Below, piece by piece: positions 1-47,293 of a stretch of DNA of 47,293 nucleotides. The notes beneath the pieces are model-generated. The model ran no database searches. It was not told the origin of the DNA and saw only the letters and a program-made list of their open reading frames with translations. The number at the start of each line of letters is the position of its first letter. Position 1 is the first letter of the stretch. The stretch lies in the IMG/VR virus record IMGVR_UViG_3300042372_000399, positions 1 through 47,293 of that record; one strand, written 5' to 3'. Origin of the DNA: a virus. Position numbers and translations under genes: made by a program.

Positions 1-74
1 AAGCCCCAAGCCCCAAGCCCCAAGCCCCAAGCCCCAAGCCCCAAGCCCCAAGCCCCAAGCCCCAAGCCCCAAGC
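1..74. repeat. Heptamer tandem repeat (AAGCCCC)x10 plus AAGC
   Basis: Ten exact copies of AAGCCCC followed by a partial copy open the window. The other strand reads GGGGCTT, a G-run every seven bases, which is telomere-like or G-quadruplex-like in spacing. It sits at the contig edge, in what would be the divergent intergenic region if the genome is circular. It may be a real minisatellite or an assembly artefact at a contig end; the sequence alone cannot decide. Confidence 0.9.
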
Positions 75-144
75 TATATGCAATTTTTTACAAACACAAA
101 ATCACAAAACATTTTTTGCAAAAATATGCAAACAAACTTACCGC

Positions 145-173
145 TTGACACCCCCACAACAAAAAGCCATATT
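145..173 (+). promoter_or_regulatory. Possible sigma70-like promoter for the late operon
   Basis: A perfect -35 box TTGACA (145-150) is followed after 17 bases by CATATT (168-173), a 4/6 match to TATAAT. Transcription would start near 180, upstream of the structured leader and the first rightward gene at 434. The proposed -10 lies inside a hairpin (166-184), so promoter and terminator readings compete here. Confidence 0.4.
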
Positions 174-193
174 CCGGCTATGGCCGCTTTTTT
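162..193 (+). terminator. Hairpin plus T6, rho-independent terminator-like
   Basis: GCCATA (166-171) pairs with TATGGC (179-184) around a 7-base loop, and T6 follows at 188-193. An A-run before the stem makes it potentially bidirectional. It would stop any read-through from the left, or act as an early attenuator of a transcript starting just upstream. Confidence 0.5.
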
Positions 194-204
194 GATGCGC
201 ACAC

Positions 205-406
205 GTGGTCTCCGACAGAAAGGTGGCACTAACCCCTGTCGGGCTTGGGCAGAGTTCGAATCTCTCTACGCTAAGTGCCAATAGCGTAGCACTGACGGGC
301 AGTGGCCAACCCGCTAGAATCTGGCCCTTGCCTGGGCCTGAACCAATCGCGCGGCACCGAACGGCCCTAGGCCTTTTCGAACGTCGGTGTCGCGCGGTAC
401 TTTTTT
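205..406 (+). ncRNA. Structured leader RNA with T-arm-like hairpin, unidentified
   Basis: No convincing coding sequence lies here, but inverted repeats are dense: CCGACAG 212-218 with CTGTCGG 236-242; a T-arm-like hairpin AGAG-TTCGAAT-CTCT 251-265; an immediately adjacent 8-bp stem 266-273/282-289 closed by AGTGCCAA; CACTG 290-294 with CAGTG 300-304 (alternatively 298-308 with 322-332); and a 13-bp stem 348-360/384-396 with one G-U pair, followed by T6 at 401-406. The T-arm followed by a stem whose two strands are linked through what would be the CCA end resembles a permuted tRNA or tmRNA precursor. A complete D-arm and anticodon arm could not be drawn, so this is not called a tRNA. It lies between the possible promoter and the first late gene and could be a leader, an attenuator or an independent small RNA. 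Confidence 0.4.
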
Positions 407-433
407 AAAAATGTACATGCAGGAGCAAACAGC

Positions 434-907
434 ATGACAATTATCGCGTATCGGGACGGGGTTATGGCGGGGGACACTCAGCACAACGCCAATAACCAAC
501 TTGTTGGTTACGAAGAAAAAGTAATAAAAAATCATTTAGGCGCACTGTGGGGAGCCAGCGGCGACAATTCTCAAAGCAAAGCCTGCGAAGATTGGTTTTT
601 AAAAGTTACTAGCATAGTTGATTTGCGCAGCCCGCCGCCATTTTCCAAGGGGCAAGGGTTGCTTGTATTTCCTGATGGAAATGTATTTTCGGTTTATGAC
701 GGCTTATCCACGCGAACGCTTGAATTTAAACATTTTGGCTTTACCGCAATAGGCTCGGGCGCTGATTTTGCCATGGGCGCAATGGCTATGGGAGCCACGG
801 CTGAGCAAGCCGTTAAAGTGGCAATTGATTTTAATTTAAATTGCGGCGGCGAAATTACTACAATACGCTTAGATAACGCACCCTCTTGCCAAACGCCTGC
901 ACACTAG
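434..907 (+). CDS. HslV-like Ntn-hydrolase (phage proteasome-type peptidase)
   Basis: The 157-aa protein begins MTIIAYRDGVMAGDT, the pattern of HslV/proteasome beta-type Ntn hydrolases. After Met removal, Thr2 would be the N-terminal nucleophile; Asp14 and Lys29 or Lys32 match the expected supporting residues, and a small glycine-rich segment (GASGDN, around 41-46) follows. A clear AGGAG site at 420-424 sets the start. It is the first gene of the rightward late operon, 35 bases before the terminase. No HslU-like ATPase is encoded in the window, so it may work with a host unfoldase or alone. No other head-maturation protease is evident in the structural module; a role in capsid maturation is only a speculation. 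The family assignment is fairly firm, the function unknown. Confidence 0.75.
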   Translation: MTIIAYRDGVMAGDTQHNANNQLVGYEEKVIKNHLGALWGASGDNSQSKACEDWFLKVTSIVDLRSPPPFSKGQGLLVFPDGNVFSVYDGLSTRTLEFKHFGFTAIGSGADFAMGAMAMGATAEQAVKVAIDFNLNCGGEITTIRLDNAPSCQTPAH

Positions 908-942
908 CTATATACGGCTAACCACGGTTCGCGGATACCTAG

Positions 943-3933
943 ATGAACGCGCCTAAAGACACATCTGCCGAGCTAACGGCCTTAGACGCAAAAACTCTAA
1001 GCAAACTTACGCCAAACGAATTGCGTTTCCTTATATGGCAACGCAAGTGGGCGCTCACTCGCAGAGCCAAACAAACTCCACCGCCAGGCGACTGGACGGA
1101 ATGGGGTATCTTGGCAGGACGCGGGTTCGGGAAGCAGATTCTGTGTGATACAAAAATACCTACACCAAAAGGGTGGGTATTAAACGGCGATTTAAAAGCT
1201 GGCGACGAAGTATTTGACGAAGCTGGCAAGCCGTGCACTATCTTGGAAGCGCACCCGATAACAATACCTGAAAAGATGTTTCGCGTTTCGTTTAGTGACG
1301 GCACGCACATAGATGCTGACGCCGACCACTTGTGGACCACCTGGACGCACCAAGCGCGCAAGCAATACACTCGCCACAAGCCAAACACAAACACTTGGCC
1401 AGAAGAATGGCCGCACTATGTGCAGCCCTTGTTCGATCGCCACGGCAACATCACGGGGGCTACAGGTCCCCAAGTTGTAAACACGCAAAAAATTGCAGAT
1501 ACGGTAACACAAGGTAAGCGCGGCGATTTAAACCATTGCATACCCACCTGCGGCGACTTGCAGTACCCTCAAACTGAATTACCAACTGACCCCTGGCTGC
1601 TAGGTTATTGGCTCGGAAACGGGTCTACGCTAGGCGCTAACGTAGCTTGCCACCAAGACGACGTAGCAGCGGTAAAAGCACGGTATGAACAGCACGGCTA
1701 TTCTGTAAAAATCATGAGCAACAAGCGAGACACCTACGTCTCCGGTCTGCTGGTAGACCTTCGCGCTCTTGGCGTTCTAGACAACAAGCATTGCCCAACT
1801 CGCTATTTGCAATCCGCCCCTGAGCAGCGCCGAGCGCTTCTTGCCGGACTGCTAGACAGTGACGGGCACTGTACCAAAGCAAGTGGCTACGTTGAGTTTA
1901 GCTCTACGCTAGAAATTTTAGCGTTAAATGTTATGGAACTGGCTAGGTCGCTTGGCCAAAAGCCCGTAATGACGCAAGGTGTAGCTAAGCTAAACGGCAA
2001 GGACTACGGGACCAAGTACCGAGTAACTTGGCGTTCAACGTATCAGCCGTTCAGCTTACCGCGCAAAGCTGCTGCCTGGAAGCCCCAAGCGTCGCAGGGT
2101 CTGCGCAATCGGCATCGCATGATCACAGCGGTAACGCCCATAGAGCCGCGTCCCAGCCGGTGCCTCACGGTTTCCAGCCCATCGGCGCTGTACTTGGCCG
2201 GAGAAGCTATGGTGCCTACCCACAACACGCTGACCGGCGCTCAGTGGCTCGCGTACAGAGCTTTTACCGATAAGGAAGCTTTGCCGCGAGCCGTTATAGC
2301 CCCTACGCTTAACGACGTGCGCTACACCTGTTTTGAAGGTCCTGCCGGGTTGCTAAGCGTCGTGCCCTCTGAGTTCATACTCAAAGACGGGTACAACAAA
2401 ACCAATCTGATCCTGTCCTTTCAAACGCCATACGGCGTAGCTACCGTCCGAGGGTTTTCGGCGGAAGAGCCAGAGCGTATGCGCGGGCCGCAATTCGCCG
2501 ATCTTTGGTGTTTTATCGCGGGCACTCAGGTAAGCACACCGTACGGCGACGCGCCCATAGAAACCTTGCAAAAATACGATAAGGTCTCCACACGCAAAGG
2601 GACAAAGCGCGTGTTGGCCAACTCAAAGCGAAAAGCTTTAGTCGGAACAGTAATTTTTAACAACGGCAAATCCTTAACGGGAACCGCTGATCACCCAGTT
2701 ATGACCGCCGAGGGGTGGAAAGCTTTAAGCGAATTGACGAAGCAAGATAAAGTATTTTCAACCTACAAAAATAACAAACTTGAAATTCCAAAGTGGTATC
2801 AAACAGCGGTGCTTGAACCTTGGCAACTCGAGGGGGAACAGTTCGTATATTGCCTGAAAGTCGAAGACGAGCCTGAATATTTTGCTAACGGAATTTTGGT
2901 TCATAATTGCGACGAGCTAGCCGCTTGGGGCCAAGGCGAAGAAACATGGGACATGGCCATGATGGGTTTACGGCTAGGGCCGCACCCACGCGTAGTGTGG
3001 ACTACTACGCCAAAACCTAAAGATTTGGTGCGCAAGCTTGTAGAACCTAAAAAAGGTAGAATAATCACCAACGGGTCTACCTATGAAAACCGAGCCAATT
3101 TGCCAGACAGCTTTTTCGAACAGCTTACGCAGTACGAAGGTACCCAGTTAGGACGTCAAGAACTAAATGGAGAGCTTATAGACGCCGAAGAAGGGGGCGT
3201 TATTCAGCGCAGTTGGATAAAGCTATGGCCTTCAGATAAGCCTCTGCCGTCATTTGATTGGATCATTGTGTCTATGGACACGGCTTTCACTGAAAAAACT
3301 ATAAACAAACGTACACACGAACCCGACGATAGTGCTTGTTCGGTATGGGGCATATTTTGGCATGACGACAAGCGCAATGTTTTGTTGCTTGATTGTTGGG
3401 CTGAAAAATACGGAATGCCGGATTTGATAAAACGCGCCAAAAAAGAAATGAACGTATCTTACGGCGACGACGATGACCGCCCTTTAATTAAACCACTGAT
3501 AAGCTCGGATAAGCTGGCAACGTCTGGACGTAAGCCAGATATTTTGCTCATAGAAGACAAAGGCAGCGGCATAAGCTTGCGGCAAATGCTAGACCGTGAA
3601 GGCATATCGGCGTACGCATACAATCCTGGCCGCGCGGATAAGCTAACGCGGTTACATATGGTCAGCCATATTTTTGCCCGTGGCCAAGTTTGGATACCTG
3701 AAAGCGAAAATCGCAAAGGTAAACCTAAAACTTGGGTAGAACCTTTGTTAGCGCAATTGTGCTCATTTACAGGTACGGGCAGCATTAAGCATGACGACTA
3801 TGTGGACACGGTAAGCCAAGCTTTAAGGCTATGCATGGACAAGAACCTACTTTCTGATGTAAAACGCTCAAAGAACAACGAACACGCGGAAATCAAACCG
3901 CCTAGCGTTGTCGTCAACCCCTACGCTATTTAA
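943..3933 (+). CDS. terL: Terminase large subunit carrying two inteins
   Basis: TerL is the ATPase/nuclease motor that packages DNA through the portal and cuts the concatemer. The 996-aa precursor contains 499 aa of extein, a normal TerL length. Walker A reads GRGFGK (59-64) and is completed by Thr429 only after intein 1 is removed. Walker B reads FADLW (518-522) and is completed by C-D-E (656-658) only after intein 2 is removed. The RNase H-like nuclease domain shows Asp779 (SMDTAF), Glu871/Asp872 (IEDKG) and Asp951/952 (KHDDYVD). Both ATPase motifs are split, so the protein should be inactive until both inteins splice. It directly precedes the portal gene. No small terminase was recognised next to it. 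Family and intein boundaries are clear from sequence; splicing activity is inferred. Confidence 0.93.
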   Translation: MNAPKDTSAELTALDAKTLSKLTPNELRFLIWQRKWALTRRAKQTPPPGDWTEWGILAGRGFGKQILCDTKIPTPKGWVLNGDLKAGDEVFDEAGKPCTILEAHPITIPEKMFRVSFSDGTHIDADADHLWTTWTHQARKQYTRHKPNTNTWPEEWPHYVQPLFDRHGNITGATGPQVVNTQKIADTVTQGKRGDLNHCIPTCGDLQYPQTELPTDPWLLGYWLGNGSTLGANVACHQDDVAAVKARYEQHGYSVKIMSNKRDTYVSGLLVDLRALGVLDNKHCPTRYLQSAPEQRRALLAGLLDSDGHCTKASGYVEFSSTLEILALNVMELARSLGQKPVMTQGVAKLNGKDYGTKYRVTWRSTYQPFSLPRKAAAWKPQASQGLRNRHRMITAVTPIEPRPSRCLTVSSPSALYLAGEAMVPTHNTLTGAQWLAYRAFTDKEALPRAVIAPTLNDVRYTCFEGPAGLLSVVPSEFILKDGYNKTNLILSFQTPYGVATVRGFSAEEPERMRGPQFADLWCFIAGTQVSTPYGDAPIETLQKYDKVSTRKGTKRVLANSKRKALVGTVIFNNGKSLTGTADHPVMTAEGWKALSELTKQDKVFSTYKNNKLEIPKWYQTAVLEPWQLEGEQFVYCLKVEDEPEYFANGILVHNCDELAAWGQGEETWDMAMMGLRLGPHPRVVWTTTPKPKDLVRKLVEPKKGRIITNGSTYENRANLPDSFFEQLTQYEGTQLGRQELNGELIDAEEGGVIQRSWIKLWPSDKPLPSFDWIIVSMDTAFTEKTINKRTHEPDDSACSVWGIFWHDDKRNVLLLDCWAEKYGMPDLIKRAKKEMNVSYGDDDDRPLIKPLISSDKLATSGRKPDILLIEDKGSGISLRQMLDREGISAYAYNPGRADKLTRLHMVSHIFARGQVWIPESENRKGKPKTWVEPLLAQLCSFTGTGSIKHDDYVDTVSQALRLCMDKNLLSDVKRSKNNEHAEIKPPSVVVNPYAI
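1135..2226 (+). other. Intein 1 of TerL: class 3-like, with LAGLIDADG endonuclease
   Basis: This 364-aa intein (precursor residues 65-428) sits between K64 and T429 of Walker A. It starts with Gln, not Cys or Ser, at QILCDTKIPTPKGW. Block B holds ADHLWTTW, block F holds RCLTV, and the C-terminus is VPTHN followed by extein Thr. A non-nucleophilic first residue with W, C and T at these places is the signature of class 3 inteins, where the block F Cys starts splicing. Two LAGLIDADG-type motifs, LLGYWLGNGS and LLAGLLDSDG, indicate a dodecapeptide homing endonuclease in the same frame. Boundaries are supported by the continuity of GRGFGK-T across the junction. Confidence 0.88.
2509..2907 (+). other. 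Intein 2 of TerL: mini-intein in Walker B
   Basis: This 133-aa element (residues 523-655) begins CFIAGTQVSTPYGDAP, a normal block A with Cys1, has block B GTADHPVMT, and ends YFANGILVHN before extein Cys656. It is a class 1 Hint domain with no room for a homing endonuclease. It interrupts Walker B between Trp522 and the C-D-E stretch. Its bases look more A/T rich than the surrounding extein. Being a mini-intein, it cannot home by itself unless an enzyme acts in trans. Confidence 0.9.
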
Positions 3934-3944
3934 GGTAAAACCGC

Positions 3945-6473
3945 ATGAACGACGATGAAAATTCAGAAAGCGAAAACCTAGATAATGGCGCGGGAAGCCT
4001 GTACGGCGTAACGGACACGCCCGACGGCGGAGCACTGGTTGCTTTGGAAGACGAAGATAGCGAGCTACTTTCGGAAACTGAAGAACACGTTTCCAATCTT
4101 GCAGAAACCTTGCCGCAAGAAACTTTAAAAACGTTAGCAACGGATTTTCTTAGTTTAATAGAAAAAGATGCAAAGGCGCGCGAAAAGCGCGATGCGCAGT
4201 ACGAAGAAGGCATTCGCCGCACAGGTTTGGGCGACGACGCCCCCGGCGGCGCGCAGTTTTCAGGCGCGTCTAAAGTTGTGCACCCAATGTTGACCAAAGC
4301 CTGTGTAGATTTTTCCAGCCGCTCCATAAAAGAGCTGTTCCCGCCAGACGGGCCTGTAAAAACTAAAATTATCGGCGCTATGACCAAAGAGCGTTCGGAC
4401 AAGGCTAAACGCAAAGCCGAGTTTATGAACTGGCAGTTCACCACACAATCCCAAAACTTTCGCGCCGAATTAGAACAGCTTTTGACCCAAGTTCCGTTGG
4501 GTGGTGCGCAATACATGAAGGTTACGTGGGATAGTGCCAGAAACCGACCTGAGTTTCTGTTTGTAGCTATCGACGAAATGTTGCTGCCTTATGCGGCCAC
4601 TAATTTCTATAGCGCGCAACGCAAAACGCACGTTCAATATCTAACTCAATTGAGCTACGATCAGCGCGTCAAATCAGGCATGTATCGCGACGCCGATTTG
4701 CTTCAGTCATCCGAAATATTAGATCAAACTAAATCCGCCAAAGCTAACGACAAAGTGGAAGGCCGCGAAATCGATCCTTTTAACTCAGACGGATTGCGCA
4801 CCGTATTTGAGATTTTTGCATACGCGGAAATCGAAAATGACGAATACGGCCCCTCGCCTTACATAATTACAATCGACAAATACACTCGTGAAGTTTTGTC
4901 CATTTATCGCAACTGGGCAGAAGAAGACGATACCCGCGAGCAGTTAGAATGGATTGTTGAGTTTCCATTTGTGCCTTGGCGCGGGGCGTACCCAATCGGC
5001 ATTACTCACATGATCGGCGGTTTGTCGGCAGCCGCTACAGGCGCTTTGCGCGCCTTGCTCGATAGCGCGCACATTAGCAACAGCCAAACTATGCTGTCTA
5101 TGAAAGGCGCGTCAAAAGGCGGGCAAAACATCAACCTTCAACCTACGCAAGTTGCCGAAATTGAAGCACCTATGAACGTTGACGACATTCGTAAAATTGC
5201 GATGCCGTTACCCTTTAACCAACCCAGCCCGGTGCTATTTCAATTGCTGGGTTTTTTGATTGAAAATGCCGAAAGCGTAGTTCGCACAACGATGGACGAC
5301 GTGGCCGACAACAACCAAAACGCGCCTGTCGGCACAACTTTGGCTAAAATTGAACAGGGCATGGTGGTGTTTAACGCCATTCACGCCCGATTGCATGACG
5401 CTATGAGCCGATTGATGCGTATTTTGCATCGGTTAAACGGACTGTATCTCAGCGACATGCTTGAAGTGGACGAAATTGGCGAAGAATTAGCCAAACGTTC
5501 CGATTTTTTAGGTCCTATGGACGTAGTTCCGGTTTCTGACCCTAATATTTTTAGCGAAGCGCAGCGTTTTGCACAGGTTCAAGCCGTTGCGCAGCGTGCT
5601 CAGCTTGCTCCTGATCTTTACGACAGACGCAAAGTTGAACAACGCATTCTGGCAACGTTAAAAGTACCAGATGCTGAAAGCTTGCTAGCGCCAAACGTGT
5701 CTCCTGAAGAGAAAAACCCTATCGAAGAAAATGTTTTAGCTACGCTGGGTCAAAATGTGCAAGCTTTCCAAGAGCAAGATCACATTTCACATCTAAAAGC
5801 CCACCTAGCTTACATGACTAGCCCAGCGCTAGGCGCTAGCGACCTTATATCGCCTACCTTTACACCTCTTATGGTAAACCATATCAAGGAACACATGGCT
5901 TTATGGTACGCCACTGAGGTCATGAACCTGGTTAAGGATTACGCAGGAGATTACGCGGACTTGGTGAAGCAAACCAAAACGCCTGAAGCCAAACGCGCTA
6001 TGGAAGCCGCGCTAGCTGAAGCGTCGTTGTCTGTAGTTTCTGGCGCTCAAGAAGCTTTTGCAATTTTACATCCTGTCATCAAACAATCTCAAGAAGCTGT
6101 GGCCAAGTTGCTTGGCCCTCCGCCGCAAGACCCGTCGGCTGCTGTGGCTATGGCCGACATCGAAATGCGCAAAGATGCCAATGCGCAAAAGGTGGCGCTG
6201 GACAGCCAAAAACTGCAACTGCAACAGCAACAGCAACAGCGGGAAACGCAAGCAGCGTCCGCCGAAAAGCAAGCAGAGTTTGCGGCAGCAATGGAACAAG
6301 AACAACTGCGTCAGCAAGCCGAGACCGCAAGGTCCGAACGCGAAACGCAAGCGCGCATCGCTATGAACACCGCCGACAACAATACGGCGATGCAATTAGC
6401 GCTACTCGATTTGGCGAACGGCAATGCTTCGTCAGATGCCCCCCAAAACCCCAACCCCAACCCTACACCGTAA
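3945..6473 (+). CDS. Portal protein (large podovirus type)
   Basis: The 842-aa product follows TerL by 11 bases, the usual place of the portal, the dodecameric ring through which DNA enters and leaves the head. An acidic N-terminus (about 1-60) is followed by a conserved-looking core with NWQFTTQ, PLGGAQYMKV and IDEMLLPYAATNF, which I recognise from large portals of short-tailed phages. The C-terminal 150 residues are Gln/Ala/Glu rich with a run of six Gln (near 755-765) and are probably an alpha-helical or coiled-coil barrel extension. No intein is visible. Position, length and core motifs support the call; the exact subfamily is not assigned. Confidence 0.8.
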   Translation: MNDDENSESENLDNGAGSLYGVTDTPDGGALVALEDEDSELLSETEEHVSNLAETLPQETLKTLATDFLSLIEKDAKAREKRDAQYEEGIRRTGLGDDAPGGAQFSGASKVVHPMLTKACVDFSSRSIKELFPPDGPVKTKIIGAMTKERSDKAKRKAEFMNWQFTTQSQNFRAELEQLLTQVPLGGAQYMKVTWDSARNRPEFLFVAIDEMLLPYAATNFYSAQRKTHVQYLTQLSYDQRVKSGMYRDADLLQSSEILDQTKSAKANDKVEGREIDPFNSDGLRTVFEIFAYAEIENDEYGPSPYIITIDKYTREVLSIYRNWAEEDDTREQLEWIVEFPFVPWRGAYPIGITHMIGGLSAAATGALRALLDSAHISNSQTMLSMKGASKGGQNINLQPTQVAEIEAPMNVDDIRKIAMPLPFNQPSPVLFQLLGFLIENAESVVRTTMDDVADNNQNAPVGTTLAKIEQGMVVFNAIHARLHDAMSRLMRILHRLNGLYLSDMLEVDEIGEELAKRSDFLGPMDVVPVSDPNIFSEAQRFAQVQAVAQRAQLAPDLYDRRKVEQRILATLKVPDAESLLAPNVSPEEKNPIEENVLATLGQNVQAFQEQDHISHLKAHLAYMTSPALGASDLISPTFTPLMVNHIKEHMALWYATEVMNLVKDYAGDYADLVKQTKTPEAKRAMEAALAEASLSVVSGAQEAFAILHPVIKQSQEAVAKLLGPPPQDPSAAVAMADIEMRKDANAQKVALDSQKLQLQQQQQQRETQAASAEKQAEFAAAMEQEQLRQQAETARSERETQARIAMNTADNNTAMQLALLDLANGNASSDAPQNPNPNPTP

Positions 6474-6485
6474 GGAGACAGTTAC

Positions 6486-6605
6486 ATGGCTAAAAGCCCA
6501 AAGGCTAAAGGCGTTCCTTCAGGACCCATCAAGCAGCACAAGCGCATGGCTATGGGCCTACCCATTGGCGCGTCTAAAGAGTCAAGCAAAAAGACCCCGG
6601 CATGA
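6486..6605 (+). CDS. Small basic protein of 39 aa
   Basis: The reading frame encodes a Lys-rich 39-aa peptide starting MAKSPKAKGV and containing IKQHKRMAMG. An AGGAGACA site stands at the proper distance upstream, just after the portal stop. The last codons overlap the next start as ATGA (6602-6605), suggesting translational coupling. Short basic peptides of this kind occur next to portals in several podovirus genomes, as far as I recall; the function is unknown. Confidence 0.65.
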   Translation: MAKSPKAKGVPSGPIKQHKRMAMGLPIGASKESSKKTPA

Positions 6606-6796
6606 GAGTAGAAGTTCTAGTGCGGATGCTGGAGGACCTTCAAAAGCAATTTGCGTCCGCAACATTATCGCACCCCTCCGGTAAAGAGTCCTACGATTTG
6701 GGGCGTGCCGTGGGGGTGTACGCCGGGCTAGCCATGGCAATAAATTTGATCATGGAAACCATAGCCGACGAAGAAAGTGGCAAATTCGATTTATAA
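6602..6796 (+). CDS. Hypothetical small helical protein
   Basis: A 64-aa protein starting MRVEVLVRMLEDLQKQ and overlapping the previous gene by four bases (ATGA). It is predicted from composition to be mainly helical, with a short hydrophobic stretch AVGVYAGLAMAINLIM near residues 36-51. It is not clearly a membrane protein, since charged residues flank the segment closely. It lies between portal and the GroES-like gene and is probably a minor morphogenesis factor. I do not recognise a family. Confidence 0.6.
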   Translation: MRVEVLVRMLEDLQKQFASATLSHPSGKESYDLGRAVGVYAGLAMAINLIMETIADEESGKFDL

Positions 6797-6815
6797 ACCT
6801 ACAAGGAGCAAATAC

Positions 6816-7256
6816 ATGCAAGAAATTGCAAACAAGATTGAGTACCTTTACGATAGCATTGACGAAGCTTTTCCCGCTGCCGATCCAGGCGTAGAGCCGT
6901 TTGGTTCCCGCGTTTTGGTTCAAATTCGCACCCCAAAAACCAAGACGCGCGGCGGAATTATCGTCATTGCAGAAGCAAGAGAAACTGAGCATTACAATAC
7001 CCAAGTTGCAAAGGTCATAAAGGTTGGCCCGCTAGCGTTCAAAAATCGCAACACGCTAGAATACTGGCCTGAAGGACACTGGTGCAACGAGGGGGATTTT
7101 GTAAGAGTCCCTAAATACGGCGGGGACCGTTGGACGGTAAAAACCGGACAAAAAACCGACGGCGTAGATGACGAGGCGGTTATGGTCATTTTTAATGACC
7201 TCGATCTGGTCGGCAAGTACACCGGCGATCCGTTAGCTGTAAAAGCTTTTCTGTAA
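6816..7256 (+). CDS. GroES-like (Cpn10) co-chaperonin homologue
   Basis: The 146-aa protein holds a Cpn10-type beta-barrel core: PFGSRVLVQI near residues 28-37, then KTKTRGGIIV (about 42-51), which corresponds to the GroES mobile loop and following strand, and TQVAKVIKVGP. A clear AGGAG (6804-6808) sits before this ATG, so it is preferred over an in-frame ATG at 6777, which overlaps the upstream gene. Phage co-chaperonins such as T4 gp31 help host GroEL fold the major capsid protein; its place just before scaffold and capsid fits that role. The family is likely; the GroEL partnership is inferred. Confidence 0.7.
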   Translation: MQEIANKIEYLYDSIDEAFPAADPGVEPFGSRVLVQIRTPKTKTRGGIIVIAEARETEHYNTQVAKVIKVGPLAFKNRNTLEYWPEGHWCNEGDFVRVPKYGGDRWTVKTGQKTDGVDDEAVMVIFNDLDLVGKYTGDPLAVKAFL

Positions 7257-7286
7257 CCCATTGCTGCCAATTGAAAAGGAAGAGCG

Positions 7287-8294
7287 ATGTCTATCGATGT
7301 ATTACAAGAAAATGAAGACGATAAGGATTATGTCATCGTAGAAACCGATGATCTACCCGATTCGAAAACCGAAAGCCCGTCTTCGGAGTCTTCTGAACCT
7401 GATACCGACAATTCGCAAGAAGACGCTCGCATATCGGACGCAGATGACGATGATGATGATGATGACGATGATGGAAGCGGCGTTTCTTTAGAAAACGCTT
7501 CACCCAATCGTAAGAAGCGCGCTAAGCGGCGTGAGCTTCAAAAACTAGCTAAAGCGGCTACTCAACACGAACTTCAAGTTCTTCGCGAGCAGAACGAGCT
7601 TCTTATGCGCCGCCTAACGGCGGTTGAAAGCAATTCGCTAAGCCAAAATGAAAATGCTTTAGATCGACAAATTGACGAAACACGTCGTGATATTGAAGAT
7701 GCTGAACAATTATTGGCCGTGGCCAATGAAACAGGCAATGCGTCTCAATTTATTTTGTCGCTAAATGTGCGCGACCAAGCCAAAGCTAAAATTCAAGAAC
7801 TTGAAAACGCTAAAAGACAACTTGTAACGGCTAAAGAAGAGCACGCTAAACAAGCCGCAGCGCCAATGCCAGACCCTCGGGTCGCGGCCATGGCAAAGCA
7901 ATGGATTGAGCACAACCGTTGGTACAACCCTAATGGTAGTGATGAAAACAGCGCTATTGCAAACCAGATAGATCGACAACTAGCGCAAGAAGGTTACGAT
8001 CCCACGTCCGTTGATTACTATGTTGAATTGACTTCGCGTTTGAATAAACGCATTGGTATTAACGACGAAACACAAACGAAAACCACTCGGGATGTGCCTA
8101 ACGGCTTACCTGTTAAAAAAGCCCCGCCAATGGGAAATGCCCGAGAACACGCACCTTCTTCAACAAAAAAAGAAGTGTACGTGACACAGCAACGAAAACA
8201 GGCTATGATAGAAGCAGGCTTTTGGAACGACCCTGTAAAAAGGGCCGAAATTCTGAAGGCGTTCAGCGACTATGATAGCCAATCGGCACGCTAA
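7287..8294 (+). CDS. Putative scaffolding protein
   Basis: This 335-aa protein has a very acidic N-terminal third with ten consecutive Asp residues near position 53-62, then a basic patch NRKKRAKRRE and a long charged coiled-coil region (about 80-200). Such acidic, helical proteins between portal and capsid genes are usually scaffolds that guide procapsid assembly and are then lost. The Shine-Dalgarno AAGGAAG lies before the ATG. No sequence family is recognised with certainty; the assignment rests on composition and gene order. Confidence 0.6.
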   Translation: MSIDVLQENEDDKDYVIVETDDLPDSKTESPSSESSEPDTDNSQEDARISDADDDDDDDDDDGSGVSLENASPNRKKRAKRRELQKLAKAATQHELQVLREQNELLMRRLTAVESNSLSQNENALDRQIDETRRDIEDAEQLLAVANETGNASQFILSLNVRDQAKAKIQELENAKRQLVTAKEEHAKQAAAPMPDPRVAAMAKQWIEHNRWYNPNGSDENSAIANQIDRQLAQEGYDPTSVDYYVELTSRLNKRIGINDETQTKTTRDVPNGLPVKKAPPMGNAREHAPSSTKKEVYVTQQRKQAMIEAGFWNDPVKRAEILKAFSDYDSQSAR

Positions 8295-8306
8295 AGGAGT
8301 GAAGCC

Positions 8307-8846
8307 ATGAGCGAAGTAGATGAACGTCTTAAGAAGGATATTGGTGTAGTTGGTCGGCGCTCGCGGGGCGAAGATGACAGGCATGTCACTGAAAACCGTG
8401 TGCTAAGCGAAGACGACCGGCTCGAAATGTTCCGAATGAACCTACACAATAGTGCATTACCGGACCTGCCTGAAATCCCCGGTTACCACGTGTGTTGGCT
8501 GACATCGACCAATTCGCGCGATAGTATCCACCATCGTATGCAACTTGGTTACGAACCAGTACGACCTGACGATGTGCCTGGCCTAGAGTACGCCACGCTA
8601 AAAACAGGTGAATGGAGCGGTTTTGTCGCGACCAACGAAATGCTAGCGTTTAAGCTGCCCTTGAGCCTCTACCGGAAGTTCATGCAGGAAGCTCACCACG
8701 ATGCACCCAGCCGTGAAGATGAAAAGTTGACGAGTACCGCCGACTTTTTGCGCCAACAAGCGCAATCCACGGGAAGCACGTTAATCGAAGGGGATGGTTT
8801 GCAGAGTTTGCGCCAATCTAGCCCCGCCAAAGGCATATTTGCCTAG
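8307..8846 (+). CDS. Hypothetical head-module protein
   Basis: A 179-aa soluble protein with an AAGGAG site and only 12 bases after the scaffold gene. Its middle part (IPGYHVCWLTSTN, then RMQLGYEPVRPDDV) looks like a compact conserved domain often seen between scaffold and capsid genes in podovirus clusters. No catalytic motif or transmembrane segment is visible. It could be a minor head protein or an assembly factor. I cannot name the family. Confidence 0.6.
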   Translation: MSEVDERLKKDIGVVGRRSRGEDDRHVTENRVLSEDDRLEMFRMNLHNSALPDLPEIPGYHVCWLTSTNSRDSIHHRMQLGYEPVRPDDVPGLEYATLKTGEWSGFVATNEMLAFKLPLSLYRKFMQEAHHDAPSREDEKLTSTADFLRQQAQSTGSTLIEGDGLQSLRQSSPAKGIFA

Positions 8847-8879
8847 GGCATCTTTTAACCGCTTACAAGAGGTAAAGCT

Positions 8880-9437
8880 ATGTCTTCAACTTCAGCACCT
8901 TTTGGTTTGCGAGCCGTTTTTTCTCCGTCTGGCGTGGTGCGTCCCATCACTCCGTATTCGATTGCGAGCGGCTATGCAGCCAACATTTTTTTAAATCAAC
9001 CCGTTAAACTCCACACAGACGGCACTGTTCAAGCTGCGGCTATCGGTGATCGTTTTGTTGGTACTTTCGGCGGTGTTGAGTGGACGGACGCCAATGGTCG
9101 CCGCGTAGTTTCTAATCGTTGGCCCTCAGGCACTACCGGCACCGACATTGTTGCCTACATTACTACTGATCCCACCATCGTGTATGAAATCCAATCCAAC
9201 GCCACATTGAATGTTCTCAATATCGGCGAACAATACGATTTCACTACCATCACTGCGGGTAACAGCACGGTTGGTAACAGCCAACTAATGCTTGATGTGG
9301 CTAGTACCGCCGCTAACGCATCCCTACGCTTGCTCGGCTTGTCGCCTGGACCGGACAATAACTGGGGCGATAATTTTGTTATCGTTCAAGTGCAAATTGC
9401 CGAACACCAGTTCGTCGCTGATCGCGCCGCCTTCTAA
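8880..9437 (+). CDS. Putative head decoration/stabilisation protein
   Basis: The 185-aa product begins MSSTSAPFGLRAVFSPSG and is rich in Ser, Thr, Gly and Val, consistent with an all-beta capsid-surface protein. It lies directly upstream of the major capsid gene with a good AGAGG site. Proteins with an N-terminal APFGLRPV-like motif are common immediately before capsid genes and are generally taken as head stabilisation or decoration proteins. There is no direct evidence of virion location in the sequence. Confidence 0.55.
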   Translation: MSSTSAPFGLRAVFSPSGVVRPITPYSIASGYAANIFLNQPVKLHTDGTVQAAAIGDRFVGTFGGVEWTDANGRRVVSNRWPSGTTGTDIVAYITTDPTIVYEIQSNATLNVLNIGEQYDFTTITAGNSTVGNSQLMLDVASTAANASLRLLGLSPGPDNNWGDNFVIVQVQIAEHQFVADRAAF

Positions 9438-9450
9438 GGAGATTTAAACC

Positions 9451-10368
9451 ATGGCTGGCAATATTATGCAAAGCACTAATTTTCGCGCGATTGTGGAACC
9501 CGTAATGAACGTTGCGTTCAACGGTATCTACGAACAGCGCGCAGATGAGTGGAAACAAATCTTCCGGGAATTTGACGGCATTCCGCGCAACTACCATGAA
9601 GAACCCGTTCTGTACGGCTTTGGTGCCGCTCCTGAATTGCCTGACGGTATGCCCGTTACGTATCAGGCTGGCGGTACTTTCTTCCTTCAACGTTACGTGT
9701 ACAAGGTTTATGGTTTGGCGTTTGCGCTAACTAAGGTTCTTGTGGAAGACGGCGACCATATCAGCATTGGCAAGACCTATGCTGAGCATTTGGCTCAGTC
9801 TCTCATTGAGACTAAGGAAACCCTTTGCGCTAACGTAATGAATCGTTCGTTTAACGCCTCTTTCGCAGGCGGCGACGGTGTAGCGCTGGTTGCTAACAAC
9901 CATCCGCTTACTTCAGGCACGTTCTCCAACGTATTGACTACGGCTGCCAACTTGTCGCAAACTTCACTAGAGCAAATTCTGGTGCAAATTCGCAACGCAG
10001 TTGACAACAATGGTAAGCGCATTCGGCTCACGCCTGAGCAAATTATCACATCTCCTTCAAACGTGTTCCAAGCCGAAGTTCTCTTGAATTCCGCGCTACG
10101 TGCAGGTACTGCTAACAACGACATCAACCCCGTTAAGTCTATGGGTATGCTGTCTAAAGGTCAGGCTAATCTTTCACGTCTAACTTCAACTACCGCTTGG
10201 TGGGTGAAGACTGACGCGCAAAAGGGTTTGCAAATGGTCAAGCGTCGCGGGCTTGAAAAAAGCATGGAAGGTGACTTTGAAACGGATTCGATGCGTTACA
10301 AGGCCACTGAGCGTTACGCTGTCGGTTGGACCGATCCGCGCACCGTTTACGGAACTGCGGGCGTTTAA
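9451..10368 (+). CDS. Major capsid protein (HK97-fold, Mu-like)
   Basis: The 305-aa protein begins MAGNIMQSTNFRAIVEPVMN and contains GKTYAEHLAQSLIETKE and ALVANNHPL, a pattern I associate with Mu-type major head subunits of the HK97 fold. AAGGAG precedes the start. It is followed by a strong hairpin, as expected for a highly expressed gene separated from lower-expressed genes downstream. No obvious prodomain is present, in line with a separate scaffold protein. Length, order and composition support the call. Confidence 0.8.
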   Translation: MAGNIMQSTNFRAIVEPVMNVAFNGIYEQRADEWKQIFREFDGIPRNYHEEPVLYGFGAAPELPDGMPVTYQAGGTFFLQRYVYKVYGLAFALTKVLVEDGDHISIGKTYAEHLAQSLIETKETLCANVMNRSFNASFAGGDGVALVANNHPLTSGTFSNVLTTAANLSQTSLEQILVQIRNAVDNNGKRIRLTPEQIITSPSNVFQAEVLLNSALRAGTANNDINPVKSMGMLSKGQANLSRLTSTTAWWVKTDAQKGLQMVKRRGLEKSMEGDFETDSMRYKATERYAVGWTDPRTVYGTAGV

Positions 10369-10375
10369 CAGATAA

Positions 10376-10401
10376 GGGCTGAAGGGTAAAACCTTCAGCC
10401 C
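10376..10401 (+). terminator. Strong hairpin after the capsid gene
   Basis: GGGCTGAAGG (10376-10385) pairs perfectly with CCTTCAGCCC (10392-10401) around a 6-base loop, eight bases after the capsid stop. No T-tract follows, so it may stabilise the capsid mRNA 3' end or act as a partial terminator or pause site rather than a full stop. Confidence 0.55.
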
Positions 10402-10439
10402 AATTCCGTTACAGTCCGTTTCTTAGAAGGAACCGCCTA

Positions 10440-10880
10440 ATGGGCACAACCAATCTTACCGGGCCTCTCGTTATTGGCGACAGGCCTACCACTGCGGCCA
10501 ACGCAAACCAAGGATTTGTGTATCTTGCGCAAAGTTTCTTGGTAAGCCGGGATGCTACGCTTGTCCAAACCAATTCTATCAATTTGCCAATCAACTCGCA
10601 AATTGTAGAAATCTACGCAGATGTCTTGACGCCTTACGACAGCGCCACTTCAGCTACATTAGCCGTCGGGTCTGCTGCTGCGGGTACTCAGTACGTCACC
10701 TCAGTCAATGCTAAAACTGGCGGGCGAAATACGACTGCGCATAACGCGGCGCAAGTTACGGCCATGGCAAACATCGGCACTAATACCGGACTTTTCGCTA
10801 CGATCACGTCGGTAGGGCAACCTACTGTAGGAGTCGTGCGTGTCACAGTTCAATATATTCAAACTACGGCTCAAGACTAA
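10440..10880 (+). CDS. Hypothetical structural protein
   Basis: This 146-aa protein is Thr/Ala/Val rich with few charges and reads as an all-beta domain. It starts 38 bases after the capsid hairpin with an AGAAGGA site. It lies between the capsid hairpin and a rho-independent terminator, so it may be expressed with the capsid gene. A decoration or head-fibre role is possible. No family is recognised. Confidence 0.6.
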   Translation: MGTTNLTGPLVIGDRPTTAANANQGFVYLAQSFLVSRDATLVQTNSINLPINSQIVEIYADVLTPYDSATSATLAVGSAAAGTQYVTSVNAKTGGRNTTAHNAAQVTAMANIGTNTGLFATITSVGQPTVGVVRVTVQYIQTTAQD

Positions 10881-10881
10881 G

Positions 10882-10916
10882 AGTTAGCCGCTGGACCCAC
10901 CGGCGGCTAACTTTTT
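10882..10916 (+). terminator. Rho-independent terminator
   Basis: AGTTAGCCGC (10882-10891) pairs with GCGGCTAACT (10903-10912), and T5 (10912-10916) follows directly. It closes the capsid transcription block before the 533-aa gene. Confidence 0.8.
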
Positions 10917-10974
10917 AAGTCTTCTCTGCAAGGCTGTAATGCGCTAATTTGGGCGTAAGGCCCAGGAGAAAGCT

Positions 10975-12576
10975 ATGTCTGATTCACCTAATTACGTCTA
11001 TTTAAATGGACAAAAAATTGAAGCCGTTGATAACAACGGTGATAGTACAAAACTTTTATGCACTGCTACTCCTAAAAGATTGCGTGACAATCTTGGAAGG
11101 CTAAAAGTTAGTGTGCATCAAAATATTTACGAAGCAGATTTCGAATACGGCGCGCAGCCCCTTAGATGGGAAAGTTTTACGACGGGTACAGGAAGCATTA
11201 CTCCGTTACCAGGAGCAGGCGGAGTGCGTATGCGTATATCCGCAGTTAATGACGTTACTATTCGGCAGAGCCGACCCTACCACCGCTGCCAGCCCGGTAA
11301 GACCATGTATATGGCGACCGCTATCAACTTTGGCGTGGCAACAGTAGGCCAAGTTCAACGCGTAGGTTTCCTAGACGATTCGAATGGAGTTTTTTTCGAA
11401 CAAGCCAACCCAACCACAGTTCCTGTAAACCCTGCGGGGCTGTTCTGCGTCATTCGCAGTGATACTTCAGGAAGTGTTGTAGATACGCGCATAGGGTTTG
11501 ACAGTTGGAGCGACCCCGACGGCGTTAAAAAGTTATTGGATTGGACAAAACTTCAAATGATATGGATTGAGTACGCTTGGTACGGCGGCGGAGCGTTGCG
11601 CTGGGGCGTTTTTCTAAACGGCGAACCTTTTATCCTTCATGAATCTGCACCTGCAAACAATCTCAGCGTACCGTGGTCGCGTACAGGCAATTTGCCTGTA
11701 CGTTACGAGCAGCGTAATATTACAGCTACTACGCAAAACGATATGATCCACTATGGCGTATCGGTTATAGTTGAAGGGCGGGTAGACGAGCAACGCGGCT
11801 TTACCTACGGTTACGGCCAAGCAGCAGGCACACCCCAAAGATCAATTAGCGCAGGTACAACGCGCTTCCCGCTTTTGACTTTCCGTTTCAGGCCAATGGG
11901 TACGTTGGAATACGGCGTAGATGCTAATTACAGCGGTGCTAACGGCAGTTTGCCCGCAGGTGGCGCAGCTATTACGGGAACGCCCACAACAACTTCTATG
12001 ACGGTTACGGGTACTCCCTGGGCCGTTAATCAATGGAAAGGTAGGTTTGTGTTTTTCCGAGGGACGGGGACCTCGGGTTTAGGTCAGATAGCGAGAATTA
12101 CAGACAACACCAACAATACGCTTACTTACGCAGACGGTGTAACGGGGCTACCCATTGCTACTGCCCCTATCGCAGGAGCACCTTATATCATAGGTCTCGT
12201 TAATCGCGGGCAATTGCTACCCCGCTTGTTGGCCGTATCTTCTAACAGATCGGTTACACTAGAGCTTATAACCTCTACGTTTTCAAATCCCGTAACGCTA
12301 ACTGGCGCAAGTTTCAACACGTTGTTCTCTCTTGGCTCAAGCAATTCATTTGCGGAAAGAGATGTCAGCGCTACGGCTATTAGCACGGGTGGTGAAGTTG
12401 TGTATAACAGCCCTTGCCCGTCAGGTGCATTGCAAACTTTTGATCTGTCAGATTTCTTTGCGCTGTACAATAATATCAGAGGTAATGCCCCTGATACTTT
12501 GACGGTGGCGATTAGTACAGACGCTACCTCAGCCTCAGTGGGTGCCTCAATTATTTGCCAAGAAGCAATGTCCTAA
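10975..12576 (+). CDS. Putative virion surface/fibre protein
   Basis: The 533-aa protein is rich in Gly, Thr, Ser and aromatic residues, typical of beta-structured virion proteins. Its first 300 residues contain repeated short strands with Trp and Tyr (for example WIEYAWYGGG and WGVFLNGEPF), like a lectin or jelly-roll domain, and the C-terminal half contains TPTTTSMTVTG-like strands. AGGAG stands before the start. It follows the capsid terminator, so it is probably transcribed by read-through. A head fibre or receptor/carbohydrate-binding role is possible but cannot be shown. Confidence 0.55.
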   Translation: MSDSPNYVYLNGQKIEAVDNNGDSTKLLCTATPKRLRDNLGRLKVSVHQNIYEADFEYGAQPLRWESFTTGTGSITPLPGAGGVRMRISAVNDVTIRQSRPYHRCQPGKTMYMATAINFGVATVGQVQRVGFLDDSNGVFFEQANPTTVPVNPAGLFCVIRSDTSGSVVDTRIGFDSWSDPDGVKKLLDWTKLQMIWIEYAWYGGGALRWGVFLNGEPFILHESAPANNLSVPWSRTGNLPVRYEQRNITATTQNDMIHYGVSVIVEGRVDEQRGFTYGYGQAAGTPQRSISAGTTRFPLLTFRFRPMGTLEYGVDANYSGANGSLPAGGAAITGTPTTTSMTVTGTPWAVNQWKGRFVFFRGTGTSGLGQIARITDNTNNTLTYADGVTGLPIATAPIAGAPYIIGLVNRGQLLPRLLAVSSNRSVTLELITSTFSNPVTLTGASFNTLFSLGSSNSFAERDVSATAISTGGEVVYNSPCPSGALQTFDLSDFFALYNNIRGNAPDTLTVAISTDATSASVGASIICQEAMS

Positions 12577-12588
12577 AGGTTTCAAACC

Positions 12589-13014
12589 ATGGCCAATGTC
12601 AAAATAAGCGGTATGTCAGCAGCTTCTGCGCTTACGGGCGCAGAAGCTTTTGAAAGTGTGCAAAGTGGAACGACCCGGCAAGTCGTAGCTTCGCAAATAA
12701 AAACCTATGTCGATAGGGCAGCGTACACCTATAACGTGCCCGTTGCAGGCTTTTCGCTGACTATCGCTGCGGGAATTCAATATCTTATTTTGGACCCAGC
12801 AGGTAATTTGGCAAATGGAACTGTAGTAATGCCAGCAGCTCCGGTAGATGGGCAAGTGGTGGTACTAACGTGCACGAAAAACATATCCACTTTTACGCTC
12901 AGCCCCAACACTGGACAAACCATAGCTAATGCCGTAACGTCTCTCAGTAGCGGCATAGGGGTGAGTTACATGTATCGCAGCGCTAACACCACTTGGTATC
13001 GAGTACTTGGCTAA
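12589..13014 (+). CDS. Small fibre-like structural protein
   Basis: A 141-aa protein starting MANVKISGMSAASALTGAEA; an N-terminus of this kind (VKISxLPxAxxLTGxE...) is common in phage tail and head fibre proteins as a virion attachment segment. The rest is beta-rich and ends with a short domain suitable for trimerisation. Its stop overlaps the next start (TAATG). It may be a short fibre or a cap; the receptor is unknown. Confidence 0.55.
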   Translation: MANVKISGMSAASALTGAEAFESVQSGTTRQVVASQIKTYVDRAAYTYNVPVAGFSLTIAAGIQYLILDPAGNLANGTVVMPAAPVDGQVVVLTCTKNISTFTLSPNTGQTIANAVTSLSSGIGVSYMYRSANTTWYRVLG

Positions 13015-13382
13015 TGAACTCCTCTTTCGCAGCTAGGACGATGCAGGCCGCGCGAGACTTAGCCGAAGCGCTAAGCATAACGCAGCCTAATGCGCCGCCG
13101 CCCGGTGCGCCCCCGCCCGGTGCGCCCCCGCCCGGTGCGCCCCCGCCCGGTGCGCCCCCGCCCGGTGCGCCGACACTGCAAAGTGAATCGCCACAAAACG
13201 GAGCAACCGGGCCTAGCCCCGCACCTTCGAGTTCGGCTGTTAACCCCTTGCAAGGACTGCCGTCTTTCAAATCCCCACCCTTAGCCTCATATCTGCAAAA
13301 AGCTACGGGCGCACAAGGTCCAGTGGGTTTTGCAAAAGGGGGTTACGTAAAATCACCTTTAACTGTTTACATTGAAGGATAA
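13014..13382 (+). CDS. Pro-rich linker protein with APPPG repeats
   Basis: The 122-aa protein has a short helical N-terminus (about 1-26), five APPPG repeats (27-51), a low-complexity Ser/Pro segment and a C-terminal part GFAKGGYVKSPLTVYIEG. The start codon overlaps the previous stop, which supports it over an in-frame ATG at 12993 lying inside the upstream gene. The Pro-rich middle is probably an extended linker between two small modules. The function is unknown; copy number of the repeat could vary between relatives. Confidence 0.55.
   Translation: MNSSFAARTMQAARDLAEALSITQPNAPPPGAPPPGAPPPGAPPPGAPPPGAPTLQSESPQNGATGPSPAPSSSAVNPLQGLPSFKSPPLASYLQKATGAQGPVGFAKGGYVKSPLTVYIEG
13092..13166 (+). 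repeat. 15-bp minisatellite encoding APPPG x5
   Basis: Five head-to-tail copies of GCGCCCCCGCCCGGT; the first has one substitution (GCGCCGCCGCCCGGT). Because the unit is a multiple of three, slippage changes repeat number without breaking the frame. Confidence 0.95.
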
Positions 13383-13386
13383 TGTC

Positions 13387-13548
13387 ATGACTGTAGGATA
13401 CGTTAAGGACTTTAAGTTTTCTCCGCCGAAAAACCCTCCGCCCGCAAGCGCTGGTGCCTTAAAAAAACAACACACTTCTGCTGGCAAAATTCCGCATGTG
13501 CTTTCGGCCTCCAAAGGCGGGCGAGCAAAGATGGGCAAAGGCTGCTAG
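13387..13548 (+). CDS. Small basic protein of 53 aa
   Basis: The frame encodes MTVGYVKDFKFSPPKN... ending KGGRAKMGKGC, Lys/Pro rich, 53 aa. It starts four bases after the preceding stop, with the purine-rich GAAGGAT as possible ribosome site, and ends one base before the next start. It seems to be a tightly packed member of the same transcript. No family is recognised. Confidence 0.5.
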   Translation: MTVGYVKDFKFSPPKNPPPASAGALKKQHTSAGKIPHVLSASKGGRAKMGKGC

Positions 13549-13549
13549 C

Positions 13550-13837
13550 ATGGAAGGCTTTAAAAACACTACGCGTACCAAGTACGCGGGCTGCCCAACG
13601 TCACAAGGGTATAGTAAAGGCGGATCGGCCAAGATTAACAAAGTTATGGGCGAGTTTGCAAAAGGCAAGCTACATAGCGGCTCAAAGCGCGGCCCCGAAG
13701 TGACAAATCGTAAGCAAGCGGTAGCCATCGCCCTGAGCGAAGCGCGCAAATCTGGTGCCAACATTCCTTTAGCTAAGTCTAAAGAAGGCGGATCAGTAGC
13801 TCGTTCGGCGATACCCCTAACGGTAAAAGTTAAATAG
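13550..13837 (+). CDS. DUF6496-like small basic protein
   Basis: The 95-aa protein contains INKVMGEFAKGKLHSGS followed by RKQAVAIALSEARKSG, the hallmark pattern of the DUF6496 family of small basic phage proteins. The ATG at 13550 is chosen because it follows the previous stop by one base; an earlier in-frame ATG (13496) would overlap the upstream gene. Its stop at 13837 abuts the stop of the convergent metallophosphoesterase. The function of the family is not known. Confidence 0.65.
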   Translation: MEGFKNTTRTKYAGCPTSQGYSKGGSAKINKVMGEFAKGKLHSGSKRGPEVTNRKQAVAIALSEARKSGANIPLAKSKEGGSVARSAIPLTVKVK

Positions 13838-14812
13838 TTACCGTCCGTCCGCGATAACTTGCCCCCGGAAATAGGCAACGTTATTTATGACCGAGCACAA
13901 TTCCGGTGGGAGCAATTCGTAATTGCGGAAAGTTAAAACGGCAAAACCGCCCGTGTGGGGCGAAGGATTGTTTTCAGCGTAATCGAATTGAGGGCCGTGC
14001 AGGTCGGCCAAAGTGCCGGTATCTACGCCCCATCTATGACCGTTATAATCCGCCCAGGGCGTCACGGCTAAACGATGTAAATGTCCTGTAACTATTGAGC
14101 GCCCGGATTTCATCGTATTGTTATACGTAGCATGAACGCCGTTATGGTACCGATGCTTAATCATAGTGTTGTCGTTTACGTTTAACGACCAAGCCATATC
14201 CCATGACGGGAACTTGTTTTCCAAACGCTCAAGCGTTCCTTCAAAACCCGGAGCTGCGGTACAAAGCGCTCTATCAAATCGCGCATCGTGATTACCTACG
14301 TTCCAAAACAGGTCTGGCTTTTTGCCTGAAGGAGCAAATTGAATATCGTGCAGCCGATCAAGGCAAATTTCTAGTTCTTCTTTAACAGAAGGCAATTTAG
14401 CCCAACCCAACGGGGGGTGGCGCGATATACTAGCACCGTCGAAAATGTCGCCATTAGCCACAATGCACTGAGGTTTAAGGTCTTTAACCAGCTCGATAAG
14501 AGCTCTATAGGCAATGGTTTTGCGCTGCTGAGGCCAGAAGTGAGCGTCAGAAAAAACGACAATATTGCCATTTTCTACGCGATAATCGTTTTGGCGCTTG
14601 TAGGCACGACCTACATCCGTTTGCCACCCGTATCGGTTCCCATTTGTTGCCGTACTAGGATTCGTAAGTAAAACGATATTTTTGTTAGATAGGCTTAACC
14701 GACGTTTATAAACACTTCTGATGTTCATTTTAAGATTTTCGGAAACTTGCTGGGGATTACCCCGTGCTTCGTGCCAAGCAGCAACGAATTGTTCGTCTGA
14801 AAATAATGTCAT
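13838..14812 (-). CDS. HTH-metallophosphoesterase, inverted in the late operon
   Basis: The calcineurin-type phosphoesterase motifs are present in order: VVFSDAHFW (Asp, His), NGDIFDG (Asp), VGNHDAR (Asn-His-Asp) and TGHLHR (His-His), so a dimetal active site is intact. The first 50 residues (SDEQFVAAWHEARG... IRSVYKRR) look like a helix-turn-helix. ATG at 14812 is chosen because GGGAG lies just upstream; a GTG eight codons earlier lacks a site. The 324-aa protein is the only leftward gene between 434 and 30896 and has its own divergent promoter region, so it may be expressed at another time than its neighbours. The substrate (phosphodiester, nucleotide or protein phosphate) is unknown. It may be a moron. 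Confidence 0.85.
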   Translation of the reverse strand: MTLFSDEQFVAAWHEARGNPQQVSENLKMNIRSVYKRRLSLSNKNIVLLTNPSTATNGNRYGWQTDVGRAYKRQNDYRVENGNIVVFSDAHFWPQQRKTIAYRALIELVKDLKPQCIVANGDIFDGASISRHPPLGWAKLPSVKEELEICLDRLHDIQFAPSGKKPDLFWNVGNHDARFDRALCTAAPGFEGTLERLENKFPSWDMAWSLNVNDNTMIKHRYHNGVHATYNNTMKSGRSIVTGHLHRLAVTPWADYNGHRWGVDTGTLADLHGPQFDYAENNPSPHTGGFAVLTFRNYELLPPELCSVINNVAYFRGQVIADGR

Positions 14813-14839
14813 GAAGTTCTCCCAAACTATCGACACGGT

Positions 14840-14867
14840 GTTATAACCTAAACCTTCGGATTTACAA
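14840..14867 (-). promoter_or_regulatory. Candidate leftward promoter of the phosphoesterase gene
   Basis: On the minus strand TTGTAA and TATAAC are separated by 16 bases, 28 bases upstream of the chosen ATG. Each box matches consensus at 4-5 of 6 positions. It overlaps the rightward promoter described next. Confidence 0.4.
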
Positions 14868-14889
14868 ACCGTGAATGTAAGGTTATAGT
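14861..14889 (+). promoter_or_regulatory. Candidate rightward promoter for the 14952-30896 block
   Basis: TTTACA (14861-14866), a 17-base spacer and TATAGT (14884-14889) form a good sigma70-type promoter 63 bases before the next gene. It would restart late transcription after the inverted gene. Confidence 0.5.
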
Positions 14890-14951
14890 GATTATGCCAG
14901 AAAAGTCGGCTCAGCTAGCGGACTGCTGCCCCACACGCAGAGCAGGATACC

Positions 14952-15938
14952 ATGGCATTTTCAGACAGCATATCCCAAACGGTGTTTAACACCCGCAAGG
15001 TGATCGATCACGCGATCCGCCGTTGTCGTGTGCCTGCGCAACAGATAACGTCTGAACATATCGATATTGCTAAAGATCAACTATATTTGCTGTTAGGGGA
15101 ACTGTCCAACCAAGGTACACCCTTGTGGTGCATCGAAAAAGTTATCGTTCCATTATATAGCGGCAGGGGCGACGTTGCCCTAGATTCAGGCACGGTAGAC
15201 GTTCTAAACAGCAGCCTTCGCACTTTGCAAGCCGTAACAGGAACTACATCAACTACCTCTACGGCAATAACAACTAACTTTGGCAGCGCAACCTTTGTCA
15301 CCACCGTTGGGATTCTATGGTCTGCGCTTTCCGTGCCTTTAAGCTTTCAGCGTTCCACAGACAACGTGAATTGGACCACTATCCAGACGGAGACCCCTTC
15401 AGCAACGGCAGGAAACTGGACTTGGTTTGATTTAGACACCAGCATCGCGGCCACCTATTTCAGGGTATTAGCAACTAGCGGTACCATATCCGCCTCTCAA
15501 GTTTACCTCGGAAACTCACCTACGGAAATTCCGTTGTCGCGGATGAACCGCGACGATTACACGAGCTTGCCGAATAAATTTTTTCAATCCGCGCGGCCTT
15601 TGCAATTTTGGTTTGATAGGCAAGTACGTCAACCCGTTATGCATCTATGGCCCGTACCCGACAGCACGGCTACGACAAGCCAAATCATTATTTGGCGTCA
15701 GCGTTATATTATGGACGTGGGGAACCTAACTCAAGAAATTGAAGTTCCCCAGCGGTGGTATGAAGCCCTAGTCTCAGGACTGGCGGCTAAGATGGCGCTG
15801 GAATTAGTGGAAGTCGATGCGTCAGTCATCCCTGTGCTAGATCAAAAAGCCGCAATGGCGCTGAGTATAGCCCAAAGCGAAGAACGCGATAACTCGCCGA
15901 TGTATATCGCGCCAAGCATTTCAGCATATACGCGGTAA
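14952..15938 (+). CDS. Hypothetical head-tail/structural protein
   Basis: The 328-aa protein has an N-terminal helical part (RKVIDHAIRRCRVPAQQ, about 14-30), a central domain with beta-sandwich character (VPLSFQRSTDNVNWTTI, around 130-150) and a C-terminal helical part rich in Ala and Leu ending APSISAYTR. Podovirus genomes often carry a protein of this design close to the connector genes. It opens the transcription block after the inverted phosphoesterase. No confident family is recognised; a virion or connector role is inferred from place. Confidence 0.55.
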   Translation: MAFSDSISQTVFNTRKVIDHAIRRCRVPAQQITSEHIDIAKDQLYLLLGELSNQGTPLWCIEKVIVPLYSGRGDVALDSGTVDVLNSSLRTLQAVTGTTSTTSTAITTNFGSATFVTTVGILWSALSVPLSFQRSTDNVNWTTIQTETPSATAGNWTWFDLDTSIAATYFRVLATSGTISASQVYLGNSPTEIPLSRMNRDDYTSLPNKFFQSARPLQFWFDRQVRQPVMHLWPVPDSTATTSQIIIWRQRYIMDVGNLTQEIEVPQRWYEALVSGLAAKMALELVEVDASVIPVLDQKAAMALSIAQSEERDNSPMYIAPSISAYTR

Positions 15939-15943
15939 AAAAC

Positions 15944-16171
15944 ATGTCTATTTTCCTCGACACACGCGGCAAGACCACCCTCGGCATCGGGCTATGCGCT
16001 CGGTGCAGCCGAAAATTCAGTCTGGACGATCTCATGCCCGACGGCAATATTCCAGGTCTCATGGTTTGTAAGGCCGATAGAGACGATTACGATCCGTACC
16101 GTTTGCCACCTAGGCAATCGGATAACATAACCTTACGCTTTGTGCGTCCAGATGAGGCGCTAACAGCATGA
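15944..16171 (+). CDS. Small Cys-containing protein (zinc-ribbon-like)
   Basis: A 75-aa protein with CARC near residues 18-21 and a third Cys near 42 followed by KADRDDYDPYRLPPR. It looks like a treble-clef or degenerate zinc ribbon in which Asp replaces a Cys. It starts five bases after the previous stop. Similar short proteins with a conserved DPY/DPQ segment are common in phage structural modules. The role is unknown. Confidence 0.55.
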   Translation: MSIFLDTRGKTTLGIGLCARCSRKFSLDDLMPDGNIPGLMVCKADRDDYDPYRLPPRQSDNITLRFVRPDEALTA

Positions 16172-16215
16172 CGTGCAAAGTTTGCAGTGTTCGCGCAGGG
16201 ACTGCGCAGAACGGG

Positions 16216-16280
16216 CTCGGCGTTGCTCCCGCCGAGTTGAAGCGCCGCCAGGTGTTCTCCCCCTCCACCGGCGGCGCTTC
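16216..16280 (+). terminator. Two hairpins, likely terminator or attenuator
   Basis: CTCGGCG (16216-16222) pairs with CGCCGAG (16230-16236), and GAAGCGCCGCC (16239-16249) pairs perfectly with GGCGGCGCTTC (16270-16280). The tail TTACCTTTTC is only moderately T-rich. A 47-codon frame (16168-16311) crosses the same region but looks unlike a protein; the hairpins are the better explanation of 16172-16303. Confidence 0.5.
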
Positions 16281-16303
16281 TTACCTTTTCTGGAGTTTAA
16301 ATC

Positions 16304-16657
16304 ATGATTGAAAATCTAATTGCGCGGGTCTTCTATACCCGCAACTTAGCGCACTGGACGCACTGGCGTACTAAATCTTACGCGCAACACGTGGCTTTGG
16401 GCTCCTTCTATGATGGCATCATAGACGCTTTAGACAAATTGGTAGAGGCACGGCAAGGATCGGACGGCATTGTGGGCGCTATCCCGACGCCGCCCGCACC
16501 TTCCGGTGACATTCTGGAGCATCTGGAAACCGAAAGCGCCTGGATAGCCGATAACCGTGACGAAATAGCCAACGGCGTGACCGCGCTGGAAAACCTTGTA
16601 GATGAGTTATCGGGCGTATATTTGTCCGCCATCTACAAGCTTAAGAATTTCAAATAG
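16304..16657 (+). CDS. DUF5856-like ferritin-type helical protein
   Basis: The 117-aa protein has the pattern ARVFYTRNLAHWTHWRTKSY, then HVALGSFYDGIIDALDKLVE and a C-terminal helix ending SAIYKLKNF. This matches the phage DUF5856 family, four-helix proteins resembling Dps/ferritin with His and Glu residues that could bind metal. It stands directly before the lysis cassette, but nothing links it to lysis. The family call is from memory of the pattern and is moderately sure. Confidence 0.6.
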   Translation: MIENLIARVFYTRNLAHWTHWRTKSYAQHVALGSFYDGIIDALDKLVEARQGSDGIVGAIPTPPAPSGDILEHLETESAWIADNRDEIANGVTALENLVDELSGVYLSAIYKLKNFK

Positions 16658-16666
16658 GGGGATGAC

Positions 16667-16921
16667 ATGGATTTACAACTGGCGTTTAACATAGCTTTGG
16701 CAATCATAGCGGGCTTAGCAGGCTGGTTTATGAAATTTCTTGCGGGTGAATTAAAAGAGCTTAAGCAGAATGACGAAAAGCTAGCCAAATCACTTAAAGA
16801 AATAGAAGTTCTGGTCGCCGGAAAGTACGTTACACGCGACGAACTTACACGCACTATGGACACTGTTTTTGGCAAACTAGACCGCATCGCGGACATGATA
16901 AACCGAAAGGTTGATAAATGA
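16667..16921 (+). CDS. Membrane-anchored coiled-coil protein, lysis cassette
   Basis: An 84-aa protein with one N-terminal transmembrane helix (about 6-26, FNIALAIIAGLAGWFMKFL) followed by a charged coiled coil with GKYVTRDELTRTMDT. Proteins of this shape occur beside endolysin genes and are sometimes annotated as XhlA-like or accessory holins. The last codons overlap the endolysin start (ATGA at 16918), which suggests translational coupling. A separate better holin candidate lies downstream, so this is probably an accessory lysis or lysis-timing protein. Confidence 0.6.
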   Translation: MDLQLAFNIALAIIAGLAGWFMKFLAGELKELKQNDEKLAKSLKEIEVLVAGKYVTRDELTRTMDTVFGKLDRIADMINRKVDK

Positions 16922-17343
16922 TTAGCAGTCGTTCTCTTTCAGACCTGCATCCCGTCGTAGCTGCTAAAGCTAGGGCGCACGTCGCTGCGTGCAAAGCGGA
17001 AGGCATTGATATTCTCGTGATATGCACTTACCGCGACGATGCGGAGCAAAACAGGCTGTATGCCCAAGGGCGCACAGTTCCAGGCACCAAGGTCACTAAC
17101 GCGAAAGCTGGGGAATCCTTTCACAATTACCGCGTGGCTTACGATGTCGTTCTTATGCGCTACGGCAAGCCCGTATGGCGCACCACTGGTGAAGACGGGA
17201 TTTTATGGAAGCGCGTCGGTGCTATCGGCAAGGCCCTTGGACTGGAGTGGGCGGGTGATTGGGTTAAGTTTAAAGAATACCCCCACTTCCAATTTACAGG
17301 CGGGCACAATCTTGCCCATTTCAAAAACGGAGGTACGTTATGA
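16918..17343 (+). CDS. Endolysin, M15 peptidase (VanY/L-Ala-D-Glu type)
   Basis: The 141-aa enzyme cleaves the peptide part of peptidoglycan. The zinc site of M15 peptidases is visible as SFHNYRVAYDV (His and Asp) and PHFQF (His near the C-terminus), with the usual YRDDAEQNRLYAQGR segment near 38-52. It has no signal peptide, so it depends on a holin. It overlaps the gene before and the holin gene after by four bases each, as a compact lysis cassette. Family M15, subfamily C-like, is clear; the exact bond cut is not. Confidence 0.85.
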   Translation: MISSRSLSDLHPVVAAKARAHVAACKAEGIDILVICTYRDDAEQNRLYAQGRTVPGTKVTNAKAGESFHNYRVAYDVVLMRYGKPVWRTTGEDGILWKRVGAIGKALGLEWAGDWVKFKEYPHFQFTGGHNLAHFKNGGTL

Positions 17344-17504
17344 TTAAATTTCTCCGCACTCGACTGCGTGAACGCTCCACTTGGTTGCTGATCGGCGCAG
17401 GCGTCGGCGCGGCATCGGCGCTCCCCGCTCCGTGGTCGTATGTGTCGGCAGCGCTTGGCGTCATTGCAGCAATAATTCCTGACACCCCGCAGGCGCAACC
17501 ATGA
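17340..17504 (+). CDS. Holin, two transmembrane segments
   Basis: The 54-aa protein has a basic N-terminus (MIKFLRTRLRERS) and two hydrophobic segments, WLLIGAGVGAASAL (about 15-28) and YVSAALGVIAAII (34-46), then a short polar tail. It starts inside the endolysin stop (ATGA) and its own stop overlaps the Rz start. Size, topology and position are typical of a small class II-type holin that lets the endolysin reach the wall. It is inferred from these features, not from a named family. Confidence 0.7.
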   Translation: MIKFLRTRLRERSTWLLIGAGVGAASALPAPWSYVSAALGVIAAIIPDTPQAQP

Positions 17505-17896
17505 ACGGCATAGCTTTAATGGCTTCAATCGCCGTAGGGTCGGCTCTCATAGGCTGCGCCTACGGCTACACCATTCGAGATAATGCGGCCAAGGCGAACG
17601 CAGCTAAGGCCTATAAGGCTGCGGAAGCACAGCGCGTTAAGATGCAGGAGCAATTAAATGATATATCGGCTAAGTATGAGCTTGAGCGGGAACGCGCAGG
17701 GCAGGTCTCCGTGGAGCGCACTCAGACCATTAAAGAGTATTACAAGACAGTTCCTGCGTTGGACGCTACTTGCGCTGTGCCTCCTGCTATGTACGGCGTG
17801 CTCGCCAACGCTGTTCGCGACGCAAATATTGCCGCCGCCTCCGAACCTAGCAGCGAATTGCCCGACGATTCCCGCGCCGCCCACCCCGGCAATTGA
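17501..17896 (+). CDS. Rz: Inner-membrane spanin (Rz-like)
   Basis: The 131-aa protein has an N-terminal transmembrane helix (MASIAVGSALIGCAYGY, about 7-23) followed by a long Ala/Lys/Glu coiled coil (about 30-80) that would span the periplasm, and a C-terminal periplasmic part. This is the i-spanin plan; with its partner it fuses inner and outer membranes in the last step of lysis of a Gram-negative host. It overlaps the holin gene by four bases, and the Rz1 frame starts inside it. Confidence 0.75.
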   Translation: MNGIALMASIAVGSALIGCAYGYTIRDNAAKANAAKAYKAAEAQRVKMQEQLNDISAKYELERERAGQVSVERTQTIKEYYKTVPALDATCAVPPAMYGVLANAVRDANIAAASEPSSELPDDSRAAHPGN

Positions 17897-18011
17897 TCCT
17901 GAAAGACTTATATGGGAGCTAGATGTGGTTAGCAAATATGAGAACTGCGCTTTGCGGCATAAGTTAGCAATAGAAGCTTGGAACGGGGCTGCAAAGCCTC
18001 CAAAAAAGTGA
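17658..18011 (+). CDS. Rz1: Outer-membrane spanin lipoprotein (Rz1-like), overlapping Rz
   Basis: In a second frame inside Rz, a 117-aa protein contains a hydrophobic segment WTLLALCLLLCTACSP (about 35-50) that reads as a lipoprotein signal with Cys at the expected place, then Pro-rich PPPPN and PAPPTPAI, the usual features of Rz1. AGGAG (17646-17650) lies eight bases before the ATG at 17658, but that gives about 34 residues before the signal, longer than usual; initiation closer to the signal is possible. It extends 115 bases beyond the Rz stop. Overlapped spanins confirm a Gram-negative host. Confidence 0.75.
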   Translation: MIYRLSMSLSGNAQGRSPWSALRPLKSITRQFLRWTLLALCLLLCTACSPTLFATQILPPPPNLAANCPTIPAPPTPAIDPERLIWELDVVSKYENCALRHKLAIEAWNGAAKPPKK

Positions 18012-18022
18012 TAGGGTGAGTT

Positions 18023-18676
18023 ATGGCTACAAACACTACATTCACTACGTTACAGCAAGATGTGCAGCGCTATTTAGAGCGCGGCGCAGCCTATGACGTG
18101 GACCCCGTAGTGTGGGCGCAAATACCTCGTCTAATCAATCTAGCTGAACGGCGTATCGCCAGAGAACTTAAAATTCAAGGCAGTATTAACGCCGTAACCG
18201 GAACTTTACGGGCAGGCACGTCCGTGTACGCCAAGCCGGATCGCTGGCGTGATACTGTATCGGTAAGCATTGGTGCAGGCGCTGCTAACGAGGACAGGAC
18301 GCAGTTATACGCTCGTAGCTACGAGTACCTACGGGCATATTGGCCCAACAGCACTCAAACTGAACAACCTGAATTTTATGCTGATTACGACTACGACCAT
18401 TGGCTTATAGCCCCCACGCCAAACGCTGATTATCCGTTTGAGATTCTGTATTACGAGCTGCCACCATTACTGGATGACGCCGTGCAAACCAATTGGCTCA
18501 CGGATTACGCTCCACAGCTCTTGCTGTATGGGACATTGCTAGAGGCGACATCTTTCCTTAAAAATGATGAGCGCTTACCAACGTGGCAAGTTCAATACGA
18601 CCGCGCAGCACAAATGTTGCAAGGTGAAGACTTTGCTAAAATTTTGGATCGTTCAGCCACTCGCAAGGAGGCCTAA
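18023..18676 (+). CDS. Tail/neck adaptor protein (SU10 adaptor-like)
   Basis: The 217-aa protein starts MATNTTFTTLQQDVQRYLERG and has IPRLINLAERRIARELKIQG near 36-55, then a beta-rich part and a C-terminal helix. This is the pattern of the podovirus adaptor (SU10-type, functionally like gp4/gp11) that forms the ring between portal and tail. GTGAGT before the ATG is a weak ribosome site. Its stop overlaps the next start. A connector role is well supported by pattern, though it stands far from the portal gene. Confidence 0.7.
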   Translation: MATNTTFTTLQQDVQRYLERGAAYDVDPVVWAQIPRLINLAERRIARELKIQGSINAVTGTLRAGTSVYAKPDRWRDTVSVSIGAGAANEDRTQLYARSYEYLRAYWPNSTQTEQPEFYADYDYDHWLIAPTPNADYPFEILYYELPPLLDDAVQTNWLTDYAPQLLLYGTLLEATSFLKNDERLPTWQVQYDRAAQMLQGEDFAKILDRSATRKEA

Positions 18677-20052
18677 TGTCTTCATTTACGCAAATTTTCG
18701 GTGGCACAACGATAGCCCCTTCAAACGTATCTTACCGCGCTTTGGCGCTGACAGCCAATACGGCATTGGAATGGCCGCTAGAAAATAATTCTGGCGACAA
18801 TGTTGTCGCAAGCATTATCGATATAACCCCTACCGGGGCGTTTGACATTGTAATGCCGCTGGCAACCCTAACTAGCGTAGGCGCAACTGTATTATTTAAT
18901 AATCTTGGCCCTAGCACTGTTACGGTTAGAGATAGCATTGGCACGACCTTAATATCCCTTTTGGCAGGTCAGCAATGGCAGTTATATCTTGTTGACAATG
19001 CGACTATCGCCGGAACCTGGAGAGCGTTTCGTTACGGCGCAGCAACCGCGCAAGCGCAAGCTTCAGCACTGGCCGGAAATGGGTTAATTGCAATTGGATC
19101 AACACTCGCGCAGTCCAGCACGATTAACAGCACGTCGGTTACGCCTCAGACCTTAAGCATTACAGACAGGGCGGCTACCTATCTATGGACAGGTGGGCTG
19201 GGAATTTTTAATTTGCCCGGCACGGCGGCTGTAGGCAACGGGTTCTTTGTAAACATTCGTAACAGTGGATCAGGCGACTTGACGCTTGATCCAGCGGGTG
19301 CAGAACTTATAAACGGTGCTTCAGCACTCGTGCTCGCCCCTAACGACAGCGCAGTGGTGGCCACCGACGGCGCAGGATGGTACACCATAGGCTTGGGCCA
19401 ACAAGCCATTTTTGCTTTCGACTACACGTCTATAAGCCTAAACGGTCTAGGCAACCCTTCGGCCACAACAAACTACGTTCTTAGCGGCACCGAACTTAAT
19501 CGTATTGCGTATACCTTTACGGGCACGCCGCTGGGCAACATAAACATTGTCGTGCCGTTCACTGTGCAGCAGTACTGGGTTTCTAATAACACTTCAGGCG
19601 CATATTCTCTAAGCCTTTCTACGTCGGGCGGAACTGCGTCGGGAGTTTCGCAAAATGCCAGAGCGATATACTACTGCACCGGAGCACAGATCGTTAAGGC
19701 CGACACCTCTACAGGCTTGCCAATTCCCGTGAATGTCGCGCAAGGTGGAACGGGAGCCGTTACCGCAACGGATGCCCTTACCAACCTAGGCGGCACATCG
19801 TTCGGCAAGGCAGTGTTCACGGCAGCGTCCGAAAGCGTAGGGCGTACCGCTATTCTAGCCGCGAAATCTGGAGCAAATAGTGATATAACTTCGCTTACAG
19901 GCATAACAACGCCTTTGAGCGCAGCGCAGGGCGGCACAGGGTTGGCAGGTGGAACCTCAGTGGGGGATACAATTACTTGGAACGGAACGGCATGGACCTC
20001 ATCTACTGGAGGTAATTCCGGGTTTTTAATCGCACTAGCTTTGGCATATTAA
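18676..20052 (+). CDS. Tail fibre protein with AQGGTG repeats
   Basis: The 458-aa protein is Thr/Ser/Gly/Asn rich and beta-structured, with few charges. The C-terminal part carries the tail-fibre motif NVAQGGTGAVTATDALTNLG and a second copy AAQGGTGLAGG, repeats known from many phage fibres as stalk elements. The C-terminus ends with a hydrophobic ALALAY, probably buried in a trimer. It overlaps the adaptor gene by one base, starting in TAATG. It is probably a receptor-binding or baseplate fibre; the receptor is unknown. Confidence 0.7.
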   Translation: MSSFTQIFGGTTIAPSNVSYRALALTANTALEWPLENNSGDNVVASIIDITPTGAFDIVMPLATLTSVGATVLFNNLGPSTVTVRDSIGTTLISLLAGQQWQLYLVDNATIAGTWRAFRYGAATAQAQASALAGNGLIAIGSTLAQSSTINSTSVTPQTLSITDRAATYLWTGGLGIFNLPGTAAVGNGFFVNIRNSGSGDLTLDPAGAELINGASALVLAPNDSAVVATDGAGWYTIGLGQQAIFAFDYTSISLNGLGNPSATTNYVLSGTELNRIAYTFTGTPLGNINIVVPFTVQQYWVSNNTSGAYSLSLSTSGGTASGVSQNARAIYYCTGAQIVKADTSTGLPIPVNVAQGGTGAVTATDALTNLGGTSFGKAVFTAASESVGRTAILAAKSGANSDITSLTGITTPLSAAQGGTGLAGGTSVGDTITWNGTAWTSSTGGNSGFLIALALAY

Positions 20053-20066
20053 AAGGATAGCAAACA

Positions 20067-20480
20067 ATGCCTGTAACACCTAACAGTGTAGTATCCCCCC
20101 AAAACACGTTCTGGACCTCGGCGGTGGCAACAACCGCTAACACCACATGGACAGATACGCCTACCAATACGGTAGCATTGATGTTCACCAACACAAACGG
20201 CGCACGGATCAAAAAGATAACGGCTTTAGCACGGGCAATTCCTGCGGCAACGCAGTTGCAACTTTATGCAAGCAGCGACGCGGGTACGACTAAACGCCTT
20301 ATCAATACAATCACTATGCCCGCATCTTCAGGCCCTACGGCATCAGTAGCGCAAGTTCCCGTAGATTTTGGATACACAGAGGACGATCCGCTAGTATTAG
20401 GCCCAGGAGTCAGTTTGTGGGTCGGCATTGGGGTAACCAACACGGGTATCGTGTTTAGCTGCCAAGGTTATCTCTACTGA
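20067..20480 (+). CDS. Hypothetical fibre-associated protein
   Basis: A 137-aa Thr/Ala/Val-rich protein of apparent beta structure, starting MPVTPNSVVSPQNTFW with an AAGGATAG site. Its stop shares a base with the next start. It lies between two tail-fibre-type genes and is probably part of the fibre complex or its tip. No family is recognised. Confidence 0.55.
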   Translation: MPVTPNSVVSPQNTFWTSAVATTANTTWTDTPTNTVALMFTNTNGARIKKITALARAIPAATQLQLYASSDAGTTKRLINTITMPASSGPTASVAQVPVDFGYTEDDPLVLGPGVSLWVGIGVTNTGIVFSCQGYLY

Positions 20481-21517
20481 TGCAAACGCTAATGGGTATG
20501 CAGGCGCAACGTATGCGGGCTAGGCAGAACATCGTTTCGGCCATGCCTATGCGTGCTCAGAGTATGGATTGGCGAACGCCAACTCCCCAAGCACCGCCCC
20601 CTTTTTCGGAAACGATTTTGCCAAAAATCGATACTTGGTCGGCTATTGATTTTGGTAATAACGCGTGGGTTACAATTGCAGGGGCATCAATTAATGTAAA
20701 TGTTATTAACCCTAGCGAAATTTCAAATTCCGTCGCGGTCTTGTACAGCGGTGCCCGTGCGTGGCAATTGTTTACGCTACCCGCAGTCGCGGGGTGGACC
20801 GGGGTGGCTTACGGTGCCGGGGTTTGGGTGGCCGTCGCTTATTCAGGCCAAATCGCACGATCAACGACTAACGGCGCAACTTGGACATTGACTGCCGCCC
20901 CCTCAGCTTCGTGGTGCTCTATTGCTTTTGCCAATGGGATATTTATGGCAGTTGCCGACGACGGGTCGATTCTTACAAGTACAAACGGCTATACAAGTTG
21001 GACATCCCGCTCTACCGGCTCGCCTTACCTAAGACACGTGGCCTTTGGCGGCGGTACGTGGGTCGTCTGCGGGCGCGCGTACTTTAGCGGGGGAGTCTGG
21101 CGTTCGACCGATAACGGGGCAACGTGGACGGCCATAACAATGTCCGGAGCAGAGCTTACGACAAACGATCCATTCTACGGGGGTGTCGCCTACGGCGATG
21201 GGGTATTTACCATTGGAATATTGCGTAACACGTTCGGGCAAACAAATACAACGATTGTCTCTGCCGACCTCGGAGTTACTTGGACTGCGACGCCGCTCCC
21301 CAGCCCCGTTGATGATTGGATTTGCGCAGCATCTACATCTAAAATTGTGTTGGTCGGCATACTCAGGACGGCTGTTTCTACCGACAGCGGCGCAAATTGG
21401 GGTGCTAGCTTAAACCCGCCGCCTAATCCAACAGCTTCCGTAAACGGTTTGGCTTTTGGCGATGGTCGGTTTGCCCGAGTCGGTAATGGCACCAACGTAG
21501 TTGTATTTTTCGAATAG
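20480..21517 (+). CDS. Beta-propeller (BNR/Ycf48-like) tail protein
   Basis: The 345-aa protein contains repeated motifs such as STTNGATWT, TSTNGYTSWT, STDNGATWTA and STDSGANWGA, the Asp-box (S-x-D-x-G-x-x-W) of BNR and Ycf48-type beta-propellers, spaced about 45 residues apart. At least five repeats are visible. In phages, such propellers form carbohydrate-binding or depolymerase heads of tail fibres. No sialidase catalytic triad is obvious, so binding rather than cleavage is likely. It sits between fibre genes. Confidence 0.7.
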   Translation: MQTLMGMQAQRMRARQNIVSAMPMRAQSMDWRTPTPQAPPPFSETILPKIDTWSAIDFGNNAWVTIAGASINVNVINPSEISNSVAVLYSGARAWQLFTLPAVAGWTGVAYGAGVWVAVAYSGQIARSTTNGATWTLTAAPSASWCSIAFANGIFMAVADDGSILTSTNGYTSWTSRSTGSPYLRHVAFGGGTWVVCGRAYFSGGVWRSTDNGATWTAITMSGAELTTNDPFYGGVAYGDGVFTIGILRNTFGQTNTTIVSADLGVTWTATPLPSPVDDWICAASTSKIVLVGILRTAVSTDSGANWGASLNPPPNPTASVNGLAFGDGRFARVGNGTNVVVFFE

Positions 21518-21524
21518 GTGATCA

Positions 21525-21968
21525 ATGCTTTACCAAAAAAAGAACATCGCAGAAAACCCCCATATTGATGTGGGTACCCCCGCGCCGTTGCCTCCGTGTT
21601 TGCGGGGTAGCCTGACAGATGAACTATTGGCAGACTTGTCTTGGTTTCCTGATACAGCGTTAGCTGAAGCAGAAAACTTGGTTGGTATGGGCTTTTTCCC
21701 ATATGCGCCACCCTCACCCCCTCCGCCGCCGCAAACTTTAGAAAAAATAGATTTCTTGCGGCTTTTTACCTCCGAGGAATTAGCAAATATACTCGCAGCC
21801 GCTGAAACCAATCCCTTGGTAGCTGTATATCAATATAAGCTTGCAAACTCGACCGTAGTGTCTTTATCCGATCCCGATGTCGTCAACGGGCTACCATTGA
21901 TGGAGCTTGCAGGATTGCTTGCACCAGGCAGGGCAGTTCAAATTCTTGCAGGAGAACCCCCACTATGA
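21525..21968 (+). CDS. Hypothetical tail-associated protein
   Basis: A 147-aa protein with a Pro-rich middle (PPSPPPPPQ, about 64-72) and a helical C-terminal half with FLRLFTSEELANILAAAE. The segment after the Pro linker looks like a small folded domain resembling C-terminal parts of tail assembly proteins. It overlaps the next gene by four bases (ATGA). The function is unknown. Confidence 0.55.
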   Translation: MLYQKKNIAENPHIDVGTPAPLPPCLRGSLTDELLADLSWFPDTALAEAENLVGMGFFPYAPPSPPPPPQTLEKIDFLRLFTSEELANILAAAETNPLVAVYQYKLANSTVVSLSDPDVVNGLPLMELAGLLAPGRAVQILAGEPPL

Positions 21969-22240
21969 TTGATTTTCGTGACCCCACGCTTGCTAAACGT
22001 AAGGATTGGGTAGGCTACTTTGCTAGGGTATTCGTGTCGATAGATCAAACCCTTAACGCTTTAACAGGTGGCGACGAGGATGAAACTCTTTCCAGCCGGT
22101 GGGGCAAGGACGCTCGCAGAGGCAGAAAATTCGCTTGCGTCATGTGTAAGTTGCTCGATCTAATTGACAAGGGCCATTGTGAAAAGGCCATCGAACGAGA
22201 CGAAGGTAAGCGACCTGGGCAGTACGATCCGCCTAAATAG
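21965..22240 (+). CDS. Conserved-looking small phage protein
   Basis: A 91-aa protein with FVSIDQTLNALTGGDEDETLSSR and a C-terminal part with CKLLDLIDKGHCEKAIERDEG. The NALTGG...TLSSR pattern recurs in small proteins of podovirus tail regions, from memory. Two Cys and a His near the end are probably not a zinc site. It is tightly coupled to the neighbours. Confidence 0.55.
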   Translation: MIDFRDPTLAKRKDWVGYFARVFVSIDQTLNALTGGDEDETLSSRWGKDARRGRKFACVMCKLLDLIDKGHCEKAIERDEGKRPGQYDPPK

Positions 22241-22248
22241 GACACGTT

Positions 22249-23877
22249 ATGGCTCCTCCCCCGATCATAAACATTATTAAATCGCTCCCCGGCATCAAGC
22301 GCGACGGAACTCTCTACGAGGGTGATCAGTACGTTGATGGGCAATGGGTGCGTTTCCAGCGCGGCTTGCCGCGTAAGATCGGCGGTTGCCGCACGATTAA
22401 CAAGTACCTATCCGAACCCAGCAGGGCTTTGCACAGCTATTCGGAAAATACGCTGACCTACGTACATAGTGGTTCAGCTAACCACTTAGAACGGTTTTAT
22501 ATTGACCCTGATAACAACACTTCGGTCATTACCAACCGCACCCCCGTTACAGGCTTCACGCCAAGCGCAGATAACATGTGGCAGTTTGATGTCACGCATC
22601 CGTTCGGGGTCGGCGAAACGACTAAGCTCATAGCTCAAGTTGCACCCAACCTTACATCCACGGTGGCGAAATCCACAGGCGCTCTGTTCTACGGAGACTT
22701 GACAGGAACAACCCCTTTAACCCCCATAACCCTACCGACCGACGGGGTTGCAGACGGCGGCGTGGTTGTGCTCGGCCCTTATTTGTTTTTCTACGGGTCT
22801 GCGGGTTATATAGGGTGGAGTGTGCCGGGGTCGGTGACCGATTTGAGTGGTTCAGGCAGCGGCGCAGCAAACATTACAGGCCAAAAAATTATTCAAGCCC
22901 GCCCGCTGCGGTCAGGCGCGGGGAACTCCCCCGCAGGAATTTTCTGGTCTGCGGACAGCGTTATTCGCGCCACTTTCGTCGGCGGCGCTACTGTATTTCA
23001 ATTCGACACGCTATCTTCGGAAAGTTCCATCCTAGGAGCAAATACCGTCATCGAATATGATGGTATTTTTTACTGGGTTGGGGTGGACCGCTTTTTATCC
23101 TATAACGGCGTGGTTAGAGAGGTCCCAAACACGCTCAACATCAACTATTTTTTCGATAACCTTAACTGGGCGTACCGCCAAAAAGTGTTTGCGGTTAAGG
23201 TCCCCCGTTACGGAGAAATCTGGTGGTGCTACCCCCGTGGGAGCGCGACCGAATGTACCCATGCGGTTATCTACAATGTGCGCGAAAACACTTGGTATGA
23301 TACCGAACTGCCTAACGGCGGCAGGTCCGCAGGTACTTCTCCTTCCGTATTTCGCTACCCTCTCATGACAGGTGTTGTACCCGAAGCGACCTTGCCCGAG
23401 TTCAGATTAACCGAAACCGGGGATTTCAGAATTACTGAGGACGGCGATAACCGTATTACCAAAGAAAGTATGGTTATGGGCTACAAGCTCTGGATTCATG
23501 AGATCGGCACGGACAGCGTGGACGGGCTGGACCTTCAACCATTACTGTCATACTTCGAAACTGCGGACATATCGCTACCTGTTCAAAGTCAAATCGATAA
23601 GGCCATGCAAGTTGTGCGCATCGAACCTGATTTTGTGCAATCCGGCGATATGACTCTTGAAGTGCACGGGCGGATCAATGCGCGTTCGCCTGAAATAAAC
23701 ACTAAACCCTACACATTCCCTGAGACTGCCAGTATTCCGCAAGAGCAGGTGGTAACCCTGCTTGAGCAACGCCGCCAACTTCGATTTAGATTTACGTCCA
23801 ACACGTTAGGCGGCGATTACCAGATGGGGCTAGTCCTTTTGCACTTGCGCCCAGCAGACGGTACTACTGTCGGATGA
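22249..23877 (+). CDS. Tail nozzle / packaged DNA stabilisation protein (gp10-like)
   Basis: The 542-aa protein begins with IIKSLPGIKRDGT and has YVDGQWVRFQRGLPRKIGG near 28-46, the N-terminal pattern of P22 gp10-like tail hub/nozzle proteins. The rest is a long run of beta strands, consistent with the beta-propeller nozzle. Segments RLTETGDFRITEDGDNRIT near 385-405 look like short internal repeats. It closes the connector after DNA packaging and forms part of the tail tube. It overlaps the next gene by four bases. Confidence 0.7.
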   Translation: MAPPPIINIIKSLPGIKRDGTLYEGDQYVDGQWVRFQRGLPRKIGGCRTINKYLSEPSRALHSYSENTLTYVHSGSANHLERFYIDPDNNTSVITNRTPVTGFTPSADNMWQFDVTHPFGVGETTKLIAQVAPNLTSTVAKSTGALFYGDLTGTTPLTPITLPTDGVADGGVVVLGPYLFFYGSAGYIGWSVPGSVTDLSGSGSGAANITGQKIIQARPLRSGAGNSPAGIFWSADSVIRATFVGGATVFQFDTLSSESSILGANTVIEYDGIFYWVGVDRFLSYNGVVREVPNTLNINYFFDNLNWAYRQKVFAVKVPRYGEIWWCYPRGSATECTHAVIYNVRENTWYDTELPNGGRSAGTSPSVFRYPLMTGVVPEATLPEFRLTETGDFRITEDGDNRITKESMVMGYKLWIHEIGTDSVDGLDLQPLLSYFETADISLPVQSQIDKAMQVVRIEPDFVQSGDMTLEVHGRINARSPEINTKPYTFPETASIPQEQVVTLLEQRRQLRFRFTSNTLGGDYQMGLVLLHLRPADGTTVG

Positions 23878-24104
23878 TCAATCCCGCCGACATGGCCTTA
23901 ACAGATTGGGCAGATAGTGTTATGCTGTCCACTAACAGCGAGTGGCTTTTAGGGCGACTCGATGACGAGACGCGCTGGCAAGACTGGGCAGTAGGCTTAC
24001 TGCGGTCGGGAATTTTTAGCGCGCAGAATGTCCCCGATCCTTACCAATTTAATGACTGGAAAGATTGGGCTATGCGCGCGTATCCTATGCTGGAGTCAAC
24101 CTAA
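23874..24104 (+). CDS. Hypothetical Trp-rich small protein
   Basis: A 76-aa acidic protein with six Trp (for example WLLGRLDDETRWQDWAVGLL and FNDWKDWAMRAY). It is flanked by overlapping starts and stops (ATGA at 23874, TAATG at 24104), so it is coupled to the nozzle and ejection-protein genes. It may assist folding or attach the internal proteins. No family is recognised. Confidence 0.55.
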   Translation: MINPADMALTDWADSVMLSTNSEWLLGRLDDETRWQDWAVGLLRSGIFSAQNVPDPYQFNDWKDWAMRAYPMLEST

Positions 24105-25747
24105 TGGACACTGTTGATGACCTCACCGTCAATGTCGGAGGGCGCGCTAGAAGAGCTGCGCCTAAAGGATCGGCATTAGCGGTAAAACCTACCACGTATG
24201 CTTTTCCTGAAAATTACGGAAACCCAAAGAATAAAGTTTATCAGCTATCGGCAGGGGCCGACGACGGCGTGCGCCTTAAAGCCCTAGATGGTACAGTTAT
24301 TTTCGAAGGGAAAGGTCCTGAAGCTGCGGCCAAGGCTGCCGACATCGTGCAGCAAATGGGTAAGCAGTACGGCCCGCAAGCCACTTGGATTCTCGATAAG
24401 CAAGCCCCCGGCGGCGAATGGCAGCAAGTATCGCAAGATACAGTAGGTAAGAAGAAGACCACTGCGCTTAATGCTTTTCTCAATGTTGCCGCCCCTATCG
24501 CGGGGGCATTCATACCTGGTTTAGGGCCTCTGCTGGGCGTAGGGGCTGCGGGAGGCGCAGCCGCAGGGGCAGCCCTAGGGTCGGTAGCCAACAGCGCTTT
24601 GCAAAATAAGAACTCTGCGCAAGCGCTGAAAGACGCGGCCATATCCGCAGGTACGGCGTATCTCGGCAGTAAACTTACCGGCGCGCTAAGCTCAAAGCTT
24701 GGCGCTAATACCTCATTGGCTCCTGACTTAGGTAGCGTTGGCGATCTTTCCGGTGGGTTCGGCGGGGGGCAGGCGGCAAGCAATATCATTGCTAACACCC
24801 CTGCATCAGCGGCTGTACAAGCCGCAGGCGCATCTATTCCTGAAATCGTAATTACCGCAAATAAGTTAGGACTAACCGCCGGGCAGAAGGCGGCATTGGG
24901 TTTAGCGGGCGGGGCAGGTGTGACCGCGCTGGCAAACGGAACCGGAAACATACCTTCCACAGGCTCCACCCCGGCAACCAACGCAGGCACTACGCAACCG
25001 CCTATTGAGGAGATTGTTGTAACCGCTCCGCCTAAAGTAGTCCCTACGGACTATTCCAAACTTGCGGTGGCGGGCGGTACATTAGGCTCTGCGCTCGCCG
25101 TTGCGCCTGATATGTCAGGAGTTACTAAACCTGATTTCAACCCTGAACTCGACACAGGGAACGGGCCGATAGACAAGATTACTGACTGGGTAAAGGCCAA
25201 TCCGCTTCAAGCCGCTAGCTACGGACTGTCGGCGCTTGGCGGGCTGGCTGGTGGCGCAGCGGGAAATGCAGGAACATATCCTGCGTCCGCAAACATCGCG
25301 GGCGCAGGCACGCGTTCGTCTTTAAGCCCTACGTTCAGCACAAGCGCACTCCCGCCCCCGTCACGCAATTTTGAGGTAAGGGCTCCTGCGCAAATGAACA
25401 TGACTACGGATGAATGGCTTAAGTACGGCATGGGGCCTGAGAAAAGCTTTTTTCAAGTAACTCCGCAAGATCAACCTGTAACGAAAATGGCACACGGCGG
25501 GTTTGCCGTTCGGGGCTCAGGTACAGGACGTAGTGACGATATTCCAGCGGTGCTAAGCGACGGGGAATATGTTATAGATGCTGAAACCGTAGCGCTTCTC
25601 GGCGACGGCTCCAACAAGGCCGGTGCTGAGAAACTTGATCAATTAAGAGTTAATTTGCGCCGACACAAGGGCGCTAATTTAGTCAAAGGACGATTTAGCG
25701 TGAACGCCAAATCTCCTGAAAAGTACCTGTCTGGAGGACGTGCGTAA
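24104..25747 (+). CDS. Putative internal virion (ejection) protein 1
   Basis: The 547-aa protein has a Gly/Ala-rich amphipathic or membrane-active part (AFLNVAAPIAGAFIPGLGPL, about 115-135, followed by further Gly/Ala runs), low-complexity linkers, and a C-terminal domain with GSGTGRSDDIPAVLSDGEYV that I know from phage tail and ejection proteins. Two segments, PEIVITAN and EEIVVTAP, look like TonB boxes. Start 24104 overlaps the previous stop and is preferred to an in-frame ATG 13 codons earlier. It probably sits in the head or tail and is injected with DNA. Confidence 0.6.
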   Translation: MDTVDDLTVNVGGRARRAAPKGSALAVKPTTYAFPENYGNPKNKVYQLSAGADDGVRLKALDGTVIFEGKGPEAAAKAADIVQQMGKQYGPQATWILDKQAPGGEWQQVSQDTVGKKKTTALNAFLNVAAPIAGAFIPGLGPLLGVGAAGGAAAGAALGSVANSALQNKNSAQALKDAAISAGTAYLGSKLTGALSSKLGANTSLAPDLGSVGDLSGGFGGGQAASNIIANTPASAAVQAAGASIPEIVITANKLGLTAGQKAALGLAGGAGVTALANGTGNIPSTGSTPATNAGTTQPPIEEIVVTAPPKVVPTDYSKLAVAGGTLGSALAVAPDMSGVTKPDFNPELDTGNGPIDKITDWVKANPLQAASYGLSALGGLAGGAAGNAGTYPASANIAGAGTRSSLSPTFSTSALPPPSRNFEVRAPAQMNMTTDEWLKYGMGPEKSFFQVTPQDQPVTKMAHGGFAVRGSGTGRSDDIPAVLSDGEYVIDAETVALLGDGSNKAGAEKLDQLRVNLRRHKGANLVKGRFSVNAKSPEKYLSGGRA

Positions 25748-26994
25748 TGGCCAGCCCAACGATGAGCAATAGCGTAGCCTTAGCGCCTAACGCGTCTACG
25801 ACCGAAACGGTTATGCCGGATTGGTATACTAATTACGCGCAGCAGATTTTGGCCAATCAAAAAGCCATATCTAGCCAACCCTATACTAATTACCAAGGCC
25901 CTCGTATCGCAGGGTTCACACCCGATCAGCAAGCCGCGTTTGGCATGACACGCGACGCTGCCAATTATGGCATGAACGCTATTGGCCAAGCGGGACAAGC
26001 TTCCTATGATAACCTGCAAAGGTCCAGTCTTACCGCCGCTCAGCCGTATTTCTCTGCGGCGGGAGGTATGTCTGGGGTCTCGGCAGCTTCGCCTGCTTTG
26101 CAGCAAGCCGCAGGGCTTTACACGCAAAGCATTCAAGGTGGAGGGCTGCAAGCTGCGGACCCCTACTTACAAGCCGCCAGCGGGACTTCGGTAGGTAACA
26201 TCAACGCCTATATGAACCCCTATACCGACGCCGTGGTCAACCGTATCGGAGACTTGGGCGCAAGAACTTTGCGCGAAAAGCTCATACCTGAAATATCAGA
26301 TCGGTTTGTCGGCGCAGGAAGTTACGGAGGGTCTCGTAACGCCGAGATGATGGGTCGGGCTATGCGCGACACCATGGAAGGGATTAGTGCCCAACAGTCT
26401 GGGGCCTTGCAAGCAGGGTACGGGGATGCGGCTAAACTCGCTCAAGGCGACTTGGCGCGTCAAGCTCAATTGGCCCAAACGGCGGGCGGGTTTGGTATTG
26501 CGCAACAGCAAGCGCTGCAAGCCGCAGGTGCCGGGATGTCAAATATCGGGCAAACCTATGGCAACCTTACCGCTGAGCAACAACGCATCCTGTCCGGGCT
26601 GGGGACTGCCTCAGGCAACCTCTACAGTGCGGATACGCAAAACAGAAATCAGTCAGCATTGCAGTTAGCCAACATGGGCGAACAGCGTCAGCGTATGGGA
26701 CTGACAGGGGCCAATGCCGTTGCGGGTATAGGCCAGCAGCAACAGCAATTCAACCAAGGCAACTTGGACATGGCTTATCAAGACTTTTTGCGCCAACAGA
26801 ACTACCCTCAATTTCAAAACACCGCGCTTATGGGCGCTTTACAAGGCACAGCGGGAGCAATACCAAAAGGCGTATTGCAAACAGGTTACGGCCCTACGGG
26901 CCAAAACATTACGCCTCAACCGTCAGCGGCGCAGAATTTGGCCACGACGGCGGGGGCGCTTGCCAACATTGCTTCTATTTTTAAAGGGGGCTAA
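25747..26994 (+). CDS. Putative internal virion (ejection) protein 2
   Basis: The 415-aa protein is Gln/Ala/Gly rich and largely helical, with DWYTNYAQQILANQKA near the N-terminus and many GQ/AQ repeats. A conserved-looking segment RTLREKLIPEISDRFVGAG lies near 174-192. It lacks catalytic motifs. Composition and place between other ejection-type proteins suggest it is a component of the injected channel. It starts within the stop of the previous gene. Confidence 0.55.
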   Translation: MASPTMSNSVALAPNASTTETVMPDWYTNYAQQILANQKAISSQPYTNYQGPRIAGFTPDQQAAFGMTRDAANYGMNAIGQAGQASYDNLQRSSLTAAQPYFSAAGGMSGVSAASPALQQAAGLYTQSIQGGGLQAADPYLQAASGTSVGNINAYMNPYTDAVVNRIGDLGARTLREKLIPEISDRFVGAGSYGGSRNAEMMGRAMRDTMEGISAQQSGALQAGYGDAAKLAQGDLARQAQLAQTAGGFGIAQQQALQAAGAGMSNIGQTYGNLTAEQQRILSGLGTASGNLYSADTQNRNQSALQLANMGEQRQRMGLTGANAVAGIGQQQQQFNQGNLDMAYQDFLRQQNYPQFQNTALMGALQGTAGAIPKGVLQTGYGPTGQNITPQPSAAQNLATTAGALANIASIFKGG

Positions 26995-26997
26995 CGT

Positions 26998-27795
26998 ATG
27001 GACTTTAATCCCGCCGATTTTGCGGTCACACCTGGTGCAATGGGCGCGCCGGAAGAAGACGAAGACATTAACGCTCAGCTTAGCGCCATTCCGGGATTGG
27101 GCGGAGCGTACAAGAATCTGTTGGCAGTACGCACCAAGCGTCAGCAAGAGAACGCGGACGCTGCGGCCAAGGCCTGGGCGGATTACAAGAACACTATGGT
27201 CTCCGAGCGTGTAGGTCCTACAAAATTGGAGCGCATAGCATCTGCGCTTACGGCTTTCGGTCGTCCTACCGCAAATGGTAATTTCTTCGAAGCCTTAAGT
27301 AATGCTAACCAAAACATGCAAGAGACAGGGGCTGCGGTTGCGGCTGCGGAGCGCGAACGCAAGCAGACATTAGCTAAACTCGCTTTCCAACAAGCTCAAG
27401 CTTTGGCGCAGCAAAAAGAGGCTGGGGCTGCTGATATTGAAAACTTACAGTTACAAACCCTGAAGCAGGCGGGAAAAAGTGTTTCAATAGAGCCTCGCAC
27501 TAAGGATCAGCTTTACACCTTTTTGGCCGCAAAGAAAGCTAGAGGAGAACCTCTTACACCCGGGGAAAATGAAGTGTGGTCGGCACTAAACCCTGAACGA
27601 ACTGCGGACATAGTTGCGGGTATTCAGAGCAAGCTTGCGCGAGGTATTCCTCTTTCCCTTGGAGAGCGAGAAATTTTAAAGCGCAAAGACCCTGCATGGA
27701 TGCATCGCGCGCCTAAAGCTGGAAAAACAGAAGGCCTTTCGACAGCCGCCGCAGCGGCAGCTAAAATGGGCATAACCATAACGGGAGGACGATAA
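26998..27795 (+). CDS. Putative internal virion protein 3, coiled coil
   Basis: A 265-aa protein rich in Ala, Lys, Glu and Gln. The region about 45-165 reads as a long helix/coiled coil (ARKQ-type heptads around NLLAVRTKRQQENADAAAKA and ERERKQTLAKLAFQQAQA). The C-terminus has a second helical part. It begins three bases after the previous stop with a weak ribosome site. A structural internal role is inferred only from context. Confidence 0.5.
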   Translation: MDFNPADFAVTPGAMGAPEEDEDINAQLSAIPGLGGAYKNLLAVRTKRQQENADAAAKAWADYKNTMVSERVGPTKLERIASALTAFGRPTANGNFFEALSNANQNMQETGAAVAAAERERKQTLAKLAFQQAQALAQQKEAGAADIENLQLQTLKQAGKSVSIEPRTKDQLYTFLAAKKARGEPLTPGENEVWSALNPERTADIVAGIQSKLARGIPLSLGEREILKRKDPAWMHRAPKAGKTEGLSTAAAAAAKMGITITGGR

Positions 27796-27798
27796 TCA

Positions 27799-28731
27799 AT
27801 GGCACCCGAACGTTTGACCGGAGTCGATAAGCAAGGAAACCCGATGGTATGGAACGGCGTCACTTGGGTGCCCGATCCTGTGCGTAATCCATCGGCCCCC
27901 GGCGCTAAATTGTGGGGCGCGGTGCCTACCTCAACAACAGACCCTGCGGCATTACGTAAACAGTACGCCACTGATGAAGCTACGTTGACGGCAGAACGCA
28001 CCGCCTCAACTAAGAATCGCCGTGTGCGCGAACTCTTAAGCAATTTTGAGGCAGCCAACAGTGTCCCTAAGCGAAGAAATTCTATTCTCGGCGGCGGCGG
28101 TACGGGGGGTTTCTTAGCGCAGCATACCGAAAACGACAGGCCTTCGTGGGGTATAGACGTTGTGGGAGGGCTAAAAGCGCTAACCTTTGACACCAATCCC
28201 CAAGTACAGGCCATGAAGTCTGCAAGTGGGGATCTCCAGACTGGGGTACCCCGCCCAGGTGATAACTCAGTGTCTAACTTTGAGCGCAGACTTTACGCCC
28301 AAGGCATTCCGTCCGTGGATAAATACGGCGGGGTTAATCAAAATATCATCAACAACATGCGGGCTACACAGAATGAGCATTCCGATTATGTGGATTTTCT
28401 TGAAGCCTACCGCTCTTCTAACGGTAGTTTGGCAGGAGCTGAAGGCGCTTGGAACAAGTATGTGGCGCAAAATCCGTACAGGTCTATCGAAAAAGTTTCA
28501 AAAAAACAGGTCGATGACTACGGGTTTCCCGCTTCGGGTAAAATAGTTGCCAAGCGCCCGGCTAAAGCAATGCCGTGGAAACAGTATTTCGGCCTAGAGC
28601 CGATTGCTCAAGCCGCAGGGGCTGCGCAACCTAAAGGCCCTGCGCGTGTAACCTCAGACGCTGATTACAAAAAGTTACCTTCAGGAACCGTATTCATTGA
28701 CCCCGAAGGCAAAATGCGAAGGAAGCCCTGA
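27799..28731 (+). CDS. Putative internal virion protein 4
   Basis: A 310-aa protein with WNGVTWVPD near the N-terminus, a Gly-rich GGGGTGG near 97-103, and a central helical domain (NFERRLYAQGIPSVDKYGGV and YVDFLEAYRSSNGS). The central block resembles domains in podovirus internal proteins that come before the largest ejection protein. A YVDFLEAY motif is not catalytic as far as I can see. Its stop overlaps the next start (ATGA). Confidence 0.5.
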   Translation: MAPERLTGVDKQGNPMVWNGVTWVPDPVRNPSAPGAKLWGAVPTSTTDPAALRKQYATDEATLTAERTASTKNRRVRELLSNFEAANSVPKRRNSILGGGGTGGFLAQHTENDRPSWGIDVVGGLKALTFDTNPQVQAMKSASGDLQTGVPRPGDNSVSNFERRLYAQGIPSVDKYGGVNQNIINNMRATQNEHSDYVDFLEAYRSSNGSLAGAEGAWNKYVAQNPYRSIEKVSKKQVDDYGFPASGKIVAKRPAKAMPWKQYFGLEPIAQAAGAAQPKGPARVTSDADYKKLPSGTVFIDPEGKMRRKP

Positions 28732-30896
28732 TGAGCTGGAAAGATGCACCTGTTGTGGAGTCTTCGGCATCTTATATGGACGCCCCTGAAGTAGCAGCCG
28801 ACGCCACGCCGGAAATAGTTATTACCGCCCCTAAGAAAGAGAAACTTTCTTGGGGTGATGTTGCCGCGCAGGCCATATTCAATACGCCTGGAAGCGCAAT
28901 AAATTTCGGCCAATCAATCATACAGCCCATCCTGCACCCTATTGAAACAGCCAAAGGACTGGCAGCAGTCGGCGGCGGCGTTATCCAGCACGCACTCAAC
29001 GTGTTGCCAGAACGCGTTACTGCTAAGTTGCCTAAGATGGATACTGCTGCTGCCGACGCAGTTGGTAAGTATTTCGTGGACCGCTACGGCAGCGAAGACG
29101 GCATTAAGCAGGCGCTGGCTGAAGACCCCGTAGGTGTGGCCTCAGATGTAGCACTTTTACTTACAGGCGGGGGTGCCGCACTGAAAACTGCTAGCACTGC
29201 CTCCAAGGTAGGCGAGCTTGCCAGCGCGACGGGTAGGGCCATAGACCCTATGACCTATGCCGCAGCGGCTACACGCAAAGGGCTAGGAGCTGTGAGCGAC
29301 TTAGCACCCGTCAAAATGCAAGGTGCTAAGTCGTCAAGAGCTGCTCAGAAATTAGCAATGAAATATGGCGTTTCTGCGGATGTGCTGGCTAGCAGCCCAC
29401 TACCGACAGCCGCTGAGGCTATAGGGCCAAAAGGCGCAGAGTCTGTACGTACCTTGGCTAGGCGTGAAGGAACTACGGGCGAAAAGTTTGCGACGCTTGC
29501 GGAATCCCGTAAATTAGAACGCCCTGATGCTATGTTAAGTGATTTTGCTCAAGCTACAGGAGTTTCACCTGAAGCTGCTGTAGGAAACATAGAGTCTTTT
29601 ATCAAAGAAGGCCGCGCAAAATCAAAGCCTCTATACGAAGAAGCTAAGACTCAAGGCCCTATGATGACGCCTGAATTGCAAAAGCTTTTAGAACGTCCTG
29701 CTATGGCAGATGCACTTAAACACGCCGTAGATATTGCTGCTAATGAAGGCATGGACCTAGCTGAATTGGGATTTGAAGTTTCAGGCCCTACGACAAAAGG
29801 CGGGTTACCACCTTTGCCAGACGCTGTACAAGAGCTAATAGCTAAAGATGCAAAGGTAAAAACTGAATGGTACGGCATTGATCCGGCGGAAGCTATTGCT
29901 GCGAGCGAAGCTTCCTATCGCAAACAGTTAGGCCTAGATAAACCAACCGCTGGTGTAGCTGACGGCACATATTCCAAAGTTGGCGGACCTAAAGTTTTAG
30001 GGATACGCGCTTTGACGTCCGAAGGGTGGGATTTGCTAAAAAGAGGTCTTGACGAAGAGCTAAAAACCTATCGCGATCCTTTAACCAAAAAACTCGATCT
30101 TACAGGTAGGGGTGGCGCGGTAAACGCAACCCGTGACGCTTTACGCAAAGAACTCGTTGCGCAAAACAAACCTTATGAAAAAGCACTGGCGACATCCGGG
30201 GAATATAAAGCCGTAGAAGATGCTTTTAACAACGGCGGGCAAATGCTGTTCAACCCTAAATTGGACGAACAGAAATTTGCCAAAATTTTTGAGAATTTGG
30301 GCGCGGAAGGGCAGCAAGGCCCCTCGGCAGCTCAAAACGGATTTAAGGCGGGTATTGCCAAGCGTCTGTACGATCTTGCTCAAAACGACAAGCTCGATCC
30401 TAAAATCTTTAAGTCTCCGAGAGTACGCGCAAAATTAGAAATCGCTATGGGGCCTGAAGCTGCTGCTGCGCTTGAAGAGAGCGCGACGCGACATGCATCT
30501 ATGCAAAAATTTGAAAATATGCGCATACCGGGAGTTACTTTACGTGAAGCTATTCAAGAGCAGGACGACTTGCTAGCCCCTGGTACGCGCATGGCTTCGG
30601 ACTTTGTGCAGGGGGGTGTGAGATATGCCGGGCGGGGGATGGCTTCTAAAGCGGTAAGACATATCGCGGACATAGCTTCACGCCCTTGGGTTAAACAGCG
30701 CAATGCTATGGGTGAAACGCTACTGAGCAGCCCGCAGGAACTCGCGGATGAACTGCGTAAAACTGAAACGCTCAAGAATAAGCGCAAAGCGTCTGTAGAA
30801 ACCTTGGCTAAAAAGTACCTACCGAAGGATAAAACTTCGCCGCTAATTACCGGTTTGACAGTCGTACGCGATAGAACGCCTCCCGAAGAATACTAA
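28731..30896 (+). CDS. Large putative internal virion (ejection) protein
   Basis: The 721-aa protein is the last of the late operon. After a short N-terminus with PEIVITAPKKEK (TonB-box-like) come helical segments, a Gly/Ala stretch ALLLTGGGAALKTAS (about 143-157) that could enter a membrane, and a long helical C-terminal part. No lytic transglycosylase motif is visible. By order and composition it corresponds to the largest ejection protein that lines the channel across the cell envelope. A strong hairpin follows its stop by seven bases. Confidence 0.55.
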   Translation: MSWKDAPVVESSASYMDAPEVAADATPEIVITAPKKEKLSWGDVAAQAIFNTPGSAINFGQSIIQPILHPIETAKGLAAVGGGVIQHALNVLPERVTAKLPKMDTAAADAVGKYFVDRYGSEDGIKQALAEDPVGVASDVALLLTGGGAALKTASTASKVGELASATGRAIDPMTYAAAATRKGLGAVSDLAPVKMQGAKSSRAAQKLAMKYGVSADVLASSPLPTAAEAIGPKGAESVRTLARREGTTGEKFATLAESRKLERPDAMLSDFAQATGVSPEAAVGNIESFIKEGRAKSKPLYEEAKTQGPMMTPELQKLLERPAMADALKHAVDIAANEGMDLAELGFEVSGPTTKGGLPPLPDAVQELIAKDAKVKTEWYGIDPAEAIAASEASYRKQLGLDKPTAGVADGTYSKVGGPKVLGIRALTSEGWDLLKRGLDEELKTYRDPLTKKLDLTGRGGAVNATRDALRKELVAQNKPYEKALATSGEYKAVEDAFNNGGQMLFNPKLDEQKFAKIFENLGAEGQQGPSAAQNGFKAGIAKRLYDLAQNDKLDPKIFKSPRVRAKLEIAMGPEAAAALEESATRHASMQKFENMRIPGVTLREAIQEQDDLLAPGTRMASDFVQGGVRYAGRGMASKAVRHIADIASRPWVKQRNAMGETLLSSPQELADELRKTETLKNKRKASVETLAKKYLPKDKTSPLITGLTVVRDRTPPEEY

Positions 30897-30898
30897 CC

Positions 30899-30931
30899 AA
30901 AAAGCCGCCAGTCCTGGCCGGGACTGGCGGC
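30899..30931 (-). terminator. Terminator of the leftward early operon
   Basis: A perfect 11-bp stem, GCCGCCAGTCC (30904-30914) with GGACTGGCGGC (30921-30931), loop of six. On the minus strand it is followed by five T (30899-30903), so it terminates leftward transcription. On the plus strand no T-run follows, but the same hairpin protects the 3' end of the late mRNA. Confidence 0.75.
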
Positions 30932-30999
30932 GTCGATAGTGAGCACAACACTTAGGGAAGGGCGGCGTGGGATGCGTGGCCTAGGTTTCACAGACAATG

Positions 31000-31640
31000 G
31001 GGGTGGTAAAAGCCTCAAAGCCTATGATCTTAAGAAAGTAACTCCCCTTTCGGGGCGAAACCCCGCGAGGACCTTTCGGCTGTCGCGAGGCTCTGTCTGT
31101 CCAAGGCCGCTTGCTATGCAGTGGCGCACTTTGGTTAAATCCGCCCGCAGCGCTCGAACGCTGTGGGCGGCTATAAACTGCCAACGATGGAGTCCCCAAA
31201 AATGGCAGCAACGTGTCGGCCAACATAGCGTTTGACCTCGTGGGCTCCGCCCAAAATTACTAGACCATAATTTGAAATTGGAGTCAAGCTGGAAGCGTCT
31301 ATGGTGTCTAGGCCTCGAAACTTTGAACACCATGGACGCTAAGCAAGTCATACTAAAGAGTGAAAGAACCAAACACTGGCAGCGCCGACGAAGCCAAGTC
31401 AGTAAAAGGTTCCGTGGGTTCGAATCCCACCGTCTCCGCACCCTTCCGTCGGGAATTGTCGAGTACCAGCCCATCAAAACCCATCTATCAGCCTCAAGTT
31501 TTTCCTGACCGGAAATAGACAGGGAGGTCAACTAAGGCAAATCCGTCCACGGCGTTGGCGCGCCGTGGACGGGCGCAACCCTCCGTAACGGAGAGCTACT
31601 ATGTTAGCACATGAACCATATGGCGAAACCGCCATCTTTG
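31000..31640 (+). ncRNA. Large hairpin-rich region with tRNA-like T-arm, unidentified RNA
   Basis: The 841-base gap 30897-31737 holds no convincing gene. It contains many long inverted repeats: 31044-31055 (CCCC-TTTC-GGGG), 31141-31152/31159-31170 (12 bp, one G-U), 31294-31307/31327-31340 (14 bp, one G-U), 31543-31554/31561-31572 (12 bp) and 31620-31625/31630-31635. At 31414-31430 a perfect T-arm GTGGG-TTCGAAT-CCCAC is followed by CGTCTCC and G, as in the 3' end of tRNA-Ser or a tmRNA. No matching 5' acceptor strand GGAGACG, D-arm or tag frame was found. Candidates: a GOLLD-like ornate phage RNA, a divergent tmRNA, or an attachment site carrying a tRNA-Ser 3' end. The strand is chosen from the T-arm; ends are approximate. 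Confidence 0.4.
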
Positions 31641-31737
31641 TCAAGTATATCAGGCCTAAGCAATTAGGGTGTTTTATCCTCGCCAACTTCTTCGGTAAGC
31701 ATGAAACAGAGGCCGGTACCGAATCCACAGGTCTAAA

Positions 31738-32046
31738 CTACACGGCGTCGGTAAACCTGTCAAGCTCGTGTGAAAAAGCTATGATCTCCCAGTCTTCGGC
31801 TAGTAGGTCGGTTTGGCTAGCAACCCAGGGAACGAAATCGCCCTGCGCCGTTCGCATGTCGATATGTTCTCTATGAACGCCCGAACTAACTGTCTCGTTC
31901 ATACCGGACATAAATTCCGACCCTAAAACGTGATAAATAAACATACCTTTTCCGTTCCAGTCTCTCCGCGCTATCTTTTCGCCCTGTTTCAGCAATTCTA
32001 ATGCCTGCCCGAAATTCAGATATTCATTACCGTCTGGTTTTTTCAT
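31738..32046 (-). CDS. tad2: Tad2 (DUF2829), anti-Thoeris sponge
   Basis: The 102-aa protein has NFGQALELLKQGEKIARRDW near residues 11-30, NGKGMFIYHV, HIDMRTAQGDFVPWVASQTD and LLAEDWEI. This is the DUF2829 family, known as Thoeris anti-defence 2, which binds and sequesters the cyclic ADP-ribose signal made by Thoeris ThsB and so blocks NADase activation. An AAAGGAGAA site precedes the ATG. It is the last gene of the leftward early operon, fitting early expression of an anti-defence protein. The family is clear; which signal it binds here is not known. Confidence 0.85.
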   Translation of the reverse strand: MKKPDGNEYLNFGQALELLKQGEKIARRDWNGKGMFIYHVLGSEFMSGMNETVSSGVHREHIDMRTAQGDFVPWVASQTDLLAEDWEIIAFSHELDRFTDAV

Positions 32047-32097
32047 GTCTATTCTCCTTTGCTAAGTTTAGTGGCGTTAGTGCCACAGCCGTTAATT

Positions 32098-32613
32098 TTA
32101 AACATAGATTATTGTAGCTAGAGTCGCGCCGAACATTGCGCCCCGCGCCAACTCTACACGGGGAATAATATCCACGCCCACGTTGGACATAAGCCGTATT
32201 TGAACATGAAAAGCGGTGTACATAAGCACCAAACACGTTATCAGTCCTGCCGCCATCCATGTGTGAAACGTAGGGGTGGCTAGCAGTACGCCGAAGAGCA
32301 AAGAGTGGCGCAGCACAGTGCCCCAAATCTCTTTCGAATTGGACGGAGCTAACGATCCCCCAAACAATTTCCATCCTGGCCAACGCCAGACGATCCACAT
32401 AATAGCCGCCCCGCTAATATAGGCGTATTCAGGTTTCCATATTTCAAAAGCCAAAAGGCGAATTGCGCCAAATGCCAGAAGTACCCCGCCTAGAACATAA
32501 TAGATAGGCCTGCCAGGAATCGATGGTTTCCAATTAAACCCGCCGCCGCAAAATCTATCCGCCCATGCAAAATACAATACAAGGCTTATCAGTGCCAGTG
32601 CCTCTTCCATCAT
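32098..32613 (-). CDS. Multi-pass membrane protein, unknown
   Basis: A 171-aa hydrophobic protein with about four to five transmembrane helices, for example ALISLVLYFAWA (7-18), YYVLGGVLLAFGAIRLLAF (38-56), AYISGAAIMWIVW, SLLFGVLLATPTF and GLITCLVLMYTAF. AGGAGCGAA gives the ribosome site, and its start overlaps the previous stop (ATGA). The early operon location suggests action on the host membrane, for example superinfection exclusion, but no family is recognised. Confidence 0.6.
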   Translation of the reverse strand: MMEEALALISLVLYFAWADRFCGGGFNWKPSIPGRPIYYVLGGVLLAFGAIRLLAFEIWKPEYAYISGAAIMWIVWRWPGWKLFGGSLAPSNSKEIWGTVLRHSLLFGVLLATPTFHTWMAAGLITCLVLMYTAFHVQIRLMSNVGVDIIPRVELARGAMFGATLATIIYV

Positions 32614-33143
32614 TTCGCTCCTTGTTTGCTATAGGCTTCTGCCTTTAAAGCCGAATAGGCCACTCCATCTTCGGCGCTGTCCGCGTGATATTCACGCTTA
32701 CTAAACAGTCGGACATCCTTTAGGATTTGCATAAATAACCACCCTTCCGGTTCGGATAGTGTCTTTCCGGTGATTGCGTTAAACGCTTTTACCGTCTTGG
32801 CCATAGACCGCTCGCCTTCAGAATTGTCATATTGCTTGCCGCGCTCGGCCATGAGGGCTGCGGCCCTAGCAAGAAGATCAGGGGCAGAAGTATACCCCAT
32901 CATCACATTAAACTGATGATTTGATGCGTTTTCCATCGTGTTTTTGTGATTTTCAGAATTAGGCAGTATGATAAAGCCTTGTTCTAATTCGTCTTCAGCC
33001 AAGCTGTGTATTACGCCGTCGTTAAATCTTACCTTCCACATAGCAAAAGCTTGGTACCTACGTTCAAAAAGAAGAAGTGTCGCAATTCTACCTGTACGTA
33101 TGTGCTGCACGCGCATGTTTGTTTCATATTTCGGCATCCTCAT
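32610..33143 (-). CDS. DUF6378 protein with extra N-terminal domain
   Basis: The C-terminal half (about 90-177) has ALMAERGKQYDNSEGERSMA, FNAITGKTLSEPEGWLFMQI and DSAEDGVAYSALKAEAY, the DUF6378 pattern of phage early regions. The N-terminal 70 residues form a separate, basic, beta-rich part (VQHIRTGRIATLLLFERR) that might be a small SH3-like or DNA-binding module. Its start overlaps the helicase stop (ATGA), GGAG stands four bases before it. The function is unknown. Confidence 0.65.
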   Translation of the reverse strand: MRMPKYETNMRVQHIRTGRIATLLLFERRYQAFAMWKVRFNDGVIHSLAEDELEQGFIILPNSENHKNTMENASNHQFNVMMGYTSAPDLLARAAALMAERGKQYDNSEGERSMAKTVKAFNAITGKTLSEPEGWLFMQILKDVRLFSKREYHADSAEDGVAYSALKAEAYSKQGAK

Positions 33144-35410
33144 TTGCTCCTTTTCAGTGCCTCTAACAAAATCTCTTGCACAGTCTTTTTAGTTTGAAGC
33201 CGCTCGCGCACCATATCGTCCACCGTATCCTTGGCGAGAATATAGTGAACGTATACGGGACGATCTAAACCTGCTTGCGCTTGGCGCATAGGGCCTATCC
33301 GCTCTATGATTTGCAGGTGCTCCTCCAAGTTCCAGTCCAACGAGAAAAACGCCAATATGTTGCCGCCTTCGGCTAAGTTAAGGCCGTGACCGGCTGAATT
33401 ATGCGATATAAACACTTCACCATTTGAGTTCCGTATCAGAAATCTATGGCGAGGCCCACAATCAACTAGATCGTAGACTTCCGAGATTTTCGGTTCTTTT
33501 TGTATCGGCTGCTTGCATAATCCAGTAGCGCCTCTTCGGCGCTCATCCCCGCATTCAAACGTGGAGACATAGCCCCCTTGCTCACGTTGGCCACGCGACA
33601 AAATTCGGCTAGGTGCATGTTGCGACCTAAGTAATGGATAACTCGATTGTTGTTCTTGCTGGCCTGCTGCGTTAAGTTCGACACCCACCTGCAGTTTTCG
33701 GGAAAATACCCTTTCGAATTGTCTATCCTGTCTATTGTTAAATCGTCCGAATATCCTTTGTGCATGTCGCGGTAGAAATTTTCGAATTTTAGCCACTCTT
33801 CGCACACGCCCCGCCCAGCTCCGCCGTAACGCGCCCAATCTTTGTTCTCGAAGTTCGTCGCTCTTTCCTTCATTCCTTTCCATATTGAATAGAACCGGGT
33901 ATCGGTCATTCGGTGGAAAGTGTTTTCTATGCAAGACGGACAAAACGCTCGCGCGCTTTTGTTGGCTCGAATTGCGTTCTGTAACAACATCGTTCTTTCG
34001 GCTTTGCAATGACAGCATCTTGCTAAGATAAGGGTCATTTCCCGCGTACTCGTAACGCGCTTTTCTTTTAGCGTTTCTAGTATTTCGTACATTTTTAGCC
34101 TCTACCCATTTTTCGCCAATAAGCACTTTGTGATTTTCGGTCATAAGTATTCCGAAAACATCCCTTACAGGCTTAGTGCCGGAAAAATAACACCCTTTAT
34201 GGCCAACAAAATCAACACCATCGTATACCCGCTCATCGGGCCTTACTGACGTTATTTTAACCCAACCCCGATATTCAGTCAACACTTCCGTACTCGGATG
34301 CAGACATGCGGGATGGGCTAGAAGAGTAGGTATCTTGCCCGCGTTCCAGTCGCGTATCGTTTTAGGATCAGCGTCAAGCTGCCTAGCTTTAGGGAAAGCT
34401 TTCTGTAGCCTGGACAGATCACTTTTAAATTTATATGCCACCAAGACTGGTGCGCCGTTAGCCTCCTCAATGATACTGTCCAGCGCTTTAAGCTTTTCGT
34501 CATGAACTTCTTTCCATTCCTTGTTGTCGTCGCTGAAATACGCAGCGCCATTGGCAAGTTGCAAACATTTCATGGTTTTAGCCGCTGCGTTGAGCGCTTC
34601 CACCCCTTCGCCCTCAATAAGCGCAAACATGTCCTTTTCCATCTGGCGGTATAGTTTTCGTGCTTCGGGCGGAAGATCGATATGAATGAAATTATGAATA
34701 GGCTCGTCTACCGGCAGCCCGCTTACAGTCAGACATATATCCTTTAGCCGTCCTTCAATCTCACCCTGCGAATGGCTTAGAGGCTTTAGGCTGTACCCGT
34801 CATACCCTTTGGCAAACCATCTGCTTTCAAAAGCAGAAAAGCTTCTACCTAATCTCTCCCCTTTATCGAGAAACCAAGTCTGCCCCCATAAGTCCGCTAG
34901 ACCGTTGGGTGATGGCGTCCCGGTAAGCCCTATAAACCTGTCCACCTTAGTGTGCGCAACCCGGCCTAGGGCTTTAGCCCTCTTTGATCCTTGGGTGATC
35001 CTAAATGATTTTAAGCGCGTAAACTCGTCAGCTACAACCGTCTTGAATGGCCAGTTTTCGCCGCAAGTTTCGGTCAGCCAAACTAAATTGTCATAGTTCA
35101 TAGTGTAAATATCTGCCTTAGCGTCAAGTGCTGCTTGACGCTCCTTAGCGTTCCCCGTGATGACGCTAACCTTAAGGTGCTTCGTATGCGTCCACTTGCC
35201 TATTTCGTCGGGCCAAGTGGATCGCGCTACGCGCAGCGGCGCAAGTATTAGCGCAGGGAACACGTCTTCGACCATAGACAAATGGTCTAAAGCTGTAAGT
35301 GTCGATACGGTTTTTCCCGTGCCCATAGAAGCCCACACACCGCAACGCTTATTGCTTTGTATGAAGTCTATTATGTCGTGCTGATAGGGGTGGGGCGTAA
35401 AATGTCTCAA
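33140..35410 (-). CDS. SNF2-type DEAD/DEAH helicase carrying an intein
   Basis: The 756-aa precursor holds 453 aa of extein, the usual length of phage SNF2-like helicases in the replication module. Walker A is MGTGKT (29-34), motif II is VADEF (126-130), motif III is GLTGTPSPNG (161-170), motif V is HPA...SAGHGLNLAEGGN, and motif VI-like RIGPMRQAQ comes near the end. The intein (residues 369-671) splits motif V between Ala368 and Ser672, so splicing is needed for activity. The protein acts in DNA unwinding or remodelling with the polymerase and nucleases of the same operon. A complete HNH gene lies inside the intein in another frame. Confidence 0.88.
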   Translation of the reverse strand: MRHFTPHPYQHDIIDFIQSNKRCGVWASMGTGKTVSTLTALDHLSMVEDVFPALILAPLRVARSTWPDEIGKWTHTKHLKVSVITGNAKERQAALDAKADIYTMNYDNLVWLTETCGENWPFKTVVADEFTRLKSFRITQGSKRAKALGRVAHTKVDRFIGLTGTPSPNGLADLWGQTWFLDKGERLGRSFSAFESRWFAKGYDGYSLKPLSHSQGEIEGRLKDICLTVSGLPVDEPIHNFIHIDLPPEARKLYRQMEKDMFALIEGEGVEALNAAAKTMKCLQLANGAAYFSDDNKEWKEVHDEKLKALDSIIEEANGAPVLVAYKFKSDLSRLQKAFPKARQLDADPKTIRDWNAGKIPTLLAHPACLHPSTEVLTEYRGWVKITSVRPDERVYDGVDFVGHKGCYFSGTKPVRDVFGILMTENHKVLIGEKWVEAKNVRNTRNAKRKARYEYAGNDPYLSKMLSLQSRKNDVVTERNSSQQKRASVLSVLHRKHFPPNDRYPVLFNMERNEGKSDELREQRLGALRRSWAGRVRRVAKIRKFLPRHAQRIFGRFNNRQDRQFERVFSRKLQVGVELNAAGQQEQQSSYPLLRSQHAPSRILSRGQREQGGYVSTFECGDERRRGATGLCKQPIQKEPKISEVYDLVDCGPRHRFLIRNSNGEVFISHNSAGHGLNLAEGGNILAFFSLDWNLEEHLQIIERIGPMRQAQAGLDRPVYVHYILAKDTVDDMVRERLQTKKTVQEILLEALKRSK
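33398..34306 (-). other. Intein of the helicase, containing an out-of-frame endonuclease gene
   Basis: The 303-aa intein begins CLHPSTEVLTEYRGWVKIT (block A), has LMTENHKVLIGEKW (block B) about 50 residues later, and ends CGPRHRFLIRNSNGEVFISH with final Asn before extein Ser672. The two ends form a complete Hint domain. The middle (about 73-280 of the intein) is basic, Arg/Gln rich and low in pattern; it is the translation of the HNH gene in the wrong frame, yet it has no stop codon over 627 bases. Boundaries follow from the continuity of motif V. Confidence 0.88.
33466..34092 (-). CDS. HNH homing endonuclease nested out of frame in the helicase intein
   Basis: The 208-aa protein has a zinc-binding pair CCHCK (26-30) and CPSC (51-54), then WARYGGAGRGVCEEW (86-100) and LTIDRIDNSKGYFPENCRW (118-136), the signature of free-standing phage HNH endonucleases of the YGGRG type, and a C-terminal helix-turn-helix (LAEFCRVANVSKGAMSPRLN, 161-180) typical of their DNA-binding tail. 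ATG at 34092 has AGAGG six bases upstream. The frame differs by one base from the intein frame, in which the whole 627 bases are also open. The enzyme would cut intein-free helicase alleles and promote homing. The family is clear; its independent expression is inferred. Confidence 0.85.
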   Translation of the reverse strand: MYEILETLKEKRVTSTREMTLILARCCHCKAERTMLLQNAIRANKSARAFCPSCIENTFHRMTDTRFYSIWKGMKERATNFENKDWARYGGAGRGVCEEWLKFENFYRDMHKGYSDDLTIDRIDNSKGYFPENCRWVSNLTQQASKNNNRVIHYLGRNMHLAEFCRVANVSKGAMSPRLNAGMSAEEALLDYASSRYKKNRKSRKSTI

Positions 35411-35640
35411 TAGAACACCTTAGGCTTTGTGCGTGGGGAAGGCTTGCCGATATACACGACACGGTGGTGCACCGAGCAGTATGAACTGCCGTCTAGGGTC
35501 GGCAAACAACAGGACAGCAACCCTTCTGGCGTTTCGATAGGAAACGCGCACTCACCGTACCTGCGAGTCATCCAGTCTCGAGGTTTCGATCCAGGCGCTA
35601 CGCACGGGGTTAGGGTTGTCTTTTCACGTCCTTGGGGCAC
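35407..35640 (-). CDS. GcrA C-terminal-domain-like zinc protein
   Basis: The C-terminal 55 residues read GECAFPIETPEG, LLSCCLPTLDG and SSYCSVHHRVVY: C...C...C-x2-H, like the C-terminal zinc-type part of the alphaproteobacterial cell-cycle regulator GcrA, without its N-terminal DNA-binding part. GTG at 35640 is favoured because GAGGAG lies seven bases upstream; an ATG at residue 23 of this form (35574) is a possible alternative without a good site. It is packed between nuclease-side genes and the helicase (overlap of four bases). It may interfere with or redirect host GcrA, which is an inference. Confidence 0.6.
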   Translation of the reverse strand: MPQGREKTTLTPCVAPGSKPRDWMTRRYGECAFPIETPEGLLSCCLPTLDGSSYCSVHHRVVYIGKPSPRTKPKVFY

Positions 35641-35641
35641 G

Positions 35642-36118
35642 TCATGTCTCCTCGAAGACTTCCAAGAATATTTCTTCAATGCGCTGATCTGTAAGACCAA
35701 CTCTCGACGCCAAAGCAGTTACCGCTCCTGCCCAAGCAGACATTTGTATCCCTTTTTCATATTTATCCATTGCGCTTTTCGCCATCCACAATGCTGCCCA
35801 AGCAACGTACCGCGCCGAACGCGCTTCCGAATCGGGCGGGGTGTTTACCGCTACCTTCATTGCGATTATTACTGTTCTCCGAACTTCATCGTCCAAGGCG
35901 GTCACCGTGGCTGAGGTTGTTGGGTTTGGATTAGCCGCCCAAGCTTCCGTGGCTTCGATTGCAGCAGCAATTATAGGGTCGGGGTTAAGGTACGCAATTG
36001 CCCTTACGATTTTCGCAGCAAATATGGCAAGTTGAAATTTAAGTTCCGGGTTTTTCATTTCAGAAAGCAGGCTTGCCACCGAAACGCCCTTTGCCAATTC
36101 CTCTCGGTAGTTAGCCAT
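35642..36118 (-). CDS. Ala-rich helical protein, unknown
   Basis: A 158-aa protein, about one fifth Ala, predicted all-helical, with KIVRAIAYLNPDPIIAAAIE and RYVAWAALWMAKSAMDKYEK. The pattern resembles Imm-5-like or HEAT-like helical repeats found in phage and immunity proteins, but the match is loose. It overlaps the VRR-NUC gene stop by a base. No function assigned. Confidence 0.55.
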   Translation of the reverse strand: MANYREELAKGVSVASLLSEMKNPELKFQLAIFAAKIVRAIAYLNPDPIIAAAIEATEAWAANPNPTTSATVTALDDEVRRTVIIAMKVAVNTPPDSEARSARYVAWAALWMAKSAMDKYEKGIQMSAWAGAVTALASRVGLTDQRIEEIFLEVFEET

Positions 36119-36411
36119 TACGTAAGCCTTTCAGATAAAATCTTAGTAATAACCGCGTCCACCTTTTCCTTGGTATCGACTACGTAAACCTTATAGCCCC
36201 TCGCCCTTAGCCGTTCGTGCTCGCGCATTTGGCCTGGCGTAGGTTTCTCTCCGGGGGCCTTGACTTCGATAAACGCGCAACGCGGAAACTGCCACATTAC
36301 CCAGCGATCTGGAGCGTGTCTGCGGCAAAGCCATTTTAGTTTACGGCTTTCGCCGCCCGTCTCTTCGACACGATTAACCAAATAGGTTTCTACGATACTC
36401 TCACCAGCCAT
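36118..36411 (-). CDS. VRR-NUC domain nuclease
   Basis: The 97-aa protein is a single VRR-NUC domain of the PD-(D/E)XK superfamily. Visible: GGESRKLKW near the start, a middle strand APDRWVM, the catalytic E-x-K as FIEVKAPGEKPTPGQ (about 46-60), and the downstream Arg/Gln-rich helix REHERLRARGY. Such nucleases cut branched DNA, like Holliday junctions or flaps, in phage replication. ATG at 36411 overlaps the polymerase stop (TGATG), so the two are coupled; the TTG one codon earlier is not needed. Confidence 0.8.
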   Translation of the reverse strand: MAGESIVETYLVNRVEETGGESRKLKWLCRRHAPDRWVMWQFPRCAFIEVKAPGEKPTPGQMREHERLRARGYKVYVVDTKEKVDAVITKILSERLT

Positions 36412-38378
36412 CAATCTTCCTTTCGGTAACGGTAAGTTTCAAAGCCTTGAGCTGCTAGCGGCAAGCCATCAGCCCAAGGCGGATTGGTAGCCATAATAAC
36501 CTCAAGGCTTTTGGCGTTGAACTCCGAGCTGTCTGGCACTTCGCAGATCAGTTCATCGTGCACATGCAGCACGACACTGTACCCAGTCTCTTCGGCCAAT
36601 CGCATACCGTAGCATAGCACGTCGCGACTAGCCGCTTGCGTGACATTCTCAGTAAGCTTGCCGCCGTAGGTCTTAAGGCGCTCCCACTTCTTAGTATAGG
36701 TATTTACACCCATATAGGATAGCTTACCCGCTTCATCGCACTCAATGCCCGGATAGCAAAGATACCGACCGCTAGGTAGCCTAATACGCAGCCATGCGCC
36801 GTCGCGCTGTACGGCTAGCTTACCGACGCGCTTAACTACACCTGGTGAGCTAACCGCATCTCGGCAAGCCTCTTCAAGGCCATACCACAGTTTAGTAATG
36901 TTGGGATGGGCTTTGCGCCAAGCTTTAACGATCCCGATAACAGTAACGTCCGGTAATTCTAGCCCGTACAATGCGCCCATTGTTTTAAAAGCACCGAGTG
37001 CTCCTTGGAATCCGCAAGCCAATTCCGGCACTTTACCGCTAACTTGTCTTTCGTCTTTAGTTATGTCTTCGGGTTTCTTGTTAAGAATACTTGCGGCAGT
37101 TATCTTATACAGGTCGTGGCCTGTGCCGTTATCGTAAGCGCGAAAAGCATCTAGCTTCCACTGTTCGCCTGCAAGCCAAGCCAGCATACGCCCTTCAATA
37201 TTTGATAGGTCGGCAATAACAAGTTTCTTACCCTTTTCAGCGACAATACACCCGCGAATGGCCGAGGTGATAATATCCATGACGTTATCAAACAATAGGT
37301 CAACGGTATTAGCCTTGAGCGCTTCGATACCTTCTTCTACCGCCGCGCCTTTGATTACTGGCCTGGGCAAATTTTGGGGCTGGAATACACGACCTCCAAA
37401 ACGACCCGTCCTAGATGCGCCACAAAACTGTAGCAACCCGCGCAGCCTAGCGTCTTTAGATACTGCACGTAGCAGCACCTTGTACTTGGCTGGGCTTGTT
37501 GCCGAGGCTTGCAGCCGATTTGCCAGCAGTTCGCGCACTTCAGGCTGTAACTGCGTCTCTTCAAGAATGCGCTCTATGCTAGCCCCTTTTAGGTCTTCGA
37601 CTTCATACCCGAGATGATCGGCTAGATAAGCAATGACCTTATCGCGCTGCGTCGTGGCTTCTACGTGCCCCTCTGTGAGTTCTTTAGCTTCGCTAGCCAA
37701 GCGCTTTTGCAAACGCTCCACGGCTCTCAGCGCAGCGGATGCCAGCTCGGTATCAACAGCTACGCCCCGGTCATTGATCTTCTGGTCCAGGTGCCACAGC
37801 TCAAGTTCATCGCGTCGGCTGTTAGACTGCGACCCCGCATAGTTCCACTTAGGCAGGCGCTTATAAACCTCGCGCATGGCCTCAATATCAAGCCGCGCAT
37901 AATTCTTGAACAGCTCCCAATCCGCCGGGTGCGTCAGGCGCGTAGCAATCCTGATCTTCCGATTAGCAGCTTGCGGTTTGCAGAACAGATGGATAAGCCG
38001 CTTACCGTCTTTGTCCTTGGCCAAATCGGTAGGAACATTCAGCACTTGGCAAAGTTTATCCAAGCTGCCGGGGAGGCTATGCGACAGCGCTTGCACCATA
38101 GTGTCGTGAACCTTCTCCACGGGCAGATTGACGCCGACGTGACGCAATATGGTACGGTCGAAAGCCGAATTTTGAATGACGACCGTATCAGCCTTGTCCA
38201 TTAAATTTTGCAGATCGGCTAAAGATGTAGAGCCGTCGGTCATGTCCAGGCACGCGGCAGGCTCGTCGTCCCACGCGTAAGACGCCAATATCACACTAGC
38301 TCCCTCCGCATATGCGTGGGTGCCGTGAGTTATTGGCGTCTCGCAGTAGGTTTCGCAGTCAAAAAACAGCGTAGCCAC
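36411..38378 (-). CDS. DNA polymerase I family (family A)
   Basis: The 655-aa replicative polymerase has an N-terminal 3'-5' exonuclease with FDCET (Asp7, Glu9) and QNSAFDRTI near 75, and a polymerase domain with VIADLSNIEGR (motif A, Asp in the palm), the O-helix-like region KVPELACGFQGALGAF and HVHDELICEVP (motif C). The length is usual for phage enzymes lacking a 5'-3' exonuclease. It starts with GTG, overlapping the upstream stop (TAGTG). The polymerase region has no visible intein. With DUF2815, DUF2800, helicase and VapE it makes the full replication set. Confidence 0.92.
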   Translation of the reverse strand: MATLFFDCETYCETPITHGTHAYAEGASVILASYAWDDEPAACLDMTDGSTSLADLQNLMDKADTVVIQNSAFDRTILRHVGVNLPVEKVHDTMVQALSHSLPGSLDKLCQVLNVPTDLAKDKDGKRLIHLFCKPQAANRKIRIATRLTHPADWELFKNYARLDIEAMREVYKRLPKWNYAGSQSNSRRDELELWHLDQKINDRGVAVDTELASAALRAVERLQKRLASEAKELTEGHVEATTQRDKVIAYLADHLGYEVEDLKGASIERILEETQLQPEVRELLANRLQASATSPAKYKVLLRAVSKDARLRGLLQFCGASRTGRFGGRVFQPQNLPRPVIKGAAVEEGIEALKANTVDLLFDNVMDIITSAIRGCIVAEKGKKLVIADLSNIEGRMLAWLAGEQWKLDAFRAYDNGTGHDLYKITAASILNKKPEDITKDERQVSGKVPELACGFQGALGAFKTMGALYGLELPDVTVIGIVKAWRKAHPNITKLWYGLEEACRDAVSSPGVVKRVGKLAVQRDGAWLRIRLPSGRYLCYPGIECDEAGKLSYMGVNTYTKKWERLKTYGGKLTENVTQAASRDVLCYGMRLAEETGYSVVLHVHDELICEVPDSSEFNAKSLEVIMATNPPWADGLPLAAQGFETYRYRKED

Positions 38379-38557
38379 TAGAAATTCCCTCTAGCAAATT
38401 CTCGCTCCTTGTAGAGATCGTATATGAGTTTATTTTGTTCAAAAATAGTGTTGCGCAGATTGCGCACATAACTGCGCAACTCGCGTATGTGCTCGGCTTG
38501 TTGCTCAAAGCTAGGCGCGTCTGGCAATGTATCTAAAATGTCTTTTTCGTCGCGCAA
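38378..38557 (-). CDS. Small helical protein with TTG start
   Basis: A 59-aa frame starting TTG with GGAG six bases upstream: residues read LRDEKDILDTLPDAPSFEQ and end YKEREFARGNF. It looks like a single charged helix pair (HIRELRSYVRNLRNTIFEQN). Its stop TAG overlaps the GTG start of the polymerase, a usual sign of coupling. It would be missed by ATG-only gene finding. The function is unknown. Confidence 0.55.
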   Translation of the reverse strand: MRDEKDILDTLPDAPSFEQQAEHIRELRSYVRNLRNTIFEQNKLIYDLYKEREFARGNF

Positions 38558-38581
38558 AGCCGTCTCCTTTTTAAAGTGCGA

Positions 38582-38609
38582 CGGGCAGCCGTGTGACCTC
38601 GGCTGCCCG
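38582..38609 (-). terminator. Hairpin between GapR-like and downstream genes
   Basis: CGGGCAGCCG (38582-38591) pairs with CGGCTGCCCG (38600-38609), a perfect 10-bp stem with 8-base loop, in the 59-base gap after the GapR-like gene. No strong T-run follows leftward, so it is probably an attenuator or mRNA processing element that lowers polymerase expression. Confidence 0.5.
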
Positions 38610-38616
38610 CCTACCC

Positions 38617-38874
38617 CTAGAACAGATCGAAACCTAGCGCGTGAGCGTAGATGTCTAACAGTTGTTGGGTTTCCTTGCGTTTACCTTCGTCCTGTCGGCG
38701 CAGAGCGACAATCTTACGTAAGATTTTAGGGTCAAACCCTTCGCTTTTTGCTTCCTGAAGCACTTCACCAAAAGCGGTAGCTTCTGCGCGCCGGGCGTCG
38801 TCGATAGTCTCCAATCGCTCAACGAAAGCCCTTAGATGACCAGCAGCTTCAGTGTTGTGGCCGATAGTCTCCAT
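38617..38874 (-). CDS. GapR-like protein (DUF2312)
   Basis: The 85-aa protein has LRAFVERLETIDDARRAEA and AKSEGFDPKILRKIVALRRQ, ending LLDIYAHALGFDLF: the DUF2312 family, which includes GapR, a nucleoid-associated protein of alphaproteobacteria that binds overtwisted DNA ahead of replication and transcription. The ATG at 38874 overlaps the upstream stop (TGATG). It probably assists phage DNA replication by handling supercoils, and is another sign of an alphaproteobacterial host. The family is clear. Confidence 0.85.
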   Translation of the reverse strand: METIGHNTEAAGHLRAFVERLETIDDARRAEATAFGEVLQEAKSEGFDPKILRKIVALRRQDEGKRKETQQLLDIYAHALGFDLF

Positions 38875-39437
38875 CAAACGAAGTCCTCTTCACCCTCGGG
38901 AGTTGCTAGGTCCGCAAAGGTGGTGTCCGTAGCCGGGCGTCCGCCGCTGAACGCGGGGCCATCCTTGGCGAACATTACACCTTGAAGCGTGGCATTGATG
39001 CGCCGACCGTACTTGTTGTCCTGCGCCCAAATGTCCAAAGCTGCGTGGACATAGCAACCATTGTAAGGTGCTCCAGGATCACCCTCGTCCACTGTGGCGT
39101 TAAACTTGTTCTTTACCGTGGGCTTCATCTTGGCGCTTCGGCTATTGACGTGAAACATACCCTCGTACCCATCGTAAGGTGTGCCGTCCTTATTGAGATA
39201 TTCACCCTCGCTTAGGCAGACACGCTTATCGTTTTTCAAGCTCTTAAGTACGGTTTCAGCCTTGTCTTTCCACTGGTTCTTAGCTACTTCCTCGATAACC
39301 TTACGAAGTTTAGCAACATCTTCGCTTTTAGGATCGAGAATAAACTTAGCGCCAAAAGCCGGTTCGCTATCACCCACGGCAACTGGCTTGTATAGAGCCG
39401 GGAACGACAGTCTCACATTTCGCAAAATAATTTCCAT
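38874..39437 (-). CDS. DUF2815 protein, probable ssDNA-binding protein
   Basis: The 187-aa protein starts MEIILRNVRLSFPALYKPV and has FGAKFILDPKSED, YDGYEGMFHVNSRS and YVHAALDIWAQDNKYGRRIN, the DUF2815 pattern, an OB-fold-like protein often found between polymerase and DUF2800 nuclease genes and believed to bind single-stranded DNA. The start is chosen at 39437 because AAGGAGA precedes it; the frame extends upstream to 39512 without a site and through the TTTGCAG repeat. It overlaps GapR-like by a base. Confidence 0.8.
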   Translation of the reverse strand: MEIILRNVRLSFPALYKPVAVGDSEPAFGAKFILDPKSEDVAKLRKVIEEVAKNQWKDKAETVLKSLKNDKRVCLSEGEYLNKDGTPYDGYEGMFHVNSRSAKMKPTVKNKFNATVDEGDPGAPYNGCYVHAALDIWAQDNKYGRRINATLQGVMFAKDGPAFSGGRPATDTTFADLATPEGEEDFV

Positions 39438-39450
39438 TTTAGTCTCCTTG

Positions 39451-39471
39451 CAGTTTGCAGTTTGCAGTTTG
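39451..39471. repeat. Three direct repeats CAGTTTG
   Basis: CAGTTTG occurs three times head to tail between the DUF2800 stop and the DUF2815 ribosome site. It lengthens the short intergenic gap; it may be a simple slippage product. Confidence 0.8.
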
Positions 39472-39474
39472 CTA

Positions 39475-40647
39475 TTAGTCTGAAGCATTGTCGGCGAGTG
39501 CCGCAAATGCATCCGTTACAGAGGTCACCGCAATTGCGGGCCTTCGGTCAGTGGCAGGTGCCACAGACGGTGAACCCTTCGCACGTGAGATGTTCATTTC
39601 CATCTTTTCCCATCGGCGAGGGTATTTGTCTTTGATAAGCTTCTCCGCCGTCGTAGGGCTGATAAGCTTAAAATCATACATTTCTTCCTTTTTAAACCGG
39701 AAGCTTTTCAAAGCTTCCTCTGCGGCATTGGCATCAGTCCAAGCGCGGTTGCCTTGGCGACCCTCTACAAGCTTAAAGCCTTGCACAGTTTTCCCAGAAA
39801 GCAAGCGTCTTTCAACTTCTGCCCTTACAGCTTTGCACCATTGTTCAATCGTATCGACTGAAGCCATGGACTTTGCGAGTTTTTCGTCGTCAACGCTATC
39901 ATCTACGCCGATACCAGAAAAGAAATCGCGAGTTTCTTCTTCTATATCTGCCAGTAGCGCTGGGCAGGTCGCTTTAGCCTTGCAGAACCGACACTGCTTA
40001 CTACCTGGCACCAGCGCAGCGTTGGGGGCTAAGGCCTCTGCGGCCTTAGCCTTAGCCTTTTCGCCAAAAGCAATCAATTCTGGGATAGTCGTGCTGAACT
40101 CACTGACATGATTGAGGCGAGGTTGATGCACCACCATCGTCACTGAAGTGTACTGGCCCAGCATTTCATACTCGTAGAGTGCGCCCAAAGCGTAGAGCAT
40201 GAGCTGCTCATTGCCTTGCGTCGTACAATCTACGTCGTTTTCGTAGGCGTAGACCTTGACACCCATGCCGTATTTTAGGTCAATAATGGTCATGCGATCT
40301 TCATGCAGGATCACAGCGTCTGAAGTGCCATAGCTATCCGGCACGCCCACTACCGTACTGAAATTAACCTTCTGCTCTACGAGCAGAGACCCGCCTTCGG
40401 CGTACTCAGCGACGAGTTTAACGTAGTCCATTACGTAGTCGATCATCTCAGGCTTAAACAGCTTATTTTGCCGCAGTTCCTCAGTGTCTTCGCCTACGAG
40501 CAGACGTGCCGCAAACTCATGCGCCAGAGTCCCCTCATCGGCAAATACTGACCCCCTGTCGGGAATTTTCTCTTCGAGCAGCAAGGACCCTGGACAACGC
40601 ATCCAGCGATGCGCCCCGCTAGGGCTGAGGCGTGCGTGACTGCCCAC
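39475..40647 (-). CDS. DUF2800 RecB/Cas4-like exonuclease
   Basis: The 390-aa enzyme shows the PD-(D/E)XK nuclease motifs: the early [12 protein letters not shown] with a Cys, [21 protein letters not shown] (Asp), [11 protein letters not shown] (D-x-K) and [12 protein letters not shown]-terminal cluster [13 protein letters not shown] with the early Cys could bind an iron-sulphur cluster as in Cas4 and AddB. DUF2800 pairs with DUF2815 in recombination/replication modules. It probably makes 3' single strands for annealing. It overlaps the upstream stop by one base. Confidence 0.85.
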
Positions 40648-41060
40648 TAGGCAACCCCTAGCATCAAGTCCGCTGCCGCAATAAGCTCAGCGTATTGTTC
40701 AGCGGGTACGAGCTTGGCGTTAGCAACCCCAAAAGGCTTAAGCAACTCTTCTACGCCTGCGCGTTCGAACTTGCGAGAAATTTGCAGAACCCTAGGTTTG
40801 ACGTCCCGCTCGTAATCCAATTCATTTTGAGCTTCAGCCTCAGCCTCAACTTTCAAAGCGTCGCTCGATACGTCGCTTACCGCGTCTTTAGTCTTATCGG
40901 CAGGTGATGCCTTTTGTTCGGACTTCGGTAGTGAAGACTGCTTTTGCCCAGCGTAAGCCGCTTCGGGGATCAATACATCGCCCAAGGCGTTAGCAACCTT
41001 GGCCCTCAATTCTTCAAGATTGCGGGCTGTAATGTATAGTGAAACAGGGAAGTCGGACAT
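40647..41060 (-). CDS. Hypothetical early protein, possible recombination accessory
   Basis: A 137-aa protein with an N-terminal domain ([20 protein letters not shown]), an acidic/Lys-Ser-rich linker (about 40-90) and a C-terminal helical part with [20 protein letters not shown]. The C-terminal segment resembles ends of phage recombination mediator proteins, but the match is too short to name. A GGAG site is present. It comes just before DUF2800 and shares a base with it. Confidence 0.55.
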
Positions 41061-41077
41061 GTGTGCTCCTCTCAGGA

Positions 41078-41233
41078 CTAATCTTCGGATTCAGGGCGTT
41101 TAAGCTTTTCGATTAACATCTCTATGCGCTCCACGCAGGCCGCAAAGGTCTCGGGAGTTGGGGACTGGACGCAGTGCATGGTTTCCAAAAAATCTTCGTC
41201 GTCCAACACTCGGTAGTAATCCCTATTGTACAT
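41078..41233 (-). CDS. Small acidic early protein
   Basis: The first gene of the leftward early operon: 51 aa, starting MYNRDYYRVLDDEDFLETMH and ending LIEKLKRPESED. GGAGAAA stands at proper spacing before the ATG. Very acidic N-terminus and a helical C-terminus. First early genes often code for host-directed small proteins, but nothing in this sequence shows such a role. Confidence 0.6.
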   Translation of the reverse strand: MYNRDYYRVLDDEDFLETMHCVQSPTPETFAACVERIEMLIEKLKRPESED

Positions 41234-41260
41234 AGTATGTTTCTCCTGCGCTTGTAAACT

Positions 41261-41289
41261 CGATTAAACTTAGCCGTTGAGGCTGTCAA
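41261..41289 (-). promoter_or_regulatory. Leftward early promoter candidate
   Basis: On the minus strand TTGACA (a perfect -35, from 41289 to 41284) precedes TTTAAT at a 15-base spacing or TAATCG at 17 bases. It is 28 bases before the first early start. A nearby second copy of CTGTCAA (41333-41339) suggests a regulator binding site shared by both promoters. Confidence 0.5.
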
Positions 41290-41320
41290 GCGCAAATCAG
41301 GCTCGGTTAAAAATATATTC

Positions 41321-41349
41321 TTGCGTCAACTGCTGTCAAAGGTTATATG
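41321..41349 (+). promoter_or_regulatory. Rightward promoter candidate for the Cro/YdaS-like gene
   Basis: TTGCGT (41321-41326), a 17-base spacer and TATATG (41344-41349), each 4/6 to consensus, 26 bases before the start of the regulator. Together with the leftward promoter it forms a divergent switch region. Confidence 0.45.
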
Positions 41350-41375
41350 GGCTTGAGTTTAGCGGAGACCCCTAT

Positions 41376-41645
41376 ATGTTTGATCCCGAAATTTATGATT
41401 CGGCGCTCTTTAAGATTGTTCAAAAGGTTGGCAGCATTGCAGCGCTGGCTGAAATTCTGGGCGTGTCGCGCCAAGTCGTATACACTTGGGTCAGGGCACG
41501 TGGTGTACCTCCTCGGCAAGCAATCAAGCTTGAACAGTTGTACGGCACGCCGCGCCAAGAGCTTGTCTATCCTAAAATGCGCGCTTTTTTTAGCGCAGGT
41601 AACATTTCGGACGACGCGCTGTCAACCTACCTACCGCGCATTTAA
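41376..41645 (+). CDS. Cro/YdaS-like HTH regulator
   Basis: The 89-aa protein has FKIVQKVGSIAALAEILGVS followed by RQVVYTWVRARGVPPRQAIK, a helix-turn-helix of the YdaS/Cro type, in which the second helix ends with a VPP-type turn. The ATG at 41376 with CGGAGA is chosen; the frame is open further upstream but there is no site and the region holds the promoters. It is the nearest gene to the divergent control region and probably regulates it, as Cro-like proteins do. Confidence 0.75.
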   Translation: MFDPEIYDSALFKIVQKVGSIAALAEILGVSRQVVYTWVRARGVPPRQAIKLEQLYGTPRQELVYPKMRAFFSAGNISDDALSTYLPRI

Positions 41646-41748
41646 CATCGCTAATTATATCGCTAAGACGTGCTAGACCTATTGACAGATTACGTCAAAA
41701 GTGGACATGCTAAGACACGCATGACACATGCAAGTGTCGAGAGGATAC

Positions 41749-41937
41749 ATGTCCAAAAACAATTTACTTTCTGCTAAAATCCTTGCTGAGCGGCTGTCTA
41801 TAGCCCGGCCCACTATCTATGAGCTTATGCGCAAGCACAGCTTCCCCCGACCTGTTAAGCTCGGGTCTCGCAGCTTATGGCTCGAAGATGAGGTGAACGC
41901 TTGGCTAAACTCACTTGCAGAGGCGCGCAATGGCTGA
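41749..41937 (+). CDS. AlpA-like HTH regulator
   Basis: A 62-aa protein, LLSAKILAERLSIARPTIYE, then HSFPRPVKLGSRSLWLEDEV, the winged-helix pattern of AlpA/excisionase-type regulators (MerR-like fold). AGAGG lies four bases before the ATG at 41749, so this start is preferred to one seven codons earlier. Its stop overlaps the VapE start. In other elements AlpA regulates integration or excision; no integrase is seen here, so here it may regulate the replication gene downstream. Confidence 0.75.
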   Translation: MSKNNLLSAKILAERLSIARPTIYELMRKHSFPRPVKLGSRSLWLEDEVNAWLNSLAEARNG

Positions 41938-44191
41938 TCAACTAACAGTTCTTCGCTCGCCTTCACAACGCATGTGCAAGGTATGGCTCGCCGACGGGAC
42001 CATTCAACAGTACGATCTGGCCAAATGGTTTAGCGTTTCCCAGCATAACGTTACCGATATTCACGAACTATCCGCACTATTGTCCCGGCTAGAGTCGGAC
42101 AGTAAGGCGTGTATCATACGCGGCACCCCTAAGAGCGAAATTGATTTAGGTCGGTCGGCTCGGCGAATTATTGATAATTTTGATGACAAGCCATTGCACA
42201 CCGTGCTGGTGGAGATCGACAATTATGCGCCTGTCATTAACGACCCCCTACTTGAGTCGGAAGATGCAGCGTTAGAATATATAAACGAGTGCCTACCCGC
42301 ACCGTTTCAAAACGCTTCTTTCCACTGGCAGCTATCCAACAGCGCAGGCACTCCCGGTAAGACGCACATACTCAAGGCCCATTTATGGTTTTTTCTAGAG
42401 CGTCCGTATACGAGCGCGGAGCTAAGAGCCTGGGCGGTTAGCGCCAATTTACCGCTAGATCGTTCTGTCTTTCAGTCGGTCCAAATACATTATACATCTG
42501 CACCAGTGTTTGAGACTGGGTGCTCTAACCCGGTAGGGAAGCGCTCTGGGCTGTATGAAGGGTTGTGGGATCAGGTGCCCTTAGATATTGACACGTCCGC
42601 GCTGGACCTTCGCGTACAGTCTGCGCGCAAGCGCGGTGAGCGTATAGCCGACGTCAAGGACCCTGTTGCTAACTGGATTTATAAGCAGTGGGATACATGG
42701 GGTGAACTTGCCAATGGCGGCATAGTCATTACTTGTCCTTTTGAAAGCCAACATTCTCAGCCGAGGCGCGACAACGACACATCTACCTGCTATTTCCCTG
42801 CGGGTACGAACTCGTATGCCGAAGGTAGTTTTGTGTGTCTGCATGACCACTGCCGCGATTTGCCTAAGTCCGCTTTTTTGTGCGAGATAGGGTATACCGA
42901 TTCGCAGTTTGCCGAATTAGCAGCCGCTCCTAGCAGCGAGGAAGGAGGGGTAGATACCGATGGCGTGCCCCCTTTTTCTCGGCTTAAAAACGGTACAATC
43001 ATTGCCAATTTGACTAATGTCAAAATGGCTTTGGAGCGCGCCGACATGGCGGGCGTCATGATCCGCAAGGACGTGTTTAAGGAGATGATTGTTTGGTCGG
43101 TGGATGCAGAGCACCCTGTGTGGGTGCCTATCACCGATACCGATCTGACCGAGTTGAGGCTGCGCTTGGAAACCATAGGGTTCCAAACTGTCAAAAAGGA
43201 CCATATGCGCGACATGGTGCATCACCACGCCAGTAAGCATACGATGGACAGTGCAAAAGACTGGATTGCGTCTCTCAAATGGGATGGTGTTCCGCGCATA
43301 GACACCTTTTGGATTGATCACTTCGGCGTTGCAGACGATGCTAGGGGCTATGCGCGAGCCGTGGGTGCCTATGCATGGACAGCTCTGGCTGGGCGATCCT
43401 TGTGCCCCGGTATACAGGCCGATATGGTCCCCATCCTTGCGGGACGTCAAGGCTTGGGGAAGAGCCGGGGGCTGGCGGCTATGTCGCCCGACCCTGAGTT
43501 CGCAGCCTATATGTCGTTCGCGGATAAGGATATAGACAAGGCGCGCAAGATGCGCGGGCGTATGTTGGTTGAGCTTCCTGAATTGCACGGGCTGCGTAGC
43601 CGAGAGCGCGAAGAGATTAAGGCTTGGGTCACACGATCTTTCGAGGAGTGGACCCCTAAGTGGGACGAGATGAACACGGTGTTCAAAAGACGCTGCGTCT
43701 TTTTTGGTACCACTAACGATAATGACTTCTTGGATGACCCTACGGGGGAGCGTCGCTGGCTGCCTTTAGCTGTTGGCGTACAGCCAGGATTTACAGACGT
43801 CAACGTGCAGGGCATACAAGCAGTATGCGATCAGCTATGGGCCGAAGCCGCAGTGCGCTTCGCTGCCAACGGCGTTGAGTGGTCGGCTGCACACAATCTG
43901 TCTAGCGTTGAACACGAGCGTTATAAGGCTGAGGATACCTGGACCGAAGCTGTCCACACTTGGCTGGACTCTCCTACATTAGAGGGGGAGACGCACCGTG
44001 AGACAGGAATGTTTACGACTTTGGACGTGGCCAGGGGCGCGCTGGATATTCCTGCAAGACTAGCTAAGCACACGGATCAACGCCGTATCGGCAAGGTACT
44101 TCGGGACGCAGGCTATGTGATGGGCGTGAAGCGCGTAGATGGGAAGCCCAAACGCGTATGGTACAAAGAAACGCCCGCCCCTACAGAGTAG
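41930..44191 (+). CDS. VapE-type primase/helicase
   Basis: The 753-aa protein has an N-terminal part (1-300) with archaeo-eukaryotic primase character (for example HILKAHLWFFLERPYTSAEL) and a C-terminal P-loop domain: ILAGRQGLGKS (Walker A), MLVELPELHG (Walker B-like), CVFFGTTNDNDFLDDPTGER and RRWLPLAVG. This is the virulence-associated protein E family used by phages as a primase-helicase at origins. A Cys/His group in the centre (CPFESQHSQ, CYFP, CLHDHC) may be a zinc finger. Start 41930 overlaps the AlpA stop by eight bases. Confidence 0.85.
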   Translation: MADQLTVLRSPSQRMCKVWLADGTIQQYDLAKWFSVSQHNVTDIHELSALLSRLESDSKACIIRGTPKSEIDLGRSARRIIDNFDDKPLHTVLVEIDNYAPVINDPLLESEDAALEYINECLPAPFQNASFHWQLSNSAGTPGKTHILKAHLWFFLERPYTSAELRAWAVSANLPLDRSVFQSVQIHYTSAPVFETGCSNPVGKRSGLYEGLWDQVPLDIDTSALDLRVQSARKRGERIADVKDPVANWIYKQWDTWGELANGGIVITCPFESQHSQPRRDNDTSTCYFPAGTNSYAEGSFVCLHDHCRDLPKSAFLCEIGYTDSQFAELAAAPSSEEGGVDTDGVPPFSRLKNGTIIANLTNVKMALERADMAGVMIRKDVFKEMIVWSVDAEHPVWVPITDTDLTELRLRLETIGFQTVKKDHMRDMVHHHASKHTMDSAKDWIASLKWDGVPRIDTFWIDHFGVADDARGYARAVGAYAWTALAGRSLCPGIQADMVPILAGRQGLGKSRGLAAMSPDPEFAAYMSFADKDIDKARKMRGRMLVELPELHGLRSREREEIKAWVTRSFEEWTPKWDEMNTVFKRRCVFFGTTNDNDFLDDPTGERRWLPLAVGVQPGFTDVNVQGIQAVCDQLWAEAAVRFAANGVEWSAAHNLSSVEHERYKAEDTWTEAVHTWLDSPTLEGETHRETGMFTTLDVARGALDIPARLAKHTDQRRIGKVLRDAGYVMGVKRVDGKPKRVWYKETPAPTE

Positions 44192-44199
44192 GGACGGGC
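44173..44199. terminator. Hairpin at the end of the VapE gene
   Basis: GCCCG-C-CCCTA (44173-44183) pairs with TAGGG-A-CGGGC (44189-44199) with one mismatch; the VapE stop is inside. It lies between convergent genes (44191 and 44286). No good T-run follows, so termination strength is uncertain. The rest of 44200-44285 shows no feature. Confidence 0.45.
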
Positions 44200-44285
44200 T
44201 AGTCGGGGAGGGGAGTATCAAATGACCACGCGCCTACTCTGCTGCGACGCGCAAAAATTGTCAAGAGCCAATTTTATTTATTCCC

Positions 44286-44672
44286 CTATTTTGGGAATGG
44301 TACGTTCTTATATCGGTATCCTCTTACTATGTCGCGGATACAATCGGGATTTACGTCATACTGCCGCGCCAGGGCTTTAATTCCGTGGGTATGCGACGCG
44401 CGCACATATCGCAGTCGAATATCGTGCGCTTGGTCATCCGTTAGTTTTCGAAGACTAAATTTAGGCTTAGAAGCTTTATCTGGGTGAGGCACGTTCTTAT
44501 AGGTATTTCCTCTCGCCAGATAACGCACACTATCTGGCGTTATGCCGTGGCGTTTTGCCACTTTCGTTGCGTTATTTTCAGGGCAATAAGGAACGTATTC
44601 AGAGCGTATGGCGTATACCTGCGCGTCTGTTAGTTTTCGAAGTCTAGCCACTGGGTTAGGCCCTCTCGGCAT
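44286..44672 (-). CDS. Tandem helix-turn-helix protein
   Basis: The 128-aa protein consists of two copies of one 55-60 aa unit: LRKLTDAQVYAIRSEY ... ITPDSVRYLARGNTYKNVP (about 12-65) and LRKLTDDQAHDIRLRY ... VNPDCIRDIVRGYRYKNVP (about 73-125). Each ends with a helix-turn-helix and the RGxxYKNVP tail, as in DNA-binding parts of homing endonucleases and phage regulators. No nuclease domain is attached. The start at 44672 overlaps the GcrA stop by 17 bases. A DNA-binding regulator or a remnant of an endonuclease are both possible. Confidence 0.6.
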   Translation of the reverse strand: MPRGPNPVARLRKLTDAQVYAIRSEYVPYCPENNATKVAKRHGITPDSVRYLARGNTYKNVPHPDKASKPKFSLRKLTDDQAHDIRLRYVRASHTHGIKALARQYDVNPDCIRDIVRGYRYKNVPFPK

Positions 44673-45168
44673 AATAGATGGCCTGCTTAACCACGCTACG
44701 CCAGCCACTTTGATGCACCTTAGTGGTAGCAGGCCTACGTGCCTGTGTGGCGTGGTGAGCGCAGAAGGCAGAACCTCTTTGCTGAAAGTCGCCGCACATG
44801 ATGGCATCGTCTCCGTGACCAGGAGCAAAAGTCTCCGTAATCCAGCGACATCCATCTTTAGGGACAAGGCTTAGAATGGCTGCGCGTTCGCCCAAGGGCT
44901 TTGCAATGGGCGGCGGTGGTGCAACCTGCTGCGCAGCAGCGGGTAGGACCAAGCGTTTACGCATGGGGCGCTTAGCCAGGGTTCCCGTTCTGGGAACACG
45001 CTTGGCGGGGTTGATCACGCCGCTTTTGCGCAAGCGGCGCAACTTGCCGCACACCATGTCTCGAGTTTCCGCGCCTATGGTCTTGGCAATCTCGGTAGGG
45101 AAGAACCCCTCTAAATGCATCCGAACAGTGGTGTCTACGCGCTCTTGTGTCCAAAAATCTTGTGTCAT
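44656..45168 (-). CDS. gcrA: GcrA family cell-cycle regulator
   Basis: The 170-aa protein has the N-terminal GcrA pattern, WTQERVDTTVRMHLEGFFPT followed by EIAKTIGAETRDMVCGKLRRL (HTH, about 5-45), a basic and Pro-rich linker and a C-terminal part with CRWITE ... CGDFQQRGSAFCAHHATQ. GcrA of alphaproteobacteria binds methylated GANTC promoters and sigma70 and drives cell-cycle transcription. The start 45168 overlaps the methyltransferase stop (ATGA) with GGGGC upstream. A phage copy could redirect host RNA polymerase or use the methylated phage DNA. Confidence 0.8.
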   Translation of the reverse strand: MTQDFWTQERVDTTVRMHLEGFFPTEIAKTIGAETRDMVCGKLRRLRKSGVINPAKRVPRTGTLAKRPMRKRLVLPAAAQQVAPPPPIAKPLGERAAILSLVPKDGCRWITETFAPGHGDDAIMCGDFQQRGSAFCAHHATQARRPATTKVHQSGWRSVVKQAIYYAERA

Positions 45169-46422
45169 GTGGTGCCCCTTTTCGTTTTTTCTTCTACTTT
45201 TTGAATCCGTTCGCCAATCCAGCGCATGACAGGAACGGCCATTGAGTTGCCCAACGCCTTGTAGCGCGGGCCGTCTGAGCACTGATCGGCAGGTTTGCCG
45301 CGATACGGGATAGCCGTGTAACCGTCTGGGAAGCCCTGTAGCCGCTCACACTCGGTTGGCGTCAGGCGGCGGACAGATGAATGAATTGCAACGGCGGCGT
45401 GTGTTGCCCGCATCAGGGTGGGGTATGTACCGCCCGCTTGTGGGCGCTGCTGGCTAAGGTTTGCTGCAAAACAAACCACGTCCCCACCCTGGTTGCCACC
45501 AACCGGTCCGCCCGCCATAAGCGGCTGGGCAACATCAACCGCGCGAGCCCTGTAGTCACGCCCGCTATTCATGGGCATAATTGAATAGGCTTGAGCGCCG
45601 CCTTCGCCGCACCTGTTGGTTGGGATCAGGGTCTCGCTCTCGGCATCCTGCCTCCCCATTGCCCCTGCGTTCAGACACATTGCAATCGGCGGCAACAAAC
45701 AGCCCCCCCCCGTCAATATGCTGATTATCAATCCCCTGGTTTTTCCCAAAATTGGCGTTAAGGGTTGGGGCTATGTCGGCGCAGTGCTCGGTAAAATCGC
45801 CGGGGAACCCGCTGCATTGGTTAGCGCCAACGCTAAGGGTATCGGCAATTTTTTTCCCCTTTTCTCGGCTCGGCGCAGGATCCCCGCGCAAGCTTTTGCG
45901 CTCAAAAAGAACCGCTGCGGCAAGACGCCAGTCTCCAAGATAGCCGATAACGAACACACGCTTGCGTCGCTGGGCCAATCCGAAATATTGAGCGTCAAGA
46001 ACTCGGTAGGCGAACCCATACCCGACTTCCCCCAAGCCCGCGAGGATGGAACCAAAATCCCGTCCTCCGTTGCTTGACAAGACGCCGGGGACATTTTCCC
46101 AGACCACCCATCGAGGGCGAAGGAGTTTAGCAAGTTTAAGGAATTCAAGGGCCAAGTTACCACGGCTGTCGTCCATTCCGCCTCTAAGTCCTGCGATGCT
46201 GAATGATTGGCAGGGGGTGCCTCCGACCAAAAGGTCAATTGGTCGGTATTGGTTTGTTTTGATGGTGGTAAAGTCGCCATGTAAAGGAACCTCTGGATAA
46301 TGATGATTAAGAACCGCACGGGGGAAAGGTTCAATTTCAGAAAAGAAAGCTGGCTGCCAGCCTAGTGGATGCCAAGCCACAGTTGCAGCTTCTATTCCGC
46401 TACAGACGGACCCGTAAATCAT
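45165..46422 (-). CDS. C5 cytosine DNA methyltransferase, split at a G9 tract
   Basis: The gene starts GSVCSGIEAATVAW (motif I region), then TPCQSFSIAGLRGG with the catalytic Cys (motif IV), VVWENVPG (motif VI) and QRRKRVF (motif VIII). The C-terminal part, RRLTPTECERLQGFPDGYT and RYKALGNSMAVP (motifs IX-X), is in another frame. The frames meet at nine G on the minus strand (45713-45721): HIDGGG joins CLLPPIAMCLNAG if one G is removed. As read, translation leaves the frame and stops at 45565 without motifs IX-X. It is a homopolymer error, a phase-variable switch or a slippage site. It would methylate phage DNA against host restriction. ATGATT start overlaps the upstream small gene. Confidence 0.8.
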
Positions 46423-46535
46423 ACCATCACCCCCGCGCCCATCGCGCCAAGGTTATAGGCAAACGTCCACAAGCAGATCGTTGCCATTGTTATCAGCGCT
46501 GCTGCTAGCAGCAATAAGATTGAAGTTTTTCCCAC
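46419..46535 (-). CDS. Small single-pass membrane protein with GTG start
   Basis: A 38-aa frame with GTG start and GGAG seven bases upstream: GKTSILLLLAAALITMATICL, a clear hydrophobic segment of about 20 residues, then LWTFAYNLGAMGAGVMV. Its stop overlaps the methyltransferase start as ATGA. It is too short for a named family; small transmembrane proteins in phage early regions often act on host membrane proteins, which is only an inference here. Confidence 0.5.
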   Translation of the reverse strand: MGKTSILLLLAAALITMATICLWTFAYNLGAMGAGVMV

Positions 46536-46736
46536 ATCATTGCTCCTTTTTCTAGTCTGAGTTCCAACCAGGACGGCCTAGCATAGTGCATCCCATGACT
46601 CCGGCGTCGTGTCGGTAATTCTAGCAATCGTGACCGTGCTTAATCCTGTCCTTATGTCAAAAAGTCGGCTGGTTTTTAACATATGCCGGGCTATATGTCA
46701 GTTTGGTTGACGTGTTTGGCATCCCGCATCCCCTGT

Positions 46737-46925
46737 TTAGGGGAAGAGTGATTGATCTGGGGCAAACTTATTGAGCCTAACGCCAGCCGACCGCATTAAC
46801 GCTGCCCTGCGGTAGTCACGTATGTCCGTGCGGACAAAATACACGAGCGCGTCAAGCTCATCAACGCGCTTAGTAAGCTCCACCACCCGCGCCTCAAGCG
46901 CCGCAATCTGTTCGTCTTTGGTCAT
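46737..46925 (-). CDS. Small coiled-coil protein
   Basis: A 62-aa protein MTKDEQIAALEARVVELTKR... with heptad repeats in the first 40 residues, then RRAALMRSAGVRL and a polar end. The ATG at 46925 overlaps the stop of the previous gene (ATGA) and has AGGGGA upstream, which is why the longer frame (to 47009) is not used. The downstream gap 46536-46736 holds only a 34-codon frame without ribosome site. Confidence 0.6.
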   Translation of the reverse strand: MTKDEQIAALEARVVELTKRVDELDALVYFVRTDIRDYRRAALMRSAGVRLNKFAPDQSLFP

Positions 46926-47074
46926 TTCAAATGTTCCCCTGCGGTGGCGGTTAGCTCGCGCATCCGGTGGTACGTCTTTTGCTCCTCCTTTGTTCGGCAG
47001 TGGGCGCACTTACCGTCATAGGTGGAGACCTTACCGTTGCCGCAGCGGCACCTTACCCTAGTATACGCGGTCAT
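46922..47074 (-). CDS. Small zinc-finger-like protein
   Basis: A 50-aa frame, MTAYTRVRCRCGNG..., with CRCG and CAHCR forming C-x-C...C-x2-C, a likely zinc ribbon, and a basic helical C-terminus (TKEEQKTYHRMRELTA). AGGGGAGC lies before the ATG, and the last base of the stop overlaps the next start. Small zinc ribbons in phage early regions are often regulators, but no family is recognised. Confidence 0.6.
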   Translation of the reverse strand: MTAYTRVRCRCGNGKVSTYDGKCAHCRTKEEQKTYHRMRELTATAGEHLK

Positions 47075-47075
47075 T

Positions 47076-47288
47076 TCAGATGCTCCCCTGCTTCGGTGTT
47101 AGCGTAGGGTCGCTGTTATTAAGAACAGCGATGGCCTGCCGATATAGGTCAGCTTTATCCCTCATCTCCAGACTGCGTTTAGTGTACCGTTCGGCGTCGG
47201 AGGCATAAGCCCTAGCGACGTGTTCGGCGGAGACCATGTTTTCGTGAAGCTGCCACAGCGGGGTATCCGCATCATATGGATTGGTCAT
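47076..47288 (-). CDS. Small helical protein at the window edge
   Basis: A 70-aa protein starting MTNPYDADTPLWQLHENMVS with a long helical middle (AYASDAERYTKRSLEMRDKADL). The start is five bases from the window end, so its ribosome site and promoter lie outside, or in the first bases if the genome is circular. It begins the leftward group 47288-44286. The function is unknown. Confidence 0.6.
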   Translation of the reverse strand: MTNPYDADTPLWQLHENMVSAEHVARAYASDAERYTKRSLEMRDKADLYRQAIAVLNNSDPTLTPKQGSI

Positions 47289-47293
47289 TGTGT

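Follow-up and report, generated by a model that had tools for sequence, protein, structure and literature searches.

A phage helicase intein with an HNH-family endonuclease gene nested in a second reading frame

In textbook inteins, the endonuclease is a domain of the precursor protein, and in split inteins, which interrupt fractured genes, an endonuclease gene lies between the two halves. The helicase gene of the viral record IMGVR_UViG_3300042372_000399 (47,293 nt; the window, hereafter, is this whole stretch) raises the question of how a splicing element and an endonuclease can be encoded by the same bases of one unsplit gene. A first-pass annotation had described here an intein with intact ends whose middle is coding in two frames. 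We found that the helicase ORF is free of stops throughout and that a 208-codon HNH ORF lies in the +1 frame within it, in agreement with that description. The features of the locus are as follows.

35410-33140, minus strand: SNF2-type phage helicase ORF, 756 codons, stop-free
34307-35410, minus strand: N-extein of the SNF2-type helicase, N-terminal 368 residues, ending ...LLAHPA
33398-34306, minus strand: intein, 303 residues, with Cys1, block B TxxH (TENH), block G SHN, and Ser+1
34088-34306, minus strand: Hint-N splicing half, blocks A and B, from intein alignments
33482-34087, minus strand: intein-frame linker, ~202 residues, basic, dual-coding with the endonuclease
33398-33481, minus strand: Hint-C splicing half, blocks F and G, EVYDLVDCGPRHRFLIRNSNGEVFISHN, from the alignment of 21 inteins of this site
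33140-33397, minus strand: C-extein of the helicase (SAGHGLNL..., motif V/VI region), with a weak Pfam Helicase_C match
33466-34092, minus strand: gene of an HNH-family endonuclease (208 aa), one base ahead of the intein (+1 frame)
34099-34103, minus strand: Shine-Dalgarno-like AGAGG, 6 nt upstream of the ATG, where block B encodes W-V-E-A
34090-34092, minus strand: ATG start codon, overlapping the intein codons AAT-GTA (N-V)
33466-33468, minus strand: TAG stop of the endonuclease in block F, within CTA-GTT (L-V of VYDLVD)

The identity of the host gene is clear from its N-extein, which matches PHROG 62 (DNA helicase, 1e-144) and Pfam SNF2-rel_dom (5e-16). The equivalent of the C-extein occurs without interruption in the helicase of Caulobacter phage KcrB (VLFAHPQSAGHGLN), where a conserved helicase motif is unbroken; in the window, the in-frame intein insertion splits this motif as HPx/SAGHG (the slash marks the insertion point). 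The intein runs from TGT (Cys1, 34306) to AAT (Asn303, 33398) and is followed by TCA (Ser+1), so that the boundaries given by the first-pass annotation were exact. Cys1, T56, H59, H302, and N303 are invariant in an alignment of 21 inteins of the helicase site. In an AF2 model of the intein, the pLDDT is ~92 in both Hint halves and < 50 for residues 118-269, and the linker is thus predicted to be disordered. When the model was compared with the PDB using Foldseek, inteins and hedgehog Hint domains accounted for all of the first 31 matches. Their E-values are modest (E 0.017 and probability 1.00 for the best match), probably because half of the model is disordered. A search of NCBIfam gave no match for the intein. 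Taken together, the conserved residues and the predicted fold indicate that the insert is a real Hint intein with intact splicing halves.

The nested ORF, from the ATG at 34092-34090 to the TAG at 33468-33466, lies wholly within the helicase ORF. Its product has a zinc-finger-like N-terminus, a nuclease core, and a C-terminal helix-turn-helix-like part, and it is assigned to the HNH endonucleases by PHROG 3377 (E=1.5e-45) and PHROG 374 (E=2.1e-40), whose profile matches span the nuclease core. The first-pass annotation had credited this protein with all motifs of the family. The PHROG matches uphold the family assignment, but the classical HNH motif is degenerate: Arg replaces the first His (LTIDRIDNSKGYFPENCRWV; DRID instead of DHID), and Pfam and NCBIfam searches gave no nuclease match. 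Within DRID...NCRW, R122 and N133 are invariant across the alignment. An AF2 model of the HNH frame has a mean pLDDT of 90.0, and neither a Foldseek search with the model nor a sequence search with the protein matched a solved structure in the PDB. Given the degenerate motif, the silence of Pfam and NCBIfam, and the lack of a structural match, nuclease activity rests on family annotation, and the Arg in place of the first His appears to be the main reservation about the predicted endonuclease activity.

The first-pass annotation knew of no described intein of this design, but a wider search did not support a singular case. Twenty further inteins occupying the helicase site of the window share the arrangement. 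The relatives L002 (70% HNH identity) and L004 (45% HNH identity) agree with the window in the helicase, in the insertion site, and in the +1 relation. Three scans of IMG/VR combined with a Hint/HNH classifier yielded 143 distinct intein N-domains. In 128 distinct phage inteins, both Hint halves are intact and share one open frame, and the HNH lies in another (+1 in 85 inteins, +2 in 43). The remainder comprises 4 mini-inteins and others that are truncated or broken, and no intact intein with an in-frame HNH was found among the 143. A sample that is blind to the HNH, collected with the intein splicing-domain profile A1 (four sequences) alone, consists of 65 distinct inteins; 56 are nested, none is in frame, and 4 are mini-inteins with endonuclease relics. 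Among named phages, an intein N-domain search gave 156 records, and inteins with a +2 nested HNH were found in Sodalis SO-1, Shigella EP23, Escherichia Pubbukkers, Salmonella VT223 and templet, Pseudomonas MR14, Vibrio 97.13, and EBPR siphovirus 2. In bacterial genome contigs, the four-sequence profile A1 had no match, and a polymerase-type profile recovered six full loci, which are also nested, and four weak ones.

The host genes of the nested inteins are family-A DNA polymerases and SNF2 helicases. The insertion sites include HPA/SAGHG in the helicase, a second helicase site at TMK/CLQLANG, and two or more sites in PolA. In these sequence surveys, the nested design is the rule in a large phage intein family with four or more insertion sites. 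Single genes can hold both frame classes: L148 and L150 each have two nested inteins in one DNA polymerase, one per frame class (+1 and +2), and the polymerase of L292 has two inteins, with a +2 HNH and a partly deleted +1 HNH. At the second helicase-family site (TMK/C...N/CLQLANGA), which is empty in the window, a +1 nested HNH is present in L243, L244, L257, L258, L266, and L276, and these HNHs are related to the polymerase group. In L055, a viral record of 40,793 bp near Salmonella Jerseyviruses, the frame of the polymerase intein is broken and that of its near relatives is intact, which reflects either decay or a sequencing error.

We consider it quite probable that the element is a homing intein with its endonuclease encoded separately, by an overlapping gene expressed by internal initiation, so that splicing and mobility are encoded in two frames. 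We infer splicing, internal initiation, cleavage, and homing as follows. The helicase mRNA would be read twice. Ribosomes from the helicase start would make one long precursor, whose Hint halves would form a common fold with the disordered linker of 200 residues between them, splice themselves out, and ligate the helicase. Initiation at the internal Shine-Dalgarno sequence and ATG in block B would yield a free 208-aa HNH-family endonuclease that ends in block F. The endonuclease would cut intein-less helicase alleles of co-infecting phages, and repair after cleavage would copy the whole unit of intein and endonuclease. The selected protein is the HNH, and the overlying intein frame is selected solely for staying open.

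In pairs of Jerseyviruses and Dhillonviruses, the intein and HNH are much more alike between the members of a pair than the surrounding polymerase is: for example, identity is 0.90-0.93 with a pS of 0.44-0.49 for Hint-N, and 0.67-0.72 with a pS of 0.71-0.79 for the extein. The intein is far younger than the polymerase, a sign of recent transfer. No such contrast emerged at the window's helicase site from the comparison of the window with L002, intein and extein being equally diverged. The mini-inteins L236 and L237, which occupy the window's site, have kept the ATG and ~26-45 HNH codons before an internal deletion, and L249 and L250 have kept HNH tails; in all four, the deletions preserved the intein frame. 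In keeping with the homing cycle, these mini-inteins with stubs record endonuclease loss, and those at the same site allow the cycle to be traced stepwise. L290, from an Arsenophonus endosymbiont, is a decaying copy: its prophage polymerase holds a nested intein with a frameshifted HNH, and the polymerase itself has an early stop. A quick tree, with weak deep branches, was built from 106 nested HNHs and 40 free-standing ones. In it, helicase-group HNHs form one fully supported clade, the +1/+2 label switches once among the nested HNHs, and three to four changes are needed between nested and free-standing HNHs. This pattern is consistent with free-standing HNH genes having entered inteins two or three times, with the frame kept after each entry.

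These observations bear on the alternative that fares best, namely that the arrangement is real but the nested protein has a function for the phage other than homing, for example in packaging or DNA-binding regulation. Its degenerate HNH motif speaks for such a role, and so does the involvement of other phage HNH proteins in packaging (cited in PMC12613952). However, the gene sits at the canonical endonuclease insertion point of inteins, the intein and HNH are younger than the host gene in several pairs, and the HNH loss in mini-inteins fits the homing cycle, and we regard a role other than homing as improbable.

The first-pass annotation had pointed out an ATG and an AGAGG site, both of which are present. 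The position of the start codon is identical in all 21 helicase-site inteins (ATG in 20 and GTG in 1), and 20 of them have an SD-like match, 4 nt or longer, before it. The intein codon that supplies the start (D/N/H/G) always ends in T in these 21 inteins, whereas the background share of T is 0.24-0.65; for the 20 D/N/H cases, this bias has a probability of 10^-7.6 if they are independent, a value that is too small given their shared ancestry. The HNH stop falls within Hint-C in all helicase-group inteins and in all but one of 107 others. Many +1 polymerase inteins without the usual start have instead an ATG 15 nt upstream with GAGGT. In several Jerseyvirus copies of the +2 class, no ATG, GTG, or TTG is found near the usual start place.

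An alternative to internal initiation is programmed ribosomal frameshifting from the intein frame, which would produce a fusion of helicase, Hint-N, and HNH. It would account for the change of frame always occurring at the Hint-N boundary, and the HNH frame of the +2 class is often open farther upstream. Nevertheless, +1 and +2 classes both exist, no conserved slippery run is seen at the boundary by eye, and inteins of the helicase group retain both the SD and the ATG; for these reasons, we reject frameshifting as a general route. In the window, moreover, a TAG at 34104-34102, 12 nt before the ATG, closes the HNH frame, so only 9 nt upstream of the start are left for a shift. Frameshifting therefore seems to us unlikely, and somewhat more so than a role of the protein outside homing. 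The preferred reading, in which the endonuclease is a separate, selected, out-of-frame gene with its own start signals and the intein frame stays open, is supported by these sequence comparisons and agrees with the first-pass annotation, which had described a free-standing gene that leaves the host frame unbroken.

Both frames, their conservation, the selection on the HNH frame, the placement of start and stop, and the Hint fold are computed results. Synonymous codons were shuffled 200 times with the HNH protein kept, and stops in the intein frame were counted. For the window, the shuffles average 9.8 intein-frame stops and none of the 200 is open; across the nested inteins, 6.6 (+1) and 3.8 (+2) stops are expected per intein and none is observed. 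As a control, we assembled 123 free-standing HNH homologues, from which every locus with any Hint match had been removed. Their two alternative frames contain a mean of 9 and 16 stops, and 1 of 246 such frames is open. Chance overlap of two open frames is therefore excluded, given that synonymous shuffles never leave the intein frame open and that the alternative frames of free-standing homologues are nearly never open.

Selection was analyzed in 181 pairs at 60-97% HNH identity. Substitutions at HNH codon positions 1, 2, and 3 are 0.27, 0.22, and 0.52 for the +1 class and 0.23, 0.16, and 0.42 for the +2 class, and the median HNH pN/pS is 0.37 (+1) and 0.32 (+2). By these measures, the endonuclease frame is under purifying selection. 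The amino-acid identity of the +1 linker is 0.383 compared to 0.391 in the unused third frame, and free-standing pairs have 0.39; the equality of linker and unused frame indicates that the intein frame is kept open with its sequence otherwise free. Constraint on the linker sequence is thus ruled out, perhaps with a slight exception in the +2 class, where linker identity is 0.506 and that of the third frame is 0.471, a difference of 3.5 points that may reflect a weak constraint.

The possibility that the HNH region is a dead insert, with both frames open by chance or decay, is very improbable in light of these measurements. Decay does occur, as seen in the mini-inteins that bear relics and in one degenerate copy (L290), but the low median pN/pS and third-position bias of the 181 pairs, the preserved start and stop, and zero stops where 4-10 are expected all argue against it. 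Even less probable is that the element is a group I intron with an HNH ORF rather than an intein. Endonuclease ORFs are common in phage introns, and the GenBank record of Sodalis phage SO-1 labels its insert a type I self-splicing intron. However, a search of the window against Rfam gave nothing at E-values up to 1, eight related loci matched none of its intron families, and all of the intein residues, the Hint fold, and the open host frame are present; this explanation is accordingly rejected. The SO-1 locus (L042) likewise had no Rfam intron match, and its insert is an intein with a +2 nested HNH. Finally, two compensating sequencing or assembly errors that displaced an ordinary in-frame HNH intein, which have nothing beyond general possibility in their favor, have almost no probability and are refuted by relatives: independent contigs with HNH identities of 70%, 63%, and 45% share the frame relation, as do isolate genomes, and start and stop codons lie at conserved places. 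Neither such errors nor relatives with an in-frame HNH, the two outcomes that would have contradicted the first-pass annotation, turned up.

How does the design relate to known systems? As in canonical inteins (for example, PI-SceI and the HNH intein of Dalgaard 1997, listed in PMC5050341), the window's intein has Hint halves with the endonuclease inserted between blocks B and F. In canonical LAGLIDADG and HNH inteins, however, the endonuclease is translated within the precursor, whereas in the window it is in another frame. Split inteins resemble the window in that the endonuclease gene stands apart from the splicing polypeptide, but the window's host gene is unsplit, and a single stretch of bases encodes both products. 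Actinobacteriophage inteins are reportedly of a "non-canonical architecture" (Gosselin, 2025, bioRxiv 10.1101/2025.01.02.630785), possibly with overlapping frames, in work that by its title concerns actinophages only. Out-of-frame HNH insertions in genes that have no intein were published in 2025 (PMC11855218; also PMC12613952), and the Gosselin preprint is the work to which PMC11855218 refers for the frequent overlap of reading frames. The ShiLan element is like that of the window in having a ~195-aa HNH ORF in another frame, an open host frame, and a mobile distribution. It has no splicing domain and no ribosome-binding site was found for it, and it is thought to stay in the protein, unlike the window's element, which has an SD and encloses its HNH within a complete Hint domain.

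Two precedents are P45/P46 of the Hamiltonella phage APSE-1 and gp38/gp39 of SO-1, which like the window combine an intein, here in a polymerase, with an out-of-frame HNH, but in another host gene and at another insertion site. In GenBank, APSE-1 P46 and SO-1 gp39 are annotated as genes overlapping the polymerase gene, and we found no published interpretation of this arrangement as a class in the literature searched. Nor did that literature, which does not include Gosselin 2025, yield a paper describing inteins with out-of-frame endonucleases. The design is present in over a hundred other phage inteins and is almost unremarked. We incline to the view that these elements make up an old and large group of phage inteins, as yet undescribed, whose endonuclease is encoded autonomously by an overlapping gene that has a ribosome-binding site of its own, with at least two or three origins from free-standing HNH genes, a frame fixed per lineage, several insertion sites in replication genes, and splicing and mobility uncoupled at translation.

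Dozens of lineages keep a 200-codon overlap with a folded enzyme predicted in one frame and a stop-free disordered linker in the other, and the nested inteins thereby offer a large natural data set on overlapping genes as well as a testable case of endonuclease expression independent of splicing. Because gene callers hide or misname the nested genes, catalogues of phage endonucleases and inteins are incomplete.

The window contains two further inteins, both in the large terminase subunit (943-3933, plus strand). The first is of the LAGLIDADG type, at approximately residues 66-430 in Walker A (GK/.../TLTGAQW), and its first residue is seemingly Gln (QILCDT). The second is a mini-intein at approximately residues 528-657 (LW/CFIAG...VHN/CDELA). 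With the helicase intein, this one phage thus has three inteins of three architectures.
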